Shown here one piece after another: positions 1 to 64,000 of a stretch of DNA of 64,000 bases; within the stretch, counting starts at the first letter, position 1; each line of letters starts with the position of its first letter. The position numbers were made by a program, and so were the translations under genes. Origin of the DNA: an uncultured Flavobacteriaceae bacterium (GTDB taxonomy: Bacteria > Bacteroidota > Bacteroidia > Flavobacteriales > Flavobacteriaceae). Below the pieces are notes generated by a model. It was not told the DNA's origin and did no database searches. It saw only the letters and a list, made by a program, of their open reading frames with translations. Where the stretch lies: assembly GCA_938073895.1 (NCBI GenBank), contig CALJFB010000003.1, positions 1-64,000 on the forward strand. The letters run 5' to 3'.

Positions 1-1226
1 AAGCAAAAGAAATAAAGTTTACTTCTGGTGTGCTAAGTAAATACAAGTCTAAATTAACCGTAAACGGAATTCCTTGTCAAGAAGAATGTTTTTTTAATTT
101 CACAAAAAAGCAAGTAGAAGGATTAATCTTAGGAAATGTAAATGGTGAAAAAGTAACCTCTTTTATTATTAAAGTTCCTGGAGAAAGTTCTGTGGTTGTT
201 AGAGGTCATAAAATTAGTAAAAAAGCAATTGATTTAATTAAAGCGGCAAATGTAGGTACGGTAATTCAATTGTTTAATATAAAATCTGGTAAAGCTAAAT
301 TTAAGCCTGTGTTAATTACTTTGGTAAGCAACAACTCTAAATTAATAGATAATTCTCCAAAATTAAACAAAGGAGAGAAATCTAATATTCTGCCGCCACC
401 AATGCCACCAAAACCAAATACAGCTGTTAATGGTAAAAAGGTTTCGGCAAATATAATAACAGATCCTAAAAAAATTAATGAAGCTAAAAAGAATTCTCAA
501 ACCGTAGAATCTATAAAAAAGTTAAAAGGAGATAGTAATGGTATTGTTCTAATAAATAATAAAACGTGTTACTATAATAAAAAAGGGAACAACATTACCT
601 ACTTTAATCGTTGGGGTAATTTAATTGATGAAAACGGAGAAGAAACAACTACTTCTAATGGACAAGGCTATGTTAAAAAAGGAGAGAAATCTAATATTCC
701 ACCGCCACCAATACCAACTTTATCTCCTAAAGAAAGCCATAAGATTAAAACCTATGTAGATCATTTAAAAAAGGAAAAATTTAAAAACACTAAGATTTTT
801 TATAAGAACCAAGAAATCTCTAAAGCAAAAGCTTTAAAATTAGTTAAGTCTAGTCCTTTAATTAATTTGGCAACAGAAGAACAGCCAAATGGAAGTTTTA
901 TTATTTTAATAAGTAGAGAAGGAGATATTAAAAGAGGAAACCCAGTTCCTTCTAAAGTTTCTAAAATTAAATCTGCCCATAGTTTTACATTTTCGACTCT
1001 TAAGAATGCAAAGAAGATTGAATGGGATTCAAAATTAAAAGATGTTTTTAAAGATTTGAATAATAATGATCAAATTATGGTAGTTGTTGAAATTGAAGAA
1101 CGTGTAGTTTTAAATGATACTATTATTGAAAGTTTTTCAACAAAATTAAAAGGTACTGCTGGAGAAATAGATACAATATATAAGAAAATACAAGAAATAA
1201 TGTCATCGCTTAAACCGGCTAAATAA
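1..1226 (+). CDS. C-terminal part of an M56/BlaR1-like protein (5' truncated by window edge)
   Basis: The frame is open from the first bases of the window, reading AKEIKFTSG just before the GTG at position 30, so the gene starts outside and this is its C-terminal part. The first roughly 95 residues resemble the GldM-C-like domain often found at the end of Bacteroidota BlaR1-type M56 metallopeptidases. Two Lys/Pro linkers follow, each with the shared motif KGEKSNI and then a proline run (about 364-410 and 676-720). They alternate with two small alpha/beta modules. The protease domain is not in view, so the family call rests on tail architecture only. The C-terminal 80 residues look like a separate conserved domain ending in a coiled segment. 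A hairpin terminator follows at 1251-1278. Confidence 0.5.
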   Translation, partial: AKEIKFTSGVLSKYKSKLTVNGIPCQEECFFNFTKKQVEGLILGNVNGEKVTSFIIKVPGESSVVVRGHKISKKAIDLIKAANVGTVIQLFNIKSGKAKFKPVLITLVSNNSKLIDNSPKLNKGEKSNILPPPMPPKPNTAVNGKKVSANIITDPKKINEAKKNSQTVESIKKLKGDSNGIVLINNKTCYYNKKGNNITYFNRWGNLIDENGEETTTSNGQGYVKKGEKSNIPPPPIPTLSPKESHKIKTYVDHLKKEKFKNTKIFYKNQEISKAKALKLVKSSPLINLATEEQPNGSFIILISREGDIKRGNPVPSKVSKIKSAHSFTFSTLKNAKKIEWDSKLKDVFKDLNNNDQIMVVVEIEERVVLNDTIIESFSTKLKGTAGEIDTIYKKIQEIMSSLKPAK

Positions 1227-1250
1227 TACAATTAGAATATAGTTATTTTT

Positions 1251-1278
1251 AAAACCGTTCTTAATAGAGCGGTTTTTT
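1251..1278 (+). terminator. Rho-independent terminator
   Basis: An 11-bp stem (AAAACCG plus GU and AU pairs) with a TAAT loop is followed by a T-run. It lies 25 nt after the stop of the M56/BlaR1-like tail. Confidence 0.75.
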
Positions 1279-1392
1279 TATGCTATAATTTGTAGTAAAG
1301 ACTATTTTTAGCGTTTTAATAATTTTTAAAATACTTAGAACTACTAATTCTTTAGGTAACGCAGCTTGCCTTTAATTTATTTATAAACAGTT

Positions 1393-1659
1393 TTACTCTT
1401 TATTAATACGTTTTAAGTGTGCTTCTACATCTTTTGGTTTGTGTATTACAAGTGTAGATTCAGGATATTTATCCATTAAATAAAGTGGTCTAATTGGACG
1501 TTTAGAAAAATTACCACCACAATTTGGGCAAACAGATTTAAACGTATTTGTAGCGCAATCTCTACAATATGTACATTCGAAAGAGCAAATCATTACATCT
1601 TCAGAATCTGAAGCTAATTTTTTATTACAATGTTCGCAAGTTGGTCTTATTTCTAACAT
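1393..1659 (-). CDS. DUF1272 domain-containing zinc-ribbon-like protein
   Basis: An 88-residue protein with eight cysteines in paired positions (C8, C11, C25, C29, C32, C35, C44, C47), the pattern of the DUF1272 family. These are small bacterial proteins thought to bind zinc, with no established function. The charged C-terminal tail lacks cysteines. It lies downstream of the phnA-like gene on the same strand, separated by a hairpin at 1680-1706, so it may be transcribed only partly with it. The family assignment is firm from the cysteine spacing. The role is unknown. Confidence 0.8.
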   Translation of the reverse strand: MLEIRPTCEHCNKKLASDSEDVMICSFECTYCRDCATNTFKSVCPNCGGNFSKRPIRPLYLMDKYPESTLVIHKPKDVEAHLKRINKE

Positions 1660-1679
1660 AGCTTATATTAAAAAAAAAC

Positions 1680-1706
1680 TCAGTCTAAATTTAGAACTGA
1701 GTTTTT
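1680..1706 (-). terminator. Terminator hairpin between phnA-like and DUF1272 genes
   Basis: ACTCAG and CTGAGT arms are flanked by an A-run on one side and a T-run on the other, so the hairpin could act in either direction. It lies just after the phnA-like stop codon, reading on the minus strand. Confidence 0.6.
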
Positions 1707-1720
1707 TGTTAGGTTTCAAA

Positions 1721-2299
1721 TTATAGTTTCTTAACGTATTCTGTAATAATTACAATTCTAGTTGGGCCAACTTTTCCTTCTATAAAGGTTTCGTTTTCGT
1801 GATCTAATCTTATGTTTCTAACAGCAGTTCCTTGTTTAGCAACCATACTAGAACCTTTTACTTTTAAATCTTTTATTAAAACAACAGAATCTCCTGTATT
1901 TAAAATAACACCATTTACATCTCTGTGAATAAGTTTTCCTTCTTCATCTTCGCCTTCTCCAGTAGATTTGGCAAATTCTAAGACGTCTTCTTCAAGATAC
2001 ATCATATCTAATAAATCTTTAGGCCAACCTTCGTTTCGCAATCTAGCTAACATTCTCCATGCTGCTACTTGTACAGCTTGGTGTTCGCTCCACATGCTAT
2101 CGTTTAAACAACGCCAGTGGTTTACATCTGTAGTTTCTGGATTCTCTATTTGGTCTATACAAGTTTTGCAAGCTGTAAGTGTTTCTTTTAGACTTTGATC
2201 TTTTCTAGGCGCTAAAGTGTGTAATTGTAAATGCTCTATGTTTTGGCATAATTCGCACTTTCCATTTGCACGTTTACTTAATTCTCTTTCTAAACTCAT
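1721..2299 (-). CDS. PhnA/YjdM domain protein
   Basis: 192 residues. The N-terminus carries two CxxC pairs (C15/C18 and C44/C47), matching the zinc-ribbon part of PhnA. The C-terminal 70 residues (about 122-192) match the PhnA SH3-like domain: DVNGVILNTGDSV, then an IKDLKVKGSS-like stretch, then the ending VIITEYVKKL. The middle is a Trp-rich helical segment typical of the longer flavobacterial versions. The old name, alkylphosphonate utilisation protein, is not a demonstrated activity for this family, and no phn genes lie nearby. The family call is confident and the function unknown. Confidence 0.85.
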   Translation of the reverse strand: MSLERELSKRANGKCELCQNIEHLQLHTLAPRKDQSLKETLTACKTCIDQIENPETTDVNHWRCLNDSMWSEHQAVQVAAWRMLARLRNEGWPKDLLDMMYLEEDVLEFAKSTGEGEDEEGKLIHRDVNGVILNTGDSVVLIKDLKVKGSSMVAKQGTAVRNIRLDHENETFIEGKVGPTRIVIITEYVKKL

Positions 2300-2364
2300 T
2301 GTATATTGTATTTACCGTAAAAGTAGTAATTATTTATACAAATGAATTGTTTGAGGCTTTAAGA

Positions 2365-2979
2365 TTATAGGTCGAGCTCTATTTTATCGTGAATTTTAGT
2401 ATGTTTTCCGTTATTCCAAAGTGTAAGAATATCTGTAGCAACTTGAGCGCCACTTCCAGAAGCAATTGCAAACTGACTTCTGCCACCAGCAAGTGTTCCA
2501 GCAACATATAGGTTTTTAGCTACTAAGTTGTTTTTGTTTTTAAGCCAAAGACGATTTTTTTCTGTGGCTGTTTGTGGATGTGGCTCTAAGTAACGTTCTA
2601 AACCTTTAATATTTATAAGATTTGTATAACCAACAGCAACCACAACGCGTAAGGCTGTATATTTATCTTTATTGGTAATTATTTCGAAATGTGTGTCTAA
2701 ATTTAGAATAGAAATTACCTTTTCTTTTTCAATTTGAAGTACTTCTGGATATAATAATTTTAGCTGTTCTTTACCAGATTCTAAAAGGTCTTTACCTAAA
2801 GTTCCAGGTTTTAAGCCTAAAACATTATTAAATAAGGCGTTTTGTAAATGTGATGTTTTTTGATGTGTAATTATAGCAACACTTTTAGTTCTGGCAAATG
2901 TTTTTTTTAAACCAGAACCTAAAACCAATGCGCAAGATAATCCTGCAGCTCCACCACCAATTATTAAGGTGTCTAGCAT
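2365..2979 (-). CDS. Short FAD-dependent pyridine-nucleotide oxidoreductase
   Basis: 204 residues. An N-terminal Rossmann GGGAAGL (residues 8-14) binds FAD, and a C-terminal motif around residues 160-185 (NLYVAGTLAGG followed by a Gly/Ala-rich helix) matches the end of the FAD domain in thioredoxin-reductase-like enzymes. It is about 100 residues shorter than thioredoxin reductase. No CxxC and no clear separate NAD(P) domain can be seen, so it is probably a minimal single-domain flavoprotein. The start codon abuts the stop of the small membrane protein upstream (zero gap), implying cotranscription with it and marC. Confidence 0.7.
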   Translation of the reverse strand: MLDTLIIGGGAAGLSCALVLGSGLKKTFARTKSVAIITHQKTSHLQNALFNNVLGLKPGTLGKDLLESGKEQLKLLYPEVLQIEKEKVISILNLDTHFEIITNKDKYTALRVVVAVGYTNLINIKGLERYLEPHPQTATEKNRLWLKNKNNLVAKNLYVAGTLAGGRSQFAIASGSGAQVATDILTLWNNGKHTKIHDKIELDL

Positions 2980-3180
2980 TTAGTTACCTTTACTTTTAGT
3001 TTCAATATTTTTAGAAATTCTTAAAATTTGAAGCAATAAAATGGCGCATAATCCAGCAAAAATAGTAATTAAGGCAGCCATGCTTTCACCTTGTAAAGGC
3101 GCTTCTAGATTAATTCTTGTAATATTAAAAATTATTAAACCTATAGCAATTACAGATACAACGTATGTAAATATTTTCAT
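2980..3180 (-). CDS. Small membrane protein, unknown
   Basis: 66 residues with two predicted transmembrane helices (about 3-22 and 32-52) and a basic C-terminal tail. It lies between marC (11 nt upstream) and the FAD oxidoreductase (0 nt downstream), so it belongs to a three-gene operon. No family is recognised. The placement makes an accessory role to one neighbour plausible, but nothing in the sequence shows which. Confidence 0.65.
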   Translation of the reverse strand: MKIFTYVVSVIAIGLIIFNITRINLEAPLQGESMAALITIFAGLCAILLLQILRISKNIETKSKGN

Positions 3181-3191
3181 AATTATAAATT

Positions 3192-3773
3192 TTAAGCAAA
3201 TAGTATTTTAATATTTTGAGCAAAAAGCTTTACAGAAATAGCTAATAACAAGACGCCAAAAACTTTTCTAATAATACTAATTCCGTTTTGCCCTAAAAAT
3301 TTCTCAATACGTTTAGATGTTTTTAATACCAAATAAATAACAGCTACGTTTAAAAGTACCGCAATTATTATGTTCTGTATTTCAAATTCTGCACGTAAAG
3401 ATAATAAGGTTGTTAAACTTCCAGGTCCAGCAATTAATGGAAAAGCTAACGGAAAAACAGATGCTGTAATTGGATTAGTTTCTTCCTCTTTATATAATGT
3501 AATTCCTAAAATCATTTCCAAGGCTATAAAAAACAGAATAAAAGAACCTGCAACAGCAAAAGAGTAAACATCTAAACCAATTAATTGTAGCATACTTTGT
3601 CCTAAAAACAAAAAGGCTATTAATATTCCTCCTGCAATAATTGCAGCTTTACCACTTTGAATATGTCCAACTTTTTTACGCAAATCAATTACTAAAGGCG
3701 TATTGCCAATAATATCTATTACGGCAAACAATACCATAAATGCTGTAAATATTTGTTTTAATTCGAAATTCAT
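3192..3773 (-). CDS. MarC family integral membrane protein
   Basis: 193 residues, six predicted membrane helices and the two-half repeat of the MarC/UPF0056 family. The family signature FPLAFPLIAGPGS (about 107-119) is present. MarC proteins are inner-membrane proteins of unresolved function; an early link to multiple antibiotic resistance in E. coli was later withdrawn. It heads a minus-strand operon with a small membrane protein and a flavoprotein. The length is normal for the family. Confidence 0.9.
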   Translation of the reverse strand: MNFELKQIFTAFMVLFAVIDIIGNTPLVIDLRKKVGHIQSGKAAIIAGGILIAFLFLGQSMLQLIGLDVYSFAVAGSFILFFIALEMILGITLYKEEETNPITASVFPLAFPLIAGPGSLTTLLSLRAEFEIQNIIIAVLLNVAVIYLVLKTSKRIEKFLGQNGISIIRKVFGVLLLAISVKLFAQNIKILFA

Positions 3774-3878
3774 AATCTTCTTTTTAAAATTTTCGTTGCA
3801 AATGTATCTTAATATTAAGACTTTACTGCTAAATAAGTGTAAAGTTTATCTAAATTTGTTTTAATAAAACTAATATAT

Positions 3879-4451
3879 ATGTTTCAAATAGGAAAAACCA
3901 TTGTATCCGAAGAAATTATTGAAAACGACTTTATGTGTAATCTTTCAGCTTGTAAAGGTGCATGTTGTATAAATGGAGATGCTGGAGCGCCACTAACAGT
4001 TGAAGAAGCAGATATTTTAGAAGATATTTATCCTGTGGTAAAACCCTATTTGCGTCCAGAAGGAATTGCGGCTATTGAAGCTCAAGGAACATCTGTAATA
4101 AATTCTGGAGAAATAGAAACGCCTTTAATTAATAATGCAGATTGTGCTTATGTTATTTTTGATGAGAAAAAAACAGCTCTTTGTGGTATAGAAGAAGCTT
4201 ACAATCAAGGCGATGTAAAATGGAAAAAACCTGTTTCTTGTCATTTATATCCTATTAGAGTTAAAGAATACTCAGAATTTTCTGCTGTTAATTATGATAA
4301 GTGGGAAATTTGCGACGATGCATGCAGTTTAGGAAAAGAGCTTCAAATTCCAGTTTATAAGTTTGTAAAAGAAGCTTTAGTTAGAAAATTTGGTTCAGAA
4401 TGGTATGGTGAGTTAGATGCAGTTGCTACAAAAATAAAATCTAAAGGTTAA
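3879..4451 (+). CDS. DUF3109 family cysteine-rich protein
   Basis: 190 residues. The N-terminus has C20, C25, C29 and C30 in a CxxxxCxxxCC arrangement, and later cysteines sit in NNADC, TALCG, PVSCHLYP and EICDDAC. This matches the DUF3109 family, related in pattern to YkgJ-type Zn/Fe-binding proteins. The function is unknown and a metal centre is likely. It is divergent from marC and followed by a long AT-rich gap before nrdB, so it is probably monocistronic. Confidence 0.85.
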   Translation: MFQIGKTIVSEEIIENDFMCNLSACKGACCINGDAGAPLTVEEADILEDIYPVVKPYLRPEGIAAIEAQGTSVINSGEIETPLINNADCAYVIFDEKKTALCGIEEAYNQGDVKWKKPVSCHLYPIRVKEYSEFSAVNYDKWEICDDACSLGKELQIPVYKFVKEALVRKFGSEWYGELDAVATKIKSKG

Positions 4452-4844
4452 ACACTTTTGTTGCTTTGTTTTTTTAATATTTTTAATAATTAAGAAATGT
4501 CAACTTTCTATATTTTACAAGTGTTTATCGTTTTTATTGCGTTTTAACTACTTAGCTGTTAGGCCTTTATATTTAAAGGTTAACAACTTAAAAAGTAGGA
4601 AAAAACTTACTCCTTGTTAAAAACTAGTATGTTTTGTTTATAAAATAAGCTTTCATTTTAGAAGCCTTTTTCGTCTATTTGTTAAACCCAAAACGAATCA
4701 ATTTTAATTCAGTTTTGTTTAAATTAATTACGACAACAAATTAATGCTGTCATTTTAATTTAAAATAAAAACAACAGTTTTTTTTGAAAATGCAATACAA
4801 TTCTATCAAACATATTTTTGGTAGACGTTTTAATAGACTAAAAA
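4452..4844. other. Gene-free stretch upstream of nrdB
   Basis: 393 nt, very AT-rich, with no ORF I can support. It holds an imperfect 12-bp hairpin at 4557-4585 (TGTTA/TAACA and CCTTTA/TAAAGG arms) without a T-run, and a candidate promoter near its right end. I see no NrdR-type box pair with confidence. Confidence 0.6.
4813..4820 (+). promoter_or_regulatory. Candidate -7 element for nrdBA
   Basis: TATTTTTG matches the Bacteroidota -7 consensus TAnnTTTG and lies 25 nt before the nrdB ATG. A TTTG at 4783-4786 is 26 nt upstream, longer than the usual spacing, so the -33 element is uncertain. Confidence 0.4.
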
Positions 4845-6119
4845 ATGGAAATATTTCAAATTATTAAGAGAGATTACGAAACGAGTAACTTTGTTCTAAA
4901 CAAAATTACTAATGCTATTGAGAAAGCCATGCAATCTGTAGGTGTTGGAACACGTAATGATGCAGAAGACATTTCGGGTAACGTATATAATAAGTTGCTT
5001 CAGCAAAAAAACAATGAGTTAAATTATACGCCTACCGTAGAACAAGTTCAAGATATTGTTGAAGAGCAATTAATGGAAAGTTCTTTTCCTAATGTTGCCA
5101 AAGCTTACATTCTTTACAGAAATGAGCAAGCAAGAAGAAGAAAGACCGATGTTTTTGAAAAACGAATTAATTTTAAACCTTTTGAGTATCCACAATTATA
5201 CGAATATGTAAATGCAATAAGACACTCGTATTGGATTCATACAGAATTTAATTACACGAGCGATATTCAAGATTTTAAAACAGGATTAAATGAGGTAGAA
5301 AAAAGCGCAATTAAAAACGCTATGTTGGCTATTTCTCAAATTGAGGTTGCTGTAAAAACATTTTGGGGAGATGTTGTTCATAAAATGCCAAAGCCAGAAA
5401 TTGGTGCGGTTGGAGCTACTTTTTCTGAAAGTGAAGTAAGACATCACGATGCTTATTCACATTTATTAGAAGTTCTTGGTCTTAATAGTGAGTTTAAAGA
5501 GTTAAAGAAAAAACCTGTAATGATGGAACGTGTCCATTATTTAGAAACAGCTTTAAGAAATTCTAAGAGTGACGATAATCAAGATTATTCTGAGTCTATT
5601 GTTTTGTTCTCATTATTTATAGAACACGTATCTTTATTTTCTCAGTTTTTAATTATTATGGCTTTTAATAAGCATAAAAATGTATTAAAAGGAATTTCTA
5701 ATGTTGTAGAAGCAACATCTAAAGAAGAGCAAATCCATGGTGATTTTGGTATAGATCTTATTAAAATTTTAAGAGACGAAAAACCAGAATGGTTTGGAAC
5801 TGAATATAAGAAGGTAACTACAGAAATGTCTATAAAAGCTTTTGAGTCTGAAAGCAAAATTGTAGACTGGATTTTTGAAAAAGGAGAATTAGATTTCTTA
5901 CCTAAAAATGTGGTAAAAGAATTCTTAAAAAATCGTTTTAATAGATCTTTAGTAAGTATTGGGCTAGACGCTATTTTTCCAGTAGACGAGGTTTTACTTA
6001 AAGAAACAGAATGGTTTGACGATGAAATTATTGGAACCAAACATGGCGATTTCTTTGTTAAAAGATCAATAGCATACACAAAAAGAAGCAAAAGTATAAC
6101 TTACGAAGACCTATTTTAA
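4845..6119 (+). CDS. nrdB: Ribonucleotide reductase small subunit with N-terminal ATP-cone
   Basis: 424 residues. Residues 1-100 form an ATP-cone domain, a module normally found on NrdA. The ferritin-like radical-generating domain follows with all six metal ligands at expected spacing: E167, E197, H200, E260, E295, H298. The canonical tyrosine position is occupied (Y204), and the C-terminus has the Tyr-Glu-Asp-Leu-Phe tail that docks to NrdA. This matches the group studied in Leeuwenhoekiella blandensis and Flavobacterium johnsoniae, where the subunit uses a dimanganese cofactor and ATP/dATP binding on NrdB controls oligomerisation. The cofactor here is inferred by similarity. nrdA begins 2 nt after the stop, so the subunits are cotranscribed. 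Confidence 0.95.
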   Translation: MEIFQIIKRDYETSNFVLNKITNAIEKAMQSVGVGTRNDAEDISGNVYNKLLQQKNNELNYTPTVEQVQDIVEEQLMESSFPNVAKAYILYRNEQARRRKTDVFEKRINFKPFEYPQLYEYVNAIRHSYWIHTEFNYTSDIQDFKTGLNEVEKSAIKNAMLAISQIEVAVKTFWGDVVHKMPKPEIGAVGATFSESEVRHHDAYSHLLEVLGLNSEFKELKKKPVMMERVHYLETALRNSKSDDNQDYSESIVLFSLFIEHVSLFSQFLIIMAFNKHKNVLKGISNVVEATSKEEQIHGDFGIDLIKILRDEKPEWFGTEYKKVTTEMSIKAFESESKIVDWIFEKGELDFLPKNVVKEFLKNRFNRSLVSIGLDAIFPVDEVLLKETEWFDDEIIGTKHGDFFVKRSIAYTKRSKSITYEDLF

Positions 6120-6121
6120 TT

Positions 6122-7894
6122 ATGAGCGAGCAAACCCTAACCAACCAAAATGCAGACGTTTTAAAAACTGATGATCTTGTACAAGCAAGAAAAAAAGTTT
6201 TACAAAATAATAACCAGCCAGAAATTGAATGGTTAACAGAAAACAGTCGTAAGTTTTTAGAATCTGGATATTTAACAGATGGCATATCTCCAGAACAACG
6301 TATTAGAGATATAGCAGAAAATGCAGAACGTATATTAAAAATAGATGGCTATGCCGATAAGTTCTATAAATATATGGCGGCAGGTTATTACTCATTAGCT
6401 TCTCCAGTATGGTCTAATTTTGGAAAGCAAAGAGGTTTGCCTATTAGTTGTTTTGGTTCTCATATTGCAGACGATATGGGAGATATCTTGTACTCTCAAT
6501 CTGAAGTAGGGATGATGTCTAAATTAGGCGGTGGAACATCTGGTTACTTTGGTAAATTAAGACATAGAGGCGCGCCAGTAAAAAATAATGGTAAATCTTC
6601 TGGATCGGTTCATATCATGCAATTATTTGAAAAAATGGTTGATGTTGTAAGTCAAGGTTCTGTTAGAAGAGGTCGTTTTTCACCATATTTACCAATAGAT
6701 CATCCAGATATTAATGAGTTCTTAGAAATAGGAACAGAAGGAAATCCAATCCAAGAATTAACTCATGGAGTTACTGTAGGAAACAAATGGATGGAAGAAA
6801 TGCGCGATGGCGATGTAGAAAAACGTAAAGTTTGGGCTAGAGTATTACAATCAAGATCTGAAATAGGATATCCATATATATTATTTAGAGACAATGCAAA
6901 CAATAACGCTGCAGATGTTTACAAAGATAAAAACATGGAGATTTATGCAAGTAACTTGTGTACAGAAATCATGTTGCCTTCAAACGATGATTGGTCTTTT
7001 GTTTGCTGTTTATCATCTATAAATTTATTGCATTACGATAAGTGGAAAGACACAGATGCTGTAGAAACACTTACCTATTTCTTAGATGCTGTAATGGAAG
7101 AGTTCATAACAAAGTTAGATGATTATAAAAACTCTAATGACCGTGACGATATTCTTACATTTAAGTTCATGGAAAAAGCCTATAATTTTGCAAAAGAAAA
7201 TAGAGCATTAGGTTTAGGAGCATTAGGTTGGCATTCATTATTACAATCTAAAATGTTATCTTTTGATAGCAAAGAGGCTTTCGATTTAAATTATGAAATA
7301 TTTAAATGTATTAAAGATAAATCATACAAAGCATCTGAAGAATTAGCTAAATTATACGGCGAGCCAAAAGTATTAAAAGGTTACGGAAGACGTAATACCA
7401 CATTAAACGCTATTGCACCAACAACATCATCTGCGTTTATTTTAGGGCAAGTATCTCAAGGTATTGAGCCAATATGGTCTAATATTTACGTAAAAGACAT
7501 TGCTAAAATTAAAACAACTATTAAAAACCCATTCTTAGAGAGTCTTTTAGAAGAGAAAGGAAAGAATACAGTAGATGTTTGGAGAAGTATTCGAGATATG
7601 GATGGATCTGTACAGCATTTAGATTTCTTTACAGAACAAGAAAAGAATGTGTTTAAAACGTATCCAGAGATAGATCAATTAGATGTAGTGTATCAAGCTG
7701 CAAGTAGACAAACTTTTATAGATCAAGGTCAATCTATTAACGTTATGGTTCATCCAGATATGCCAACAAAAGATTTAAATAACATATATGTTACAGCTTG
7801 GCAAATGGGAATAAAATCAATGTATTACCAACACAGTATGAATGCAGCACAAAAATTTAAACAAAAGAAAGAATGTACTAGTTGCGAAGGATAA
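6122..7894 (+). CDS. nrdA: Ribonucleotide reductase catalytic subunit lacking ATP-cone
   Basis: 590 residues, well short of the roughly 760 of E. coli NrdA because the N-terminal ATP-cone is absent. Catalytic features are present: the LPISCFG cysteine, the finger-loop NLCTE motif (Asn, Cys, Glu), the second redox cysteine in FVCCLSS, and a C-terminal CTSC pair that re-reduces the active site. Together with NrdB it makes deoxyribonucleotides from ribonucleotides. Overall activity control must reside on the ATP-cone of the upstream NrdB. A hairpin terminator follows at 7950-7976. Confidence 0.95.
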   Translation: MSEQTLTNQNADVLKTDDLVQARKKVLQNNNQPEIEWLTENSRKFLESGYLTDGISPEQRIRDIAENAERILKIDGYADKFYKYMAAGYYSLASPVWSNFGKQRGLPISCFGSHIADDMGDILYSQSEVGMMSKLGGGTSGYFGKLRHRGAPVKNNGKSSGSVHIMQLFEKMVDVVSQGSVRRGRFSPYLPIDHPDINEFLEIGTEGNPIQELTHGVTVGNKWMEEMRDGDVEKRKVWARVLQSRSEIGYPYILFRDNANNNAADVYKDKNMEIYASNLCTEIMLPSNDDWSFVCCLSSINLLHYDKWKDTDAVETLTYFLDAVMEEFITKLDDYKNSNDRDDILTFKFMEKAYNFAKENRALGLGALGWHSLLQSKMLSFDSKEAFDLNYEIFKCIKDKSYKASEELAKLYGEPKVLKGYGRRNTTLNAIAPTTSSAFILGQVSQGIEPIWSNIYVKDIAKIKTTIKNPFLESLLEEKGKNTVDVWRSIRDMDGSVQHLDFFTEQEKNVFKTYPEIDQLDVVYQAASRQTFIDQGQSINVMVHPDMPTKDLNNIYVTAWQMGIKSMYYQHSMNAAQKFKQKKECTSCEG

Positions 7895-7949
7895 ACTAAT
7901 CAGCCAGTAAATTTTCGACTTCTAATTTTAAAGTCACTTATAGTTAAAA

Positions 7950-7976
7950 AAAAGCACCTTTTTAAGGTGCTTTTTT
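7950..7976 (+). terminator. nrdBA terminator
   Basis: AAAGCACCTT and AAGGTGCTTT arms with a short loop are followed by a T-run, about 55 nt after the nrdA stop. Confidence 0.85.
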
Positions 7977-8512
7977 ATTTTAAAAAGATATTATTTTCTT
8001 CTATAAAACGCAGATATATTAATTTAACTTTATTTTAAAAAAGTTCTAAATTAAGATGAAACTTGGTTTTTTTTTAACGTTTTTTAAGCAATTTAAGTTT
8101 TTGTAACCTATGTTTTATTCTAATGGAAAAAAGCTATTCATTTACTTTTTTATAGTTTAAAAGTGTTAAAAAATATTTTAAGTTAAATTTTTGTTAAAAT
8201 GTAAATCATACTATTTTTTAGTTTTTATTTGCAATGTATCTAGCTGAACAATTGAAAACTATTTCTGCGTTCGGGCTTTTGGAAATTAGGAAGTCATATT
8301 CAAAAGCAGCTTACAGATTAAGCATCCGAAACTTAAAGCTAACTTCCGTATTTACTACTATTTTTGCAAGCCAACACCAGTTTGGATTTGCACCTACGTC
8401 AGAATTGAAAATTCAAATCTGATTACTCAACTATTACTTGTTTTTTACAGCCCGATTATAGGAATAATCACTGCTGTCTTCAAATTAAAATTAACGTTTT
8501 AGACAACTAATA
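7977..8512. other. Long gene-free stretch with a compositionally distinct segment
   Basis: After the nrdA terminator comes about 250 nt of very AT-rich DNA. From about 8234 to 8480 the sequence becomes visibly richer in G and C than its flanks. An open frame of 62 codons runs 8234-8422 on the plus strand, but it has no recognisable domain or clear ribosome binding site, and the minus strand also carries short open stretches. I read it as a relic or inserted non-coding segment rather than a gene. Confidence 0.4.
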
Positions 8513-9910
8513 ATGAATACCAAATATATTGATTTAATAAGTCAGACATACGATTTCCCTCAAGACGAATTCACACTTAAAAACAACGAATTAAATTTCC
8601 ACGACATTAATTTAATGGAATTGGTAGAAGAATATGGTGCGCCATTAAAATTTACATATTTACCACAAATTTCCAATAATATTAATCGAGCAAAAAATTG
8701 GTTTAATTCTGCAATAAAAAAGCATAATTACAACGGAAAATATAACTATTGCTACTGTACAAAAAGTTCGCATTTTAAACATGTTTTAAATGAAGCTTTA
8801 AAGAATGATATTCATATAGAAACATCATCTGCTTTCGATATTGATATTGTAGAAAACCTTAAATCCGAAGGAAAAATTACAGACGATACTTTTATAATTA
8901 GTAATGGTTTTAAACGCGCACAATACATTACAAATATTGCTAGATTAATTAATAACGGTCAGAAAAATTGTATTCCAATAATAGATAATTACGAGGAAAT
9001 TGATTTATTATCTGAAGAGATTAACGGTAAATTTAAAATTGGAATTAGAATAGCTTCTGAAGAAGAACCAAAATTTGAGTTCTATACATCTCGTTTAGGA
9101 ATTGGCTATAAAAATATTGTTCCGTTTTTTAACAATCAAATAAAGGATAACCATAGAGTAGAGCTTAAAATGCTACATTTTTTTATAAATACAGGAATTA
9201 GAGATACAGCTTATTATTGGAACGAATTATTAAAATGTTTAAAAGTATATACCAGTTTAAAAAAGTTATGTCCAAGTTTAGATAGTTTAAATATTGGTGG
9301 TGGTTTTCCTATAAAAAACTCGTTACTTTTTGATTTTGATTACGAATATTTAGTTGATGAAATTGTAAATCAAATTAAATTAACCTGTGAAGAAGAAGGC
9401 GTAGATGTACCAAATATTTTTACAGAATTTGGCAGTTTTACAGTTGGAGAAAGTGGTGGCGCTATTTACGAGATTTTATATCAGAAACAGCAAAACGATA
9501 GAGAAAAATGGAATATGATTAACTCATCATTTATAACAACTCTACCAGATACTTGGGCAATTAATAAGCGTTTTATAATGCTAGCGTTAAACCGTTGGAA
9601 AGATTCTTATGAGCGTGTTTTATTAGGCGGATTAACTTGCGATAGTGACGATTATTACAACAGCGAACAAAACATGAATGCTATTTATTTACCAAAATAT
9701 AACAAGGATAAACCCTTATATATAGGTTTTTTTAATACAGGAGCTTATCAGGAAACTATTGGTGGATATGGCGGATTGCAACATTGCTTAATTCCATCGC
9801 CAAAGCACATTTTAATCGATAAAGATAAAGACGGAAACCTAGTAAAAACCGTATTTAACGAACAACAAAAAAGTGAAGATTTACTTAAAATTTTAGGTTA
9901 TGCAAACTAG
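8513..9910 (+). CDS. speA: Arginine decarboxylase, alanine-racemase-fold type
   Basis: 465 residues. It has the fold-III PLP barrel: a putative PLP lysine at K84 within CYCTKSS, the NIGGGFP glycine loop that binds PLP phosphate, FTEFGS, and a LGGLTCDSDD segment matching the active-site Cys-Asp region. It is shorter than E. coli SpeA (about 630) and is typical of Bacteroidota arginine decarboxylases. It turns arginine into agmatine. It overlaps the agmatinase gene by 11 nt, which supports that substrate over diaminopimelate or ornithine. First gene of a five-gene operon. Confidence 0.88.
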   Translation: MNTKYIDLISQTYDFPQDEFTLKNNELNFHDINLMELVEEYGAPLKFTYLPQISNNINRAKNWFNSAIKKHNYNGKYNYCYCTKSSHFKHVLNEALKNDIHIETSSAFDIDIVENLKSEGKITDDTFIISNGFKRAQYITNIARLINNGQKNCIPIIDNYEEIDLLSEEINGKFKIGIRIASEEEPKFEFYTSRLGIGYKNIVPFFNNQIKDNHRVELKMLHFFINTGIRDTAYYWNELLKCLKVYTSLKKLCPSLDSLNIGGGFPIKNSLLFDFDYEYLVDEIVNQIKLTCEEEGVDVPNIFTEFGSFTVGESGGAIYEILYQKQQNDREKWNMINSSFITTLPDTWAINKRFIMLALNRWKDSYERVLLGGLTCDSDDYYNSEQNMNAIYLPKYNKDKPLYIGFFNTGAYQETIGGYGGLQHCLIPSPKHILIDKDKDGNLVKTVFNEQQKSEDLLKILGYAN

Positions 9911-10835
9911 AAATTACGCTGGAATTCCAGACGAATTAGCAAAATTAGAACAAGCAAAAATTGTTTTAATACCAGTGCCTTATGATGGAACAAGCACTTG
10001 GCAAAAAGGTTCAGATAAAGGTCCAGAAGCATTTTTAAATGCATCAGAAAACATGGAGCTTTATGATATTGAAACCGAAACCGAAGTGTATAAGCAAGGT
10101 GTGTTTTTGGCAGATGCAGTAACAGAAAATTCAACGCCAGAAGCAATGGTAGATGCGGTACACCAAATTACCAAAACATACATTAAGAAAAATAAATTTG
10201 TAACACTTTTTGGAGGCGAACATTCTATTTCTATAGGATCTATTCGTGCTTTTAACGAGATGTATCCAAACCTAACAGTTTTACAATTAGATGCGCACGC
10301 AGATTTACGTAGGGAATACCAAGGTTCTACTTGCAACCATGCTTGTGCTTTATACGAAGCAAGTCAGACTACAAATTTAATACAAGTAGGAATTAGATCT
10401 ATGGATGTGTTGGAAACAACGGTTATGGATAAAGACAAAACCTATTTTGCACACGAAATGGCTTTAGATTATACTTGGGTAGATTCTGCAATAGACCAAA
10501 TTACAGAAAATGTATTTATAACTATAGATTTAGATGCTTTCGATCCATCAATTTGTCCAAGCACAGGAACACCAGAACCTGGCGGAATGCTTTGGTACGA
10601 AACTTTAGATTTCTTAAAGCAAGTGTTTCAAGAAAAGAATGTAGTAGGTTTTGATATAGTAGAACTTTGTCCTAATAAAATTGATAAGTCATCAGATTTT
10701 TTGGCAGCTAAATTATATTATAAAATGCTAAGCTATAAGTTTCAAAATCAAGATAATTCAGAAGATTTTGATAACGATTACACTACAAAAGAAAAAAATA
10801 ACAGCACAAAATACAACGAAGACGATGAGTACTAA
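9900..10835 (+). CDS. speB: Agmatinase (ureohydrolase family)
   Basis: 311 residues with the complete dimanganese site of the arginase/agmatinase family: H108 in GGEHS, D131/H133/D135 in DAHAD, and D210/D212 in DLDAFDPS. It converts agmatine to putrescine and urea. The start lies inside the end of speA (11-nt overlap) and the end overlaps the next gene by 11 nt, showing translational coupling. The last 30 residues are Asp/Asn-rich, beyond the usual fold, and probably disordered. Confidence 0.92.
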   Translation: MQTRNYAGIPDELAKLEQAKIVLIPVPYDGTSTWQKGSDKGPEAFLNASENMELYDIETETEVYKQGVFLADAVTENSTPEAMVDAVHQITKTYIKKNKFVTLFGGEHSISIGSIRAFNEMYPNLTVLQLDAHADLRREYQGSTCNHACALYEASQTTNLIQVGIRSMDVLETTVMDKDKTYFAHEMALDYTWVDSAIDQITENVFITIDLDAFDPSICPSTGTPEPGGMLWYETLDFLKQVFQEKNVVGFDIVELCPNKIDKSSDFLAAKLYYKMLSYKFQNQDNSEDFDNDYTTKEKNNSTKYNEDDEY

Positions 10836-11799
10836 AGGACCAATTTCAAAATTTATAGAAAAGCATTATTTACATTTTAACGCAGCAGCTTTAGTAGATG
10901 CAGCAAAAGGTTACGAAACACAGTTAGAAAATGGTGCTAAAATGTTGGTGTCTCTTGCAGGAGCCATGAGTACAGCAGAATTAGGAAAAAGTTTTGCAGA
11001 AATGATTCGTCAAGATAAAGTTCAAATTATTTCTTGTACAGGCGCAAACCTTGAAGAAGATATTATGAATTTGGTGGCACATTCGCATTATAAACGTGTG
11101 CCAAACTATAGAGATTTAACACCTCAAGACGAATGGGATTTATTAGAAAAAGGCTTAAATAGAGTAACAGATACCTGTATTCCAGAAGAAGAAGCATTTC
11201 GTAGATTACAAGAACATATTGTTGCAATTTGGAAAGAAGCCGAAGCTAATGGCGAACGCTATTTACCGCACCAGTATATGTATAAAATGCTATTATCTGG
11301 TGTTTTAGAGCAGTATTACGAAATAGATATTAAAGATTCTTGGATGTATGCAGCAGCAGAAAAAAACCTACCAATTGTTTGTCCAGGTTGGGAAGACAGC
11401 ACCATGGGAAATATTTTTGCAAGCTATGTTTTAAAAGGTGAATTGCAAGCAAGTACAATAAAATCTGGAATAGAGTATATGACTTTTTTAGCAGATTGGT
11501 ACACTAATAATTCTGATAAAGGCATTGGTTTTTTCCAAATAGGTGGCGGAATTGCTGGCGATTTTCCAATTTGTGTAGTACCAATGTTGTATCAAGATAT
11601 GGAACGAACAGACACTCCATTTTGGAGTTATTTTTGTCAGATTTCAGATTCAACAACAAGTTATGGATCGTATTCTGGAGCAGTGCCAAACGAGAAAATT
11701 ACATGGGGAAAATTAGATATAGATACACCTAAATTTATTGTAGAGAGCGATGCAACTATTGTAGCGCCATTAATATTTGCTTACATTTTAAATCTATAA
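10825..11799 (+). CDS. Deoxyhypusine synthase-like protein, probable homospermidine synthase
   Basis: 324 residues from the ATG at 10825. A longer frame from 10768 exists but lies wholly inside speB, and family similarity begins at MSTKGPISKF. The active-site lysine region of deoxyhypusine synthase is retained: ITWGKL with K296, aligned to human K329. NAD-site motifs include SLAGAMS, SCTGAN and IGGGIAGDF. Bacteria lack eIF5A, so classical deoxyhypusine synthesis is not expected. In Anabaena a homologue makes homospermidine from putrescine. The preceding speA and speB supply putrescine, so homospermidine synthesis is the best inference. Confidence 0.82.
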   Translation: MSTKGPISKFIEKHYLHFNAAALVDAAKGYETQLENGAKMLVSLAGAMSTAELGKSFAEMIRQDKVQIISCTGANLEEDIMNLVAHSHYKRVPNYRDLTPQDEWDLLEKGLNRVTDTCIPEEEAFRRLQEHIVAIWKEAEANGERYLPHQYMYKMLLSGVLEQYYEIDIKDSWMYAAAEKNLPIVCPGWEDSTMGNIFASYVLKGELQASTIKSGIEYMTFLADWYTNNSDKGIGFFQIGGGIAGDFPICVVPMLYQDMERTDTPFWSYFCQISDSTTSYGSYSGAVPNEKITWGKLDIDTPKFIVESDATIVAPLIFAYILNL

Positions 11800-11801
11800 T
11801 T

Positions 11802-12131
11802 ATGGCAATTAAAAAAACAGATCATCTAAAACGTGTTATTGTAGATTTTAAAAAATTAACACCAGAAATTCTTAAAATGTTAGTCGATAAATATCCTTAT
11901 GGTTATGACGACGACCATATTATTGAATTTAAAAATGCCAAAAACGAATGGGTAGAATGTGTAGAAGTAATTACAAAAGATACTAAGTATTTGGTAAAAG
12001 TTGGTGCTAAATTAGAAGCAACAATGGAAAACTATAACGTAGATGATTATGTTGGTTTTGAAAACAATGATCCAGAAGCTGTTGTAGATCCAAACTTAGA
12101 AGACAATAATTTTAATACAGATAATTTGTAA
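11802..12131 (+). CDS. Conserved hypothetical protein in polyamine operon
   Basis: 109 residues, starting 2 nt after the deoxyhypusine-synthase-like stop and ending at the A of the next gene's start. The N-terminal 75 residues look like a compact alpha/beta domain, with a helix around LTPEILKMLVDKYP and strands around IIEFKNA and WVECVEV. The C-terminal 30 are Asp/Asn-rich and acidic. No family is recognised. The acidic tail resembles that of SpeB upstream. Soluble, no signal peptide. Confidence 0.7.
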   Translation: MAIKKTDHLKRVIVDFKKLTPEILKMLVDKYPYGYDDDHIIEFKNAKNEWVECVEVITKDTKYLVKVGAKLEATMENYNVDDYVGFENNDPEAVVDPNLEDNNFNTDNL

Positions 12132-12907
12132 TGTATAACGTTTCAGCATATCAAGTTGCAGGTATCATTTCTATAAAAGAAGCAAAAAAGCAATTGTCTT
12201 GGCAATTGCTTTTTAAAGATAGCGACGAGTTATTTTATAAAGTAAGTCCAAATGCTTATGTGTATATTTTTCAATACGGAATGGCGTCTTTTTTTAATTT
12301 AAATGAAACTGAAATTGATACTATTTTAATAGAATTAAAGCCATTAAGCTATAATTTTTTCACAGAAAAACTGTCTGAAGAAGTTGTGGTTATTATTAAA
12401 GAAAATACGTTAAAAGTAGAATATGAGCAAATTGTTTTACCAAAATTAGATCAAGAAATGATAAGATTGGTAATGTTAAATGCTTCGCAATCTGTGGCAT
12501 TAGATCGCTATTCCGAAATAACAGAACAGTTATTAATAGAGACCAATCAACATACAGTTTATTTAGAAAAATATGGGAAATTAGATATTTCTGGCAATAA
12601 ATTAAAGCGTTTTATAGGGAAGATTTTAAACCTAAAAAATAAAATTTCAGAAAATTTATATATTTTCGATTCGCCAGATATTACATGGGATAACGAAGCC
12701 TTAAACGAATTAAATGTAGACTTAAAGAAAACCTTCGATTTAAAAGATCGCTACCGCTTAATACACGATAGAATAGATATAATTAAAGAGAATTTAGAGC
12801 TTTTTAAAGCTATTATGGATCATAAAGAAAGTAGCCGCTTAGAATGGATCATTATTATTCTAATAGTTATAGAGGTTTTTGATATGTTTATAGCTAAATT
12901 AATATAG
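12131..12907 (+). CDS. RMD1/DUF155 family membrane-anchored protein
   Basis: 258 residues. The central region (about 40-240) fits the DUF155 family (yeast RMD1/RMD8, bacterial YagE-like): a mixed N-terminal domain, then a long helical stretch containing LDRYSEITEQL and KDRYRLIHDRIDIIKENL. A single C-terminal transmembrane helix (about 238-256) follows, as is typical. Eukaryotic members act in mitochondria and the bacterial role is unknown. The start codon overlaps the stop of the previous gene by one base, making it the last gene of the polyamine operon. Confidence 0.8.
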   Translation: MYNVSAYQVAGIISIKEAKKQLSWQLLFKDSDELFYKVSPNAYVYIFQYGMASFFNLNETEIDTILIELKPLSYNFFTEKLSEEVVVIIKENTLKVEYEQIVLPKLDQEMIRLVMLNASQSVALDRYSEITEQLLIETNQHTVYLEKYGKLDISGNKLKRFIGKILNLKNKISENLYIFDSPDITWDNEALNELNVDLKKTFDLKDRYRLIHDRIDIIKENLELFKAIMDHKESSRLEWIIIILIVIEVFDMFIAKLI

Positions 12908-13031
12908 GTTTTACGTATTATGTTTAATGGTTTTTTTACTAAAATTAGAATTCACATTCTACTTGTTTTCTGCATATTATCTAAGTAAATAATTAGCAAA
13001 GTATGAGTTTTAGTTTTTTGATTTAAGCGTG

Positions 13032-13322
13032 CTATTTTTTGTGTTGTTTTCCATAAAACTGAACTACAATTTTTCCAAGAATAAAGTAAAGCACTAAAAC
13101 AGTAAGTCCACCAATTAAGAATCCGTTTTCTATTAAGGTTTCTAAACTATATTTATAGTTAAAAAGCACCAAACAGATTATAAATTGTAAAATAGCATAA
13201 CTAATGTTTCCTTTAGCACTATAGCCAAATAAACCAAGAAAGTGTGTTTTGGTTAGACCAAAAATTAGATGTGGCATAGCATTCATAGCTAATGCACCAA
13301 TAATAAAATCTATATAATTCAT
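13032..13322 (-). CDS. Small membrane protein, unknown
   Basis: 96 residues with three predicted membrane helices (about 4-20, 40-55 and 68-88) and a Lys/His-rich tail. Its start lies 1 nt after the stop of the glycosyltransferase upstream on the same strand, so the two are almost surely cotranslated. No family is recognised. An accessory subunit of the glycosyltransferase is possible on context alone. Confidence 0.6.
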   Translation of the reverse strand: MNYIDFIIGALAMNAMPHLIFGLTKTHFLGLFGYSAKGNISYAILQFIICLVLFNYKYSLETLIENGFLIGGLTVLVLYFILGKIVVQFYGKQHKK

Positions 13323-13323
13323 T

Positions 13324-14712
13324 TTAACTTGTTTTTAATTCTTGATTTCCGGGTTTTTTAAAACACATATCCCAAATAAATACAACATACATTAAACCAT
13401 ATTGTATGTATAGCAAAAAGGCACTTTCTTTAAAGTCTAATTGAGAATACGTGTAGTAGCTTAAAATAACAGAAAAACTCCAAATTAAGACATACTTATA
13501 CGCTGTAAAAACACTTAGAATTAAAAGAGTTGCTATGTACCAAGGGTGAACTGTTGTTGCAGTAAATAAATAAAAACTTACTGCTAAAAGTAAAGTGCTA
13601 ATAAGGGTTTTTGGTTGTTGGTTTTTTCGGAAAAAAGTAAGTATTAAAGTTGTTATTATAACTAAAATAGGTGTTAGTTTTCCTATAATTTTAATTTCGT
13701 TATAACCTGTAAAGGCATAACCTATTTCTCTAAATATGTAATAAAAACTGGCGTTAAACTCAAAATTTCCAAACCATAAACCTATAGTTTTACTGTAATT
13801 AGAAATAAGTTCTTGAGATAAAAAAGGCAAGAAACTTAACACTAAAGTTAAAATTACAATGCTATAAAAAGTAGTTAATTTTGTTAGGTTTAGTACTGTT
13901 GAAGACTTTTTGTTATGGTCTTGTTTTAAAAACCACCAAAAGAATAAAGGTAAAAACAGTAACGGAATTAATTTAACAGAAATAGAGCAACCTAAAAGTA
14001 TGGCTGCCAATATCCATTTATGTTTAAATAAGAAATATAAGCTAGCCATTAAAAAGAAAAGCATTACGCCTTCAAAATGAAGATTTCCAGTTAATTCTAT
14101 TACTATAAACGGATTTAAAATATACCAAAAAATCTGTTTTGGGTTAATTTTTAAATGCTCTAATATGCGTTTTCCAAAATAAAGTACACCAAAATCGGCT
14201 GCAATAATTAGGGTTCTTAAAACTATAACACTTCCTAAAACACTTTTTGAACTAAATAATGCTGCTATTAAAAAGCATAATTGGTTTATTGGCGGATAAT
14301 TACTAAAGTGCATAGCACTTAAATCTCCCATGTTTTTATAAAGTTCTTGTGCTTCTGTAATTGGAATAGTTCCAGAAGCCATAATAGTATTTGGTGTTTG
14401 TAAGTACGGATTTAAACCTTCTAAGATTAATTGTCCGTCCCAAATAAAGCGATAGAAATCTTGCGATAAATTTGGAATAGCTATTATAAATAAAGCTCTA
14501 AATCCAAATGCGATATAGGTAAGTTGTTTAAAATTAAAATTCCCAAATTTTAATAAGATTATAAAACCTAAGAATAATAAGCTGTAAAGTGTTAATAATA
14601 TTGAGAATTGTTCGCGTTGTAATTGATATGCAAATAAGACATAAAGGATTATGCTTAATATAATTATGCTTAGTTGTGTAGTTTTAGAATTTAGTAAAGA
14701 AAGTATTTTCAT
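13324..14712 (-). CDS. Polytopic membrane glycosyltransferase (GT87/GT-C type)
   Basis: 462 residues from the ATG at 14712. An upstream in-frame TTG at 14727 would add five residues and is less likely. About 11-13 hydrophobic helices are visible. The first large loop holds DFYRFIWDGQLILEGLNPY, the Asp-rich loop typical of GT-C enzymes that use polyprenyl-phosphate mannose or glucose, and FSNYPPINQL follows. The GT-C fold is well supported but the donor and acceptor are not known. A polyprenyl-phosphate sugar synthase-like protein is encoded at 16772-17464, a plausible donor source. Confidence 0.75.
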   Translation of the reverse strand: MKILSLLNSKTTQLSIIILSIILYVLFAYQLQREQFSILLTLYSLLFLGFIILLKFGNFNFKQLTYIAFGFRALFIIAIPNLSQDFYRFIWDGQLILEGLNPYLQTPNTIMASGTIPITEAQELYKNMGDLSAMHFSNYPPINQLCFLIAALFSSKSVLGSVIVLRTLIIAADFGVLYFGKRILEHLKINPKQIFWYILNPFIVIELTGNLHFEGVMLFFLMASLYFLFKHKWILAAILLGCSISVKLIPLLFLPLFFWWFLKQDHNKKSSTVLNLTKLTTFYSIVILTLVLSFLPFLSQELISNYSKTIGLWFGNFEFNASFYYIFREIGYAFTGYNEIKIIGKLTPILVIITTLILTFFRKNQQPKTLISTLLLAVSFYLFTATTVHPWYIATLLILSVFTAYKYVLIWSFSVILSYYTYSQLDFKESAFLLYIQYGLMYVVFIWDMCFKKPGNQELKTS

Positions 14713-15257
14713 GGTTTGGATTAGCAATTTAGCTAAATTGAAACTTTTTTCTTGTATTTATGATCGATTAGTCACTTTTAAGGCTTTAGAAATCTTATTT
14801 GGGTAATATTACTAAAGCCTAAATTGTTTTTTTTGTTATACATAGGAACCACGCAGTGTTTATTTTTAAAAACTTCTTAAGTGTTGGGACTAAAATAACG
14901 TGTTGTTTTTTAGAGGTAATCTTTTTTATTTATTTTATCTTTTTGTTATACAGCAATATCCCGATAGCTATTGGCACCGTATTTTATTTATTATGTTTAT
15001 GAATTTTAGTTAGTTTAAGTTTTTATATTGAAGTGATAAGGAAAAACAAAAAAGTATCTAAAATATTGATGCGTTTTTAAGCTTAATTCTAAATTAAGGA
15101 ACTCTTGTTGTAATTTAAAAAGCAGATGGGAAAGTAGAATTTGCGTTAGCGATAGAATGGCCTGTTTAAGCTCTTTTTATGTTGTTGCTTTTGCAACATA
15201 AAAAAGCGAGTAATGATAGCGCGACCTGAAAGGTAACGCCTAAAAAATAAATTAAAA
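14713..15257. other. Gene-free stretch between glycosyltransferase genes
   Basis: 545 nt with no supported gene. It holds a degenerate palindrome CCGATAGCTATTGG at 14962-14975, two copies of the short direct repeat TTTTTGTTATACA about 110 nt apart (near 14832 and 14941), and a dispersed-repeat copy at 15143-15240 listed separately. Confidence 0.6.
15143..15240. repeat. Dispersed hairpin repeat, copy 1
   Basis: Bounded by inverted hexamers GCGTTA and TAACGC, with an internal 11-bp hairpin (TTTTTATGTTG/CAACATAAAAA). Shares GAATGGCCTGTTT on the left and GAGTAATGA on the right of the hairpin with the copy at 60721-60812. It sits 17 nt after the stop of the downstream-reading minus-strand gene. 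Confidence 0.7.
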
Positions 15258-16775
15258 CTAAGCTTTAGATGTTAAAGACTTAAAGAAAACAAAGCCAAAT
15301 CCTATGGTTAACATTGCGTGAAATGGAAATAAACCGAAATCTCCACCTTGATCGCCAACTATAAAAGCACTGTACATTCCAAATGCAAAATATAGCATTA
15401 AAATGCCTTCTACAATAACGTTTAAAGAGATGTTTTTGCGTAGGTATTTATTGCCTTTCCAGCTGTCTTTTATGGAGTTAATATTGAATTTTGGGGTTCT
15501 AACAAATTCGCTTCGCTTTCCAATGTGGCCTTCTAATACTGCTATAGAATTGTGTAATGAAAAGCCCATTGCAATAGAGAAAAATGTAAAGAACATTACA
15601 ACGTATTGTATAAAGTCTTTAAAGGTGTTTCCGTGGTTTTTCTTGTACATTACCCAGTAGCAAATAAAGAATATAATGGTGCTTATTACAAAGAAACTCA
15701 TTACTAAAAAGTAGTTTCTTAAATGTTCATATTCGTTTTTAATATATAGCATTGGAATGCTTAATACGCCTACTAATAGTACGTTTAAAAACATGGTGCT
15801 ATTTAGTAAATGTAGTACGCTATGGATTTTTGTTTTTAGTGGTAGTTTACTTTTTAAAACGCGCTTAGTCATTTTTCTAAAGTTCTCTGCGCCACCTTTA
15901 TTCCAACGGAATTGTTGAGATCTTGCTGCACTAATTACTACCGGCAATTCTGCAGGTGTTGTTACATCTTCTAAATATTTAAAATCCCAGCCTTTTAATT
16001 GTGCACGATAACTTAAATCTAAATCTTCTGTAAGTGTATCTCCTTCCCAATTTCCTGCATCTATAATACAGCTTTTACGCCAAATTCCTGCAGTTCCATT
16101 AAAGTTTATAAAGTGTCCTTTAGAGTTTCTACCAACTTGTTCTAAGCTAAAATGCGCATCTAATGCAAAGGCCTGAATTTTTGTTAGAATAGAGTAATCT
16201 CTATTTATGTGAGACCAACGTGTTTGAACCACACCAATTTTTCCGTTTTTAAAGTAAGGAATGGTTAGTTTTAACCAGTCGGCTTTTGGTAAGAAATCTG
16301 CATCAAAAATGGCAATATATTCTCCTTTTGCAACTTCTAAACCTTCTTTTAATGCTCCAGCTTTAAAACCTTGACGATTTGTTCTGGTAATATGTTTTAT
16401 ATCTATACCTTCTTTGGCTAGTTTTTGTACGTGTGCTTTTGTAGAAATAACAGTATCGTCTGTAGAATCGTCTAAAACTTGTATTTCGTATTTGTCTTTT
16501 GGATAATCCATTAGTTTAATATTCTCTAATAAACGATCCATGACGTAAGCTTCGTTAAAAACTGGTAATTGAATGGTTACAAAAGGAATTTCTTCTGGAT
16601 TGTCTAAATTAAATTTAGGCGAGTTGTCTTTTCTTTTTTGTGCAGAAATATAATTAAACAGTAAGTTTAGCTGAGCTAAAGCGTACATAAAAATAAGCAC
16701 TAAAGCTGTAGAGTATATTAAAATAATGACGAACGCAAAATTATAAATTACGTCGTTGGGGTCTGGTAAATTCAC
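15258..16775 (-). CDS. Processive family 2 glycosyltransferase (cellulose-synthase/glucosylceramide-synthase-like)
   Basis: 505 residues. One N-terminal helix is followed by a GT2 domain with all signature parts: VLDDSTDD, the DADFLP metal site, TLTEDLDLS and QQFRWNKGG (the QxxRW motif of processive enzymes). Four or five C-terminal helices follow. It resembles bacterial enzymes that extend beta-linked polysaccharides or glycosylate lipids; the product cannot be fixed. It overlaps the upstream GT2 gene by 4 nt (ATGA), and both follow a MORN-repeat gene, forming one operon. Confidence 0.85.
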   Translation of the reverse strand: MNLPDPNDVIYNFAFVIILIYSTALVLIFMYALAQLNLLFNYISAQKRKDNSPKFNLDNPEEIPFVTIQLPVFNEAYVMDRLLENIKLMDYPKDKYEIQVLDDSTDDTVISTKAHVQKLAKEGIDIKHITRTNRQGFKAGALKEGLEVAKGEYIAIFDADFLPKADWLKLTIPYFKNGKIGVVQTRWSHINRDYSILTKIQAFALDAHFSLEQVGRNSKGHFINFNGTAGIWRKSCIIDAGNWEGDTLTEDLDLSYRAQLKGWDFKYLEDVTTPAELPVVISAARSQQFRWNKGGAENFRKMTKRVLKSKLPLKTKIHSVLHLLNSTMFLNVLLVGVLSIPMLYIKNEYEHLRNYFLVMSFFVISTIIFFICYWVMYKKNHGNTFKDFIQYVVMFFTFFSIAMGFSLHNSIAVLEGHIGKRSEFVRTPKFNINSIKDSWKGNKYLRKNISLNVIVEGILMLYFAFGMYSAFIVGDQGGDFGLFPFHAMLTIGFGFVFFKSLTSKA

Positions 16776-17464
16776 TTCTTAAAACTGTATTTAAAAATCC
16801 AACTTAAAATTTTTATTCCTGCAAATATAGTACCTTTTACCGTACCTGAAACTTTTGACACACCTATTCTGTTTTTGTACCTTAATTCTACCTCTTTGTA
16901 GGTCATTTTTTGCTTTAAAACTTTAAGTTGCATTTCTACAGTCCAACCATAAGTTTTATCTGCCATATTTAGAGCTAATAATTTGTGGTATTTTATAGCT
17001 CTAAATGGTCCAAGGTCTGTAAATTTTGCATCAAAAAACAGTTTCATTAAAAAGGTTGCTAGCCAATTTCCAAATACTTGTTGAGGTGTCATAGCACCAT
17101 TTTCTCTATATTTTTTAACTCTTGCTCCAACTACAAAATCTATGTTTTCTTCTATAATTGGTGCTATAACTTTAGTTAATTCTTCTGGATAATCGCTATA
17201 ATCTCCATCAAGAAAAACAACAATATCTGGTTTTATGTCTAAGTTTGCTATGTAGTTTAATCCTTTAAGGCAAGCAAAGCCGTAACCACGATTATTCTCG
17301 GTTAAAACTGTTGCTCCTGCATTTGTTGCGTTTTTAACAGTTAAATCTGTAGAGTTATTATTAACTACAATAATTTCATTTACTATGGCAGGAATTTCAG
17401 TTATAACTTTACCAATAGAGTCTTGCTCGTTATATGCTGGAATAATTACTTTTATGTTGGTCAT
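16772..17464 (-). CDS. GT2 glycosyltransferase, DPM1/DPG-synthase-like
   Basis: 230 residues. GT-A fold with VIIPAYNEQDSI at the N-terminus, VVNNNSTD, and the metal motif FLDGDYSD. It resembles polyprenyl-phosphate mannose or glucose synthases without the C-terminal membrane domain, although the last residues are hydrophobic and basic. The likely role is transfer of a sugar to a lipid carrier for use by the neighbouring membrane glycosyltransferases. It overlaps its neighbours by 4 nt on both sides. Confidence 0.85.
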   Translation of the reverse strand: MTNIKVIIPAYNEQDSIGKVITEIPAIVNEIIVVNNNSTDLTVKNATNAGATVLTENNRGYGFACLKGLNYIANLDIKPDIVVFLDGDYSDYPEELTKVIAPIIEENIDFVVGARVKKYRENGAMTPQQVFGNWLATFLMKLFFDAKFTDLGPFRAIKYHKLLALNMADKTYGWTVEMQLKVLKQKMTYKEVELRYKNRIGVSKVSGTVKGTIFAGIKILSWIFKYSFKK

Positions 17465-18441
17465 TTTAGGTCGCTTAAATTATTTTCTTTTTTAAAGGAC
17501 GCTAAATCTGCCCATTCTTTTATTTTTTTCCCTTCTAAAAACTTTGCTGCAGACACCAATTCTTCTTTTTGGTATATTAAGCAGTAGCCGTTTTTTTGGT
17601 TGTTTTTTAATTGACATTTATGGTTAATACGTTCCATGTCGTCGTAAAACAGCCACCAATTACTTTTTTTTCCATGGTTAAAATGACCTTCTTTTTGTTT
17701 GTTTCCATTTTTAGAAAAATAGTACCAATAGTCAGTTTCTAATCCGTTTTTAAAAGCTCCAAATTTACTTTTTTTTCCATTACCATAATAATATGTCCAG
17801 AAATTGATTTGCAAATTTTTGCTATAACGACCTTGATGTTTTATTTGTCCAGAATTATAAAAGGATTTCCAATAGCCAGTTTTTAAATTGTTTTTAAAAT
17901 TACCTTCAGATTTTAATTGCCCATTAGCATAATAGGTTTTCCAGAATCCTTTTCTTTTATTGTTTTTTATAAACCCTTCAGAAATTAACGTGTTATTAGT
18001 ATAATAGGTTTTTATGTAGCCGTTTTTTGTTCCATTTATAAATTGACTACTTTCTATAAGTTTACCGTTTTCATGATAGGTTTTCCAAAAACCAGTCTTC
18101 TTATTATCTAGAAATTCGCCACTTTCTGATATGTTTCCGTTATTATAATAATATTTCCAATAGCCGTTTTTAAGATTATTTTTATAAAAACCTTCTGAAG
18201 CAATGGTTTTATTTATATGAAATGTTTTCCAGTAACCCGATTTTAATCCTGTTTTAAAAACACCTTTTTCTTTAACAATGCTATCTAGATAATAAAAGAT
18301 CCAATGTTCTGATTTTTTAGTATTAATTAACCAACCATGAGATTTAATACTATTATTTTTAAACCTGTTTATTTGATACACTTTTTGCCCCAAACAAAAT
18401 GTTAGGTTTAATAAAAGTATAAAAGTGATTAGGTTTTTCAT
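17461..18441 (-). CDS. Secreted MORN-repeat (YwqK-like) protein
   Basis: 326 residues. Signal peptide at 1-19 (MKNLITFILLLNLTFCLG). The rest is a tandem array of about ten units of 22-24 residues with the core G-Y/F-W-K-x-Y-x-x-N-G-x-x-x-x-x-G-x-F-K-N, the MORN-like repeat seen in proteins often named YwqK antitoxin. That name is a database habit with no support here. The repeats predict a long beta-meander at the cell surface or in the periplasm. It is the first gene of the operon with two glycosyltransferases. Confidence 0.85.
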   Translation of the reverse strand: MKNLITFILLLNLTFCLGQKVYQINRFKNNSIKSHGWLINTKKSEHWIFYYLDSIVKEKGVFKTGLKSGYWKTFHINKTIASEGFYKNNLKNGYWKYYYNNGNISESGEFLDNKKTGFWKTYHENGKLIESSQFINGTKNGYIKTYYTNNTLISEGFIKNNKRKGFWKTYYANGQLKSEGNFKNNLKTGYWKSFYNSGQIKHQGRYSKNLQINFWTYYYGNGKKSKFGAFKNGLETDYWYYFSKNGNKQKEGHFNHGKKSNWWLFYDDMERINHKCQLKNNQKNGYCLIYQKEELVSAAKFLEGKKIKEWADLASFKKENNLSDLK

Positions 18442-18523
18442 TTTGTCTTCTTTTAGAAACGTAAAGTCTTAAAAGTTGCAGTTTTTAGTTTTGTTATTGA
18501 TGCCTTAAATCTTTATTTTCTAC

Positions 18524-20104
18524 TTATTTTTTGTTAAGTAAATCCATTAAATCAATATCGTTACCTAAAAGAATTTCTGTAGGATTAATACGTCCATCTT
18601 CTGGTCCATTTTCTAATTTTAAAACACCACGCGGACAAACAGCACTGCAAACACCACAACCAACACAACTAGATCTTACAATGTTTTCTCCTTTTTGTGC
18701 GTAAGCTCTAACGTCTATACCTTGCTCGCAATAAGTAGAGCAATTACCGCAAGAAATACATTGTCCGCCATTTGTTGTAATTCTAAATCGCGATTTAAAA
18801 CGTTGTACAAAACCTAAATAAGCTGCTAATGGACAACCAAAACGACACCAAACTCTATTTCCAAAAATAGGATAGAAGCCAGTTCCAATAACACCTGCAA
18901 AAATAGAGCCTATTAATAAGCTGTAAGTTGTTTGAATAGACGATACTTTTAGTCCTAAAACCGTTCCTGTTTCTGCAAAAAAGCTAAATAATGTTAAACC
19001 AGTCATTACCACAGCAAATACTAATACGCCATGAATTAAATAACGTTCTACTTTCCATGAAAACAACGATTTGCTAGAATGTTGTCTGTATGGATCTCCT
19101 AAAGTTTCGGCTAATCCACCGCAACCACAAACCCAAGAACAATACCATCTTTTCCCAAAGAAATACACCATTATTGGTACAATAACTAAGGTTAAAACAA
19201 TACCCCAAATTAAAATAAAAAGACCAATTCCGCCACTTGCTAATAAATCTTTTAAATTCCATTGAAAAAAGAAATCGTAATCCAAAGGAAATGCATTCTT
19301 AAAATCGTAATAAGGCATTTGTAAACGCACCATAATTTCTGGGATAATAAATGCAAATACAATTTGAAAGAATAAAACCGATGTGGTTCTAAAAACTTGA
19401 TACATATTATGCCTGTATTTAATATACATTCTAATGGCCATTACCGACATAATTACACAATACATAAAGCCATAAACAAACCAATGTCCTGCTGGATTTC
19501 CGCTTAAAAATTTACTAATTGGATCGACTAAAAAGGTCCAGTTAGTAGCGTATTCTGATCCAAAATAAAGTACAATGTAAAAAGAGACTAAAAAGAAAAA
19601 GACTAACCAACCAATCCAACCTCTATTAGTGGCAGATTCGTGATAAACACCATTGTTTTTTATCCCTTTTTTTCCTAATAAAATTACATTTGGTAAAATA
19701 AATAGTAAAGCACCAATAATACCTAACCCAAAAGTTAAAAACCACATTAGACCTTTATTATTTGGAATAAAACCTATGGCGGATTTTTTTCCAATTAACG
19801 CAGACATATCACTTGTTTTAGTATATATTTTTTTGCTCCATTCTTTATTTTTAATGTGATATTTGTTTGCGTTTGTAATGATTTCTGCAATTACTGGCGA
19901 CAAACTTTGCATGCCATTAAAGGTTTTGTTAAAAGTTTTGTCTTCTAAGTTTTTTATAAAAATAGCGCTTTTAATATTTTTTTCTGCAATTAGTTCTTTA
20001 AATATTGGTGCTTTTAATTGATAGTTTCCTAAAATTGGTAATGCCGAAAAAATAGCCAAACCAATAAAGAATATAATTAGACCTATTGTTTTTATTGTTT
20101 TCAT
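18524..20104 (-). CDS. Membrane 4Fe-4S protein of NapH/NosR/CcoG type
   Basis: 526 residues. N-terminal helix, a periplasmic domain of about 90 residues, then five or more membrane helices. Two cytoplasmic cysteine motifs typical of NapH/NosR follow (CSWVCGC near 310 and CRFGCP near 418), and then two ferredoxin-type 4Fe-4S motifs (CISCGNCSTYC and CVGCGVCSAVCP) at about 445-490. Proteins of this type move electrons across the inner membrane. The partner is probably the FAD oxidoreductase 71 nt upstream on the same strand. No nap or nos catalytic genes are nearby, so the acceptor is unknown. Confidence 0.8.
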   Translation of the reverse strand: MKTIKTIGLIIFFIGLAIFSALPILGNYQLKAPIFKELIAEKNIKSAIFIKNLEDKTFNKTFNGMQSLSPVIAEIITNANKYHIKNKEWSKKIYTKTSDMSALIGKKSAIGFIPNNKGLMWFLTFGLGIIGALLFILPNVILLGKKGIKNNGVYHESATNRGWIGWLVFFFLVSFYIVLYFGSEYATNWTFLVDPISKFLSGNPAGHWFVYGFMYCVIMSVMAIRMYIKYRHNMYQVFRTTSVLFFQIVFAFIIPEIMVRLQMPYYDFKNAFPLDYDFFFQWNLKDLLASGGIGLFILIWGIVLTLVIVPIMVYFFGKRWYCSWVCGCGGLAETLGDPYRQHSSKSLFSWKVERYLIHGVLVFAVVMTGLTLFSFFAETGTVLGLKVSSIQTTYSLLIGSIFAGVIGTGFYPIFGNRVWCRFGCPLAAYLGFVQRFKSRFRITTNGGQCISCGNCSTYCEQGIDVRAYAQKGENIVRSSCVGCGVCSAVCPRGVLKLENGPEDGRINPTEILLGNDIDLMDLLNKK

Positions 20105-20175
20105 TTATAATGCGTTTTACTTTCCAAGTAACAGAAATTTATAGGGTAATTTGTTTTAATTAAAAATGGCTGTAG

Positions 20176-21525
20176 TTATGCTTTCGAAAAAATACGTTTC
20201 CAGCTTTTTTTTACTGGTAAAATAGCTGTTTCAAATTCCAAATTGTAGGCTTTAAGAATTTCGTTTTCGTAGTGTTTGTAAAATTCTGGATCAAAATTGG
20301 CATCTTTTAAATAGGTCATTATATAGTCCATATTTCTTTTTTCGGTAAGCCATTTATTAAATATTTCATGGCGCATTCTAATTCCAAAGGTGTTTATTCC
20401 TAAAAATAATTTACTGTTTTTATTGTAAGCAATCGTAATACAAATGTTTTCTGAAGAATGTCTCCAATGGAAATGATGCTCGTCTTCGTTTTTATGTCGT
20501 TCACTAAAAACCCAACCATAAGTTTGGTATTCTATGTCCAAAAACTTGGCAGAGTTAAACCAATGTCCTGGTTTGTATTCAGTTTTATTTCCGCAAATAG
20601 TTTGAGCTAAAGTTTCGCCCATCATTCTACCTGTATACCAAACCGCTTCAATAGCTCTGCGGTTTCCAATAGGTTTGTGTTGTTCTGCACAATCGCCAAT
20701 TGCATAAACATCTGGTATGTTAGTTTCTAAAAAGCGATTTACTTTTACGCCACGACCAATTTCAATGTTAGAAGGTTTTAAAAAATCTATATTTGGCTTA
20801 ACTCCAGCAGTTAAACCAACCACATTACACAGAATTTCTTCGCCTGTTTCTTCTATAATTACAGATTTTACGTTTCCGTTTTTGTCCGATACAATTTCTT
20901 TTAGATTGGTAGATAAGCGCAAATCTATATGATGATCTAAAATGTGTTCGTTAATTAAAGTACTTTCGCCTTTAGGCAAAACGCCATTCCAAAAACTTGC
21001 TTCTCTAACTAAAAAAGTAACAGGAATTTTTCTACTTCTTAGCATTTCGGCTAATTCAATACCAATTAATCCGCCACCAACAATTACAGCACGTTTACAT
21101 GTTTTGTTATCTGGTGCTAATTCTTCTAATTTTTCTAAATCTTGCTTGTGGTACATTCCAATGGCACCATTTAAATCTTGTCCTGGCCAACCAAATTTGT
21201 TAGGTTTACTTCCGGTTGCAATAATTAATTTATCGTAACTAAAATGTTCTCCAGATAAGAATTCTAAAGTTTTAGTGTCTGTATTTATATGATTTACAAA
21301 ACCTTTTTTTAGTTCTAATCTATTCTTTTTCCAAAAGAAAGATTCGTAAGGTTGTGTGTGTTCAAATTTCATATGTCCCATATACACATACATTAAAGCT
21401 GTGCGAGAAAAGAAATAATCTGTCTCAGTAGAAATTATGGTAATTTTTTTATCGGAGTTTTTTCTAATATGTCTGGCAGCAGTAATTCCTGCTATTCCAT
21501 TTCCAATAATTACAATATGCTCCAT
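20176..21525 (-). CDS. FAD/NAD(P)-dependent pyridine-nucleotide oxidoreductase
   Basis: 449 residues. The first dinucleotide-binding motif GNGIAGITAA (8-17) is for FAD, the second GGGLIGIELAE near 150 is for NAD(P)H, and the late FAD motif VYAIGDCAE is near 283. It resembles rubredoxin or nitrite reductase-type NADH oxidoreductases and has no redox-active cysteine pair. An extra C-terminal domain of about 130 residues follows. It is the first gene of a probable two-gene unit with the NapH-like protein, suggesting NADH-driven electron supply to the membrane. Confidence 0.85.
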   Translation of the reverse strand: MEHIVIIGNGIAGITAARHIRKNSDKKITIISTETDYFFSRTALMYVYMGHMKFEHTQPYESFFWKKNRLELKKGFVNHINTDTKTLEFLSGEHFSYDKLIIATGSKPNKFGWPGQDLNGAIGMYHKQDLEKLEELAPDNKTCKRAVIVGGGLIGIELAEMLRSRKIPVTFLVREASFWNGVLPKGESTLINEHILDHHIDLRLSTNLKEIVSDKNGNVKSVIIEETGEEILCNVVGLTAGVKPNIDFLKPSNIEIGRGVKVNRFLETNIPDVYAIGDCAEQHKPIGNRRAIEAVWYTGRMMGETLAQTICGNKTEYKPGHWFNSAKFLDIEYQTYGWVFSERHKNEDEHHFHWRHSSENICITIAYNKNSKLFLGINTFGIRMRHEIFNKWLTEKRNMDYIMTYLKDANFDPEFYKHYENEILKAYNLEFETAILPVKKSWKRIFSKA

Positions 21526-21932
21526 AAAGATAAAGGTTGGTTTTGTTAGTTTGTAACCAATTTACAGCCTTTTGGTCGAAGTGTTTTATAATTCCTTAAT
21601 AAAAAAATGAAAATTTTATTTTAAGTGAAGAATTTTAGGTGCTTTTTTCTAGCTTTAGGTTTCTTTTTTATGCTGTTTTATATTTTAAAAATGCAGATTT
21701 TTATAAACCTGTTTTAAGTAGAATGTCTAATTTTTATTTTGAAAGTGTTTTAGTAGATGCCTTTTTTTTAATTGATTAACTTGTCTAAGTTCTTAATTAT
21801 TTGAACTTCCAGGTACTATGTAAAGTAGCAAGGTTTTAATCATTTTTTAAAAACAGTTAAAACAGATGTAAGTTTTTCTTAAAGATCCGACTTAAGTTTT
21901 GTTAAAACGTTTAATTAGAAATAATAAGTATT
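21526..21932. other. Divergent intergenic region
   Basis: 407 nt between the minus-strand FAD oxidoreductase and the plus-strand DUF547 gene. AT-rich. I see no gene, no convincing hairpin and only near-matches to the Bacteroidota -7 element, so it presumably holds two promoters that I cannot place exactly. Confidence 0.5.
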
Positions 21933-22634
21933 ATGAAACATCTTTTAATTATTGTAATAATAAGCTTGTTTAGTGCGACTGTTTCTGCACAAAACTTAGA
22001 AGCTTTTTTTAAGTCATCGGATATGTTTTTTAGTACTTATGTAAAAAATGGTTTGGTAGATTATAAAAATATTAACGCAACAGATTTAGAAGATATTCTA
22101 GCTAATGCATCAAAAATAAGCTTAAGTAAATCTAATGCTAAAAACTACCAAGCTTTTTGGATTAACGCTTATAATTTAGCAGTTATAAAAGGTTTGTTAG
22201 ATAACATGCCAATAAAATCGCCTTTGGACAAAGTTGGTTTTTTTGATAAAACAACTTATAGTTTAGCCGGAAAACAAATCACTTTAAATTCTATTGAAAA
22301 CAAAATGTTAAGAGCAAATTTTAAAGATGCACGGTTCCATTTTGTATTAGTTTGTGGCGCTTTGGGTTGTCCGCCATTAATTAGTCAAGCTTATTTGCCA
22401 AAGACATTAGATGCACAATTAACAGCGCAAACAAAAAAAGCAATTAATGGTTCTTTTTTAAAGGTGAAGAAAAATAAAATTGCAGCATCTGAAATTATGA
22501 AATGGTATAATGAAGATTTCACCATGAATGGCACTTCCGAAATTGATTTTATAAATACGTATAGAACAGAAAAAGTATCAGAAAAAGCAAAGATTTCATA
22601 TTTTCCATATAATTGGACAATTAACAAACAATAA
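21933..22634 (+). CDS. Secreted DUF547 protein
   Basis: 233 residues with a signal peptide (cleavage near SAQ, residue 20). The remainder matches DUF547: AFWINAYNLAVIKGL near 72-86, the FHFVLVCGALGCPPL block near 134-148, and a C-terminal KWYNEDF segment. Conserved Cys and His residues in this family suggest a hydrolase or transglutaminase-like fold, but no activity is established. A second DUF547 protein is encoded at 29707-30558. The outer-membrane protein gene follows after 105 nt. Confidence 0.85.
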   Translation: MKHLLIIVIISLFSATVSAQNLEAFFKSSDMFFSTYVKNGLVDYKNINATDLEDILANASKISLSKSNAKNYQAFWINAYNLAVIKGLLDNMPIKSPLDKVGFFDKTTYSLAGKQITLNSIENKMLRANFKDARFHFVLVCGALGCPPLISQAYLPKTLDAQLTAQTKKAINGSFLKVKKNKIAASEIMKWYNEDFTMNGTSEIDFINTYRTEKVSEKAKISYFPYNWTINKQ

Positions 22635-22739
22635 TTTTAATTAAAAGCTATCTATTAGAACTTGTTAATTATTAGATGGTATTATTATAGCTGTTTACTA
22701 AATATTTAAGTAAAACAAAACAAATAAATAATTACAATA

Positions 22740-23660
22740 ATGAAAAAAATAATAATTGCAATTGCATTACTAGTTGGTTTTATTGGTTTTGCACAAGAAT
22801 TAGAAGAACAGGAAGTTGCTAAAAGTAATATTCAGGAATTTACACCAAGTAAATTACTACGCAAAGGACAATGGGATATTAAGTTTTTTAATAGTCTTTA
22901 TACGCAAACTAAACAGACAGGTGAAAGAAGTAATCCACAAGATATAGAAAGACAGAATTTTTTTACTAATACTACCGAAATTTATACTGGAATTTCTAAT
23001 AATTCGCGAGTAAATGTGGGGTTAATATTGCAAGTTCGTGCTAATAATTTTGCAGGTCAAAATCCTTTTAGTGTTTTTAATTTTAAGAATAATAACACAG
23101 ATTCTAGAAGCGGTTTAACTACAATTGCGCCATCTATTAGAGTGCAGCCTTTTGCAAGTTTTTCTAATTTTTCTTTTACCAGTTCTGTCTATTTGCCAAT
23201 TTTTAAAGACCAACCAGGTGCACAATATTTAGATAAACGCAGTGTGTTTTGGGAAACTAAGTTTTTCTATGATAAAACATTTGCAGACAATAAATGGCAA
23301 ATTTTTACCGAAGCAGATTTTGGATTTAATTTTGGACAAACTTCTAAAGAAGCTACAGAAAATGGCGACAATGTAAATATTTCCGAACGTTTTGCTAATA
23401 ACAGTATGTTTTTACCTGTAAGTGCTTTTTTAAGTTATTTTCCGACTAATAAATCTACTATTTTTGTAAATGCACAACAAGCTTTCTTAATAGATTTAGG
23501 GAACAATTTTGAACAAAACTACACACAATTAGGTTTTGGTGGGAAATATCAAATAACAGATGTTTTAAACCTAGAAGCTTCTTACGGTAAAATAGTAAGA
23601 GGTGTTAATTTTCAGGGTTTAGGAAACACATATAGTTTAGGAATTAGAGCTTTATTCTAA
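22740..23660 (+). CDS. Outer-membrane beta-barrel protein, unknown
   Basis: 306 residues with a signal peptide ending near FAQ (residue 19). The body has regular alternating beta-strands and ends in a strand with a C-terminal phenylalanine (GIRALF), as for barrel insertion. The segment LRKGQWDIKFFNSLYTQT resembles transporter-like barrels of Bacteroidota that lack a named family. No periplasmic domain. It follows the DUF547 gene on the same strand and may be cotranscribed. Confidence 0.7.
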   Translation: MKKIIIAIALLVGFIGFAQELEEQEVAKSNIQEFTPSKLLRKGQWDIKFFNSLYTQTKQTGERSNPQDIERQNFFTNTTEIYTGISNNSRVNVGLILQVRANNFAGQNPFSVFNFKNNNTDSRSGLTTIAPSIRVQPFASFSNFSFTSSVYLPIFKDQPGAQYLDKRSVFWETKFFYDKTFADNKWQIFTEADFGFNFGQTSKEATENGDNVNISERFANNSMFLPVSAFLSYFPTNKSTIFVNAQQAFLIDLGNNFEQNYTQLGFGGKYQITDVLNLEASYGKIVRGVNFQGLGNTYSLGIRALF

Positions 23661-23945
23661 GTTGCTAATTTTACGACTAGTATTAGTTATACAAAAATTA
23701 GCATTGGTTAAGTTAAATACCTAGTTTCTTGTTACAATTAAATTATAAATAGTACACAAAATAAGCGTTTTAAAATTCTCTTTACTATCTGTTAAATCTT
23801 TTAGGTGCTATTTTGTTTTTAGAGCAAAACATTACTTTAAATAGCGGTTAGATGTAAATTAATTTAAAGCCAAACAGATTAAAAAAAGCGGTATAAATAT
23901 TTAATCTATTTTAGATTGAATATATTTAGTGTTTAATAGCATTAT

Positions 23946-24947
23946 ATGAAATTATTTAAAGTCCTACTATTTGTTGTTCTATTCCAGTCTTGCACAAGTC
24001 AGGTTAAAAAAATTAATGGCGTTAGTTTTGTAGCTGCATCAGATTCTATCTCAAGCAAACATGTAAAACCAGTAAAGGCAATAAATTCCAATTATGCCTC
24101 TTTAATGCCATTTGCTTTACTAAAAGCAGTAGATTCTTCTAATATTTACTACAGTGCAAAACGCCAATGGTTTGGCGAAACTGAAGAAGGTTTACAACAA
24201 TATGCAAAATGGCTTAGAAAAAGTAATATTAAGCTAATGGTTAAACCTCAAATTTGGGTTTGGAACGGCGAATTTACTGGAACTATAAAAATGACTAACG
24301 AAGCAGATTGGAAGAACTTAGAAAAAACCTATTCTGCTTTTATTCTTGATTTTGCAGCAATTTCTCAACGTTTAAATGCCGAAATATTTTGTATTGGAAC
24401 AGAATTAGAGCAGTTTGTAAAACACAGGCCAGACTACTGGAAACAGTTAATTTTAGATATTAAAAAAGTCTATAAAGGCAAATTAACTTATGCTGCAAAT
24501 TGGGACGAATACAAAAGAACACCTTTTTGGAGTGACTTAGATTTTATAGGAATAGATGCTTATTTTCCGTTGTCCGATCTTAAAACACCAACTTTTGAAG
24601 CCGCTATGAAAGGTTGGGAAAAGCACAAACCAGTTATTAAAAGTTATGCAGATAAATTTAGCAAACCTATTCTGTTTACAGAATTTGGTTATAGAAGTGT
24701 AGATTATACAGCAGCTAAACCATGGGAAACAAGTAGAGTCCTGAAATCTGTAAATTTTGTTGGGCAAACTAATACTACAAAAGCATTATTTGAAACCTTT
24801 TGGCACGAACCTTGGTTTTCTGGTGGATTTGTTTGGAAATGGTTTCATAATTACGAAGCGTCTGGCGGCATAGATAATAATAGATTTACACCTCAAAACA
24901 AACCTGTTGAAGCTGTTTTTAAAGCCTATTATTCTAATGAATATTAA
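23946..24947 (+). CDS. Lipoprotein glycoside hydrolase, GH113-like
   Basis: 333 residues. Lipoprotein signal with lipobox FQSC (Cys about residue 16). A TIM-barrel domain carries the likely acid/base in FCIGTELEQF (near 155) and the likely nucleophile in FTEFGYRS (near 240), the pattern of GH113-type enzymes, which include beta-mannanases. The substrate is not determined by sequence. Its last 11 nt overlap the start of a BamA/TamA-like barrel gene, an unusual coupling. Confidence 0.8.
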   Translation: MKLFKVLLFVVLFQSCTSQVKKINGVSFVAASDSISSKHVKPVKAINSNYASLMPFALLKAVDSSNIYYSAKRQWFGETEEGLQQYAKWLRKSNIKLMVKPQIWVWNGEFTGTIKMTNEADWKNLEKTYSAFILDFAAISQRLNAEIFCIGTELEQFVKHRPDYWKQLILDIKKVYKGKLTYAANWDEYKRTPFWSDLDFIGIDAYFPLSDLKTPTFEAAMKGWEKHKPVIKSYADKFSKPILFTEFGYRSVDYTAAKPWETSRVLKSVNFVGQTNTTKALFETFWHEPWFSGGFVWKWFHNYEASGGIDNNRFTPQNKPVEAVFKAYYSNEY

Positions 24948-26202
24948 ATATATATTTTCCTTCTTTTTTTTAATTTCTGCAATGTGCTTTTCTCAAGAGA
25001 ATTTAGTATTTTCATTAGAAGTACAAGGAAATAAAAAGTTAAAAACAGCTTTTGTAAAGAAAATAGCAAGAGTTAAAGCCAATCATGTTTTAGATTCAAC
25101 AATTATAGAAAACGACATAAAGCGCATAAAACGCTTACCTGGAGTTTCTCACGCGTATTACCAAGTATTTAAGTCTCACGAGAATTTCTATAAAGTATTT
25201 TATAATATCGAAGAAAATTTCACCATAATTCCATCTGTAAATGTCTACACGTCTAATAATAATGAGTTTGCTTATAGATTAGGTTTGTATGAGTTTAATT
25301 TATTGGGTAGAAATATAACTTTTGGCGGTTTTTATCAAAAAGATGTGTATAGCAGTTATGCTATAAACTTTAGGGCACCATATTTGTTTTCTCGTAAATT
25401 AGGTTTAGCGCTTAATTTTCAGGATTTAACCACGCAAGAACCTATATTTTTTAATAATACTACTGCAGATTATAGATACCAAAATAGATCTAAAGAAATT
25501 TTAGGCTTGTACGAGTTTAATTTTAAACACAGAATGGAACTTGGTTTTAGTTTGTTTACAGAAGATTATAAGTATAAATCAGGTGCTACTAATGCGTCTA
25601 TTCCGCAATCATTAATACTAGACAAGCATTTAATTAAAGCTATTTACGAGCACAATAATTTAGATTACAATTACCAATATGTTTCTGGTTTTAGAAGTGT
25701 TTTTAATGGCCAATATGTTGGTGTAAACGGAACATCTAAATTACCCGAATTTGTAATTGCTTGGAACGATTTTATATATTTTAAGCAAATAGCTACAAAA
25801 GGAAATTGGGCTAATAGATTGCGTGTAGGCTTTTCTAGTAATATAAATTCGCCGTTTTCTCCATTTGCAGTAGATAATAACTTAAATATTAGAGGCGCAG
25901 GAAATACCATAGATCGAGGAACCGGAGCTATTGTTTTAAATTCGGAATACAGACATACACTTTTAGAAAAAGGTTGGTTTGTTTTACAAGGAAATGCTTT
26001 TGTAGATGCTGGATCTTGGCGAAATCCAGGTGGTAAATTAGCCGATTTTACTAAAGCGAGTAATATTAGAATTAATCCAGGTTTAGGCTTACGTTTTATG
26101 CACAAAAGTATTTTTAATGCTATTTTTAGAATAGATTATGGTATTGGTATTACTAAAAATGATGCTAAAGGTTTTGTCTTTGGAATTGGACAGTATTTTT
26201 AA
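24937..26202 (+). CDS. BamA/TamA-like outer-membrane protein with one POTRA-like domain
   Basis: 421 residues from the ATG at 24937; the frame also has a TTG at 24907, but that would precede the signal peptide. Signal peptide ends near CFSQ. Residues about 24-95 look like a single POTRA domain (VQGNKKLKTAFVKKI, later IKRIKRLPGVSHAYY). The rest is a 16-strand-like barrel with the Omp85 motif IRGAGNT and a final strand ending GIGQYF. BamA itself is much longer (five POTRAs), so this is a paralogue. It overlaps the GH113-like gene by 11 nt. Confidence 0.8.
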   Translation: MNIKYIFSFFFLISAMCFSQENLVFSLEVQGNKKLKTAFVKKIARVKANHVLDSTIIENDIKRIKRLPGVSHAYYQVFKSHENFYKVFYNIEENFTIIPSVNVYTSNNNEFAYRLGLYEFNLLGRNITFGGFYQKDVYSSYAINFRAPYLFSRKLGLALNFQDLTTQEPIFFNNTTADYRYQNRSKEILGLYEFNFKHRMELGFSLFTEDYKYKSGATNASIPQSLILDKHLIKAIYEHNNLDYNYQYVSGFRSVFNGQYVGVNGTSKLPEFVIAWNDFIYFKQIATKGNWANRLRVGFSSNINSPFSPFAVDNNLNIRGAGNTIDRGTGAIVLNSEYRHTLLEKGWFVLQGNAFVDAGSWRNPGGKLADFTKASNIRINPGLGLRFMHKSIFNAIFRIDYGIGITKNDAKGFVFGIGQYF

Positions 26203-26359
26203 CTAAGGTTGTTTATTGCCATAAACTCTTTTCAATAATAAAAGTTTGTATTACTATACTCTTAAATTTATTATTACCAACAGTTTATAGCTTTTTAGGT
26301 GTAATTATTAAATGCTAAAAAAAGATTATTTCTAGGTTTTTAATTCTGTTAGTTTATTC

Positions 26360-27082
26360 TTATTTATTTCTAACAAACACCAACTTGTTTTTTCCTTTTG
26401 GGCTTTGTCTTTTATCTAATTCAAAGGTGTTAATAGATTTTATTAAAGGCGTTAATTTCTCGAAACCGTAATTTCTTGAATCAAAATTTGGTTGCTTTTT
26501 TTGTAGTAAACTACCAACATCTCCAAGAAAAGCCCAACCATCATCGTCCGATAAATCTGAAATTGTAGTAGCAATAAGTTTAATTACTTTAGGTGTAATT
26601 TTATCTATACTATCTTTGGCTTTGTCTTTTGGGTTAGCACTTTCCTTCTTTTCGTTTTCTTTTCTAATTATTTCTATATAAATAAACTTATCGCAAGCCA
26701 CAATAAAAGGATTTGGTGTTTTTCGTTCTCCAATTCCAATAACTTGCTTTCCAGCTTCTCTAAGTCTGGTAGCTAAACGGGTAAAATCGCTATCGCTGGA
26801 TACAATACAAAATCCGTTTACTTTTTCGGAGTAAAGAATATCCATTGCATCAATAATCATTGCAGAATCTGTGGCGTTTTTACCTTTGGTATAAGCGTAT
26901 TGTTGTATTGGCGTAATAGCGTTTTCTAATAGTAAGGTTTTCCATTTTGATAAATGCGGACTTGTCCAATCGCCATAAATTCTTTTAATGGTAGGATTTC
27001 CATATTTGGCAATTTCCTCCATCATTTCTTTTATGTGCGCAGATGGAATATTATCTCCATCTATAAGTACTGCTATATTCAT
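26360..27082 (-). CDS. NYN-domain nuclease-like protein with OST-HTH/LOTUS domain
   Basis: 240 residues. The NYN (PIN-like, DUF88/LabA) domain spans about 1-145, with acidic residues in VLIDGDNIP, ATDSAMIIDAM and VSSDSDF expected to hold a metal ion. Residues about 160-235 look like an OST-HTH/LOTUS domain, a winged-helix fold linked to RNA binding. The combination predicts an RNA-acting nuclease, with unknown target. Monocistronic appearance, normal length. Confidence 0.88.
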   Translation of the reverse strand: MNIAVLIDGDNIPSAHIKEMMEEIAKYGNPTIKRIYGDWTSPHLSKWKTLLLENAITPIQQYAYTKGKNATDSAMIIDAMDILYSEKVNGFCIVSSDSDFTRLATRLREAGKQVIGIGERKTPNPFIVACDKFIYIEIIRKENEKKESANPKDKAKDSIDKITPKVIKLIATTISDLSDDDGWAFLGDVGSLLQKKQPNFDSRNYGFEKLTPLIKSINTFELDKRQSPKGKNKLVFVRNK

Positions 27083-27151
27083 AATAGGTGTTGGTTTATA
27101 TTTGTTTCTAATTTATAACTATTTTAAGAATACGACATTGTGTTACTTAAT

Positions 27152-28042
27152 TTATTTAGATGCTTTATTATAAGATGATAGTTTTTGTAAGCTTTTTTTA
27201 GAGAGAAATTTAGTGTAAACGCCACCTTTAATTTTATTAACATCAAACTCTATAATAAAGGCATTTTTGTCTATTTTGTCTATTAAATTATAGGTTCTTC
27301 TAATATCTATTCTATTAATTACAGTATGGATAATGTCTTGTTTAAGCGTTTCGCCTCTTTTACCAAAGCCTCCAGAACCTTGGTATAGTGTGGTTCCTGC
27401 ACCAATTGTTTTAATTAGTTCTGTATTAATGGCTTCATTTTTAGGAGATATTATGGTTAGTCCAACGTAATCCTCGAAGCCTTCAATCATTAAATCAATA
27501 ATTTTTGCTGTAACTATAAAAGTTAACACAGAGTACATTGCAATTTCTAAAGAAAGTAATAAGGCAGTTGCGGCAAATAAAATGGCATTAAATACTAAAA
27601 TTACTTTTCCAATACCTATTCCTAGGCGTTCGTTTATAAATATGCCTAATATTTCCGATCCATCTAAAACAGCACCATTTTTTATAGTTAAGCCAATTCC
27701 TGCTCCAAGAAATAATCCGCCAAATATGGCAATAAGTAATTTGTCTTCTGTTATAGGTGTAAATTCTTCAAAATGAATAATTATAGCTAACGTTAATATA
27801 GATAACACCGATTTTATAAAAATACGTCTAGACAGACTAAACCATGCAAGAATTAAAAATGGAATACTAACAATTAATAAAAATATAGAGATATTAAAAT
27901 TAAATAATTCGCTTAATAGAATGGCTATTCCTGTTGCGCCACCATCTAAAAAACCATTAGGTAATAAGAATAATTTTAAGCCAATACTTGCCAGGAAAAT
28001 ACCAATAGCTATTTGTGTTATTTCGGATAATAGTTGTTTCAT
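27152..28042 (-). CDS. YitT family membrane protein (DUF161/DUF2179)
   Basis: 296 residues. Five to six helices in the first 190 residues with family motifs GLKLFLLPNGFLDGGATG and KNGAVLDGSEILGI, then a soluble DUF2179 domain (about 215-285). YitT proteins are widespread and lack an established function. Its start codon overlaps the stop of the Fic gene by 4 nt, so translation is coupled. Confidence 0.9.
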   Translation of the reverse strand: MKQLLSEITQIAIGIFLASIGLKLFLLPNGFLDGGATGIAILLSELFNFNISIFLLIVSIPFLILAWFSLSRRIFIKSVLSILTLAIIIHFEEFTPITEDKLLIAIFGGLFLGAGIGLTIKNGAVLDGSEILGIFINERLGIGIGKVILVFNAILFAATALLLSLEIAMYSVLTFIVTAKIIDLMIEGFEDYVGLTIISPKNEAINTELIKTIGAGTTLYQGSGGFGKRGETLKQDIIHTVINRIDIRRTYNLIDKIDKNAFIIEFDVNKIKGGVYTKFLSKKSLQKLSSYNKASK

Positions 28043-28818
28043 TTTCTTTGTTTTCCTATTTTGGTTACAGAGTTGTTTATAATGACTGCATTGTCGTAAA
28101 TTCTAGATATTTCTTGTTCAAAAAATAAGTTTAAACTTGTATTCCATTTTTTTGGGTTGGTTTCTAATGCTCTAAAGCTTTTAGAAAGTGTACGAATATA
28201 TTCTTCTTTTTCAGTATTATCTCTAATAAATATTGGCGGATATAAATCGTACATTAAAATCCAATTTTTTGCTATTCTAGTGGTTCTTCCATTTCCGTCT
28301 ATAAATGTATGTATTCTAATTAATTCATGATGAAAATATATAGCTTTTATAATTGGGTTGCTAATTTTGTTTAAATTATAAAATAATTGCGAGACTAAAG
28401 CCGGAATTATATGCTGATCTGGACAGATATAAGAGCCTATTTGGACACTTTTATTTCTGTATCTATTGGGATGACTACTATGAGATTCTGGAGATATAGA
28501 TCTAAAAAGTTGAAATAACTGTAATTCGGTTTTAAAGCCTATTTGGTTTTTAATTTCTTCAACAACAACTTCTAATGTTTTATTAAGCGAAATTAAATAC
28601 AGTTTTGCTTCAGCATCTGTCTGAGCTTCCATTTGTGCATTTTTTATGCTTAACAACTCTTTTAAGTCTGTTGTGCTAGATAAATACGCGTTTAATAAAT
28701 CGTCTGCCTCGTGTTGTCTACTATAGGTAATTAGCCTAAAAGTAGATTTCATAATATCCTCAATAGCTGTAATTTTAGACATGTCTACTTTTATTTCGCT
28801 TACAGGTAGGATTTCCAT
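28039..28818 (-). CDS. Fic family protein (AMPylase-like)
   Basis: 259 residues. The Fic core is intact: H170-x-F-x-x-GNGR-T-T-R181, so the catalytic His and phosphate-binding loop are present. The upstream flap region near 118-130 contains NRYR and VQIG, as in Fic proteins that transfer AMP from ATP. I do not see an S/T-x-x-x-E-G/N inhibitory helix in the N-terminus, nor an adjacent antitoxin gene; instead yitT follows with a 4-nt overlap. Regulation and target are unknown. Confidence 0.88.
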   Translation of the reverse strand: MEILPVSEIKVDMSKITAIEDIMKSTFRLITYSRQHEADDLLNAYLSSTTDLKELLSIKNAQMEAQTDAEAKLYLISLNKTLEVVVEEIKNQIGFKTELQLFQLFRSISPESHSSHPNRYRNKSVQIGSYICPDQHIIPALVSQLFYNLNKISNPIIKAIYFHHELIRIHTFIDGNGRTTRIAKNWILMYDLYPPIFIRDNTEKEEYIRTLSKSFRALETNPKKWNTSLNLFFEQEISRIYDNAVIINNSVTKIGKQRK

Positions 28819-28971
28819 AACAGTTAATTTTTTTAATAATTATTAGTTAGGTCTAAGCTATGTTAAAAATAGAGAAACAGCGTAGTATTTAGTTTTTGTT
28901 AACTATTAGTATTTGTTATGTTGTTTATAACTTAACTTAATAAAGTGTAAATTTTGGTTTACAAAATAATA

Positions 28972-29661
28972 TTAAGCAATATGCTTTTTGTAGTAAGTTA
29001 ATAAAGTGTTTGGAGAAGCGCCAAACCATTTTTTTACGTAAATAGTCCAGAAGTGGTATTGTAGTTTCCAAATGCCATGACGTTCGTACAAACGTGCTGA
29101 GGTTGTAATGTTTTTTTGAATTACGGTAAACTCTTTACGCGCATAAAGTTCGTTAATAAGTATATTATCTTCGTAAATAATATAAGATTCGTTAAAACCA
29201 CCAATGTCTTTAAAAAGATTTTTGCATATAAACTGACTTTGATCGCCGCCTCTACAAGCACGCCAAGAAAATTGAGTTAACCAACTTGCTAAACGAAGCC
29301 ACCAATGGTTATTGTCAAATTTTAAACGGAAACAACCAGCTAAATTGTTTTTATGATATTCTTTAATAATTAAAGCATCATAACGGTTTGGAGGAAAAGA
29401 ATCTGCGTGTAAAAAGTATAAAATGGCACCATTTGCAATTTTAGCACCAGTATTCATTTGTTTTGCTCTTCCTTTTTCTGAAGTAATTAATTTTATGTTT
29501 AAGCCTAAATTGCATACAATATCTTGCGTGCCATCTGTACTTCCGCCATCTACTACAATAATTTCGGTGAGATTCTCTAAAGAGGCATTATCTATTAGAT
29601 GATTTAGTAGATCTTCAATAGTTTTTGCTTCGTTTAATACAGGAATTATAATGCTTATCAT
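28972..29661 (-). CDS. Family 2 glycosyltransferase, arsenosugar-associated (TIGR04283-like)
   Basis: 229 residues. GT-A fold with SIIIPVLNEAKTI, VVDGGSTDGT and FLHADSFPP, and a CRGGDQSQF segment near 140. These match the transferase family found with radical SAM ArsS genes and annotated as arsenosugar biosynthesis glycosyltransferase. No C-terminal helix domain. It is the last gene of the 13-gene minus-strand run that begins with the AhpD-like gene at 42561. Its acceptor is not proven. Confidence 0.82.
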   Translation of the reverse strand: MISIIIPVLNEAKTIEDLLNHLIDNASLENLTEIIVVDGGSTDGTQDIVCNLGLNIKLITSEKGRAKQMNTGAKIANGAILYFLHADSFPPNRYDALIIKEYHKNNLAGCFRLKFDNNHWWLRLASWLTQFSWRACRGGDQSQFICKNLFKDIGGFNESYIIYEDNILINELYARKEFTVIQKNITTSARLYERHGIWKLQYHFWTIYVKKWFGASPNTLLTYYKKHIA

Positions 29662-29706
29662 ATGTTTATTTACGATAAAAACAGGATTGTAGTTTTTACT
29701 TTTGTA

Positions 29707-30558
29707 TTATTTTATATCGTTTAAATTCCAATCGTAATTTTTGTAATTAACTTTTGTATTGGTATTTATTTTAGTTTTACTATAGGTATTAATGTAGTCT
29801 ATAAGGCTTCCGTTTTGTGTGAAATCGTTTTTGTACCATTTAAAAATTTCAGAAATTTTAATGCTATCTGCACTAATTTTATTTTTATTGTCATTGTTTA
29901 TAAACCCAATTGTTGCTTCTTCCATTAAAGCCATAACATTATCTTTAGTGTAAGCTTTATTTAATAGTTTTGGGCAACCAATAGAAGCGCAGTTTATAGC
30001 AAAATGAATTCTTGGCTCGTTCATTTTACGTAAAATACCATTTTCAATGTCGGCTAAAGAGTAATTTTCTATTCCAATTTTAATACGGTTTTTTGACCAA
30101 GGATTACTAATGTCTTTTATGCTTTTTGTTGGGTAATTATCTACAATTAACTTAATGGTATTTGCGTTATAAACATTAATAAAATAAGCAAGTTGATCTT
30201 GAATAGTCCATTTTTCTGTAGGGATTTGCGTTGCTAAATAGTTAACGTAAATGTTTAATGTGTTTATTTCAGATTTAAAACCTTTATAATCTACATTTCC
30301 GTTATCTTTAACATATTTCTGTAATAAATTATGCAAAGAAGAATGATCTATATTTATAGTGTTTCTAGTTGCTGCTTTTGTATTTTCTGTAACAGTTTTA
30401 GAAACCGATTCTTTTAACGTTTCTAGATTTTCTTCTAATTGATTAGTTTCGGTGTTATTGGTTGTAATTTCGGTTTTTACACTTTTTAAAGGTAATCCTT
30501 TTGCAGAAAAACAGCTGCTTAACATTAATGCTAAAATGGTAACTAAGATGTATTTCAT
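29707..30558 (-). CDS. DUF547 lipoprotein
   Basis: 283 residues. A lipoprotein signal (LMLSSC, Cys about residue 16) is followed by a Thr/Glu/Asn-rich linker of about 50 residues and a DUF547 domain: LAYFINVYNANTIKLIV, the FAINCASIGCPKL block, and KWYKNDFTQNG. A paralogue without the linker lies at 21933-22634. It sits between the sterol-desaturase-like gene (72 nt) and the TIGR04283-like gene (45 nt) in the arsenosugar-type operon. Activity unknown. Confidence 0.85.
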   Translation of the reverse strand: MKYILVTILALMLSSCFSAKGLPLKSVKTEITTNNTETNQLEENLETLKESVSKTVTENTKAATRNTINIDHSSLHNLLQKYVKDNGNVDYKGFKSEINTLNIYVNYLATQIPTEKWTIQDQLAYFINVYNANTIKLIVDNYPTKSIKDISNPWSKNRIKIGIENYSLADIENGILRKMNEPRIHFAINCASIGCPKLLNKAYTKDNVMALMEEATIGFINNDNKNKISADSIKISEIFKWYKNDFTQNGSLIDYINTYSKTKINTNTKVNYKNYDWNLNDIK

Positions 30559-30630
30559 GATGCGCTACTTTTGACAATTAAGTCGAATAGATTCTAATTT
30601 ACTTACGTTTTTTAGCAACTTTAGTTTTTG

Positions 30631-31524
30631 TTAAGGTTTCTTTTTAAATGTAATAGGATATAATTCTTGACTTATAAAATCTTTAGGAAAATTCTCGTCG
30701 TTTGTAAAACCCAATTCAATATCTTTTCCGCTATAAGGTATGTAGTTTGTTTTAAAAATATAGTCCCAAACGCTAAGTGTTATTCCAAAATTCATTCCTT
30801 TAGGTAAATGGTTTGGAAGTTGTTTAGCATGATGCCAAATATGCATTTTTGGATTGTTAAAAAGATATTTAAAAACTCCATAATCCCAGCCTAAATTGGC
30901 ATGATTTATATGTCCAATAATTATGGTAAAAAAGTGGATTATTGCCACATCTTTTGCTGTAAAGCCACCAATTATAGCTAATGGAATATATAAAAAACTT
31001 TTGTAGACTACAGGTTCCATCCAATGGTAGCGTAAATGTGCAGCAAATCCCATTTGTTTTACACTATGGTGTACTTTATGAAAATTCCATAAAAATGGTA
31101 CGCGATGTAGCACATTATGAGTTGTCCATTGTACAAAATCGCTTACTATAAAAAAGATAAATAAACCCCAGAATTTTGGGAATGTAGAGATATCTATAAG
31201 CTGAAAATCTATTAAATTAAAACCAAAAAGACCTAAAGCAGCCTCGAAAAATTGAGCTGTTGCATTAGATAATGCTATAAGAATAATTAGATTTAATAGA
31301 AAAAAATTGAAGAACATATAAAATGTATCTAACCAAAAGTCTTTTCTAAAAACAGGTTGGTTTTTTCGCCATGGAAATGCCAGTTCTAACAAGAAAGTAA
31401 CAACAGAAATTAGAATTAATCCATAGAAATAGTTGTTCCAATTGGAATTAAAAAGAATTTGATTTTTAAGGTAATTCCAATAACCAGTATAAGAGTTTTC
31501 TATAATAGTAATTAGTTGTTCCAT
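30631..31524 (-). CDS. Sterol desaturase / fatty acid hydroxylase superfamily membrane protein
   Basis: 297 residues, four or more membrane helices, and the eight-histidine di-iron signature: H136xxxH140, H149xxHH153, and H228xxHH232, plus histidines near 205-208. Members oxidise lipids with O2 or cleave alkylglycerol ethers. The substrate here is unknown. Its position inside the ArsS operon, 48 nt after the purine-nucleoside phosphorylase, could point to a lipid-linked product, but that is a guess. Confidence 0.88.
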   Translation of the reverse strand: MEQLITIIENSYTGYWNYLKNQILFNSNWNNYFYGLILISVVTFLLELAFPWRKNQPVFRKDFWLDTFYMFFNFFLLNLIILIALSNATAQFFEAALGLFGFNLIDFQLIDISTFPKFWGLFIFFIVSDFVQWTTHNVLHRVPFLWNFHKVHHSVKQMGFAAHLRYHWMEPVVYKSFLYIPLAIIGGFTAKDVAIIHFFTIIIGHINHANLGWDYGVFKYLFNNPKMHIWHHAKQLPNHLPKGMNFGITLSVWDYIFKTNYIPYSGKDIELGFTNDENFPKDFISQELYPITFKKKP

Positions 31525-31572
31525 GATTTTATTTTTAGTTCTTAATTGCTAAAAAAAATATTACGTATTTAT

Positions 31573-32385
31573 TTACAGCTGTTTAATTAATGCTTTAAAA
31601 AGTGTAATCATTTCTGGTTCTGCTTTGGTTGCCATAGCAATAATTTCAGAAATATCTACAGGTTGTAAGTTATTTGGGTCACATTCGTCTGTTAAAACAG
31701 AAATTGCAGCAACATTTAATTTTAATTGATTGGCAACAATAATTTCTGGAACAGTACTCATTCCAACAGCATCTGCACCAAGAATTTTAAGCATTCTGTA
31801 TTCTGCACGAGTTTCTAATTGTGGTCCAAAAACACTAGCATAAACGCCTTCGTGTAAATTAATGTTATTTGCTTTTGCAATAGCTTTAAATTTAGTATTA
31901 ATATCTAAGCTATATGGTGCGCTCATATCTACAAAACGTTCTCCAAATTCTTCGACACCTTTAAAGGCTAATGGCGAGTTTCCTTGTAAATTAATATGGT
32001 CTTCAATAAGCATTAATTCGCCTTTTTTAAAGTCTAAATTAACAGCGCCAGAAGCGTTAGAAACTAGCAGCGTTTTAATTCCAAGTTCTGCCATAACACG
32101 AACTGGATAAGTTACATCTTGAAGCGTATAACCTTCGTATAAATGAAAACGACCTTGCATTACAATTACGGTTTTGCCTTCTAATTTTCCGTAAATTAAT
32201 TTTCCCTTATGAAACTCTACAGTTGCAGTAGGAAAATTAGGAATATGGTTATAACTTACTTCTTGAATTATTTCAATTTCGTTTGTTAATTGGCCTAAAC
32301 CTGTTCCTAAAATTATTCCTATTTCTGGAGATTCAAATCCTTTTTCTTTTAAATATTGTGTGGTTTGTTGTATGTATTTTTTCAT
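31573..32385 (-). CDS. Purine-nucleoside phosphorylase, trimeric type
   Basis: 270 residues. Family motifs: ILGTGLG phosphate loop, QGRFHLYEGY, SNASGAVN, EGVYASVFGPQLET with E191 (human E201), and GMSTVPE. At the base-specificity position, human N243, this protein has D233 (VLTDEC). In the human enzyme Asn to Asp at this place favours adenosine. The gene overlaps the DUF2064 gene by 4 nt within the ArsS operon, which suggests it removes adenine from a 5'-arsenical deoxyadenosine made by ArsS rather than acting only in general salvage. Confidence 0.88.
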   Translation of the reverse strand: MKKYIQQTTQYLKEKGFESPEIGIILGTGLGQLTNEIEIIQEVSYNHIPNFPTATVEFHKGKLIYGKLEGKTVIVMQGRFHLYEGYTLQDVTYPVRVMAELGIKTLLVSNASGAVNLDFKKGELMLIEDHINLQGNSPLAFKGVEEFGERFVDMSAPYSLDINTKFKAIAKANNINLHEGVYASVFGPQLETRAEYRMLKILGADAVGMSTVPEIIVANQLKLNVAAISVLTDECDPNNLQPVDISEIIAMATKAEPEMITLFKALIKQL

Positions 32386-32984
32386 TTGTAAAAATGTTCT
32401 AATTCTTTATAAGGTTTAAGGTCTTCAAACGTGTCAATATCGTTTAAAGATTTAGTTAAATATACATTGTAGTTTTTTAAGTCTTTGGTGGTACTTTTAA
32501 AAACGGTTTCTGTTCCCCAATTTTTATTTGTAAATACATTTGGAATTACTTTTTTCATTCCAAAAAGATAATAACCGCCATCTAATGCAGGTCCTAAAAC
32601 AGCATCGTGTGTATCTAATTTAGTAAAAGCTTCGTTAATATATTTTTGGTCTAAATCGTATAAATCGCTACCAATAATAATCACTTTTTTGTGTCCTAAA
32701 TTAAATAATTCCTGAAAAGCATTTTGCATTCTTAGTCCTAAATCTTCTCCAAATTGTTGTTTTTTGTTGAAGAATTTTTCATTCCAAATGTCGTTTTCTC
32801 TAACTTTAACAGAGTAATATGCATAGCGAGAAGCTTCTATTTTTTTGGCCACATTTGCAGTATGCTGCAATAAAAATTTATAAACATTTAAAGCGGCTTG
32901 ATCTCCAATAGTTTTGGCTAAACGTGTTTTACATTTGCCTAATTCTGGATTCCTTGTAAAAATTATAAGTGCATTATTACTCAT
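32382..32984 (-). CDS. DUF2064 transferase-like protein, arsenosugar-associated (TIGR04282-like)
   Basis: 200 residues. Nucleotidyltransferase-like GT-A fold with N-terminal RNPELGKCKTRLA (residues 11-23), IGSDLYDL, and LGPALDGGYYLFG. This is the DUF2064/TIGR04282 pattern seen beside ArsS genes. It may transfer a sugar or nucleotidyl group to the arsenosugar intermediate; biochemistry for the family is limited. It overlaps the rhodanese gene by 8 nt and the phosphorylase gene by 4 nt. Confidence 0.85.
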   Translation of the reverse strand: MSNNALIIFTRNPELGKCKTRLAKTIGDQAALNVYKFLLQHTANVAKKIEASRYAYYSVKVRENDIWNEKFFNKKQQFGEDLGLRMQNAFQELFNLGHKKVIIIGSDLYDLDQKYINEAFTKLDTHDAVLGPALDGGYYLFGMKKVIPNVFTNKNWGTETVFKSTTKDLKNYNVYLTKSLNDIDTFEDLKPYKELEHFYK

Positions 32985-33489
32985 TAGGTTCTACTTTTGG
33001 GACATAAGAAATACCTTTTTTTAGCCATTTACTCCAAGCTTTAGAAAAGGCATGGACGCTATCGGTTTCTTTTTTATTGTTGTTATAGACATTAAAATTA
33101 GTATTCTTCCATTTAAAAATTCCGCCATAAAGATTTTTAACATTGGTGTAGCCTGCAGTTTTAAGTTTATTGGCAATGGTTTCGCTTCTAATTCCTAAAG
33201 AGCAATACACCACAATAGCGTTGTCTTTATTTGGAATAGTATTTAAAACTGTTTCCAATTTAAAGGTATTGTAACCTACATAAATAGCGTTTTTTAAATG
33301 GCTTATATTGTATTCTTCAATTTCGCGAGCATCTAATAAAATGGCATTTGTTTTAGGCATAGCTAATTCCTCTACAGAAATATAAGGCACGTTATTAGTG
33401 TTATATTTTTTAAGTAGTTTATCAAGGTTTTTTTGTGAAAAACCTATTGTTACTGTAAAAAGTGCTAAAAATGTAAGTGTTAACTTCAT
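32977..33489 (-). CDS. Secreted single-domain rhodanese
   Basis: 170 residues with a signal peptide ending near GFSQ (residue 19). One rhodanese domain with the active-site cysteine in VVYCSLGIRSE (near 111) and the conserved DAREIEEY. Rhodaneses carry sulfane sulfur on the cysteine. An exported member in an ArsS operon could handle thiol- or thio-arsenical chemistry in the periplasm, but this is inference. It overlaps both neighbours (4 and 8 nt). Confidence 0.85.
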   Translation of the reverse strand: MKLTLTFLALFTVTIGFSQKNLDKLLKKYNTNNVPYISVEELAMPKTNAILLDAREIEEYNISHLKNAIYVGYNTFKLETVLNTIPNKDNAIVVYCSLGIRSETIANKLKTAGYTNVKNLYGGIFKWKNTNFNVYNNNKKETDSVHAFSKAWSKWLKKGISYVPKVEPNE

Positions 33490-34313
33490 AATACAATTTC
33501 CAAACCTTCACGCTTTGTTTCTTCTTCAGGAAGAATTTCTGTGTTATCCCAAATTCCATTTATTATGGTTTGTGCGTAAGCTTTGGGTAAATTATTTTTA
33601 AGCATTAGTTTATTAGCCTCAAGATAATCATATTTTAAAGTATAATGGTTGCATATTAACGCTTCGTTAACTATTTCTAAAGTAGCGTACCACACATTTG
33701 GAGTGCCATCATTAGCAGGCATTCCAATAACACCAGGATTAATCCATGTTAGATTTTTTTTAGTATCTGTAAAAGGTAAGCCGCAATGTCCAGCAATAAT
33801 TGTAGTGCAATTTAAAGCTTTAAAGTTAGGCGATTTTAATTGCCAAGATGTAGATTTAAATATAAATTCTGATATGTTAGTGTATGATCCATGAATTACA
33901 GAAATAGAATGTTCTCCTAATTGAAATGATATATGATCTGGTATAGTTTTTAAATAATCTATAGATGATTTTGATAAATGTCCTTTTGCAAATGGATACC
34001 ATAATTTTGAAAACCCATCGCATCTTGAGCCTTTTGTAAAGTCGCAACCACAATCGTCTTCATCATTAATTAATTGCAGTTCTACATTTCCTAAAATAGA
34101 TTTAGCATTCCATCTTTTGAACGTGGAAATAGTTTCTTCTGGTTGCGCGCAATAACCAATTAAATCGCCTGTTGATATGCAATTACTTGCAGGGATGTTT
34201 AAATCTTTAGCTGCGTTTATTAACGCATTAAGCGCTTGGAGATTGCTGTAAACACCTCCAAAAATTAAGACTTTACCGTCTAATTTACCTAATTGTTCTA
34301 TTTTTTTATCCAT
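33486..34313 (-). CDS. Metallophosphoesterase-fold protein with degenerate metal site
   Basis: 275 residues aligned with calcineurin-like phosphoesterases. Several ligands are changed: the GDxH block reads FGGVYSN (G20 for Asp, Y22 for His), GNHD reads GNVE (V77 for His) and GHxH reads GHCG (G178 for His). D50, N76, H141 and H176 remain. An insertion near 86-100 adds three cysteines (C88, C90, C98). Phosphatase activity is therefore doubtful. It may be a binding or regulatory protein. It overlaps the symporter gene by 16 nt and the rhodanese gene by 4 nt. Confidence 0.75.
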   Translation of the reverse strand: MDKKIEQLGKLDGKVLIFGGVYSNLQALNALINAAKDLNIPASNCISTGDLIGYCAQPEETISTFKRWNAKSILGNVELQLINDEDDCGCDFTKGSRCDGFSKLWYPFAKGHLSKSSIDYLKTIPDHISFQLGEHSISVIHGSYTNISEFIFKSTSWQLKSPNFKALNCTTIIAGHCGLPFTDTKKNLTWINPGVIGMPANDGTPNVWYATLEIVNEALICNHYTLKYDYLEANKLMLKNNLPKAYAQTIINGIWDNTEILPEEETKREGLEIVL

Positions 34314-35632
34314 TTTGGTACAATATATAAAATGCAGCAGCTTAAAATTCCCCAGACATTAATCCAAAGTAAATTGGCGTATTTTCCAGAGGTTAAAATT
34401 AAGGCTTTTGGAAACATATTAAAAACTAAAAAGAAGCCAAATATAATACCACAGCAAACACTTAAATAAAAACTTATTCTTGGTGTTTTTAGTTTCCAAA
34501 AAATAAAAATTGGCGTTAAACCAATAACCATAGTTCCAGAAATTGTGGTGGCAGAAAGTATTTCGGCATTTAAAAACACAGGAATTGTTCCTAAAATAAC
34601 TAAAAGTACCATTGCCCAACGACCAAAAGAAATGGTTTTTCCTAATTTTAAATCGATAACCAATAATTTTGAAAACGATGAAAACGTAGAGTCCAAGGTG
34701 GATGCTGCCGATGTTATCATTATAAAATTAATAACCAATAATATAATAACACCAAAAGCTTTTCCAACTTCTACAGCAGCTTGACCTTTAAAGCCTTGTT
34801 TTTGAGCATAAATTCCAATAATACTAAAAAGTACAATACAAATTGCTCCTAAAACACTTGCTAATAAAAAACTTTTTCGAGTTACTTTTGGCGAACTTAT
34901 AAAACCACGATCTGTTAAAACTGGATCGTGAAACGGATAACTAAACGATTGTATTATTGCAGCAAAGAATAAATTAAGACCTAACTCGAAACTCCATATT
35001 CCAGAACTTGTAACATCGGAAACACTAAACGATTCTTCTGTAAATAACTGCAATAAAATTACAATTAGTAGTATGCTAAATAAAACCATTTGTATAACAT
35101 CTGTAAAAATAGAACTACTTAATCCACCTTTAAGTGCATAAGCTAAAGTAAGTAGTGTAAATACAATTATAGACCAATAATAAGCCAATGTGCCTGTAGC
35201 ACCAAAGTAAGATCCAATAACCATTGTATTGCTCCAAACTTCATTAAACAATCTAAAAATTATTAAAATTGAAAACAAAATAACCGCATTTTTTCCGAAT
35301 TTTGATTGAAGAAAATGATGAATACTTTTAAATCCACCTTTTGTTCTTAGGTTGTAAATTATTAGTCCTGCAACAGCAAAACTTAAATAGTAAGCAGCAT
35401 AAGATACGCCACCAACTAAGCCATAAGCCAAACCTAAATTTGCGGCATTAGTAATACTTTTGGCAAAAATCCAAGAAATAATTAAGCTACCAGTTAGCAC
35501 CAATACATTTGGTGCTTTTTTATTGGAAGTTGCTTTATAAAACTGATTCGTCGTTTTTGCAAAAGGCGATAAAAAAAACAATAGTGTACTTGAAGCAATT
35601 ACTAAAATCCATTGCCAATGTATAGTTTCCAT
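34298..35632 (-). CDS. Sodium:solute symporter family transporter
   Basis: 444 residues, about 12 to 13 membrane helices, resembling the SSS family (LAYGLVGGVSYAAYYLSF, later DSTFSSFSKLLVIDL near 315-330, the SSS Na2-site region). The substrate is not predictable from sequence. It follows SusC/SusD by 43 nt and precedes the phosphoesterase-like gene with a 16-nt overlap. This gives the operon both outer- and inner-membrane uptake components. Confidence 0.82.
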   Translation of the reverse strand: METIHWQWILVIASSTLLFFLSPFAKTTNQFYKATSNKKAPNVLVLTGSLIISWIFAKSITNAANLGLAYGLVGGVSYAAYYLSFAVAGLIIYNLRTKGGFKSIHHFLQSKFGKNAVILFSILIIFRLFNEVWSNTMVIGSYFGATGTLAYYWSIIVFTLLTLAYALKGGLSSSIFTDVIQMVLFSILLIVILLQLFTEESFSVSDVTSSGIWSFELGLNLFFAAIIQSFSYPFHDPVLTDRGFISSPKVTRKSFLLASVLGAICIVLFSIIGIYAQKQGFKGQAAVEVGKAFGVIILLVINFIMITSAASTLDSTFSSFSKLLVIDLKLGKTISFGRWAMVLLVILGTIPVFLNAEILSATTISGTMVIGLTPIFIFWKLKTPRISFYLSVCCGIIFGFFLVFNMFPKALILTSGKYANLLWINVWGILSCCILYIVPKWIKK

Positions 35633-35675
35633 TTTATTTAATATTAAACGTCTTTGTTTTAGATTTATTTATTAT

Positions 35676-37115
35676 TTATTCATTCCACCAAACTGGTGCA
35701 TTTATACTGTTGTTATTTGTTGCTGCAGCTGCTTGATTATAATTTGCGGCATTTAAAGCAGATTCTTCATCTGGATAAGGCATTCTAATTGGAATTAAAT
35801 TGTTGTTTAAACTGGCTTGAATTGTTTTTAGCTCAGGAAAACTTGTGCGTCTGTATTCTGTCCAACCTTCGTAACCATTAATCATGTTAGCAATCCATTT
35901 TTGGGTTATAATTTGTTCTAATGGCGAAGTTCCTGTTGCATTAAAAGCAGCGTTTCCTGTTAAATAATTTGTTGGAATTGTAGTTTGCCAATAGTTAAAA
36001 GCTTGTGTTACGCCAGTTTCGTATAAATCTTGTGCATTTGCTATAATATATCCTTTTTGAGCAGCTTCGGCTAGAAACAAAGCTGTTTCCCATGCTGTAG
36101 CATAATTTGCATCTAAAACCGATGTGTCTTCTCTAAAAGCAGTTCCTGCTAAAGAGTAATTTGCTACACTTATACTTGTTCCAGAAGCATCTAGACCATT
36201 TAATAATCCGTTGTATTCTAATGTTGTACTGTTTTCAAAAGGTCTAAAGTAGAATTCTAATCGGTTATCCGAGTAATTGTTTAGAATATCTTCCATAGTT
36301 TCAGACATTACAAAATTGGTGAAATCACCAATTCGTAATTGTGCCAATCTAAAACTGTTTGGATCTGTGTTTGTAAAGTTAAAAACTGCATTTTCAGTAT
36401 TTGAGGTAATGTAATTTCCTTCGGCAAAAATAGTTTGTAAGTTAGAAGAAACATCCATTTTGTTAGAAATACGCATTAGGTATTTAATTTTAAGTGAATT
36501 GGCAAATTTTACCCAAGACGCTAAGTTTCCGTTATATAAAATATCGCCTTCCAAAGGTTGTACGCCAGTATAATTCTCGATTGCGGAAATACCTTTTTCA
36601 AGATTATCTAAAATTCCGCCTTCATCTAAATAAATAGATTGTTGCGCGTTGTATGCTGGAGTTGCAGTTCCATTTACACCATTAAAAGCTTCTGTATAAG
36701 GCACGTTTCCAAATAAATCTGTTAATCCTGCAGTTATATATGCTTTTAGAATTAAAGATGGACCTTTGTAAACATTATTTGCTAAGATAGTTTTAGCCGA
36801 TTTTAATAGAATTTCGTTATCTCTTAAGTTGGTGTAAAATATTGGCCAAGGATTTCCGCCTAATTGTGGCGATTTTAAATCGTGACGACCAAAATTATTA
36901 AAATCTAATGCGGTTCTGTATTGCCCCAATAAATCTCCAGCCACAAAACCTTCGTAACTCATTTGTTCCCCAAAATTGTAAATAACTTGACGTAATAGTA
37001 AGTTAGGTTGCGCAGTAATTGGCGCATTAGAATTAGTGTTTATCTCTTCGAAATCTTTTGTGCAACTTGTAATTAGAAGCATAAAAAAACTAAAAATATA
37101 TAGTGTATTTTTCAT
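35676..37115 (-). CDS. SusD/RagB family outer-membrane lipoprotein
   Basis: 479 residues. Lipobox ITSC (Cys about residue 18) is followed by the common CTKDFEEINTNSNAP start. The fold is the SusD-like family 2 type (TPR helices, with QKWIANMINGYEGWTEYRRT near 410). Such proteins bind solutes at the cell surface for the SusC partner. The SusC gene lies 39 nt upstream. The ligand is unknown: there is no glycoside hydrolase in this operon, and the neighbours are arsenosugar-type genes. Confidence 0.9.
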   Translation of the reverse strand: MKNTLYIFSFFMLLITSCTKDFEEINTNSNAPITAQPNLLLRQVIYNFGEQMSYEGFVAGDLLGQYRTALDFNNFGRHDLKSPQLGGNPWPIFYTNLRDNEILLKSAKTILANNVYKGPSLILKAYITAGLTDLFGNVPYTEAFNGVNGTATPAYNAQQSIYLDEGGILDNLEKGISAIENYTGVQPLEGDILYNGNLASWVKFANSLKIKYLMRISNKMDVSSNLQTIFAEGNYITSNTENAVFNFTNTDPNSFRLAQLRIGDFTNFVMSETMEDILNNYSDNRLEFYFRPFENSTTLEYNGLLNGLDASGTSISVANYSLAGTAFREDTSVLDANYATAWETALFLAEAAQKGYIIANAQDLYETGVTQAFNYWQTTIPTNYLTGNAAFNATGTSPLEQIITQKWIANMINGYEGWTEYRRTSFPELKTIQASLNNNLIPIRMPYPDEESALNAANYNQAAAATNNNSINAPVWWNE

Positions 37116-37154
37116 TATTACTGTATTTTTTATTTCCGCAAAACAGAAATGTTA

Positions 37155-40100
37155 TTAGAAATTAAAACTTGCTTTTAAACCAAGACTTCTAGACGATGCA
37201 TAACTCATATCTTCCACACCACTTACAAATCCGTTGCCTTGAACTGCTAATTGTTCTGGATCAAAATGTGGGTTTTCTGTAATTACAAATAAGTTGTTTC
37301 CAATAATTGAAAAGTTAGCAGAAAGTCCTTCTTTTAATCCTAAAAATCCATCTTTAAACTCTAAATTGTAACCAATAGAAAACTGGCGTAATTTTAAATA
37401 AGACGCATCGTAAACATTGTTTTCTTCGTGATTTCTATCGTAAAACTGTCTGTAATACGTTTCGGCAGGAATGGCAACTGTATTTGCTAAACCTGTGTTT
37501 TGATTTACACCTTGTGCAACAATTCCTGCATCTGGTCTGTATGCTGTCTCGGCTAATTGTCCGCCAACATTTCCTAAAGCTCTTGTTCTTGATACAATTT
37601 CGCCACCTTGACGCCAATCTAATAAGAAGCCTAAATTCCAGTTTTTGTAACTAAAGTTGTTGTTAAAACCTAAAGTAAAATCTGGATTATAGTTTCCAAT
37701 TTTTCGTAATTCATTATCGGCAATAAATTTTCCGTCGTCTGTTAGTAAGAAATCGCCATTGGCATTTTTCTTGTAACCAGTTCCGTAAATATCTCCAATC
37801 TGTCCGCCTTCTTCTACCTGAAACCAAACAGTTTGATTGGCAGAATCGTAAATTCTACTATAAGCTAACGTTAAACGGCCATCGTTTTGAGGTAAACTTT
37901 TTATAGTTGATTTATTTGTGGCAAAATTAAACGTTGCATTCCAAGTAAAATTAGAAGTCTTAATAGGCGTAATTCCTAAAATAATTTCTACACCTTCAGA
38001 ATTTACTTCTCCACCATTTATAACTTGTTGGTTATATCCAGAAGAAATAGGAATTGGTAGCGAAATAATTTGATCCTTTGTAGTTGCATTATAGTAGGTG
38101 TAATCTATGCGAAGTCTATCTTTAAAGAACCTAAAATCGAAACCAGTTTCAAAAGATGTGGTACTTTCTGGTTTAAGGTTAGAATTAGATATAAAGTTTT
38201 GATCGCTTAAAGTTGGCTGGCCATTTACTGGCGTTTGAGACACAAAAGCACCAGAAGTTTGGTACGCATTAGTATCGTTTCCAACTTGTGCTACACTTGC
38301 TCTAATTTTAGCAAACGAAATTACTTCTGGTAATTTAAATACATTTGAAGCTACAAAACTTGTAGAAACCGATGGATAGAAAAATGATGTGCCATCTACA
38401 GAAAATGGCGTTGCTAAAGCGCTAGACCAATCGTTTCGACCTGTAATATCTAAGAAAATAAAATCTTTATAGCCAAATTTTGCTAATCCATAAAATGAAT
38501 TAATACGCTTTTCAGATTCGTACTGGTAACTTTCTAAAGGCGAAGCCGCATTATTTAAATTGTAAATTCCTGGCTGCGCTAAATTAACGGTTTGCACTTG
38601 TTTTGTTGAGGCATATTGGTTAAAACGATTTCCTCCAATAGAAAAATCAACTGTAAAATTGCCATATGCATTTCTATAATTTAATAAAAAATCTGTGTTA
38701 ACTTCTCTGTAAACTACATCGTGTTCTGCGTATGCACCATTTTTAAAACGATTAGAACTGTAAGCTCTTCTCATTTTTCTGGTCTCGTTACTATAGTCCA
38801 TTCCAGTTCTTAAAGTTGCACTAAAATGTTCTGTAAATTTATTTTTTATGGCAATGTTTCCAAAAATACGATCGCGATTAAACGAGTTTCTATTTTCGTA
38901 TAAGGTGAAGAATGGATTATCGAAAAACGTATAGTTAAAAGAATATTGCTGTTTGTTTTGTAATCCTGGTTGCCAGTAATCTCTTAAGCTATTAATGTTT
39001 AAAGATCTTGGACCCCAAGCTACTAAAGAATAATTTGCGTTTTCGCTTCCATAACCATTAGAAGGTCTATTATTGCTTGATGAATTAGTGTAGCTAAGAC
39101 TAGAGGTAACTGTGGTTTTGTTTGTAGGTTTAAATGTAAGGTTTGAGCTAACGGTTTGTCTATCTAAATTTACACCAGGAATAATAGATTCGCTTCTTAA
39201 ATCTGTAAACGAAATGCGGTAGTTACCTTTGTTAAAGGCATTAGAAAGTGCAATATTATTTATGGTTGTAACTCCAGTTTGATAAAAATCTTTAAGATTG
39301 TCTGGATTAGATTTAAATAGTGTTGGAGAAATAGTCTCACCAAAATATAGACTTGTATCTCCACCACGAACAATTGATCCATTAGGCAAAATTACAGGAC
39401 TATCAAATTGTGGAATATAAATGCCTGCATCTAAACTTGGACCCCAAGAATAAGATATATTATCGTTTGTTCCGCCACCTAAGCCATTTACATATTCAAA
39501 TTGCCCTGAGTTTCCTTGACCATAAGAATTTTGAAAATCGGGTAATCTAAACGCATTTTCCATAAAAACCGATGTATTTATAGAAACACCTAAACCTTTA
39601 GTTTTAGAGCCATCTTTAGTTTTTATAACAATTACACCATTAGCAGCACGCGTTCCGTATAATGCAGCAGCACTTGGACCTTTTAAAACGGTTACATTTT
39701 CAATATCGTCTGCATTAACTTCCATAGCGCCATTTCCAAAATCTATTTCTTGGAAACCTGCAGCAGCTTCATTTGTATTATTAAAGACAGTATTGTTGTT
39801 AATAGGAATTCCATCAACAATAAATAAAGGATTGTTGTTAGAAAAAGACGCTTCACCTCTAATAGTAATTTTAGACGATGATCCAACACCAGTAGCACCT
39901 TGAGAAATTGTAACTCCTGCAAATTTACCAGCTAAGTTATCTAGGAAATTTACGGTTTTTACTTCGGTTAATTGTTTAGCTCCAACGGTTTGTACTGCAT
40001 AACCTAGCTCTTTGGATTTACGCTCTAAACCTAATGCTGTAATAACAACTTCGTTTAGGCTTGTAGTGTCGTCTTCTAATAGAATGGTTAATTTTTTTAG

Positions 40101-40346
40101 GTCTTTAATAGTAATGTTTAAGGTTTTAAAACCTACTGAGGAAATGGTTAAAATAGTTGCTGTTTTTGCTTCAATTTTAAAGTTTCCATTATCGTCGCTT
40201 ATAGTATTTTTACCATTATTTGCCTGGATTGTAGAATAGGGAATTGGTAATCCATCTGTTTTAGACGAAATATTACCAGTAATAGTTTGTTGTGCAAAAC
40301 CTGTTGCGCAAAGCAATAGTAATGCAAGCATATAAAAATGCTTCAT
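37155..40346 (-). CDS. SusC/RagA family TonB-dependent outer-membrane transporter
   Basis: 1063 residues. Signal peptide ends near GFAQ. A carboxypeptidase-regulatory-like beta domain lies at 20-100, then the TonB-box region (NEVVITALG), the plug with LKGPSAAALYGTRAANGVI near 223-241 (SusC signature), and a 22-strand barrel ending in KASFNF. It imports a solute bound by the SusD partner in a TonB-dependent way. The upstream neighbour is the second DUF2064 gene, 62 nt away. An imperfect inverted repeat (CTGA/TCAG) sits at 40363-40376 in that gap. Confidence 0.92.
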   Translation of the reverse strand: MKHFYMLALLLLCATGFAQQTITGNISSKTDGLPIPYSTIQANNGKNTISDDNGNFKIEAKTATILTISSVGFKTLNITIKDLKKLTILLEDDTTSLNEVVITALGLERKSKELGYAVQTVGAKQLTEVKTVNFLDNLAGKFAGVTISQGATGVGSSSKITIRGEASFSNNNPLFIVDGIPINNNTVFNNTNEAAAGFQEIDFGNGAMEVNADDIENVTVLKGPSAAALYGTRAANGVIVIKTKDGSKTKGLGVSINTSVFMENAFRLPDFQNSYGQGNSGQFEYVNGLGGGTNDNISYSWGPSLDAGIYIPQFDSPVILPNGSIVRGGDTSLYFGETISPTLFKSNPDNLKDFYQTGVTTINNIALSNAFNKGNYRISFTDLRSESIIPGVNLDRQTVSSNLTFKPTNKTTVTSSLSYTNSSSNNRPSNGYGSENANYSLVAWGPRSLNINSLRDYWQPGLQNKQQYSFNYTFFDNPFFTLYENRNSFNRDRIFGNIAIKNKFTEHFSATLRTGMDYSNETRKMRRAYSSNRFKNGAYAEHDVVYREVNTDFLLNYRNAYGNFTVDFSIGGNRFNQYASTKQVQTVNLAQPGIYNLNNAASPLESYQYESEKRINSFYGLAKFGYKDFIFLDITGRNDWSSALATPFSVDGTSFFYPSVSTSFVASNVFKLPEVISFAKIRASVAQVGNDTNAYQTSGAFVSQTPVNGQPTLSDQNFISNSNLKPESTTSFETGFDFRFFKDRLRIDYTYYNATTKDQIISLPIPISSGYNQQVINGGEVNSEGVEIILGITPIKTSNFTWNATFNFATNKSTIKSLPQNDGRLTLAYSRIYDSANQTVWFQVEEGGQIGDIYGTGYKKNANGDFLLTDDGKFIADNELRKIGNYNPDFTLGFNNNFSYKNWNLGFLLDWRQGGEIVSRTRALGNVGGQLAETAYRPDAGIVAQGVNQNTGLANTVAIPAETYYRQFYDRNHEENNVYDASYLKLRQFSIGYNLEFKDGFLGLKEGLSANFSIIGNNLFVITENPHFDPEQLAVQGNGFVSGVEDMSYASSRSLGLKASFNF

Positions 40347-40408
40347 ATTTTTTTGGAATTAGCTGACTTGAATCAGTTTGTATTAATTTTTGACTAATAA
40401 ATGATGCC

Positions 40409-41083
40409 TTAAAGTAGAGTAGGCGAGCCTTTATTAAAATTAACACCATCAGTAAAGTGCTTAACAGCTAAAGAATATTGCGTGAAATGATTGACGATTT
40501 TATTTAAAATAGCAACAATTAAACGTCTTGTAATATGATGAATAAATTTGTAGCTATTTAAGAAATAATATAAATCCTTTTTTGTGTTAATGTCTTTAAG
40601 TAACTCTAAACGAATTTCGGTTTTAAGAGTTTTAAAATGCTTTAAAAATGCCTTTTGAATGGTGTTTGTTTGCCAAGCTAAATTTTTAAAATTGTTGTAA
40701 TTAAAATCGGCTTTATTTAATCCTAATAAATAAAAACCACCATTTTTAGATGGTCCTAAAACGAATTTATTGGCTTTTAAATTCTGATTTGCTTTAAGTA
40801 AATGAGAAACTTTAAGCTGAGGTGAATCGTTTCCAATAGAGATTACATTATTAAAACCTTTATTGTAAATGCTTTGTATGGCATTAGCAAAACGTTCTCC
40901 AAAAGAGTTTCCAATCTGCTGATTTTCGTTAATTATAAAATACGGTAAGTTGGAACGCTTGGCCTTTTTAATGACTAAGTTGTTCAGGTTTTTGAAAAGT
41001 TCTTCAGATTTATGAAACCCTTTATTTTGAGCTTCTTTAGTTGAAGAATTTGCAAAAATTAATATGGCCGTATGTTGTGTCAT
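40409..41083 (-). CDS. Divergent DUF2064 protein
   Basis: 224 residues. It keeps the core IGNDSPQL and LGPSKNGGFYLLGL blocks of DUF2064, but the N-terminal KTRL loop seen in the paralogue at 32382-32984 is replaced (ANSSTKEAQNKGFHKS). A C-terminal extension of about 45 residues (IHHITRRLIVAILN region) is unique to this copy. It follows ArsS by 18 nt. The lost N-terminal motif suggests altered or absent nucleotide binding. Confidence 0.75.
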   Translation of the reverse strand: MTQHTAILIFANSSTKEAQNKGFHKSEELFKNLNNLVIKKAKRSNLPYFIINENQQIGNSFGERFANAIQSIYNKGFNNVISIGNDSPQLKVSHLLKANQNLKANKFVLGPSKNGGFYLLGLNKADFNYNNFKNLAWQTNTIQKAFLKHFKTLKTEIRLELLKDINTKKDLYYFLNSYKFIHHITRRLIVAILNKIVNHFTQYSLAVKHFTDGVNFNKGSPTLL

Positions 41084-41101
41084 ATAAAAAACTAAAAATA
41101 A

Positions 41102-42157
41102 TTACGCAACAGTACCTTGGCAACTGCTTCCTGCTCCAGCAGTACAACCGTAGCAGTGTTGAGATATTACTATATTTCTTCCTTCTAGAAGTTCTTCGTT
41201 GTATTGGCTAATATGTTTGGCTTTGCTATTAACAGGTAATTCTAACATTTGATTAAAATCGCAATCAAATAAATAGCCATCCCAACTTATAGAAAGTGTG
41301 TTTGTACACATTACGTTCTCTACAGCTGCAGGATTATAAGCATCTACTAAAGCGTACATATAATCTTCGTAATTTTCTGAAGCTATTAAATAATCTAAGA
41401 AACGTGCAATTGGTAGGTTTGTAATAGCAAAAAGATTGTGAAATTGAATGTTAAAATCTTCTTTTAAAGCCTTTTTAAAATCCTTTTCCATAGCAACTTG
41501 GTCTCCAGGTAAAAATGCACCAGATGGATTGTAAACTAGGTCTAAACGTAAATCGCTATCAGGCATTCCATAACCACGCGCATTTAATTCTTGAAGTGCT
41601 TTAATTGATTTGTCAAAAACACCATTACCACGTTGTTTATCTGTTTTTCCTTTAGTCCAATGTGGCATAGAACTTACAACGTGTACATTGTGTTTTTTAA
41701 AGAAATCGGGTAAGTCGTAATATTTTTTATTAGCTCTAATTATGGTAAGGTTAGAACGTACAATAAAGTCTTTAATTCCTGCTTTAGAGGCTTCTTCTAC
41801 AAACCATCTAAAAAGCGGATTCATTTCTGGAGCGCCGCCAGTTAAGTCTAATGTGTGCGCACCTGTATTTTTTATAACTTCTATGCATTGTAGCATAGTT
41901 TCTTTAGTCATAATTTCTTTACGATCTGGACCAGCATCTACATGGCAATGCTCGCAAACTTGATTACACATATAACCAACGTTAATTTGTAGAATTTCTA
42001 GTTTTTTGGCTTTTAAAGGAAATTGATTTGTTTTAGAAATTTTTGATTTAAAAGTTTCTAATTCACCATTAGCAAATATGCCTCCAGATAGAATTTCGAG
42101 TTGTTTGTTAGATTGCGCTAAATCGCTATGCCTTTTTTGTAATGAAGTTTGTGCCAT
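41102..42157 (-). CDS. arsS: Arsenosugar biosynthesis radical SAM protein ArsS
   Basis: 351 residues from the ATG at 42157, which gives the usual start MAQTSLQKRHSDL; an in-frame upstream start at 42199 is less likely. The radical SAM motif C64xxxC68xxC71 reads CNQVCEHC, and the Gly-rich SAM loop is DLTGGAPEMN. The C-terminal Cys-rich stretch CYGCTAGAGSSCQG is typical of ArsS. The family attaches a 5'-deoxyadenosyl group to a methylated arsenical, giving the precursor of arsenosugars. No arsM methyltransferase is in this window. The AhpD-like gene is 71 nt upstream. Confidence 0.88.
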   Translation of the reverse strand: MAQTSLQKRHSDLAQSNKQLEILSGGIFANGELETFKSKISKTNQFPLKAKKLEILQINVGYMCNQVCEHCHVDAGPDRKEIMTKETMLQCIEVIKNTGAHTLDLTGGAPEMNPLFRWFVEEASKAGIKDFIVRSNLTIIRANKKYYDLPDFFKKHNVHVVSSMPHWTKGKTDKQRGNGVFDKSIKALQELNARGYGMPDSDLRLDLVYNPSGAFLPGDQVAMEKDFKKALKEDFNIQFHNLFAITNLPIARFLDYLIASENYEDYMYALVDAYNPAAVENVMCTNTLSISWDGYLFDCDFNQMLELPVNSKAKHISQYNEELLEGRNIVISQHCYGCTAGAGSSCQGTVA

Positions 42158-42228
42158 AAATATATTATCTAAGTCTAGTTTGTCGAGATATCTATACAAA
42201 CTTACGATATAAATTAAAAAACGGTTTT

Positions 42229-42561
42229 CTATAGATCTAGTTTGTTTACTTTATTCATCATTTGTACACCATGAACTAAAGTTGCTCCACTTTTAATTGC
42301 TGCGCCTACGTGTAAGGCTTCCATCATTTCTTCTTTGGTAATGCCGCGTTGTAAGCCATCTTTTGTGTAGGCATCTATACAATACGGGCATTGTTCTGTG
42401 TGTGCAACTGCTAGTGCTATTAAAGATTTTTCTCTTGCTGTAAGTTTTCCTTCTTTAAAAACTTCGGAGTAATAATCAAAAAATTTAGTTCCAAGTGTTT
42501 CGTTCCAGTCAGAAATTTTCCCAAATTTTCTTAAGTCTTTATCGTCGTAGTAATTACTCAT
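42229..42561 (-). CDS. Arsenosugar-associated AhpD/carboxymuconolactone-decarboxylase-like peroxidase
   Basis: 110 residues. The AhpD-type motif C58PYC61 with H54 and the following DAYTKDGLQRG block is the redox site of this family, which is usually found next to arsS. It is the first gene of the 13-gene run, so its upstream region should hold the operon promoter. It may protect ArsS or reduce an arsenical, but activity has not been shown. Confidence 0.82.
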   Translation of the reverse strand: MSNYYDDKDLRKFGKISDWNETLGTKFFDYYSEVFKEGKLTAREKSLIALAVAHTEQCPYCIDAYTKDGLQRGITKEEMMEALHVGAAIKSGATLVHGVQMMNKVNKLDL

Positions 42562-42595
42562 TTTTATTAAAATTATTAGTTTTTTAGCAAATTAG

Positions 42596-42610
42596 GTATA
42601 AATTTTATAC
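42596..42610. promoter_or_regulatory. Candidate operator upstream of the ArsS operon
   Basis: Perfect inverted repeat GTATAAA-T-TTTATAC, 34 nt upstream of the first gene of the operon and inside the only space available for its promoter if the hairpin at 42617-42640 insulates it. It could bind a dimeric repressor. Chance in AT-rich DNA is a real alternative. Confidence 0.35.
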
Positions 42611-42616
42611 AAAAAA

Positions 42617-42640
42617 AACGCCTGTAACAATGCAGGCGTT
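42617..42640. terminator. Symmetrical terminator-like hairpin
   Basis: AACGCCTG and CAGGCGTT arms with A-run and T-run flanks on both sides, so it can act in either direction. It lies just upstream of the minus-strand ArsS operon, with no recognised gene ending there. Confidence 0.65.
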
Positions 42641-42950
42641 TTTGATTTAATTAATTTATAAGTTACATCATAACATGTTTGTTGCAATATTGTTCCTGTT
42701 AGCAATGCTTAATAAGAAGTTATTACTATATGTTATGTAAATTGTTAGATAGATTTGAATAGTTTTTTTTCAATTTCTGCTTCCTAAAGCATAAATAAAT
42801 AGACTTATTTTTAGAGTTTGTGGCGTAATATGGTATTATTTCTCTTATAAGAATTGTTTTGTTAGTTTACTTATTAAGTGTTTAATTATTAGATGTATAT
42901 GTTTGTCTTTTGTTGTGTTTATTTTAATGAGTTTTCTAAGCATAAAAAAA

Positions 42951-42974
42951 GCCTTTAATCTATAGATTAAAGGC
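42951..42974 (-). terminator. tRNA-Phe terminator
   Basis: Perfect 10-bp stem GCCTTTAATC/GATTAAAGGC with a four-base loop, followed on the minus strand by seven T residues. It lies about 20 nt after the tRNA. Confidence 0.88.
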
Positions 42975-42992
42975 TTTTAACATTTTTAATAG

Positions 42993-43065
42993 TGGTGCCT
43001 CCAGGAATCGAACCAGGGACACAAGGATTTTCAGTCCTTTGCTCTACCAACTGAGCTAAGGCACC
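42993..43065 (-). tRNA. tRNA-Phe (GAA)
   Basis: Complete cloverleaf on the minus strand: acceptor GGTGCCT/AGGCACC, D-arm GCTC/GAGC, anticodon loop CTGAAAA giving anticodon GAA, T-arm CCTGG/CCAGG with TTCGATT loop, discriminator A. CCA is not encoded. Confidence 0.97.
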
Positions 43066-43083
43066 ATTGTCTAAATGCGAGTG

Positions 43084-43114
43084 CAAATATAACATCTATT
43101 TTTACATTACCAAA
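43084..43114 (-). promoter_or_regulatory. tRNA-Phe promoter
   Basis: On the minus strand TTTG (43114-43111) is followed after exactly 19 nt by TATATTTG (43091-43084), a textbook Bacteroidota -33/-7 pair. It ends 18 nt before the tRNA 5' end. Confidence 0.8.
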
Positions 43115-43139
43115 ACATTTTTTATCTTTTTTGATTTAT

Positions 43140-43147
43140 TATATTTG
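43140..43147 (+). promoter_or_regulatory. Candidate -7 element for coaX operon
   Basis: TATATTTG matches TAnnTTTG and lies 18 nt before the coaX ATG at 43166. No clear -33 element is seen. It supports the shorter coaX start. Confidence 0.5.
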
Positions 43148-43165
43148 TATTTAAAATCATTGAAT

Positions 43166-43900
43166 ATGAATTTAATTTTAGACGCTGGTAATTCTTATGT
43201 AAAAATAGCTGTTTTTCATTTAGATGATTTAGTTTTTAAATGCTCGGAATCCTATGAAGATTTTTATAATTCATTTTTAAAAATTATACAAAATTATTCT
43301 AAAATTGAGTTTGGTATCCTATCTTCTGTAGGAGCTTTTTCTAAAATGGATATTGACAAGATCAAACTAAACGTTAATTTAATAGAGCTTACCAATTGCA
43401 TTAAGTTGCCATATTCTAATTTATACAAAACACCAAAAACTTTGGGTAAAGATAGGTTGGCATTAATTAGCGCATCTATGATTAATTATTCGAACAAAAA
43501 TGTTTTAGTTATTGATGCGGGAACATGTATAACATTTGATTTTAAAAATAATGAGAATCAATATTTAGGTGGCGCTATTTCTCCAGGACTAAACCTTAGG
43601 TATAAAGCATTAAATAATTATACAAATGGATTACCTCTTTTAGAAAAAAGTACTGAACCCATTAATTTTGTTGGAAATACAACAAATACATGTATGCATT
43701 CTGGTGTTATAAATGGTGTTGTTCAAGAAATTGACGGTGTAATAGCGCAATATAATACTGAAAATGAAGATTTAACAGTTATTTTAACAGGTGGAGATGC
43801 TAAATTTTTGTCTTTGAAATTAAAAAGTAGCATATTTGCCAATTCTAATTTCTTATTAGAAGGATTGAACTATTTGTTGAATTATAATAGAAAAGAATGA
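43166..43900 (+). CDS. coaX: Type III pantothenate kinase
   Basis: 244 residues from the ATG at 43166. A frame open from 43067 would overlap the -7 element and add 33 residues unlike the family, so it is rejected. Motifs: NLILDAGNSYVK (phosphate loop with the catalytic-type Asp), KTLGKDRL, VIDAGTCITFD, and LTGGDAKFL near the end. It phosphorylates pantothenate in the first step of CoA synthesis. It overlaps the following outer-membrane protein gene by 4 nt. Confidence 0.93.
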   Translation: MNLILDAGNSYVKIAVFHLDDLVFKCSESYEDFYNSFLKIIQNYSKIEFGILSSVGAFSKMDIDKIKLNVNLIELTNCIKLPYSNLYKTPKTLGKDRLALISASMINYSNKNVLVIDAGTCITFDFKNNENQYLGGAISPGLNLRYKALNNYTNGLPLLEKSTEPINFVGNTTNTCMHSGVINGVVQEIDGVIAQYNTENEDLTVILTGGDAKFLSLKLKSSIFANSNFLLEGLNYLLNYNRKE

Positions 43901-45210
43901 TTAAAAAAATTATAATGGTCTTTGTGTGTGTATTCGCAACTCAAGCCTATGCGCAAGAAGGATCTGCATCTCCTTATTCTTTTTATGGTATTGGAAGTCT
44001 AAACTTTAAAGGAACCGTAGAAAATAGAAGTATGGGAGGAATTTCTGTTTATAACGACAGTATTCATCTAAATCTTAGAAACCCTGCAGCTTATGGAGGC
44101 AAAAACTTAGCTGTTTATAATAATGAAAGTCGTCCTATAATTTATTCAGTTGGAGGAAGTCATTCTAATATTAAACTACAATCTAATTCAAATTCAGACA
44201 GAACATCAACCTCTACATTTGATTATTTAGCAGTAGCTATTCCTTTAGGTAAGTTAGGCTTTGGGTTTGGTTTGTTACCTTATTCATCTGTAGGTTATAA
44301 ATTAGAGAATTCTAACACTAATGGAGATTTAGGAAATAGATATAAAGGCGAAGGTGGCGTTAACAGAACTTACTTATCTTTTGGTTATCAGTTAACTAAT
44401 AAGCTTAGTATAGGTGCTACAGCAGATTACAATTTTGGGAATATTAAAAATTCAAGTATAGAATTTCAGTATAATACAAATAACGAGTTATTAATTTACC
44501 AAACTAGAGAAGATAATAAATCTAGCTTAAGCGGTCTTAGTTTTAATTTAGGAGCTTACTATACTACAAAATTAAACGACAAGTTAGAAATACAAACGTC
44601 TTTAACTTACACACCAGAATCTAAATTAAAATCTACTAATAAAAGATCTTTTTCTACATTTACATTTGATCCTTTTGGAAATGAAAATGAATTAAATACA
44701 ATAGATTCAGATTTAGAATCTCAAGGTTTAGAAACCACAGATTTAATAATTCCTTCCAAATTAACTATAGGAGTAGGAATTGGTGAACCAAGAAATTGGT
44801 TTGCAGGTTTAGATTATACAACTCAACAAACCAGTAATTTTTCAAATAGATTATATAATTACCAAAACGCAACCTTCGAGAATTCTAGTACTATATCTCT
44901 TGGCGGTTTTTATATTCCTAAGTTTAATGCATTTTCTGGTTACTTTAAAAGAGTAACTTATAGAGGTGGATTACGTTTCGAGAAAACAGGTTTAAAAGTA
45001 AATAATCAGTCAATAAAAGAGTTTGGCATATCTTTTGGTCTAGGATTACCAGTTGGAAGTGGTCGAGACTTTTTCTCTAATGTAAACTTAGGTTTTGAAA
45101 TTGGTGAAAGAGGAACAACTAGCCAAAATTTAATTAAAGAAAATTTTGTAAACTTTCAACTTAGTTTATCATTAAATGATAGATGGTTTGAAAAAAGAAA
45201 GTATGAATAA
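43897..45210 (+). CDS. Outer-membrane beta-barrel protein, FadL-like fold
   Basis: 437 residues with a signal peptide ending AYAQ (about 20). The N-terminal segment ASPYSFYGIGSLNFKGT with NRSMGG and RNPAAYGG matches the FadL/PorV-like group of Bacteroidota barrels. The remainder is strand-rich with extracellular Asn/Ser-rich loops. The substrate is unknown. Overlaps coaX by 4 nt. The next gene, a secreted repeat protein, begins 19 nt after the stop. Confidence 0.75.
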   Translation: MIKKIIMVFVCVFATQAYAQEGSASPYSFYGIGSLNFKGTVENRSMGGISVYNDSIHLNLRNPAAYGGKNLAVYNNESRPIIYSVGGSHSNIKLQSNSNSDRTSTSTFDYLAVAIPLGKLGFGFGLLPYSSVGYKLENSNTNGDLGNRYKGEGGVNRTYLSFGYQLTNKLSIGATADYNFGNIKNSSIEFQYNTNNELLIYQTREDNKSSLSGLSFNLGAYYTTKLNDKLEIQTSLTYTPESKLKSTNKRSFSTFTFDPFGNENELNTIDSDLESQGLETTDLIIPSKLTIGVGIGEPRNWFAGLDYTTQQTSNFSNRLYNYQNATFENSSTISLGGFYIPKFNAFSGYFKRVTYRGGLRFEKTGLKVNNQSIKEFGISFGLGLPVGSGRDFFSNVNLGFEIGERGTTSQNLIKENFVNFQLSLSLNDRWFEKRKYE

Positions 45211-45229
45211 CCCTAAAACTAACAAGACT

Positions 45230-46582
45230 ATGAAATCTAAAGCAACATTAATACTAGCCCTACTATTATCTATAACTTTTGGATATGCTCAAGAAGATTG
45301 TGCAACAAAATTATCTTTAATGGTAGAATCAGCAAAAGCAAAAGCTTACGATGCAGCATATCCACAATTACAAGCACTAAGAAAAGATTGTGCTAAATAT
45401 CATTATGGTATTTATAAGTACGGAGAAAAAATATTAAACCATAAAGTAGATAATTCTACAGGCGAAGAAAAAAAAGCATTTATTGCAGACTACGCAAAAT
45501 TATATACTGAAGCTCAAACTATTTTTCCAAGTAAATTTCCTAAAGGACAATATCTTGGTAAAGCAGCACAGTTAAACTACGATAATAAAGATTTGTTAGG
45601 TCTTCAAGATTTAGATTTATATAATCAATTTGATGCTGCTTTTAATGCAGACACAAAAACATTTAAAAGTGCAAAAGGATTGTACGTATATTTTAAATTA
45701 ATGGTTGGTTTATTTGATGCAGGTCAGAAGCCAGCTTCAGAATTATTTAATAAATACGATGATGTTGTAGAAAGAATAGATGCAATCTCAGATTCTTATC
45801 AAGCTAAGTTAAATAAGTTAGTAGCTAAAGAAGAAGTAGGAACAGCTCTAACCTCTAAAGATAAAAGATACAAAAAGAATTACGAAGCTAATATTGAGGC
45901 ATTCGAAAAAGTATCTGGAAGTGTAGATACAGAATTAGGTTCTAGAGCAAATTGCGAAAACTTAATACCATTATATTCTAAAGATTTCGATGCCAATAGT
46001 ACAAATGCAGTTTGGTTAAAAAGAGCTGTTAGTAGAATGTTCTATAAAGAATGTACAGAAGATCCGTTATACGAGAAATTAGTAAAAGCTTACGATGCAG
46101 CAGAATCTTCTGCAGACACAAAATATTTTGTAGCTACTATTTTATTTAATAAAGGAAAAGTTACTGAAGCAATGAATTACTTTAAAGAATCTTTTGATTT
46201 ACAAACAGATCCATTAAAGAAAGCTAAATTAGCAAATAAGATAGCGTCAAATTTAAAGAAAAAAGGACGTTATGGAGAAGCTAGACAATATTTTGAAAAA
46301 GCATTAAGGTTAAATCCATCAAATAAATATCCTCACGTTTTAATTGCTTCTATGTATGCTAGTAGTGCAAATAATTGTGGAGACACAAACTTTAACAAAA
46401 GAGCTGTTTTCTGGTTAGCTGCTAACGAGGCAGATAGAGCAGGAGGAAAAGGTTCTAAATATGCGGCAAGTTATAGAGCAAAAGCGCCAACTAAATCTGA
46501 GATTTTTACAGCAGGTAATGCTGGTAAAAAAATAGCAATTGGATGTTGGATTGGTAGAAGTGTAACTGTACCAAGTCTGTAA
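45230..46582 (+). CDS. Secreted tetratricopeptide-repeat protein
   Basis: 450 residues from the ATG at 45230, chosen because the signal peptide (ends GYAQ) begins there; in-frame ATG at 45203 and an earlier start at 45176 are possible. Tandem helical hairpins follow, including a clear TPR near ANKIASNLKKKGRYGEARQY. Two cysteines occur just after the signal. A periplasmic scaffolding role is likely. Its stop overlaps the lptC ATG by one base (TAATG). Confidence 0.78.
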   Translation: MKSKATLILALLLSITFGYAQEDCATKLSLMVESAKAKAYDAAYPQLQALRKDCAKYHYGIYKYGEKILNHKVDNSTGEEKKAFIADYAKLYTEAQTIFPSKFPKGQYLGKAAQLNYDNKDLLGLQDLDLYNQFDAAFNADTKTFKSAKGLYVYFKLMVGLFDAGQKPASELFNKYDDVVERIDAISDSYQAKLNKLVAKEEVGTALTSKDKRYKKNYEANIEAFEKVSGSVDTELGSRANCENLIPLYSKDFDANSTNAVWLKRAVSRMFYKECTEDPLYEKLVKAYDAAESSADTKYFVATILFNKGKVTEAMNYFKESFDLQTDPLKKAKLANKIASNLKKKGRYGEARQYFEKALRLNPSNKYPHVLIASMYASSANNCGDTNFNKRAVFWLAANEADRAGGKGSKYAASYRAKAPTKSEIFTAGNAGKKIAIGCWIGRSVTVPSL

Positions 46583-47133
46583 TGCATACAAACGTTAAAC
46601 ATATAATATACAACTTAGTCATAGCGTTAGCTATGACTTTGTTTTTTTCGTGTAAAAACGATTTTAAAACCGTATCTAAAATAGGTGTAGCAGCCAACGA
46701 TCCTGTTGGAATTGGCGATAGTATTAACTTAAAATTTACGGATTCTGGTAAGGTAAAAGCCAATTTACTAAGCCCAAAAGTCTTTGACTACGGAAATAGA
46801 AAGTATAGTTATTCAGAATTTACCGAAGGTGTAATTCTACACATTTACGAAAAAAGCCAACACAGCACTATTTTTTCTGATTATGCAATAGTAAACAATA
46901 CCACAAACTTAATAGATTTGCGCGGTAATGTTATTGTTGTAACAGCAACACAAGACACTTTATTTACAGAGCAGCTATATTACGATAAGTCTAATGAATG
47001 GGTTTTTAATAATCAACCAGTGCAGTTTAAATCTAAAGATTACGTTACTAATGGTGTTGGATTCGATTCAGACAGAGCATTTACTAAAGTCAAGGTCTTA
47101 GATGTTACTGGTCAATTTGCAGTATTAGATTAA
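46582..47133 (+). CDS. lptC: LPS transport periplasmic protein LptC
   Basis: 183 residues. N-terminal membrane anchor ending in a cysteine (LFFSC, about residue 23), so possibly a lipoprotein, and a single beta-jellyroll LptC domain (residues about 55-180) with YSEFTEGVILHIY and RGNVIVVTATQDTLFTEQLYYD motifs. It bridges the inner-membrane LptBFG complex to LptA in lipopolysaccharide export. Neighbours: TPR protein upstream, a 57-residue membrane protein downstream. Confidence 0.82.
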   Translation: MHTNVKHIIYNLVIALAMTLFFSCKNDFKTVSKIGVAANDPVGIGDSINLKFTDSGKVKANLLSPKVFDYGNRKYSYSEFTEGVILHIYEKSQHSTIFSDYAIVNNTTNLIDLRGNVIVVTATQDTLFTEQLYYDKSNEWVFNNQPVQFKSKDYVTNGVGFDSDRAFTKVKVLDVTGQFAVLD

Positions 47134-47186
47134 TTTTTAATATATAAAGCGCTTTATTGTTATATTTACAGTATAAATTATAATTC

Positions 47187-47360
47187 ATGACATTTTTTAA
47201 ATACTTTCATTACGCTTATTTAGTTTTTGCAGTGCTGTTTTTTTGGGATACCTTTAATAGTTGGGGAGAAACTCAAGCTTACGCTTCGTTAGCTTTAGGT
47301 GTTTTGGCACTTTTTATGTTTTTTTTTAGAGGTAAATTCAATAAAAAATTTAACAAGTAA
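47187..47360 (+). CDS. Small membrane protein of 57 residues
   Basis: Starts ATG at 47187 and stops at 47360, found by reading the gap. Two hydrophobic helices (about 9-20 and 34-50) are separated by a Trp-Asp-rich turn, with a basic tail of Lys and Asn. It ends 3 nt before the CNNM/CorC gene. Family not recognised. The position between lptC and the CNNM/CorC gene suggests cotranscription. Confidence 0.6.
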   Translation: MTFFKYFHYAYLVFAVLFFWDTFNSWGETQAYASLALGVLALFMFFFRGKFNKKFNK

Positions 47361-47363
47361 GTT

Positions 47364-48653
47364 ATGGCAACAGCTATAACTATAATTGTTATTTCGTTAT
47401 TATTATCTGCTTTTTTTTCAGGAATGGAAATTGCTTATGTGTCTTCTAATAAAATTCATATAGAAATAGAAAAAAAGCAAGATAGTTTCCTTTCAGGAAT
47501 ATTAGCAAAACTTACAGAAAAACCATCAAAATTTATAGCAACTATGCTTATTGGAAACAATATAGCATTGGTTATTTACGGTTTTTTTATGGGAGATTTG
47601 TTAATGGAATGGTTTAATACATTTCAAACGTCTAGCTTTCCTGCTATAAATTATTTATTAAACGATTTAAGTTTACTAACACAAACCGTAATATCTACAT
47701 TGGTTATTTTGTTTACAGCAGAGTTTTTACCTAAAGTTTTTTTTCAGATTTATGCCAATTCGTTGCTTAAAATACTAGCTTTTCCAGCCTATCTGTTTTA
47801 TATTTTGTTTTCGTTTATTTCGGATTTTGTAATATGGATTTCAGACTTAGTATTAAAAAAATTCTTTAAAACTGAAGGCGATCAAGTCCAACTAGCGTTT
47901 ACAAAAATCGAATTAGGAGATTACATTAGCGAACAAATGGAAAGTGTTCAAGAACACGATGAAGTTGATAGCGAAATTCAAATATTTCAAAATGCCTTAG
48001 AGTTTTCAGAAGTCAAGGCTAGAGAAGTTATGGTGCCAAGAACCGAACTTATTGCTGTAGAGCTTAATGAGTCCGTAGAGAATTTAAAACAAACATTTAT
48101 AGATACTGGTTGTTCTAAGGTTTTGGTTTATAAAGAAAATATAGACGATATTCTTGGCTATGTTCAATTATTCGAGCTTTTTAAAAAACCACAAAATATA
48201 GGATCTATTTTAATGCCAATAGAATTAGTTCCAGAAACAATGCTAATTAAAGACGTTTTGGCTTTGTTAACTAAGAAAAGACGAAGTTTAGTTGTAGTTC
48301 TTGACGAGTATGGAGGTACTTCTGGAATAATGACTGTAGAAGATATTGTAGAAGAATTGTTTGGAGAAATTGAAGACGAACACGATAGTGTAGATTTAAT
48401 AGAACTGCAATTAGAGCAAAATATTTACACCTTTTCTGCTCGTTTAGAAGTAGATTATCTTAACGAAGCTTATAAATTAAATTTGCCAGAAGGCGAAAAT
48501 TACGAAACTTTAGGAGGTTTAATCATGTCTTACGCAGAAGAAATACCAGAGCAAGGAGAAATTGTAATAATTGCATCATCAAGGTTTAAAATACTTGAAG
48601 CATCGGAGAATAAAATTGATGTTGTAGAGGTAACAGTTATAGAAGAAGATTAA
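47364..48653 (+). CDS. CNNM/CorC-type transporter (hemolysin family)
   Basis: 429 residues. N-terminal CNNM membrane domain (about 1-170, four helices), a CBS pair (about 200-330, with VMVPRTELIAV and LVVVLDEYGGTSGIMTVEDI), and a CorC_HlyC domain at 345-425 with GGLIMSYAEEIPEQGE. Members move Mg2+ or Co2+; one paralogue is the gliding protein GldE. No gliding genes are close, so I leave it unnamed. It starts 3 nt after the 57-residue ORF. Confidence 0.85.
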   Translation: MATAITIIVISLLLSAFFSGMEIAYVSSNKIHIEIEKKQDSFLSGILAKLTEKPSKFIATMLIGNNIALVIYGFFMGDLLMEWFNTFQTSSFPAINYLLNDLSLLTQTVISTLVILFTAEFLPKVFFQIYANSLLKILAFPAYLFYILFSFISDFVIWISDLVLKKFFKTEGDQVQLAFTKIELGDYISEQMESVQEHDEVDSEIQIFQNALEFSEVKAREVMVPRTELIAVELNESVENLKQTFIDTGCSKVLVYKENIDDILGYVQLFELFKKPQNIGSILMPIELVPETMLIKDVLALLTKKRRSLVVVLDEYGGTSGIMTVEDIVEELFGEIEDEHDSVDLIELQLEQNIYTFSARLEVDYLNEAYKLNLPEGENYETLGGLIMSYAEEIPEQGEIVIIASSRFKILEASENKIDVVEVTVIEED

Positions 48654-48859
48654 TCTTAGTAACAAACTTATAGTTTATAAAACTTTTAGGCTTTTTAGTT
48701 ATCCTAATAATAACGTCACATTTTTTGTGTTTAAAGCAATCCACAACCATAAAAGGCTAAATACAAAGTAAATAGATTTTTTTTAATCAAAACTATTTTT
48801 ATTATTGCTATTTAAATGGTATTTTCGCCCACTATAATTCAATAATTATACTCTATAAA

Positions 48860-50989
48860 ATGGCAATTTTAAATAAAATTAGACAAAAAACATTCGTTTT
48901 AATCTTAGTAATCGCATTAGCGTTATTCGCATTCATATTATCTGGTTTAGTAGATAATAAAGATGCTTTGTTTGGTAAATCTCAAAATACTGTAGCAACT
49001 ATTAATGGAAAAGACATTGGTAGAACAGAATTTATGCAAAAAGTTGAGTTTCAACAAAAGCAAATGGGACCAAACGCAACAACTACTCAGGTTATGAACC
49101 AGGTTTTTGAAGCAGAAGTTCGTCAGGCAGTTATGTCGGCAGAATTCGATAAATTAGGTCTTTCTGTAGAGTCAGATCAAATGAGAGATGTATTAAGAGC
49201 AGCTTTAGCAACAAGTCCAGAGTTTTTAAATGATGCAGGATTATTTGACGATGCTAAGTTAACAGAGTACATTGCTAACATTAAAGAAACCTCTACGCAA
49301 CAATACCAACAATGGATAGACTACGAGCAAAACGTAGCAGGATCTGCATTACAAACAAATTACTTTAATCTAGTTAAAGCTGGTACAACTGCAACATTAG
49401 CAGAAGGTGCTTTAGAGCATAAATTAGAAGGCGACAAAGTAAATATTAGTTATGTTCAAGTTCCTTTTTCAACAATATTAGATACAGATGTTGAGGTAAG
49501 TAAAGAAGAAATTAAATCTTTTATTACCAAAAACCCTAAACAATACAAAGCAGACGCTTCAACAGATTTACAATATGTAATGTTCCAAGAAGTGGCTTCA
49601 TTAGAAGATGAAAACGATATTAAATCTAAATTAGCTGTTTTAGTAAACGATAAGAAAGAATTTAACGAAACAACTAATGCTACAGAAACTATTTTAGGTT
49701 TAAAAAACACTAAAAACATAGAGGCTTTTGTAAACGAAAATTCAGACGATTTTAAATACAATAGCTCTTTTGTAACAAAAGCGCAGTTACCAGCTGTAGT
49801 TGCAGATACATTAGCAAATTCTCCAGTAGGATCTATTTATGGACCATATAAAGACGCTGCTTATTTTAAATTATCTAAAATTGTTGCAACTACTAAATTA
49901 CCAGATTCTGTTAAAGCAAGACATATTTTAATACCTTTTAAAGGTGCTAATTCTGCAGCCGAAGATGTTGTTAAAACAGAAGCAGAAGCAAAAGTATTTG
50001 CAGATAGTTTAACAACAATATTAAAATCTAATAACAGTAAGTTTGAAGATTTTGTTACAGCTTATTCTTCTGATAAAGGTAGTGTAGAAAAAGGTGGTTT
50101 TTACGATTGGTATCCATACGGACAAATGGTTCCAGAATTTAGAGACTTTACTTTTGAAGGTAAAACAGGTGATTTAGGCGTAGTTAAAACAGTTTTTGGA
50201 TTTCATATTATAGAAGTAAAAGGACAAAAAGGAACATCGGAATTATACAAAGTAGCAACTATTGCACGTAAAATAGAGCCATCAGACGCAACATCTGATA
50301 AAGTATTTAGAGATGCCTCTAATTTTGAAGTTAACATAGCAAGTAAGTCTTTTACAGCTGTTTCTAAAGAAGCAAATTATGATGTAAGACCTGTTAAAAC
50401 AATAAAAGAATTAGAAGAAAACATACCTGGCTTAGGCGCGCAAAGATCTATTGTACGTTGGTCTTTTGATGAGAAAACTAAAGTTGGAGATGTTAAACGT
50501 TATACAGTTCCTGGTGGATATGCTGTAGTACAGGTTACTGCAAAGCGTGATGCTGGTTTAATGACTGTAGAAGAAGCTTCTGTAACTGTAACACCTAAAT
50601 TAAGATCAGAAAAAAAGGCTAAAATGATTATGGATGGAGTAAATGCTTCTACCTTAGAAGATTTTGCAGCATTAAAAAGTCAGCAAGTTAAAACAGCTTC
50701 TGCTATAAACATGAATAACCCAACAATTGGTGGCGCTGGTAGAGAACCATTAGTTATTGGCTTTGCTTTTGGATTAAAAGATGGCGAAACTTCTAAATTA
50801 ATTGTAGGAGAAAAAGGAGTTTATATGGTTAAGCGTACTGGTTTTACTCCAGCAGTTAAATTAGATAATTACCAATCTTTTGCTAATAAAGTTAGTACTC
50901 AGAAATTAAATACAGTACAAAGTAAATTATACACAGCATTAAAAGATGCTGCGGAAATAGAAGATAACAGAGCTAAAACAGTTCAGTAA
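48860..50989 (+). CDS. PpiD-like periplasmic peptidyl-prolyl isomerase
   Basis: 709 residues. One N-terminal membrane helix (about 14-31), a SurA/PpiD N-terminal domain (35-200), a PpiC parvulin domain around 355-460 (VKARHILIPFKG, FGFHIIEVKG) and a second, weaker parvulin-like domain after 550. The arrangement fits PpiD, an inner-membrane chaperone that faces the periplasm and helps outer-membrane proteins fold. Monocistronic; a terminator follows at 51016-51035. Confidence 0.88.
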   Translation: MAILNKIRQKTFVLILVIALALFAFILSGLVDNKDALFGKSQNTVATINGKDIGRTEFMQKVEFQQKQMGPNATTTQVMNQVFEAEVRQAVMSAEFDKLGLSVESDQMRDVLRAALATSPEFLNDAGLFDDAKLTEYIANIKETSTQQYQQWIDYEQNVAGSALQTNYFNLVKAGTTATLAEGALEHKLEGDKVNISYVQVPFSTILDTDVEVSKEEIKSFITKNPKQYKADASTDLQYVMFQEVASLEDENDIKSKLAVLVNDKKEFNETTNATETILGLKNTKNIEAFVNENSDDFKYNSSFVTKAQLPAVVADTLANSPVGSIYGPYKDAAYFKLSKIVATTKLPDSVKARHILIPFKGANSAAEDVVKTEAEAKVFADSLTTILKSNNSKFEDFVTAYSSDKGSVEKGGFYDWYPYGQMVPEFRDFTFEGKTGDLGVVKTVFGFHIIEVKGQKGTSELYKVATIARKIEPSDATSDKVFRDASNFEVNIASKSFTAVSKEANYDVRPVKTIKELEENIPGLGAQRSIVRWSFDEKTKVGDVKRYTVPGGYAVVQVTAKRDAGLMTVEEASVTVTPKLRSEKKAKMIMDGVNASTLEDFAALKSQQVKTASAINMNNPTIGGAGREPLVIGFAFGLKDGETSKLIVGEKGVYMVKRTGFTPAVKLDNYQSFANKVSTQKLNTVQSKLYTALKDAAEIEDNRAKTVQ

Positions 50990-51015
50990 TTTAGTTCAAT
51001 TTATTACATAAAAAA

Positions 51016-51035
51016 AGGCTTCCATTTGGAAGCCT
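51016..51035 (+). terminator. ppiD terminator
   Basis: AGGCTTCC and GGAAGCCT arms with an ATTT loop are followed by T7, 27 nt after the stop. The reverse strand also has a T-run. Confidence 0.88.
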
Positions 51036-51158
51036 TTTTTTATGCTAAATAGTTTTGTTGTTTACATTTATACACATTAGCAGTATAATGCCACATTAAC
51101 TAGTCTGAATTAATTAATAGACTTGCCTAAATTTTAATTAAAATAAAAAAAGTAGCTT

Positions 51159-51329
51159 ATGTCTTATTTTGTTCCAATAATTTTAGTTGTATTAGTTTTG
51201 TTTGGTCTGTTTCTTTTTGCAAAGAAAACAGGTTTTAAAAAAAACCATTATAGAGTATTCTTTATTTTTATAATAGTATCAATTTTAATGTTTTTGTATT
51301 TCCTCTTTAAAAGAAAAATGCTAGTTTGA
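51159..51329 (+). CDS. Small membrane protein of 56 residues
   Basis: Starts ATG at 51159 and stops TGA at 51329. Helices at about 5-21 and 35-50, with a short Lys-rich linker between them and a basic end. It stands alone between the ppiD terminator and the convergent folK/dNK gene. Family not recognised. The start is preceded by the purine-rich AAAAAAAGTAG, a reasonable ribosome site. Confidence 0.55.
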   Translation: MSYFVPIILVVLVLFGLFLFAKKTGFKKNHYRVFFIFIIVSILMFLYFLFKRKMLV

Positions 51330-51346
51330 TGCATTTTTTTTTAACT

Positions 51347-52480
51347 TTAATTCACTTCAAAAATCTTTGATAGTAACCAAATATAATCTTCTCTATTGCA
51401 TACAAAATCTCTATTTGAGATATCTATAAGTTTAAAGTTTATTTCAGTTTGCGTTTTTAAAAAGTCTAAATAACCCGTATTAATTTTGTCTAAGTAGCTG
51501 TCTTCAATATTTTGTTCGTAATCTCTACCGCGTTTTTTTATGTTTTGCTGTAAGCGTTCTGTATTTTGGTATAAATAGATGTATAAATCCGGTTTAGGAA
51601 TGTCTTTGTACATTAAATGAAAGAGTTTACGGTATAAATTAAACTCATCTTCAGGTAAGGTTATTTTAGAAAATATAAGCGACTTATAAATGTCATAATC
51701 GCTTACCATAAAATCTTTAAACAGATCTAATTGTTGTAAATCGTCTGTTATTTGCTGGTATCTATCTGCTAAAAAAGACATTTCTAAAGTAAAAGCATAG
51801 CGAGATGCATCTTCGTAAAATTTTGGTAAAAATGGATTATCAGCAAAACGTTCTAAAATGGGTTTTGCATTAAAGTCTTCTGCAATTAAATGCGTTAAAC
51901 TAGTTTTTCCAGCGCCAATATTTCCTTCTATAGCAATATAGTTGTGTGTCTTAAGATTGTATGTTTTTTTTGGATTTTTAAGCCAAATATTTTGAGGTTC
52001 TAGAATGCTTTCATCTTTACAGATTTCTAATAACTCTTCACTGCTTTTATTTAGTTTTGGATGAATTACTTTTTTTGCAATGTCCTGTAGTGGCTTAAGA
52101 ACAAATTTTCTATTATGAGCTTCTAAATGTGGAATTGTAAGTCGCGAAGTTTCAATAATTTCATCTTCAAAAAAGATAATATCTAAATCTATTTCTCTGT
52201 TTTCGTAAGTGTCTTTTAATGTTTTTTTGCGCCCTAATTTTTGCTCAATACGTTGCAGTTGTTCTAAAAGTTCTAATGCAGAAAGTGTTGTGGTTACAGA
52301 AATACAGGTGTTGTAAAAGTTGTGCCCGTCAAAATCTAAAGCTTTAGTTTCGTAAACTTTAGCTATTTGTTTTATACTTCCAATAGATTGGAAAATGGCA
52401 TTAATGGCGTCTTGTAAATTTTTATACCTATCGCCTTTATTACTGCCTAAAGCTATATGTGCTATTTTTTGTGTTGTCAT
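51347..52480 (-). CDS. folK: Fusion of FolK (HPPK) and deoxynucleoside kinase
   Basis: 377 residues from the ATG at 52480. Residues 1-160 are HPPK: ALGSNKGDR (10-18), EIDLDIIFFED (97-106 region) and IPHLEAHNRKFVL. A linker of about 20 residues leads to a deoxynucleoside kinase domain: GNIGAGKTSL Walker A (186-195), E210RF and a KRGRDYEQ lid near 310. FolK makes the pyrophosphoryl pterin for folate; the second domain phosphorylates deoxynucleosides for salvage. Both halves look intact. Confidence 0.88.
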   Translation of the reverse strand: MTTQKIAHIALGSNKGDRYKNLQDAINAIFQSIGSIKQIAKVYETKALDFDGHNFYNTCISVTTTLSALELLEQLQRIEQKLGRKKTLKDTYENREIDLDIIFFEDEIIETSRLTIPHLEAHNRKFVLKPLQDIAKKVIHPKLNKSSEELLEICKDESILEPQNIWLKNPKKTYNLKTHNYIAIEGNIGAGKTSLTHLIAEDFNAKPILERFADNPFLPKFYEDASRYAFTLEMSFLADRYQQITDDLQQLDLFKDFMVSDYDIYKSLIFSKITLPEDEFNLYRKLFHLMYKDIPKPDLYIYLYQNTERLQQNIKKRGRDYEQNIEDSYLDKINTGYLDFLKTQTEINFKLIDISNRDFVCNREDYIWLLSKIFEVN

Positions 52481-52689
52481 AATTTGTAGCAAAATAAGTA
52501 AAAGAAGTTTAAAAATTTTATAAAATTGAAATCTGTTAATAACTTATTTCTAGTTTAAAAAGCCTTAAAGTATTCTAATTAATTATAACAACTTAGCTTT
52601 TAGGATACTACTATATTATTAAACTTATATTAAACATAGTTGTTATGTTATTTATATTTAATTTCTTTGTTTAAAAGGTTTAAATCAAA

Positions 52690-55416
52690 ATGAAAAAAGT
52701 ATTAAAAATAGTTGGTGTATCTCTAGTAATTATTGTCTTGCTTTTAGTGGTAAGTCCTTTTATTTTTCAAGATAAAATTAAAGGAATGGTTAAAACCTTT
52801 ATAAACGAAAATGTTAATGCAAAAATAGATTTTTCAGACGTTAGTCTAAGTTTTATAAGTAGTTTTCCAAAGGCAAATCTAACTATAGATAATTTTACGG
52901 TCACTAATTTTGCGCCTTTTGAAAATCAACAAATGATAAATTCTAAATCTATAGAATTAGATTTTGCTATTACAGAATTATTTAAAAACACAAATCAAGA
53001 TCCAATAAAATTCGATGCTTTTTATATTAAAGATGCTTTAATTTCTTTAAAAACAGATAGTCAAGGTATAACAAATTGGGATATAGCAAAAAAGACTAAC
53101 ACTGCTACAACTATATCTAGTCCAGCAGCCGCAAGCAAGCCGTTTGTATTTCAATTAGATAATTATGGTATACTTAATAGTGCTATTACCTATAATGATC
53201 AAAAAGAAAAGTTTAGTGTTTATGTTACTAATTTTAATCATGAAGGAAGCGGGACGTTTTCTGAAGCTATTTCGGAATTAGATACGCAAACCAATTTAAA
53301 TATAACTCTCAAAATAGGCGAGACAGAATATCTTACCAATAATAGTATTGCCCTAGAAGCTGTTTTGGGTTTAGATTTAGAGCAAAATAAATATACGTTT
53401 AAGGATAATAAATTAGTGTTTAACCAATTGCCAATTCAATTTAATGGCTTTGTTAAGCTTATGGAAAATGGTCAAAAAATTGATTTAACATTTAAAAACA
53501 CAGGTTCTACGTTTAAAGATTTCTTAGCTGTAATTCCAAAAGCCTATTCTAAAGATTTAGCAAACGTAAATACAACTGGTAATTTTAATATTAAAGGAAT
53601 AGTAAAAGGAGATTTTACAGAAACTACCATTCCAGAGTTGGATATAAATATGATGTCTAACAACGCATCATTTAAATATGCAAGTTTACCCAAAGGTGTA
53701 AAAGACATTGTTATAAACACATCTATTAAAAACACAACAGGTAAACTAGACGATACGTATTTAGATGTAAAAACATTAAATTTTAAGATAGATCAAGATG
53801 TTTTTAAGTCATCGGCTAAAGTAACGCATCTTACAGGTAATACAGCTGTTAATGCTCATATAGATGGCGTTTTAAATTTAGGAAACCTATCTAAAGCCTA
53901 TCCTGTAGAGCTAGAAAATGAACTAACAGGATTATTAAAAGCAAAGTTAAATACTAGTTTTAATATGCATGCCATCCAAACTAGCGCATACCAACGTTTA
54001 AAAAATAATGGTGTAGTTTCTATTGAAGGCTTTAAGTTTTCATCTAAAGATATTATTAATCCGTTACATATTTCTAAAGCAAATATTGTGTTTAGTCCAG
54101 GTATTATTAAACTGGAGCAGTTTAATGCTACAACAGGAAAAACAGACCTTAATGCTACAGGAACAATTAATAATTTATTAGGTTTTTTATTAAGCGATAA
54201 AAAATTGCAAGGTAACTTTAAGGTCAAATCGAATACATTTGCGGTAAGTGATTTTATGGTTGAAGGTGGAACAGAAGCAGAGTTAGAAACAGGTCAAGAC
54301 CCAAAATCTAATAGTAAAACAACATTAGAAACGGATAAATCTTTAAAAATTCCTGCCTTTTTAGATGCTACAATTAATGCAGATGTTAAAACGGTTTATT
54401 ATGATAATTTAACGCTTAAAGATGTCAAAGGTGAGTTAATTATTAAAGATGAAAAAGCGCAGCTTAATAACGTAACATCAACTATTTTTAATGGAGAATT
54501 AGCTTTTGATGGATTGGTAAATACAAAAACCGAAACGCCAACGTTTAATATGAATTTATCGGCCAAAGATTTTGATATTTCTCAGTCTTTTAAAGACTTA
54601 GATTTATTAAAGCAATTAGCGCCATTAGCAAAGTTGTTAAAAGGTAAGCTTAATAGTACTATTGCCTTAAATGGTAAATTAGGTACAGACTTTACGCCAG
54701 ACTTAAATACAGTTTCTGGAAACGCTTTAGCAGAGTTGTTAACCACAGAGTTTAAGCCTAAAAACGAAAAAATTGTAAGTTTATTAGAAAACAAGTTATC
54801 GTTTTTAAATCTAAGTAAGTTAAATTTAAAAGATGTAGTTGCTAGTCTTACTTTTAATAATGGAAAAGTATCTCTTAAACCAATAAATTTGGCGTATAAT
54901 GATATTAAAATTCAACTAGGTGGAAGCCATAACTTGCAAAACCAAATGGATTATCAGGCTATTTTACAAGTGCCAGCCAAGTATTTAGGAAGCGATATAA
55001 ATAAGTTAATAGATAAAATTAACGATCCAGAAGTAAGTAAAATAACTATTCCTGTAACAGCAAATATTACAGGTAGCTTATTAGAACCAAGCATAAATAC
55101 AGATTTAACTACTGGTGTTAAAAGTTTAACAACGCAACTCATAGAAATTCAAAAACAAAAATTAATTGGTCAAGGTAAAGATCAAATTAAAAATCTATTA
55201 GGTGGCGTTTTAGGCGAAAGTAACTCCACAAGTAATTCGTCTACCTCTGGAACATCTACAAATTCTTCGTCAAATTCAGTTAAAGATGTTTTAGGAGGAC
55301 TTTTAGGAGGAAATAATAACACGCCAAAAGACACAACAAAACCTAAAAGTAATCCAGTTAAGGACGTTTTAGGAGGTTTGTTTGGTAAGAAAAAGAAAAA
55401 GGATACTGGAAATTAA
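52690..55416 (+). CDS. AsmA family protein
   Basis: 908 residues. N-terminal helix (about 6-27), then a long beta-rich body with repeated strand patterns and a C-terminal AsmA_2-like block near 590-800. AsmA-type proteins are thought to form lipid-conducting bridges between membranes. The C-terminal 90 residues are Ser/Thr/Asn/Lys-rich with two KDVLGGLLGG-like repeats and a Lys tail, an unusual end. The length is normal for the Bacteroidota version. Confidence 0.85.
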   Translation: MKKVLKIVGVSLVIIVLLLVVSPFIFQDKIKGMVKTFINENVNAKIDFSDVSLSFISSFPKANLTIDNFTVTNFAPFENQQMINSKSIELDFAITELFKNTNQDPIKFDAFYIKDALISLKTDSQGITNWDIAKKTNTATTISSPAAASKPFVFQLDNYGILNSAITYNDQKEKFSVYVTNFNHEGSGTFSEAISELDTQTNLNITLKIGETEYLTNNSIALEAVLGLDLEQNKYTFKDNKLVFNQLPIQFNGFVKLMENGQKIDLTFKNTGSTFKDFLAVIPKAYSKDLANVNTTGNFNIKGIVKGDFTETTIPELDINMMSNNASFKYASLPKGVKDIVINTSIKNTTGKLDDTYLDVKTLNFKIDQDVFKSSAKVTHLTGNTAVNAHIDGVLNLGNLSKAYPVELENELTGLLKAKLNTSFNMHAIQTSAYQRLKNNGVVSIEGFKFSSKDIINPLHISKANIVFSPGIIKLEQFNATTGKTDLNATGTINNLLGFLLSDKKLQGNFKVKSNTFAVSDFMVEGGTEAELETGQDPKSNSKTTLETDKSLKIPAFLDATINADVKTVYYDNLTLKDVKGELIIKDEKAQLNNVTSTIFNGELAFDGLVNTKTETPTFNMNLSAKDFDISQSFKDLDLLKQLAPLAKLLKGKLNSTIALNGKLGTDFTPDLNTVSGNALAELLTTEFKPKNEKIVSLLENKLSFLNLSKLNLKDVVASLTFNNGKVSLKPINLAYNDIKIQLGGSHNLQNQMDYQAILQVPAKYLGSDINKLIDKINDPEVSKITIPVTANITGSLLEPSINTDLTTGVKSLTTQLIEIQKQKLIGQGKDQIKNLLGGVLGESNSTSNSSTSGTSTNSSSNSVKDVLGGLLGGNNNTPKDTTKPKSNPVKDVLGGLFGKKKKKDTGN

Positions 55417-55468
55417 GAGTTTGGCAATATTTTTTTAAAATAGTTTAAAAAATTAAATAGAATTATCT

Positions 55469-55476
55469 TACATTTG
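55469..55476 (+). promoter_or_regulatory. Candidate rpsU promoter -7 element
   Basis: TACATTTG matches TAnnTTTG, 68 nt before the rpsU ATG. Only a weak -33 (TTTA) lies upstream. Confidence 0.45.
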
Positions 55477-55544
55477 CAAACCAATATAACAGAGCATTAT
55501 TTTGTTATACATACAATAGTTACAAACTTATAGAATTTACCATA

Positions 55545-55739
55545 ATGTTAAGAATCGAAATCAAAGAAGGAGAAAACATCGAGAGAGCTTTAAAACGTTA
55601 CAAGCGTAAGCACAGAAACGTAAAAGTAATGCAAAACTTAAGAGATAAGCAATACTTTAGAAAGCCATCTGTAGTTAACAGACGTCAGATTCAAAAAGCT
55701 TCTTATATCCAAGGATTAAGAGACGCAGAGAATATATAA
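55545..55739 (+). CDS. rpsU: 30S ribosomal protein S21
   Basis: 64 residues. Conserved EGENIERALKRYKRK followed by the basic stretch typical of bS21. Small-subunit protein near the platform, helping initiation. The start has no Shine-Dalgarno-like sequence (the leader is AT-rich and ends TTTACCATA), common in Bacteroidota. A strong terminator follows. Confidence 0.95.
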   Translation: MLRIEIKEGENIERALKRYKRKHRNVKVMQNLRDKQYFRKPSVVNRRQIQKASYIQGLRDAENI

Positions 55740-55763
55740 TTATTCTTTTGTTATAAAATATAT

Positions 55764-55798
55764 AACCACGCTACTTTTATTAGTAGCGTGGTTTTTTT
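55764..55798 (+). terminator. rpsU terminator
   Basis: Perfect 11-bp stem AACCACGCTAC/GTAGCGTGGTT with an eight-base loop and T7 tail, 25 nt after the stop codon. Confidence 0.9.
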
Positions 55799-55913
55799 GC
55801 GTGTTTTAGTTAAGTGTTTTGTTCTAAAATAACAGTAAGATGTCTTTTTAACTTAGTGGTTCCAAAATTAATTTCTACTAACAGGATTTAGTGAAATTTA
55901 AAAAAAACATCTT

Positions 55914-56708
55914 TTACGCTACTGTAATCTCAACTACAAAACCTTCGTTGCTTCTAATGTTGCAAACTGTATTATCTTCAAAAATTAAATATTGACCTTT
56001 AATACCTTTTAAAATACCTTGGTAAAAAGCTGTTTTTCCAAAGTTTAAAGATTTAGGTTTTTCGGGATATTGCAGTACTGGGAATTCTATATGAGTTTCT
56101 TCATTATTATCTATAAAATATGGTAAAGCTTCTTCTGGAATGTATTGTTTTAATTTGTCGCGCCATTCTGTAAGACTTTCATCTTTAATATCGTTTTTAA
56201 GCATAGTACGCCAATTGGTCTTATCGGCAACAAAATCTTTAAGCGCAATTTCGGTAATTCCTGCTAAATATCTATTTGGTACTTCTACAACTTCAAGAGC
56301 TTCGTGTGCGCCTTGATCTATCCAACGTGTAGGAACTTGAGTTTTACGAGTTACACCAACTTTTACATTACTAGAATTTGCTAAATACACAATGTGCGGT
56401 TGTAATTGTACTTTTTTCTCGTAATCTAAATCACGATCTTCTTGACCTAAATGTGCTTTACTTAATTCTGGTTTTATAATCCAATCTGCAGCTTGTGGTA
56501 CATCAAAAAAACAGCTCTTACAAAAACCTTGTCTATAGATAGGTTTGTCTAAGCTACAGTTTAAACATTGATTTTTAATAAATTTAAAACTAATAGTTTT
56601 ATTAAGTAGTTGATTAACGTGAATAAAATCATTTTTAAAAACCATATAATAATTAATTGGCTCAGTAAACTCAGTTGTCATTTTTGTTAAAACTCCTTTA
56701 AATGTCAT
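55914..56708 (-). CDS. DUF2797 domain protein with GIY-YIG-like segment
   Basis: 264 residues. Four cysteines near 48-66 (CLNC and CKSC) make a zinc-ribbon-like site. Further on, HIVYLANSSNVKVGVTRK with PTRWIDQGA at about 105-132 resembles the start of a GIY-YIG nuclease (Tyr, Gly and Arg positions). The C-terminal part is beta-rich. Matches DUF2797, whose function is unknown. It is convergent with rpsU and divergent from the GH3-like gene. Confidence 0.8.
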   Translation of the reverse strand: MTFKGVLTKMTTEFTEPINYYMVFKNDFIHVNQLLNKTISFKFIKNQCLNCSLDKPIYRQGFCKSCFFDVPQAADWIIKPELSKAHLGQEDRDLDYEKKVQLQPHIVYLANSSNVKVGVTRKTQVPTRWIDQGAHEALEVVEVPNRYLAGITEIALKDFVADKTNWRTMLKNDIKDESLTEWRDKLKQYIPEEALPYFIDNNEETHIEFPVLQYPEKPKSLNFGKTAFYQGILKGIKGQYLIFEDNTVCNIRSNEGFVVEITVA

Positions 56709-56786
56709 TTGTTTAAAATTTAAGATGTAGAATTAGAAACTATATAAATTATTATTCTATTTTTAAACCTTAAAGATAAAACAATA

Positions 56787-58298
56787 ATGCCAATTCCAAT
56801 AGTCAATTCCATAGCATCCTGGTTTTTAAAAAAGCGCTTTCATCAAATTGAGCTGTTTTTAAAATATCCAAACGAAGTACAACAAGAGTTGCTTTTTTCT
56901 TTATTAGAAACTGCAAAAGACACACAGATTGGCCGTGAGTTTGAGTTTTCTTCAATTAAAACTTATAGAGAATTTTCTGATAGAGTTCCAATAGCCACTT
57001 ACGAAGCTTACGAACCAAAAATAGAACGTTCTCGGTTAGGTGAAAATAATATTTTTTGGCCTAAACCTATAAAATGGTTTGCCAAATCTAGCGGAACAAC
57101 TAATGCTAAAAGTAAGTTTATTCCTGTAAGCCAAGATGCTCTAGAAGATTGTCATTACGCAGCAAGTAAAGATTTACTTTGCATGTATCTTAATAATAAC
57201 CAAGGTTCCCAACTATTTACAGGCAAAAGTCTTCGTTTAGGTGGCTCTAAAGAATTGTATAAAGAAAACGGAACTGCTTTTGGAGATTTAAGCGCTATTT
57301 TAATAGATAATATGCCATTTTGGGCAGAATTTAGTAGTACGCCAAGCAATAAAGTGTCTTTAATGGACGATTGGGAAACCAAAATGGCAGCAGTTGTTAA
57401 CGAAACCATTAACGAAAACGTAACCAGTTTAGCAGGAGTTCCATCTTGGATGTTAGTCTTACTTAATAATGTGTTAGAGAAAACCAATAAGGAAAGCATT
57501 CTAGACGTATGGCCTAATTTAGAAGTGTATTTTCATGGTGGTGTAAGTTTTAACCCATATATAGAACAGTATCGTAATATTTTACCTAATAAGGATTTTA
57601 AGTTTTACGAAATTTATAATGCTTCCGAAGGTTTCTTTGCCATTCAAGACCAAAATAACTCTGGAGATTTACTGCTAATGTTAGATTATGGTATTTTCTA
57701 CGAGTTTATTCCAATGGATACTTACGGCACTTTGAATGAGAAAGTAATTCCTTTAAGCGAAGTTCAAATTAATAAGAATTACGCGGTTATTATAACAACA
57801 AATGCAGGACTTTGGCGCTATAAAATTGGAGATACAGTTCGCTTTGTTTCCATTAGTCCATATAGAATAAAGGTTTCAGGTAGAACTAAGCATCATATTA
57901 ACGTTTTTGGTGAAGAGCTAATTATAGAAAATGCCGAAGATGCATTAAAATCTGTGTGTAAGAAAACGCATTCCGAAATTGTAGATTATACAGCTGCACC
58001 TATTTTTATGGAAGGTAAAGAAAAAGGAGCACACGAATGGTTAATAGAGTTTAAAACTCCTCCAAGAGATATTAATTATTTTAATGAGTTGTTTGACAAT
58101 GCATTAAAAGCTTTAAACTCAGATTATGAAGCTAAGCGTTATAATAATATGACTTTAAATGCTCCAAAAATTCATATTGCTAGAAATCGTTTATTTTACG
58201 ATTGGTTAAAACAAGAAGGGAAACTTGGTGGGCAACATAAAGTACCTAGATTATCTAATACAAGACATTATATAGACGCACTTTTAAGAATGAATTAA
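56787..58298 (+). CDS. GH3 auxin-responsive-promoter-like acyl-adenylating protein
   Basis: 503 residues. It resembles plant GH3 proteins: an FAKSSGTTNAKSKFIPVS adenylation loop near 98-115, YNASEGFFAIQ near 280, and GLWRYKIGDTVRF. Plant GH3 enzymes adenylate carboxylic acids and join them to amino acids. Bacterial members are common in Bacteroidota and uncharacterised. It stands alone, so context gives no substrate. Confidence 0.85.
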   Translation: MPIPIVNSIASWFLKKRFHQIELFLKYPNEVQQELLFSLLETAKDTQIGREFEFSSIKTYREFSDRVPIATYEAYEPKIERSRLGENNIFWPKPIKWFAKSSGTTNAKSKFIPVSQDALEDCHYAASKDLLCMYLNNNQGSQLFTGKSLRLGGSKELYKENGTAFGDLSAILIDNMPFWAEFSSTPSNKVSLMDDWETKMAAVVNETINENVTSLAGVPSWMLVLLNNVLEKTNKESILDVWPNLEVYFHGGVSFNPYIEQYRNILPNKDFKFYEIYNASEGFFAIQDQNNSGDLLLMLDYGIFYEFIPMDTYGTLNEKVIPLSEVQINKNYAVIITTNAGLWRYKIGDTVRFVSISPYRIKVSGRTKHHINVFGEELIIENAEDALKSVCKKTHSEIVDYTAAPIFMEGKEKGAHEWLIEFKTPPRDINYFNELFDNALKALNSDYEAKRYNNMTLNAPKIHIARNRLFYDWLKQEGKLGGQHKVPRLSNTRHYIDALLRMN

Positions 58299-58597
58299 TT
58301 TACTTTTTATATGATTAAACTTCTTGTTTTGTTTAGGTTATAATTTTTTTTTAGGCCTTTATATTTTTATTTAAAACTAATTTAGTATTGATTTTAGTTT
58401 TGGTGTAAATAGAAGCTTTTATTAGGCGTAACTTTTTTTTTGAGGAAATACCAGGATTATTAAATTAAAAAAGGCATTACTATTCTTAATATTAATAGAT
58501 ATTTCTTAAAGTAATTAATCTTAAGTTTATTTTATCCCAGATAAGTGTACAATGTGTTTTCTAGAAATTAACAGCTAATTGTTTTTATTTAATAAGA
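58299..58597. other. Convergent intergenic region
   Basis: 299 nt between the convergent GH3-like and TetM-like genes. AT-rich, no gene and no strong hairpin seen. Confidence 0.6.
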
Positions 58598-60580
58598 TTA
58601 AATAATCCGTTCGTTTGCTTTGTAAGCGCCACGTCTATGTAAAATCCATTGCGCATTGTCTAACGGATTTACGCCTTTGTATGCTTTAATAACGCCTTCA
58701 TCTTTTGGACAAGTGTTGTAACCATAAAACTGAAGTCTAAGTCGTATTTTACCACTTGTAACCGCATTTAGTTTAATGCTAAGATCTAAAGATGTAGCAA
58801 CAGGTATTGTTCCTTTTAAGCTAAATACATCGCCTGTAAATTGTGGTGTCATAAAAGTAGCTCTACGTGTGCTTAATTCGGATGTTATTTTACCTAATAA
58901 AGCTTCGTTAGCTTTTATTTCGAAGCTTAATAAAGGTTCTAATAAATGTGTTCCGCCAGCTTTTAAACCTTGCATAATTCCCATTGGAGTTGCTAAATTA
59001 AAATCGCCAGGTCTTGAGTGTACATTATGATCTTCACCTTTTATTAGGGTTATTTTTACATCTGTAACTTCCCAACCTAAAATACCTTGTGCTAAAGCCT
59101 TTGGAATAGTTCGCTCAATTTCGTTTTGGTATTTAATATGAATATCGTTTTGCGAAACTATTGAATTGTAAATAACCCCAGAATTTAATGCTCCAGGTTC
59201 TATTAAAAAAGTCATAATTGCCCAACACGGCTTTGGCATCCAATATCTAATGTAACCTTCTGCTTTTTTGCTAATGGTTTCTTTGTAAACAACTTCAGGA
59301 TCTGTAAAAGTAGTTGGTATAGAAAAACGTTCTTTTAAAATGTGTTCTAAGACTTCAATTTGCATTTGCCCCATTAAGAGTAGTTGCAGTTCTTTTTCGG
59401 CTTTAAACCATTTAAAGTTTAATGAGGCATCTTCTCTGTCCAATTGTTGAAGCGCTTCGGTTAAAGCATTATAATCTGCGTTATTTTCAGGGATTACTTG
59501 TACTGTAAGTACTGGAATATGTAATTGTGGTAGCTTTGGAATAGCTTCTGGATTTCCTAATATGTCTCCAGATTTTGTGCCAAGAACTCCGGTTATTATG
59601 CCAATATCTCCAGGTAATAATGTAACATTATCTATATGTTTTGTAAGATGTAATTGTTTAGTTTGATTTATTTTGGTTTCTATTTCTTGTGTATGATTAT
59701 ATACTGTAGATTTTGAATTTAATGCTCCAGAAAATACTTTTACATAAGCCATTGTGCCATATGTTTTATGGTGCTCTAATTTAAAAACGTAGGCAGATAG
59801 TACTTTTGATATTTTAGGTTTAGCTTTTGGGAAATAATCTAGTATGCCGTCTAGCAGTTCAGTAATACCAATGTTGTTTTTTGCAATTCCAGTATAAATT
59901 GGTGTAATTTTATTTTTAAGTGTTAGTTTTCTAATTACTTTTAAATAATCGTTGTTTGTTATGGATTCGGAATTTAAATAGCGCTCTAATAATTCTTCTT
60001 CAGAATCTAAAATATGCTCAATAGATTGTTCTTTTAAAGTTGATTTATTTGAGTTGTTAAATATAGATTCTATTGTAGCGTTAGTTAATCCATCGTTTTT
60101 AGATCCATAGATTACTACAGGTTTGGCTTTTAATTCTTGCTCTATTTGTGTTATTGTGTTTTCGGTGTCTGCACCTTGTCGGTCAATTTTGTTAATAAAT
60201 ATTAGTGTTGGTATTTTTAGTTCTTGTAGAGAATCCCAAATATTTAGTGTGTGCGCTTGTACGCCTTCAACTGCAGATATTACTAGTATTGCTGCGTCTA
60301 CAACGCATAAAGCACGTTCTACTTCGCTAGAGAAATCTACGTGTCCTGGTGTGTCTATTAAGTTTATTTTAGTGTTTTTCCATTCAAAAGAGGTCATTGC
60401 TGCTTTTATAGAGATTCCACGTTCTTTTTCTAAATCTAAACTATCTGTATTTGCAGAGCCTTTATCTACGCTTCCAAGTGTTCTAATAGCTCCAGAATTG
60501 TATAGAAAATGTTCTGTTAGTGTTGTTTTTCCGGCATCTACGTGAGCTAAAATTCCAATATTTATGGTAGGTTTTTTCAT
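58598..60580 (-). CDS. TetM-type ribosomal-protection-like translational GTPase
   Basis: 660 residues. Intact GTPase motifs: AHVDAGKTT (12-20), RGIS (54-57), DTPGH (77-81) and NKID near 130. Domain order matches EF-G and TetM. The domain IV tip loop, which in TetM enters the tetracycline site and reads roughly YSPVST, here reads DHNVHSRPGDF, so drug protection is uncertain. C-terminal HRRGAYK is typical of the family. A housekeeping ribosomal role is possible. Confidence 0.82.
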   Translation of the reverse strand: MKKPTINIGILAHVDAGKTTLTEHFLYNSGAIRTLGSVDKGSANTDSLDLEKERGISIKAAMTSFEWKNTKINLIDTPGHVDFSSEVERALCVVDAAILVISAVEGVQAHTLNIWDSLQELKIPTLIFINKIDRQGADTENTITQIEQELKAKPVVIYGSKNDGLTNATIESIFNNSNKSTLKEQSIEHILDSEEELLERYLNSESITNNDYLKVIRKLTLKNKITPIYTGIAKNNIGITELLDGILDYFPKAKPKISKVLSAYVFKLEHHKTYGTMAYVKVFSGALNSKSTVYNHTQEIETKINQTKQLHLTKHIDNVTLLPGDIGIITGVLGTKSGDILGNPEAIPKLPQLHIPVLTVQVIPENNADYNALTEALQQLDREDASLNFKWFKAEKELQLLLMGQMQIEVLEHILKERFSIPTTFTDPEVVYKETISKKAEGYIRYWMPKPCWAIMTFLIEPGALNSGVIYNSIVSQNDIHIKYQNEIERTIPKALAQGILGWEVTDVKITLIKGEDHNVHSRPGDFNLATPMGIMQGLKAGGTHLLEPLLSFEIKANEALLGKITSELSTRRATFMTPQFTGDVFSLKGTIPVATSLDLSIKLNAVTSGKIRLRLQFYGYNTCPKDEGVIKAYKGVNPLDNAQWILHRRGAYKANERII

Positions 60581-60720
60581 TATTTTGTTAAAATAATTAT
60601 TAATAGCAGAATAGTGAATTTATTTGCAAGGTATTTTGTGTTAATATGATTTAGATTTGAACACTACGACTTCTTACTATTTTGGTTTTAGGTGTTTTTT
60701 TAATTCTCTAAGTTTTAAAT

Positions 60721-60812
60721 AGCCCAGATTGAATGGCCTGTTTGAAATCCTTTTTTTTGTGCTGTTTTAGCGCAAAAAAAAGATTGAGTAATGAAAGCTG
60801 GAAATAGCTCCA
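60721..60812. repeat. Dispersed hairpin repeat, copy 2
   Basis: Begins AGCCCAGATTGAATGGCCTGTTT, has a T8/A8-flanked hairpin around GTGCTGTTTTAGCGC, and ends with GAGTAATGA followed by AGCTGGAAATAGCTCC. Shares the left and right flank motifs with the copy at 15143-15240. Located between the clpX terminator and the TetM-like gene. Confidence 0.7.
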
Positions 60813-60828
60813 AAGTTATAACAAAAAA

Positions 60829-60858
60829 AAGGCTAACTGAAATATCAATTAGCCTTTT
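60829..60858 (-). terminator. clpX terminator
   Basis: AAGGCTAA-TGA and TCA-TTAGCCTT arms around a short loop, with T8 on the minus strand, about 20 nt after the clpX stop. Confidence 0.8.
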
Positions 60859-60879
60859 AGAATTTATAATAAACTTTAG

Positions 60880-62115
60880 TTAAGAAACGGCTTTAAGCTT
60901 CTTTAACGTTGATTTAGATAATTTGCTTTCTGCATATTCTTTGGTAACAGAAAGTTTTTTTGTGTCTCCGCCTGGAAGTTCAAACATTGCATCTGTTAAA
61001 ATTTCTTCGCATAAAGAGCGTAAACCTCTTGCGCCTAATTTGTATTCTACTGCTTTGGTTACAATAAATTCTAGAGCACCATCTGTAATGTCTAATTCAA
61101 TATCGTCCATTTTAAACAATTTTTTATATTGTTTTACAATAGCGTTTTTAGGATCTGTTAGAATGGCTCTTAGTGTTTTAGCATCTAGAGGATTCATGTA
61201 TGTTAAAACTGGTAAGCGACCAATAATTTCTGGTATTAAGCCAAAATCTTTTAAATCTTTTGGTGTAATATATTGTAATAGGTTTTCGTGATCTACGTGA
61301 TCGTCGCTCATAGAAGCACTGTAACCTACAGCTTTCATGTTTAAGCGTTTTGAGATTACACGTTCTATACCATCGAATGCGCCACCTGCTATAAATAAAA
61401 TATTTTCGGTATTGACCTCAATAAACTTTTGATCTGGATGCTTTCTTCCGCCTTTTGGTGGCACATTTACAACGGTTCCTTCTAATAGTTTTAGAAGTCC
61501 TTGTTGTACGCCTTCACCAGAAACGTCTCTTGTTATAGATGGATTATCGCTTTTACGAGCAATTTTATCAATTTCGTCTATAAAAACAATTCCTTTTTCG
61601 GCTTTTGCTAAATCGTAATCTGCTGCTTGTAATAAACGTGTTAGTAGACTTTCTACGTCTTCTCCAACGTATCCTGCTTCTGTTAAAACTGTAGCATCTA
61701 CTATTGCTAAAGGAACGTTTAACATTTTAGCAATGGTTTTTGCTATTAATGTTTTTCCTGTTCCTGTTTGACCAACCATAACAATATTAGATTTTTGAAT
61801 CTCTATATCATCATCGCTTGCAGGTTGTAATAAACGTTTGTAGTGATTGTAAACGGCTACAGACATTACACGTTTGGTGTGTTCTTGTCCAATAATATAA
61901 TCGTCTAAAAAGGCTTTAATTTTTTTAGGCTTTTTAAGCATTAATTCTGCAGATAATTCTGAGGTATCTGCTTCGTTAGATTCTTCTACTACAATACCAT
62001 GTGCTTGTTGTATACAACGGTCGCAAATGTGTGCGTCTAATCCTGCTATTAATAGGCTTGTTTCTGGTTTTTTACGACCGCAAAATGAGCATTCTAATTC
62101 TTCTTCTTTCGACAT
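60880..62115 (-). CDS. clpX: ATP-dependent protease ATP-binding subunit ClpX
   Basis: 411 residues. Zinc-binding domain with C9, C12, C31, C34; Walker A GQTGTGKT (115-122); pore loop GYVG (148-151); Walker B VFIDEID (177-183). It unfolds substrates and feeds them to ClpP. It lies 41 nt downstream of clpP on the same strand, the usual tig-clpP-clpX order. Confidence 0.97.
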
Positions 62116-62156
62116 CTAATTTCCAATTCCAAGTATTAAATACTTGAGTTTATGTG

Positions 62157-62831
62157 TTATTTACGAGCTAAAATCTCGTCAATCATTCCGTATTCTTTAG
62201 CTTTATCTGCTTTCATCCAGTAATCTCTATCCGAATCTGTGTAAACTTTGTCGTATGATTGTCCTGAGTGCTTACTAATAATATTATAAAGTTCTTCTTT
62301 CAAGATTAAAATCTCACGAGCTGTAATTTCTATATCACTTGCTTGTCCAGATGCGCCACCTAAAGGTTGGTGAATCATAACACGAGAATGTGTTAATCCG
62401 CTACGTTTTCCTTCTGCTCCGGCACATAATAAGACAGCTCCCATAGAAGCAGCCATTCCTGTACAGATTGTTGCTACGTCTGGTTTAATAAATTGCATTG
62501 TATCGTAAATACCTAATCCTGCATAAACGCTTCCACCTGGAGAGTTAATGTAAATTTGGATATCTTTATTAGCATCTGTGCTTTCTAAAAACAATAGTTG
62601 TGCTTGTATAATATTTGCAACTTGGTCGTTAATACCAGTTCCAAGGAATATAATACGATCCATCATTAAACGAGAAAATACATCGAAAATAGCGACGTTT
62701 AATTGACGTTCTTCAATAATATTTGGGGTAAGATTTGTTGGGTACATGCTACTAATAATTTTATTGTAGTACATACTGTTTATACCTTGATCTTTAGTTG
62801 CAAATTTTTCAAATTCTTTTCCGATATCCAT
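62157..62831 (-). CDS. clpP: ATP-dependent Clp protease proteolytic subunit
   Basis: 224 residues. Catalytic S129 in GMAASMGA, H154 in RVMIHQP, and Asp near 199; the usual INSPGG oxyanion motif at 95-100. The N-terminus is about 25 residues longer than the mature E. coli enzyme, likely a propeptide. It partners ClpX. An inverted repeat at 62861-62877 lies 30 nt upstream of the start. Confidence 0.96.
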   Translation of the reverse strand: MDIGKEFEKFATKDQGINSMYYNKIISSMYPTNLTPNIIEERQLNVAIFDVFSRLMMDRIIFLGTGINDQVANIIQAQLLFLESTDANKDIQIYINSPGGSVYAGLGIYDTMQFIKPDVATICTGMAASMGAVLLCAGAEGKRSGLTHSRVMIHQPLGGASGQASDIEITAREILILKEELYNIISKHSGQSYDKVYTDSDRDYWMKADKAKEYGMIDEILARK

Positions 62832-62860
62832 AAGTGTAGTAAAATATTATAAGGTTTGAA

Positions 62861-62877
62861 GTCGAAATATTTTCGAC
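62861..62877. promoter_or_regulatory. Inverted repeat in clpP leader
   Basis: GTCGAAA-TAT-TTTCGAC, perfect seven-base arms, 30 nt upstream of the clpP start codon. It could be an operator or leader hairpin. No known clp regulator site matches it. Confidence 0.35.
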
Positions 62878-62942
62878 ATAAAAATAAAAGTAAGCTTAGT
62901 TTTTGTGTTAACCAATAATTTAAGTTGATTTTAACGCAAAAA

Positions 62943-62974
62943 TTAAGCGTTGAATGGTTATATTCAACGCTTAA
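62943..62974 (-). terminator. tig terminator
   Basis: Perfect 13-bp stem TTAAGCGTTGAAT/ATTCAACGCTTAA with a six-base loop, followed by TTTTT on the minus strand, after the tig stop at 63037. Confidence 0.75.
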
Positions 62975-62985
62975 AGATAATGATT

Positions 62986-63025
62986 ATTCTTAAAACCTTT
63001 GAATTGATTAATAGGTTTTAAGAAT
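62986..63025. other. Second hairpin between tig and clpP
   Basis: Perfect 13-bp arms ATTCTTAAAACCT/AGGTTTTAAGAAT with a 14-nt loop, ending 11 nt from the tig stop. The T-run lies on the plus-strand side. It could stabilise the tig mRNA 3' end. Confidence 0.55.
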
Positions 63026-63036
63026 ATTTTTTAAAT

Positions 63037-64000
63037 TTATTTTTGAGCTCCGTAAACTTCTGTAACAAAAGCTTCGTAAGATAATTCTTTAGTTTTAACG
63101 TTTGCTTTCTCTTTGTAAAGTGCTAATAGTTTTTGGCTAACGACTTGCTCAGAGATTTTACGTACTTCGTCTTGATTAGATAATACACGTGCTGCAATGT
63201 CTTCTAATTCTTTTTCTGCAGGATTAGTTTGACCAAATTGCGCCATTTGCACTTTAATCATGTTTTTTGCATTCTCTTTTACGTCTTCAAAATCAACTTT
63301 TAAATCGTTGTCTTGCATTAATTTACCTTCAATTAATTGGTAACGTAAGCTTTTTTCAGATTTTGCAAATTCTGCTTTAGCTTCGTCTAAAGTTAATTTG
63401 TTTTCTCCGGCTGTTTGCATCCATTTAGTTAAAAACTCTGTTGGTAAGTCGAATTTAGTATTGTCTACTAAGTATTCTGTTACGTCGTTTAAGAATTTTT
63501 GATCAGATTGTTGTGCAAATTGCTTTTCAGCATCTTCTTTGATTTTGTTTTTTACTTCCGAGACAGATTTTACTGCATCTTTACCAAATAACTTATCGAA
63601 TAATTCTTGATCTAATTCTGCAAGTGCACGAGAGTTTACTTCGTTTATTTCAATTACAACATCAATATCTAATCCGTTAGCTTTTTCTTGTTCTATTTTT
63701 AGAGCATTAACTAGATTAGCATCATCTTTAAATAAGCCTTTGGTTTTTAAATTAATTTGATCACCAATTTTAGCTCCAACAAATTTCTTTTCGTTAGTTT
63801 TTCCTTTAATTAAGTCTAAAGTAAAGTTAAATTTGTTTTCAACACCTTCAGCTTCGTTTGTAAATGTTCCTGTAATTTCGCTATCTTTTACAATGGCATC
63901 TTGAGGAGATAATTTACCGTATTGCTTTTGGATGTTTACAATCTGGTCGTCTAACATTTTATCGTCGGCAACAATATTGTATTGTGTTATCGCTTTTTTG
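63037..64000 (-). CDS. tig: Trigger factor, 3' part (truncated by window edge)
   Basis: The frame stays open to the right edge: KKAITQYNIVADDK precedes the internal Met at 63957, so the gene starts beyond the window. About 320 residues are visible, covering the end of the ribosome-binding domain, the PPIase-like domain (near FVGAKIGDQINL and the following strands), and the helical C-terminal chaperone arms. Trigger factor binds nascent chains at the ribosome exit. The tig-clpP-clpX order is common in bacteria. Confidence 0.88.
   Translation of the reverse strand, partial: KKAITQYNIVADDKMLDDQIVNIQKQYGKLSPQDAIVKDSEITGTFTNEAEGVENKFNFTLDLIKGKTNEKKFVGAKIGDQINLKTKGLFKDDANLVNALKIEQEKANGLDIDVVIEINEVNSRALAELDQELFDKLFGKDAVKSVSEVKNKIKEDAEKQFAQQSDQKFLNDVTEYLVDNTKFDLPTEFLTKWMQTAGENKLTLDEAKAEFAKSEKSLRYQLIEGKLMQDNDLKVDFEDVKENAKNMIKVQMAQFGQTNPAEKELEDIAARVLSNQDEVRKISEQVVSQKLLALYKEKANVKTKELSYEAFVTEVYGAQK

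What the first reader, a model, noticed from the sequence alone, without database searches (positions are those of the whole stretch)
31573..32385. PNP with Asp at the base-specificity position, suited to adenine nucleosides
D233 replaces the Asn that in human PNP (N243) selects 6-oxopurines; the human Asn-to-Asp change favours adenosine. The gene overlaps the DUF2064 gene by 4 nt in the ArsS operon. ArsS produces an adenine-containing nucleoside, so a phosphorylase that accepts adenine would release the sugar moiety for the next step.
Basis: partly seen in the sequence, partly recalled or inferred. Interest (0 to 1): 0.6.

Follow-up and report, generated by a model that had tools for sequence, protein, structure and literature searches.

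The report
Purine phosphorylase of Bacteroidota arsenosugar operon
A bacterium carries, inside its gene cluster for making arsenic-containing sugars, a purine phosphorylase that travels with that cluster between genomes and whose sugar-binding pocket is altered exactly where the arsenic group would sit, making it a strong candidate for the unknown enzyme that removes adenine from the arsenic nucleoside.

Summary
The gene is real: a 270-aa purine nucleoside phosphorylase (PNP) on the minus strand, with Asp233 where human PNP has Asn243 and a 4-nt overlap with the upstream TIGR04282 gene. It does fit an adenine substrate: the same swap in a yeast PNP makes adenosine the best substrate.

The proposed role is nevertheless strengthened by other evidence. 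In 55 of 66 ArsS+ Flavobacteriaceae genomes this PNP lies within 10 kb of ArsS, usually between TIGR04282 and arsenosugar-type ArsM. In a genus that includes Flavobacterium, where the ordinary PNP is a different paralogue, all 15 ArsS+ genomes carry this PNP beside ArsS and none of 45 ArsS- genomes does. What separates the paralogues is the sugar pocket: the residue equivalent to human His257, which binds the 5'-hydroxyl, is Ile/Leu in the cluster-linked copy and His in the other copy of 21 two-PNP genomes. The 5' carbon is where ArsS attaches arsenic. Best reading: a phosphorylase for 5'-dimethylarsinoyl-5'-deoxyadenosine. No activity has been measured.

The parts
31573..32385 (-). Purine nucleoside phosphorylase, type B (D233 = human N243; E191 = E201; L190 = F200; I245 = H257; I248 = V260)
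32382..32984 (-). TIGR04282 'arsenosugar biosynthesis glycosyltransferase' (DUF2064, CofC-like), keeps the KTRLA motif; overlaps PNP by 4 nt
   Evidence: adjacent to PNP in 64/66 ArsS+ Flavobacteriaceae genomes
32977..33489 (-). rhodanese-domain protein (NF045521, rhodanese near glycosyltransferase)
   Evidence: conserved neighbour
33486..34313 (-). calcineurin-like metallophosphoesterase
34298..35632 (-). sodium/solute symporter-like protein
   Evidence: 36.9 bits, below the TIGR00813 cut-off
35676..37115 (-). SusD-like outer-membrane lipoprotein (by position after SusC; no NCBIfam hit)
   Evidence: inference from pairing with SusC
37155..40346 (-). SusC/RagA TonB-linked outer-membrane protein
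   Evidence: TIGR04056, 586 bits
40409..41083 (-). second, divergent TIGR04282-like protein lacking the N-terminal KTRLA motif, below the family cut-off
41102..42199 (-). ArsS, arsenosugar biosynthesis radical SAM protein
   Evidence: TIGR04167, 438 bits, cut-off 300
42229..42561 (-). AhpD-like arsenosugar-associated peroxidase-like protein (TIGR04169)
30631..31524 (-). fatty-acid hydroxylase superfamily protein, in the slot where ArsM sits in most relatives
29707..30558 (-). DUF547 protein, conserved in the cluster
28972..29661 (-). TIGR04283 arsenosugar biosynthesis glycosyltransferase (GT2-like)
   Evidence: 237 bits, cut-off 182

Best explanation
The gene encodes a trimeric-class PNP that works in the arsenosugar pathway as a 5'-substituted-adenosine phosphorylase. 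ArsS makes 5'-dimethylarsinoyl-5'-deoxyadenosine (known chemistry). This enzyme is proposed to swap adenine for phosphate, giving 5-dimethylarsinoyl-5-deoxyribose-1-phosphate (alpha). The adjacent CofC-like TIGR04282 protein would then activate that sugar phosphate with a nucleotide, and the GT2-type TIGR04283 protein would transfer it with inversion to glycerol or a lipid head group, giving the beta-riboside found in natural arsenosugars. Shown here: family membership, active-site residues, conserved clustering, repeated co-gain with ArsS, paralogue-specific 5' pocket. Inferred: substrate, product and the two following steps. In this genome it is also the only trimeric PNP, so it probably handles ordinary adenosine and inosine too.
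For: Within 10 kb of ArsS in 55/66 ArsS+ Flavobacteriaceae genomes, nearly all from different genera, 53 same strand and downstream; preceded by TIGR04282 in 64/66 and followed by arsenosugar ArsM in 47/66, including genomes where ArsS is hundreds of kb away. In a Flavobacterium-containing genus, 15/15 ArsS+ genomes have this PNP beside ArsS, 13 as a second copy, against 0/45 ArsS- genomes; at least 8 separate gains/losses on a tree of the other PNP, ArsS and this PNP always changing together. The linkage recurs in Fulvivirga and in Chitinophagaceae/Ferruginibacter with other gene orders. In all 21 two-PNP genomes with both copies readable, the ArsS-linked copy has Ile (one Leu) at human-257 and the other has His. 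His257 binds the 5'-OH in human PNP (PMC12648331, PMC3214022). Asp is invariant in linked copies and suits adenine (PMC5074518). Natural arsenosugars are beta-ribofuranosides and the arsenic nucleoside occurs in nature (PMC9919133).
Against: No activity data. Type B PNPs with a hydrophobic residue at 257 are widespread in Bacteroidota without ArsS (25 sequences outside the family), and 6 ArsS- Flavobacteriaceae keep type B with none of the cluster, so the pocket did not arise for arsenic. No residue separates ArsS+ from ArsS- type B within the family. Two genomes with ArsS, Fibrella and a Saprospiraceae MAG, have no NF006054 PNP at all, and 31 other PNP loci from ArsS+ Bacteroidota are unlinked. 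This genome has no arsenosugar-type ArsM detected (92.7% complete). Five ArsS-lacking genomes keep the Rhod-TIGR04282-PNP module with DUF547 and/or TIGR04283, so it may have a non-arsenic substrate. Co-gain in Flavobacterium may partly be passive transfer of a linked gene.
Confidence: 0.5

Rival explanations
1. It is a general adenosine/purine PNP kept beside ArsS and ArsM to remove adenosine arising from S-adenosylhomocysteine after arsenic methylation, easing product inhibition; it never touches the arsenic nucleoside.
For: Asp fits adenosine; direct neighbour of ArsM in 47/66 genomes; sole trimeric PNP in the window genome.
Against: In two-PNP genomes the other copy also has Asp, so adenosine turnover is already covered there; it does not explain the 5'-pocket change. 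Also present beside ArsS where ArsM is not adjacent.
Confidence: 0.18
2. It salvages 5'-deoxyadenosine released by uncoupled radical-SAM turnover (ArsS or others), preventing inhibition.
For: Loss of the 5'-OH-binding His fits a 5'-deoxy nucleoside; type B also occurs in ArsS- genomes; the only other phosphorylase-superfamily protein found in this genome is uridine-phosphorylase-like, with no MTA/SAH nucleosidase found.
Against: Does not explain specific linkage with TIGR04282 and TIGR04283, nor co-gain with ArsS specifically.
Confidence: 0.13
3. Ordinary housekeeping PNP that happens to sit in the cluster and is carried along by linkage; no pathway role.
For: Six ArsS- Flavobacteriaceae keep type B alone; outside the family the surveyed ArsS+ genomes have it unlinked.
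Against: Repeated retention of a second PNP only with ArsS, in at least three gene orders and several families.
Confidence: 0.14
4. It assists arsenate reduction through arsenolysis of nucleosides, as mammalian PNP does in vitro.
For: Arsenate reduction by PNP with dithiols is reported for mammalian enzymes in vitro (PMC12608789).
Against: In vivo relevance is doubtful even in mammals; would not need a changed 5' pocket or neighbouring TIGR04282/TIGR04283.
Confidence: 0.03

Closest known systems
Trimeric (low-molecular-mass) PNP, NCBIfam NF006054 / TIGR01697; solved examples 4LNA and human PNP
   Same: Fold family; phosphate and ribose residues H64, R84, H86, Y88, E201, M219 (human numbering) all kept; 302-bit match to 4LNA
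   Different: Asn243 is Asp, Phe200 is Leu, His257 is Ile; just below the cut-off of the inosine/guanosine-specific model TIGR01700 (290.5 against 293.35)
S-methyl-5'-thioadenosine phosphorylase (MTAP, TIGR01694)
   Same: Thr-Asp at the base site and hydrophobic residues around the 5' position (human MTAP V233/V236 recalled from memory, not tested here); same superfamily
   Different: Only 92 bits against a cut-off of 275; keeps the PNP Glu201. Resembles MTAP in two pocket features, is not a member
Engineered adenosine-active PNPs (K. lactis N256D, human/calf N243D)
   Same: Asn to Asp with the base-binding Glu kept
   Different: Here Asp is natural and lineage-wide, and the 5' pocket differs too
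Type A PNP of the same genomes (e.g. L201 in G509, the genome of F. cellulosilyticum)
   Same: Asp at 243, PNP family
   Different: Keeps Phe200 and His257, never near ArsS in the genomes examined

Membership tests
Trimeric PNP (NF006054) | Score above curated cut-off | tested here: met
   346 bits against 218
Trimeric PNP (NF006054) | Phosphate/ribose catalytic residues H64, R84, H86, Y88, E201, M219 | tested here: met
6-oxopurine-specific PNP I (TIGR01700) | Curated cut-off and Asn at position 243 | tested here: not met
   290.5 against 293.35 bits; Asp at 243
6-oxopurine-specific PNP I (TIGR01700) | His257 for the 5'-hydroxyl | tested here: not met
   Ile245; ungapped against type A His and against 8swu/8swt
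MTAP (TIGR01694) | Curated cut-off | tested here: not met
   91.9 against 274.85 bits
Arsenosugar biosynthesis cluster | Contains ArsS (TIGR04167), TIGR04169, TIGR04282 and TIGR04283 in one run | tested here: met
Arsenosugar biosynthesis cluster | Arsenosugar-type ArsM (NF038099) | tested here: not met
   no match in the window or the 92.7%-complete genome
5'-dimethylarsinoyl-5'-deoxyadenosine phosphorylase (proposed) | Phosphorolysis of that nucleoside | not testable with these tools
   needs enzyme assay

The most novel reading that the evidence does not exclude
A dedicated arsenic-nucleoside phosphorylase: a PNP subfamily with a hydrophobic residue in place of the 5'-hydroxyl-binding His, recruited to release arsenoribose-1-phosphate, followed by nucleotide activation (TIGR04282) and glycosyl transfer (TIGR04283). 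This would fill in the missing route from the ArsS product to arsenosugars.
Probability: 0.42. Interest if true: 0.8.

Novelty: new variant of a known kind. Interest (0 to 1): 0.6.

Why it matters
Arsenosugars are major arsenic compounds of the sea, and an adenosyl arsenic intermediate has long been proposed and found in nature, yet the step that replaces its adenine has no assigned gene in the open papers searched here. This survey gives a specific candidate gene, a residue-level prediction at the 5' pocket, and natural pairs of paralogues in one genome for a clean test.

Tried and rejected
Asp as an ArsS-specific mark: rejected, 144/144 Flavobacteriaceae PNPs have it. Residues separating ArsS+ from ArsS- type B PNPs: none fixed. 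Another nucleoside-cleaving gene beside ArsS outside Flavobacteriaceae: no PF01048 gene within 15 kb in the surveyed genomes; nine genes from ArsS neighbourhoods, annotated, gave ArsM, redox, racemase, tRNA and lipid genes but no nucleosidase. MTAP membership: rejected. Papers naming a PNP in arsenosugar synthesis: none in the held library; subscription papers could not be searched. No structure was predicted: close solved homologues exist and no tool gives residue distances. The paralogue labels '_l' and '_2' printed were provisional and partly wrong; linked copies were taken. The A/B rule printed labelled one type A variant (G357, Tyr200 but His257) as B; counts here use the residue at 257.

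Full report
Observation. The finding's coordinates hold a 270-codon ORF on the minus strand. It is a trimeric-class PNP: 346 bits on NF006054 against a cut-off of 218, PF01048 in Pfam, and a 302-bit match to the solved PNP 4LNA. Asp233 is the counterpart of human Asn243, Glu191 of Glu201, Leu190 of Phe200, Ile245 of His257 and Ile248 of Val260. In HMMER's alignments with solved PNPs 8swu and 8swt the Asp and Ile columns fall without gaps opposite Asn/Asp and His; MAFFT shows the same ungapped stretch between the two Flavobacteriaceae paralogues. The start codon overlaps the TIGR04282 gene by 4 nt.

Is the Asp special? I sampled genomes, mostly one per genus, for ArsS (TIGR04167) and PNP (NF006054) and read the PNP sequences. 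In the first set of 161 PNPs, Asp was present in 68/68 from ArsS+ and 18/18 from ArsS- Flavobacteriaceae genomes, and in 60 of 75 elsewhere in the phylum; the Asn cases are mainly a separate second paralogue. With the Flavobacterium-type genomes added, 144/144 Flavobacteriaceae PNPs have Asp, 50 of them from ArsS- genomes. The Asp is a lineage trait. It is still informative: K. lactis PNP N256D prefers adenosine (kcat/KM 2.2e6, wild type undetectable; PMC5074518), and calf/human N243D accept adenosine (PMC6274182).

Is the link with ArsS real? In 66 ArsS+ Flavobacteriaceae genomes, 55 have the PNP within 10 kb of ArsS, 53 of these downstream on the same strand, most often 0.6-1.5 kb away. With random placement in a 3.5-Mb genome about 0.6% would be expected (my estimate). 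TIGR04282 directly precedes the PNP in 64 of 66, and the arsenosugar-specific ArsM (NF038099) is the next recognised gene in 47 of 66, also in genomes where ArsS is hundreds of kb away. In the survey outside the family none of 31 PNP loci from ArsS+ genomes was linked, but among 80 named ArsS loci fetched independently the PNP also lies by ArsS in Fulvivirga imtechensis, Chitinophagaceae, Ferruginibacter and unclassified Bacteroidia.

A natural experiment. The genus of G217 includes Flavobacterium: two of its genomes share contig lengths with F. cellulosilyticum AR-3-4 and F. kayseriense F-47. Its ordinary PNP is a different paralogue (type A: Phe200, His257). Only 15 of 200 genomes have ArsS. 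All 15 carry a type B PNP beside ArsS, 13 of them in addition to type A; none of 45 ArsS- genomes examined carries type B (32 have one PNP, with His257; 13 have none). Fisher p is about 2e-14 if genomes were independent; they are not, so I also counted on a tree of the type A PNP: at least 8 separate changes, 8 of 8 independent pairs concordant, sign test p 0.008 (the PNP and ArsS labels are identical in these rows). At least three gene orders are seen (ArsS-PNP-ArsM; ArsS-TIGR04282-PNP-ArsM; PNP divergent from DUF547-AhpD-ArsS-ArsM-TIGR04282). Passive hitchhiking with ArsS can explain co-gain but less easily the retention of an extra PNP in every arrangement.

What separates the copies. In 14 Flavobacteriaceae and 7 other two-PNP genomes, the ArsS-linked copy reads Leu200/Asp243/Ile (one Leu) 257, and the other Phe or Tyr200/Asp243/His257. 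An eighth outside genome (G532) has an incomplete second copy with Asn and is not counted. In human PNP His257 binds the 5'-hydroxyl and Phe200 lines the sugar (PMC12648331; PMC3214022). ArsS adenosylates arsenic (PMC12159101), which places the arsenic at the 5' carbon. So the position that differs is the one facing the arsenic group. This pocket is not exclusive to ArsS genomes: type B is common elsewhere in the phylum, so it looks like recruitment of an existing type rather than a new invention. A quick FastTree places all linked copies in one clade (local support 0.975) that also holds about 14 members from genomes without ArsS.

Proposed mechanism. PNP chemistry gives the alpha sugar-1-phosphate; TIGR04282 resembles CofC nucleotidyltransferases and could activate it; TIGR04283 is a GT2-like transferase and could transfer it with inversion, giving the beta-ribosides of natural arsenosugars (PMC9919133). 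These two steps are inference. In the window genome the PNP is the only trimeric PNP and the only other superfamily member found is uridine-phosphorylase-like, so it likely also serves purine salvage.

Limits. Substrates are untested. Two ArsS+ genomes have no such PNP. The window genome shows no arsenosugar ArsM, perhaps from incompleteness or because methylated arsenic is imported. Five ArsS-lacking genomes keep much of the TIGR04282-PNP module, so a non-arsenic substrate is possible. Subscription literature could not be searched, so prior publication of this role cannot be excluded.

Noticed in passing
window 33486-40346: A SusC-SusD-symporter-metallophosphoesterase block is inserted inside the ArsS cluster, and the same block adjoins ArsS in other Bacteroidota families (L170, L176) and in several Flavobacterium genomes; it may import arsenicals or arsenosugar precursors.
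   Followed up: partly
window 40409-41083: A second, degenerate TIGR04282-like protein lacking the N-terminal KTRLA motif sits right after ArsS; a similar short form follows ArsS in most loci that carry the SusC/D block.
   Followed up: partly
L065, L077, L079, L113 (Flavobacteriaceae) and L153 (G044): Genomes without ArsS (and, where searched, without arsenosugar ArsM) retain Rhod-TIGR04282-PNP with DUF547 and/or TIGR04283, suggesting either decay or a non-arsenic role of the module.
   Followed up: partly
whole genome G000; window 30631-31524: No arsenosugar-type ArsM (NF038099) found although ArsS and both glycosyltransferase genes are present; a fatty-acid hydroxylase gene occupies the usual ArsM slot.
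   Followed up: partly
L097 (G048) 5346-7026: Tandem pair of PNP genes in which one has Asp and the other Asn at the base-specificity position: a natural D/N pair in one genome.
   Followed up: no
Bacteroidota survey: Many non-Flavobacteriaceae genomes pair an Asp-type PNP with a separate Asn-type PNP, hinting at a division of labour between adenine and 6-oxopurine nucleosides.
   Followed up: no
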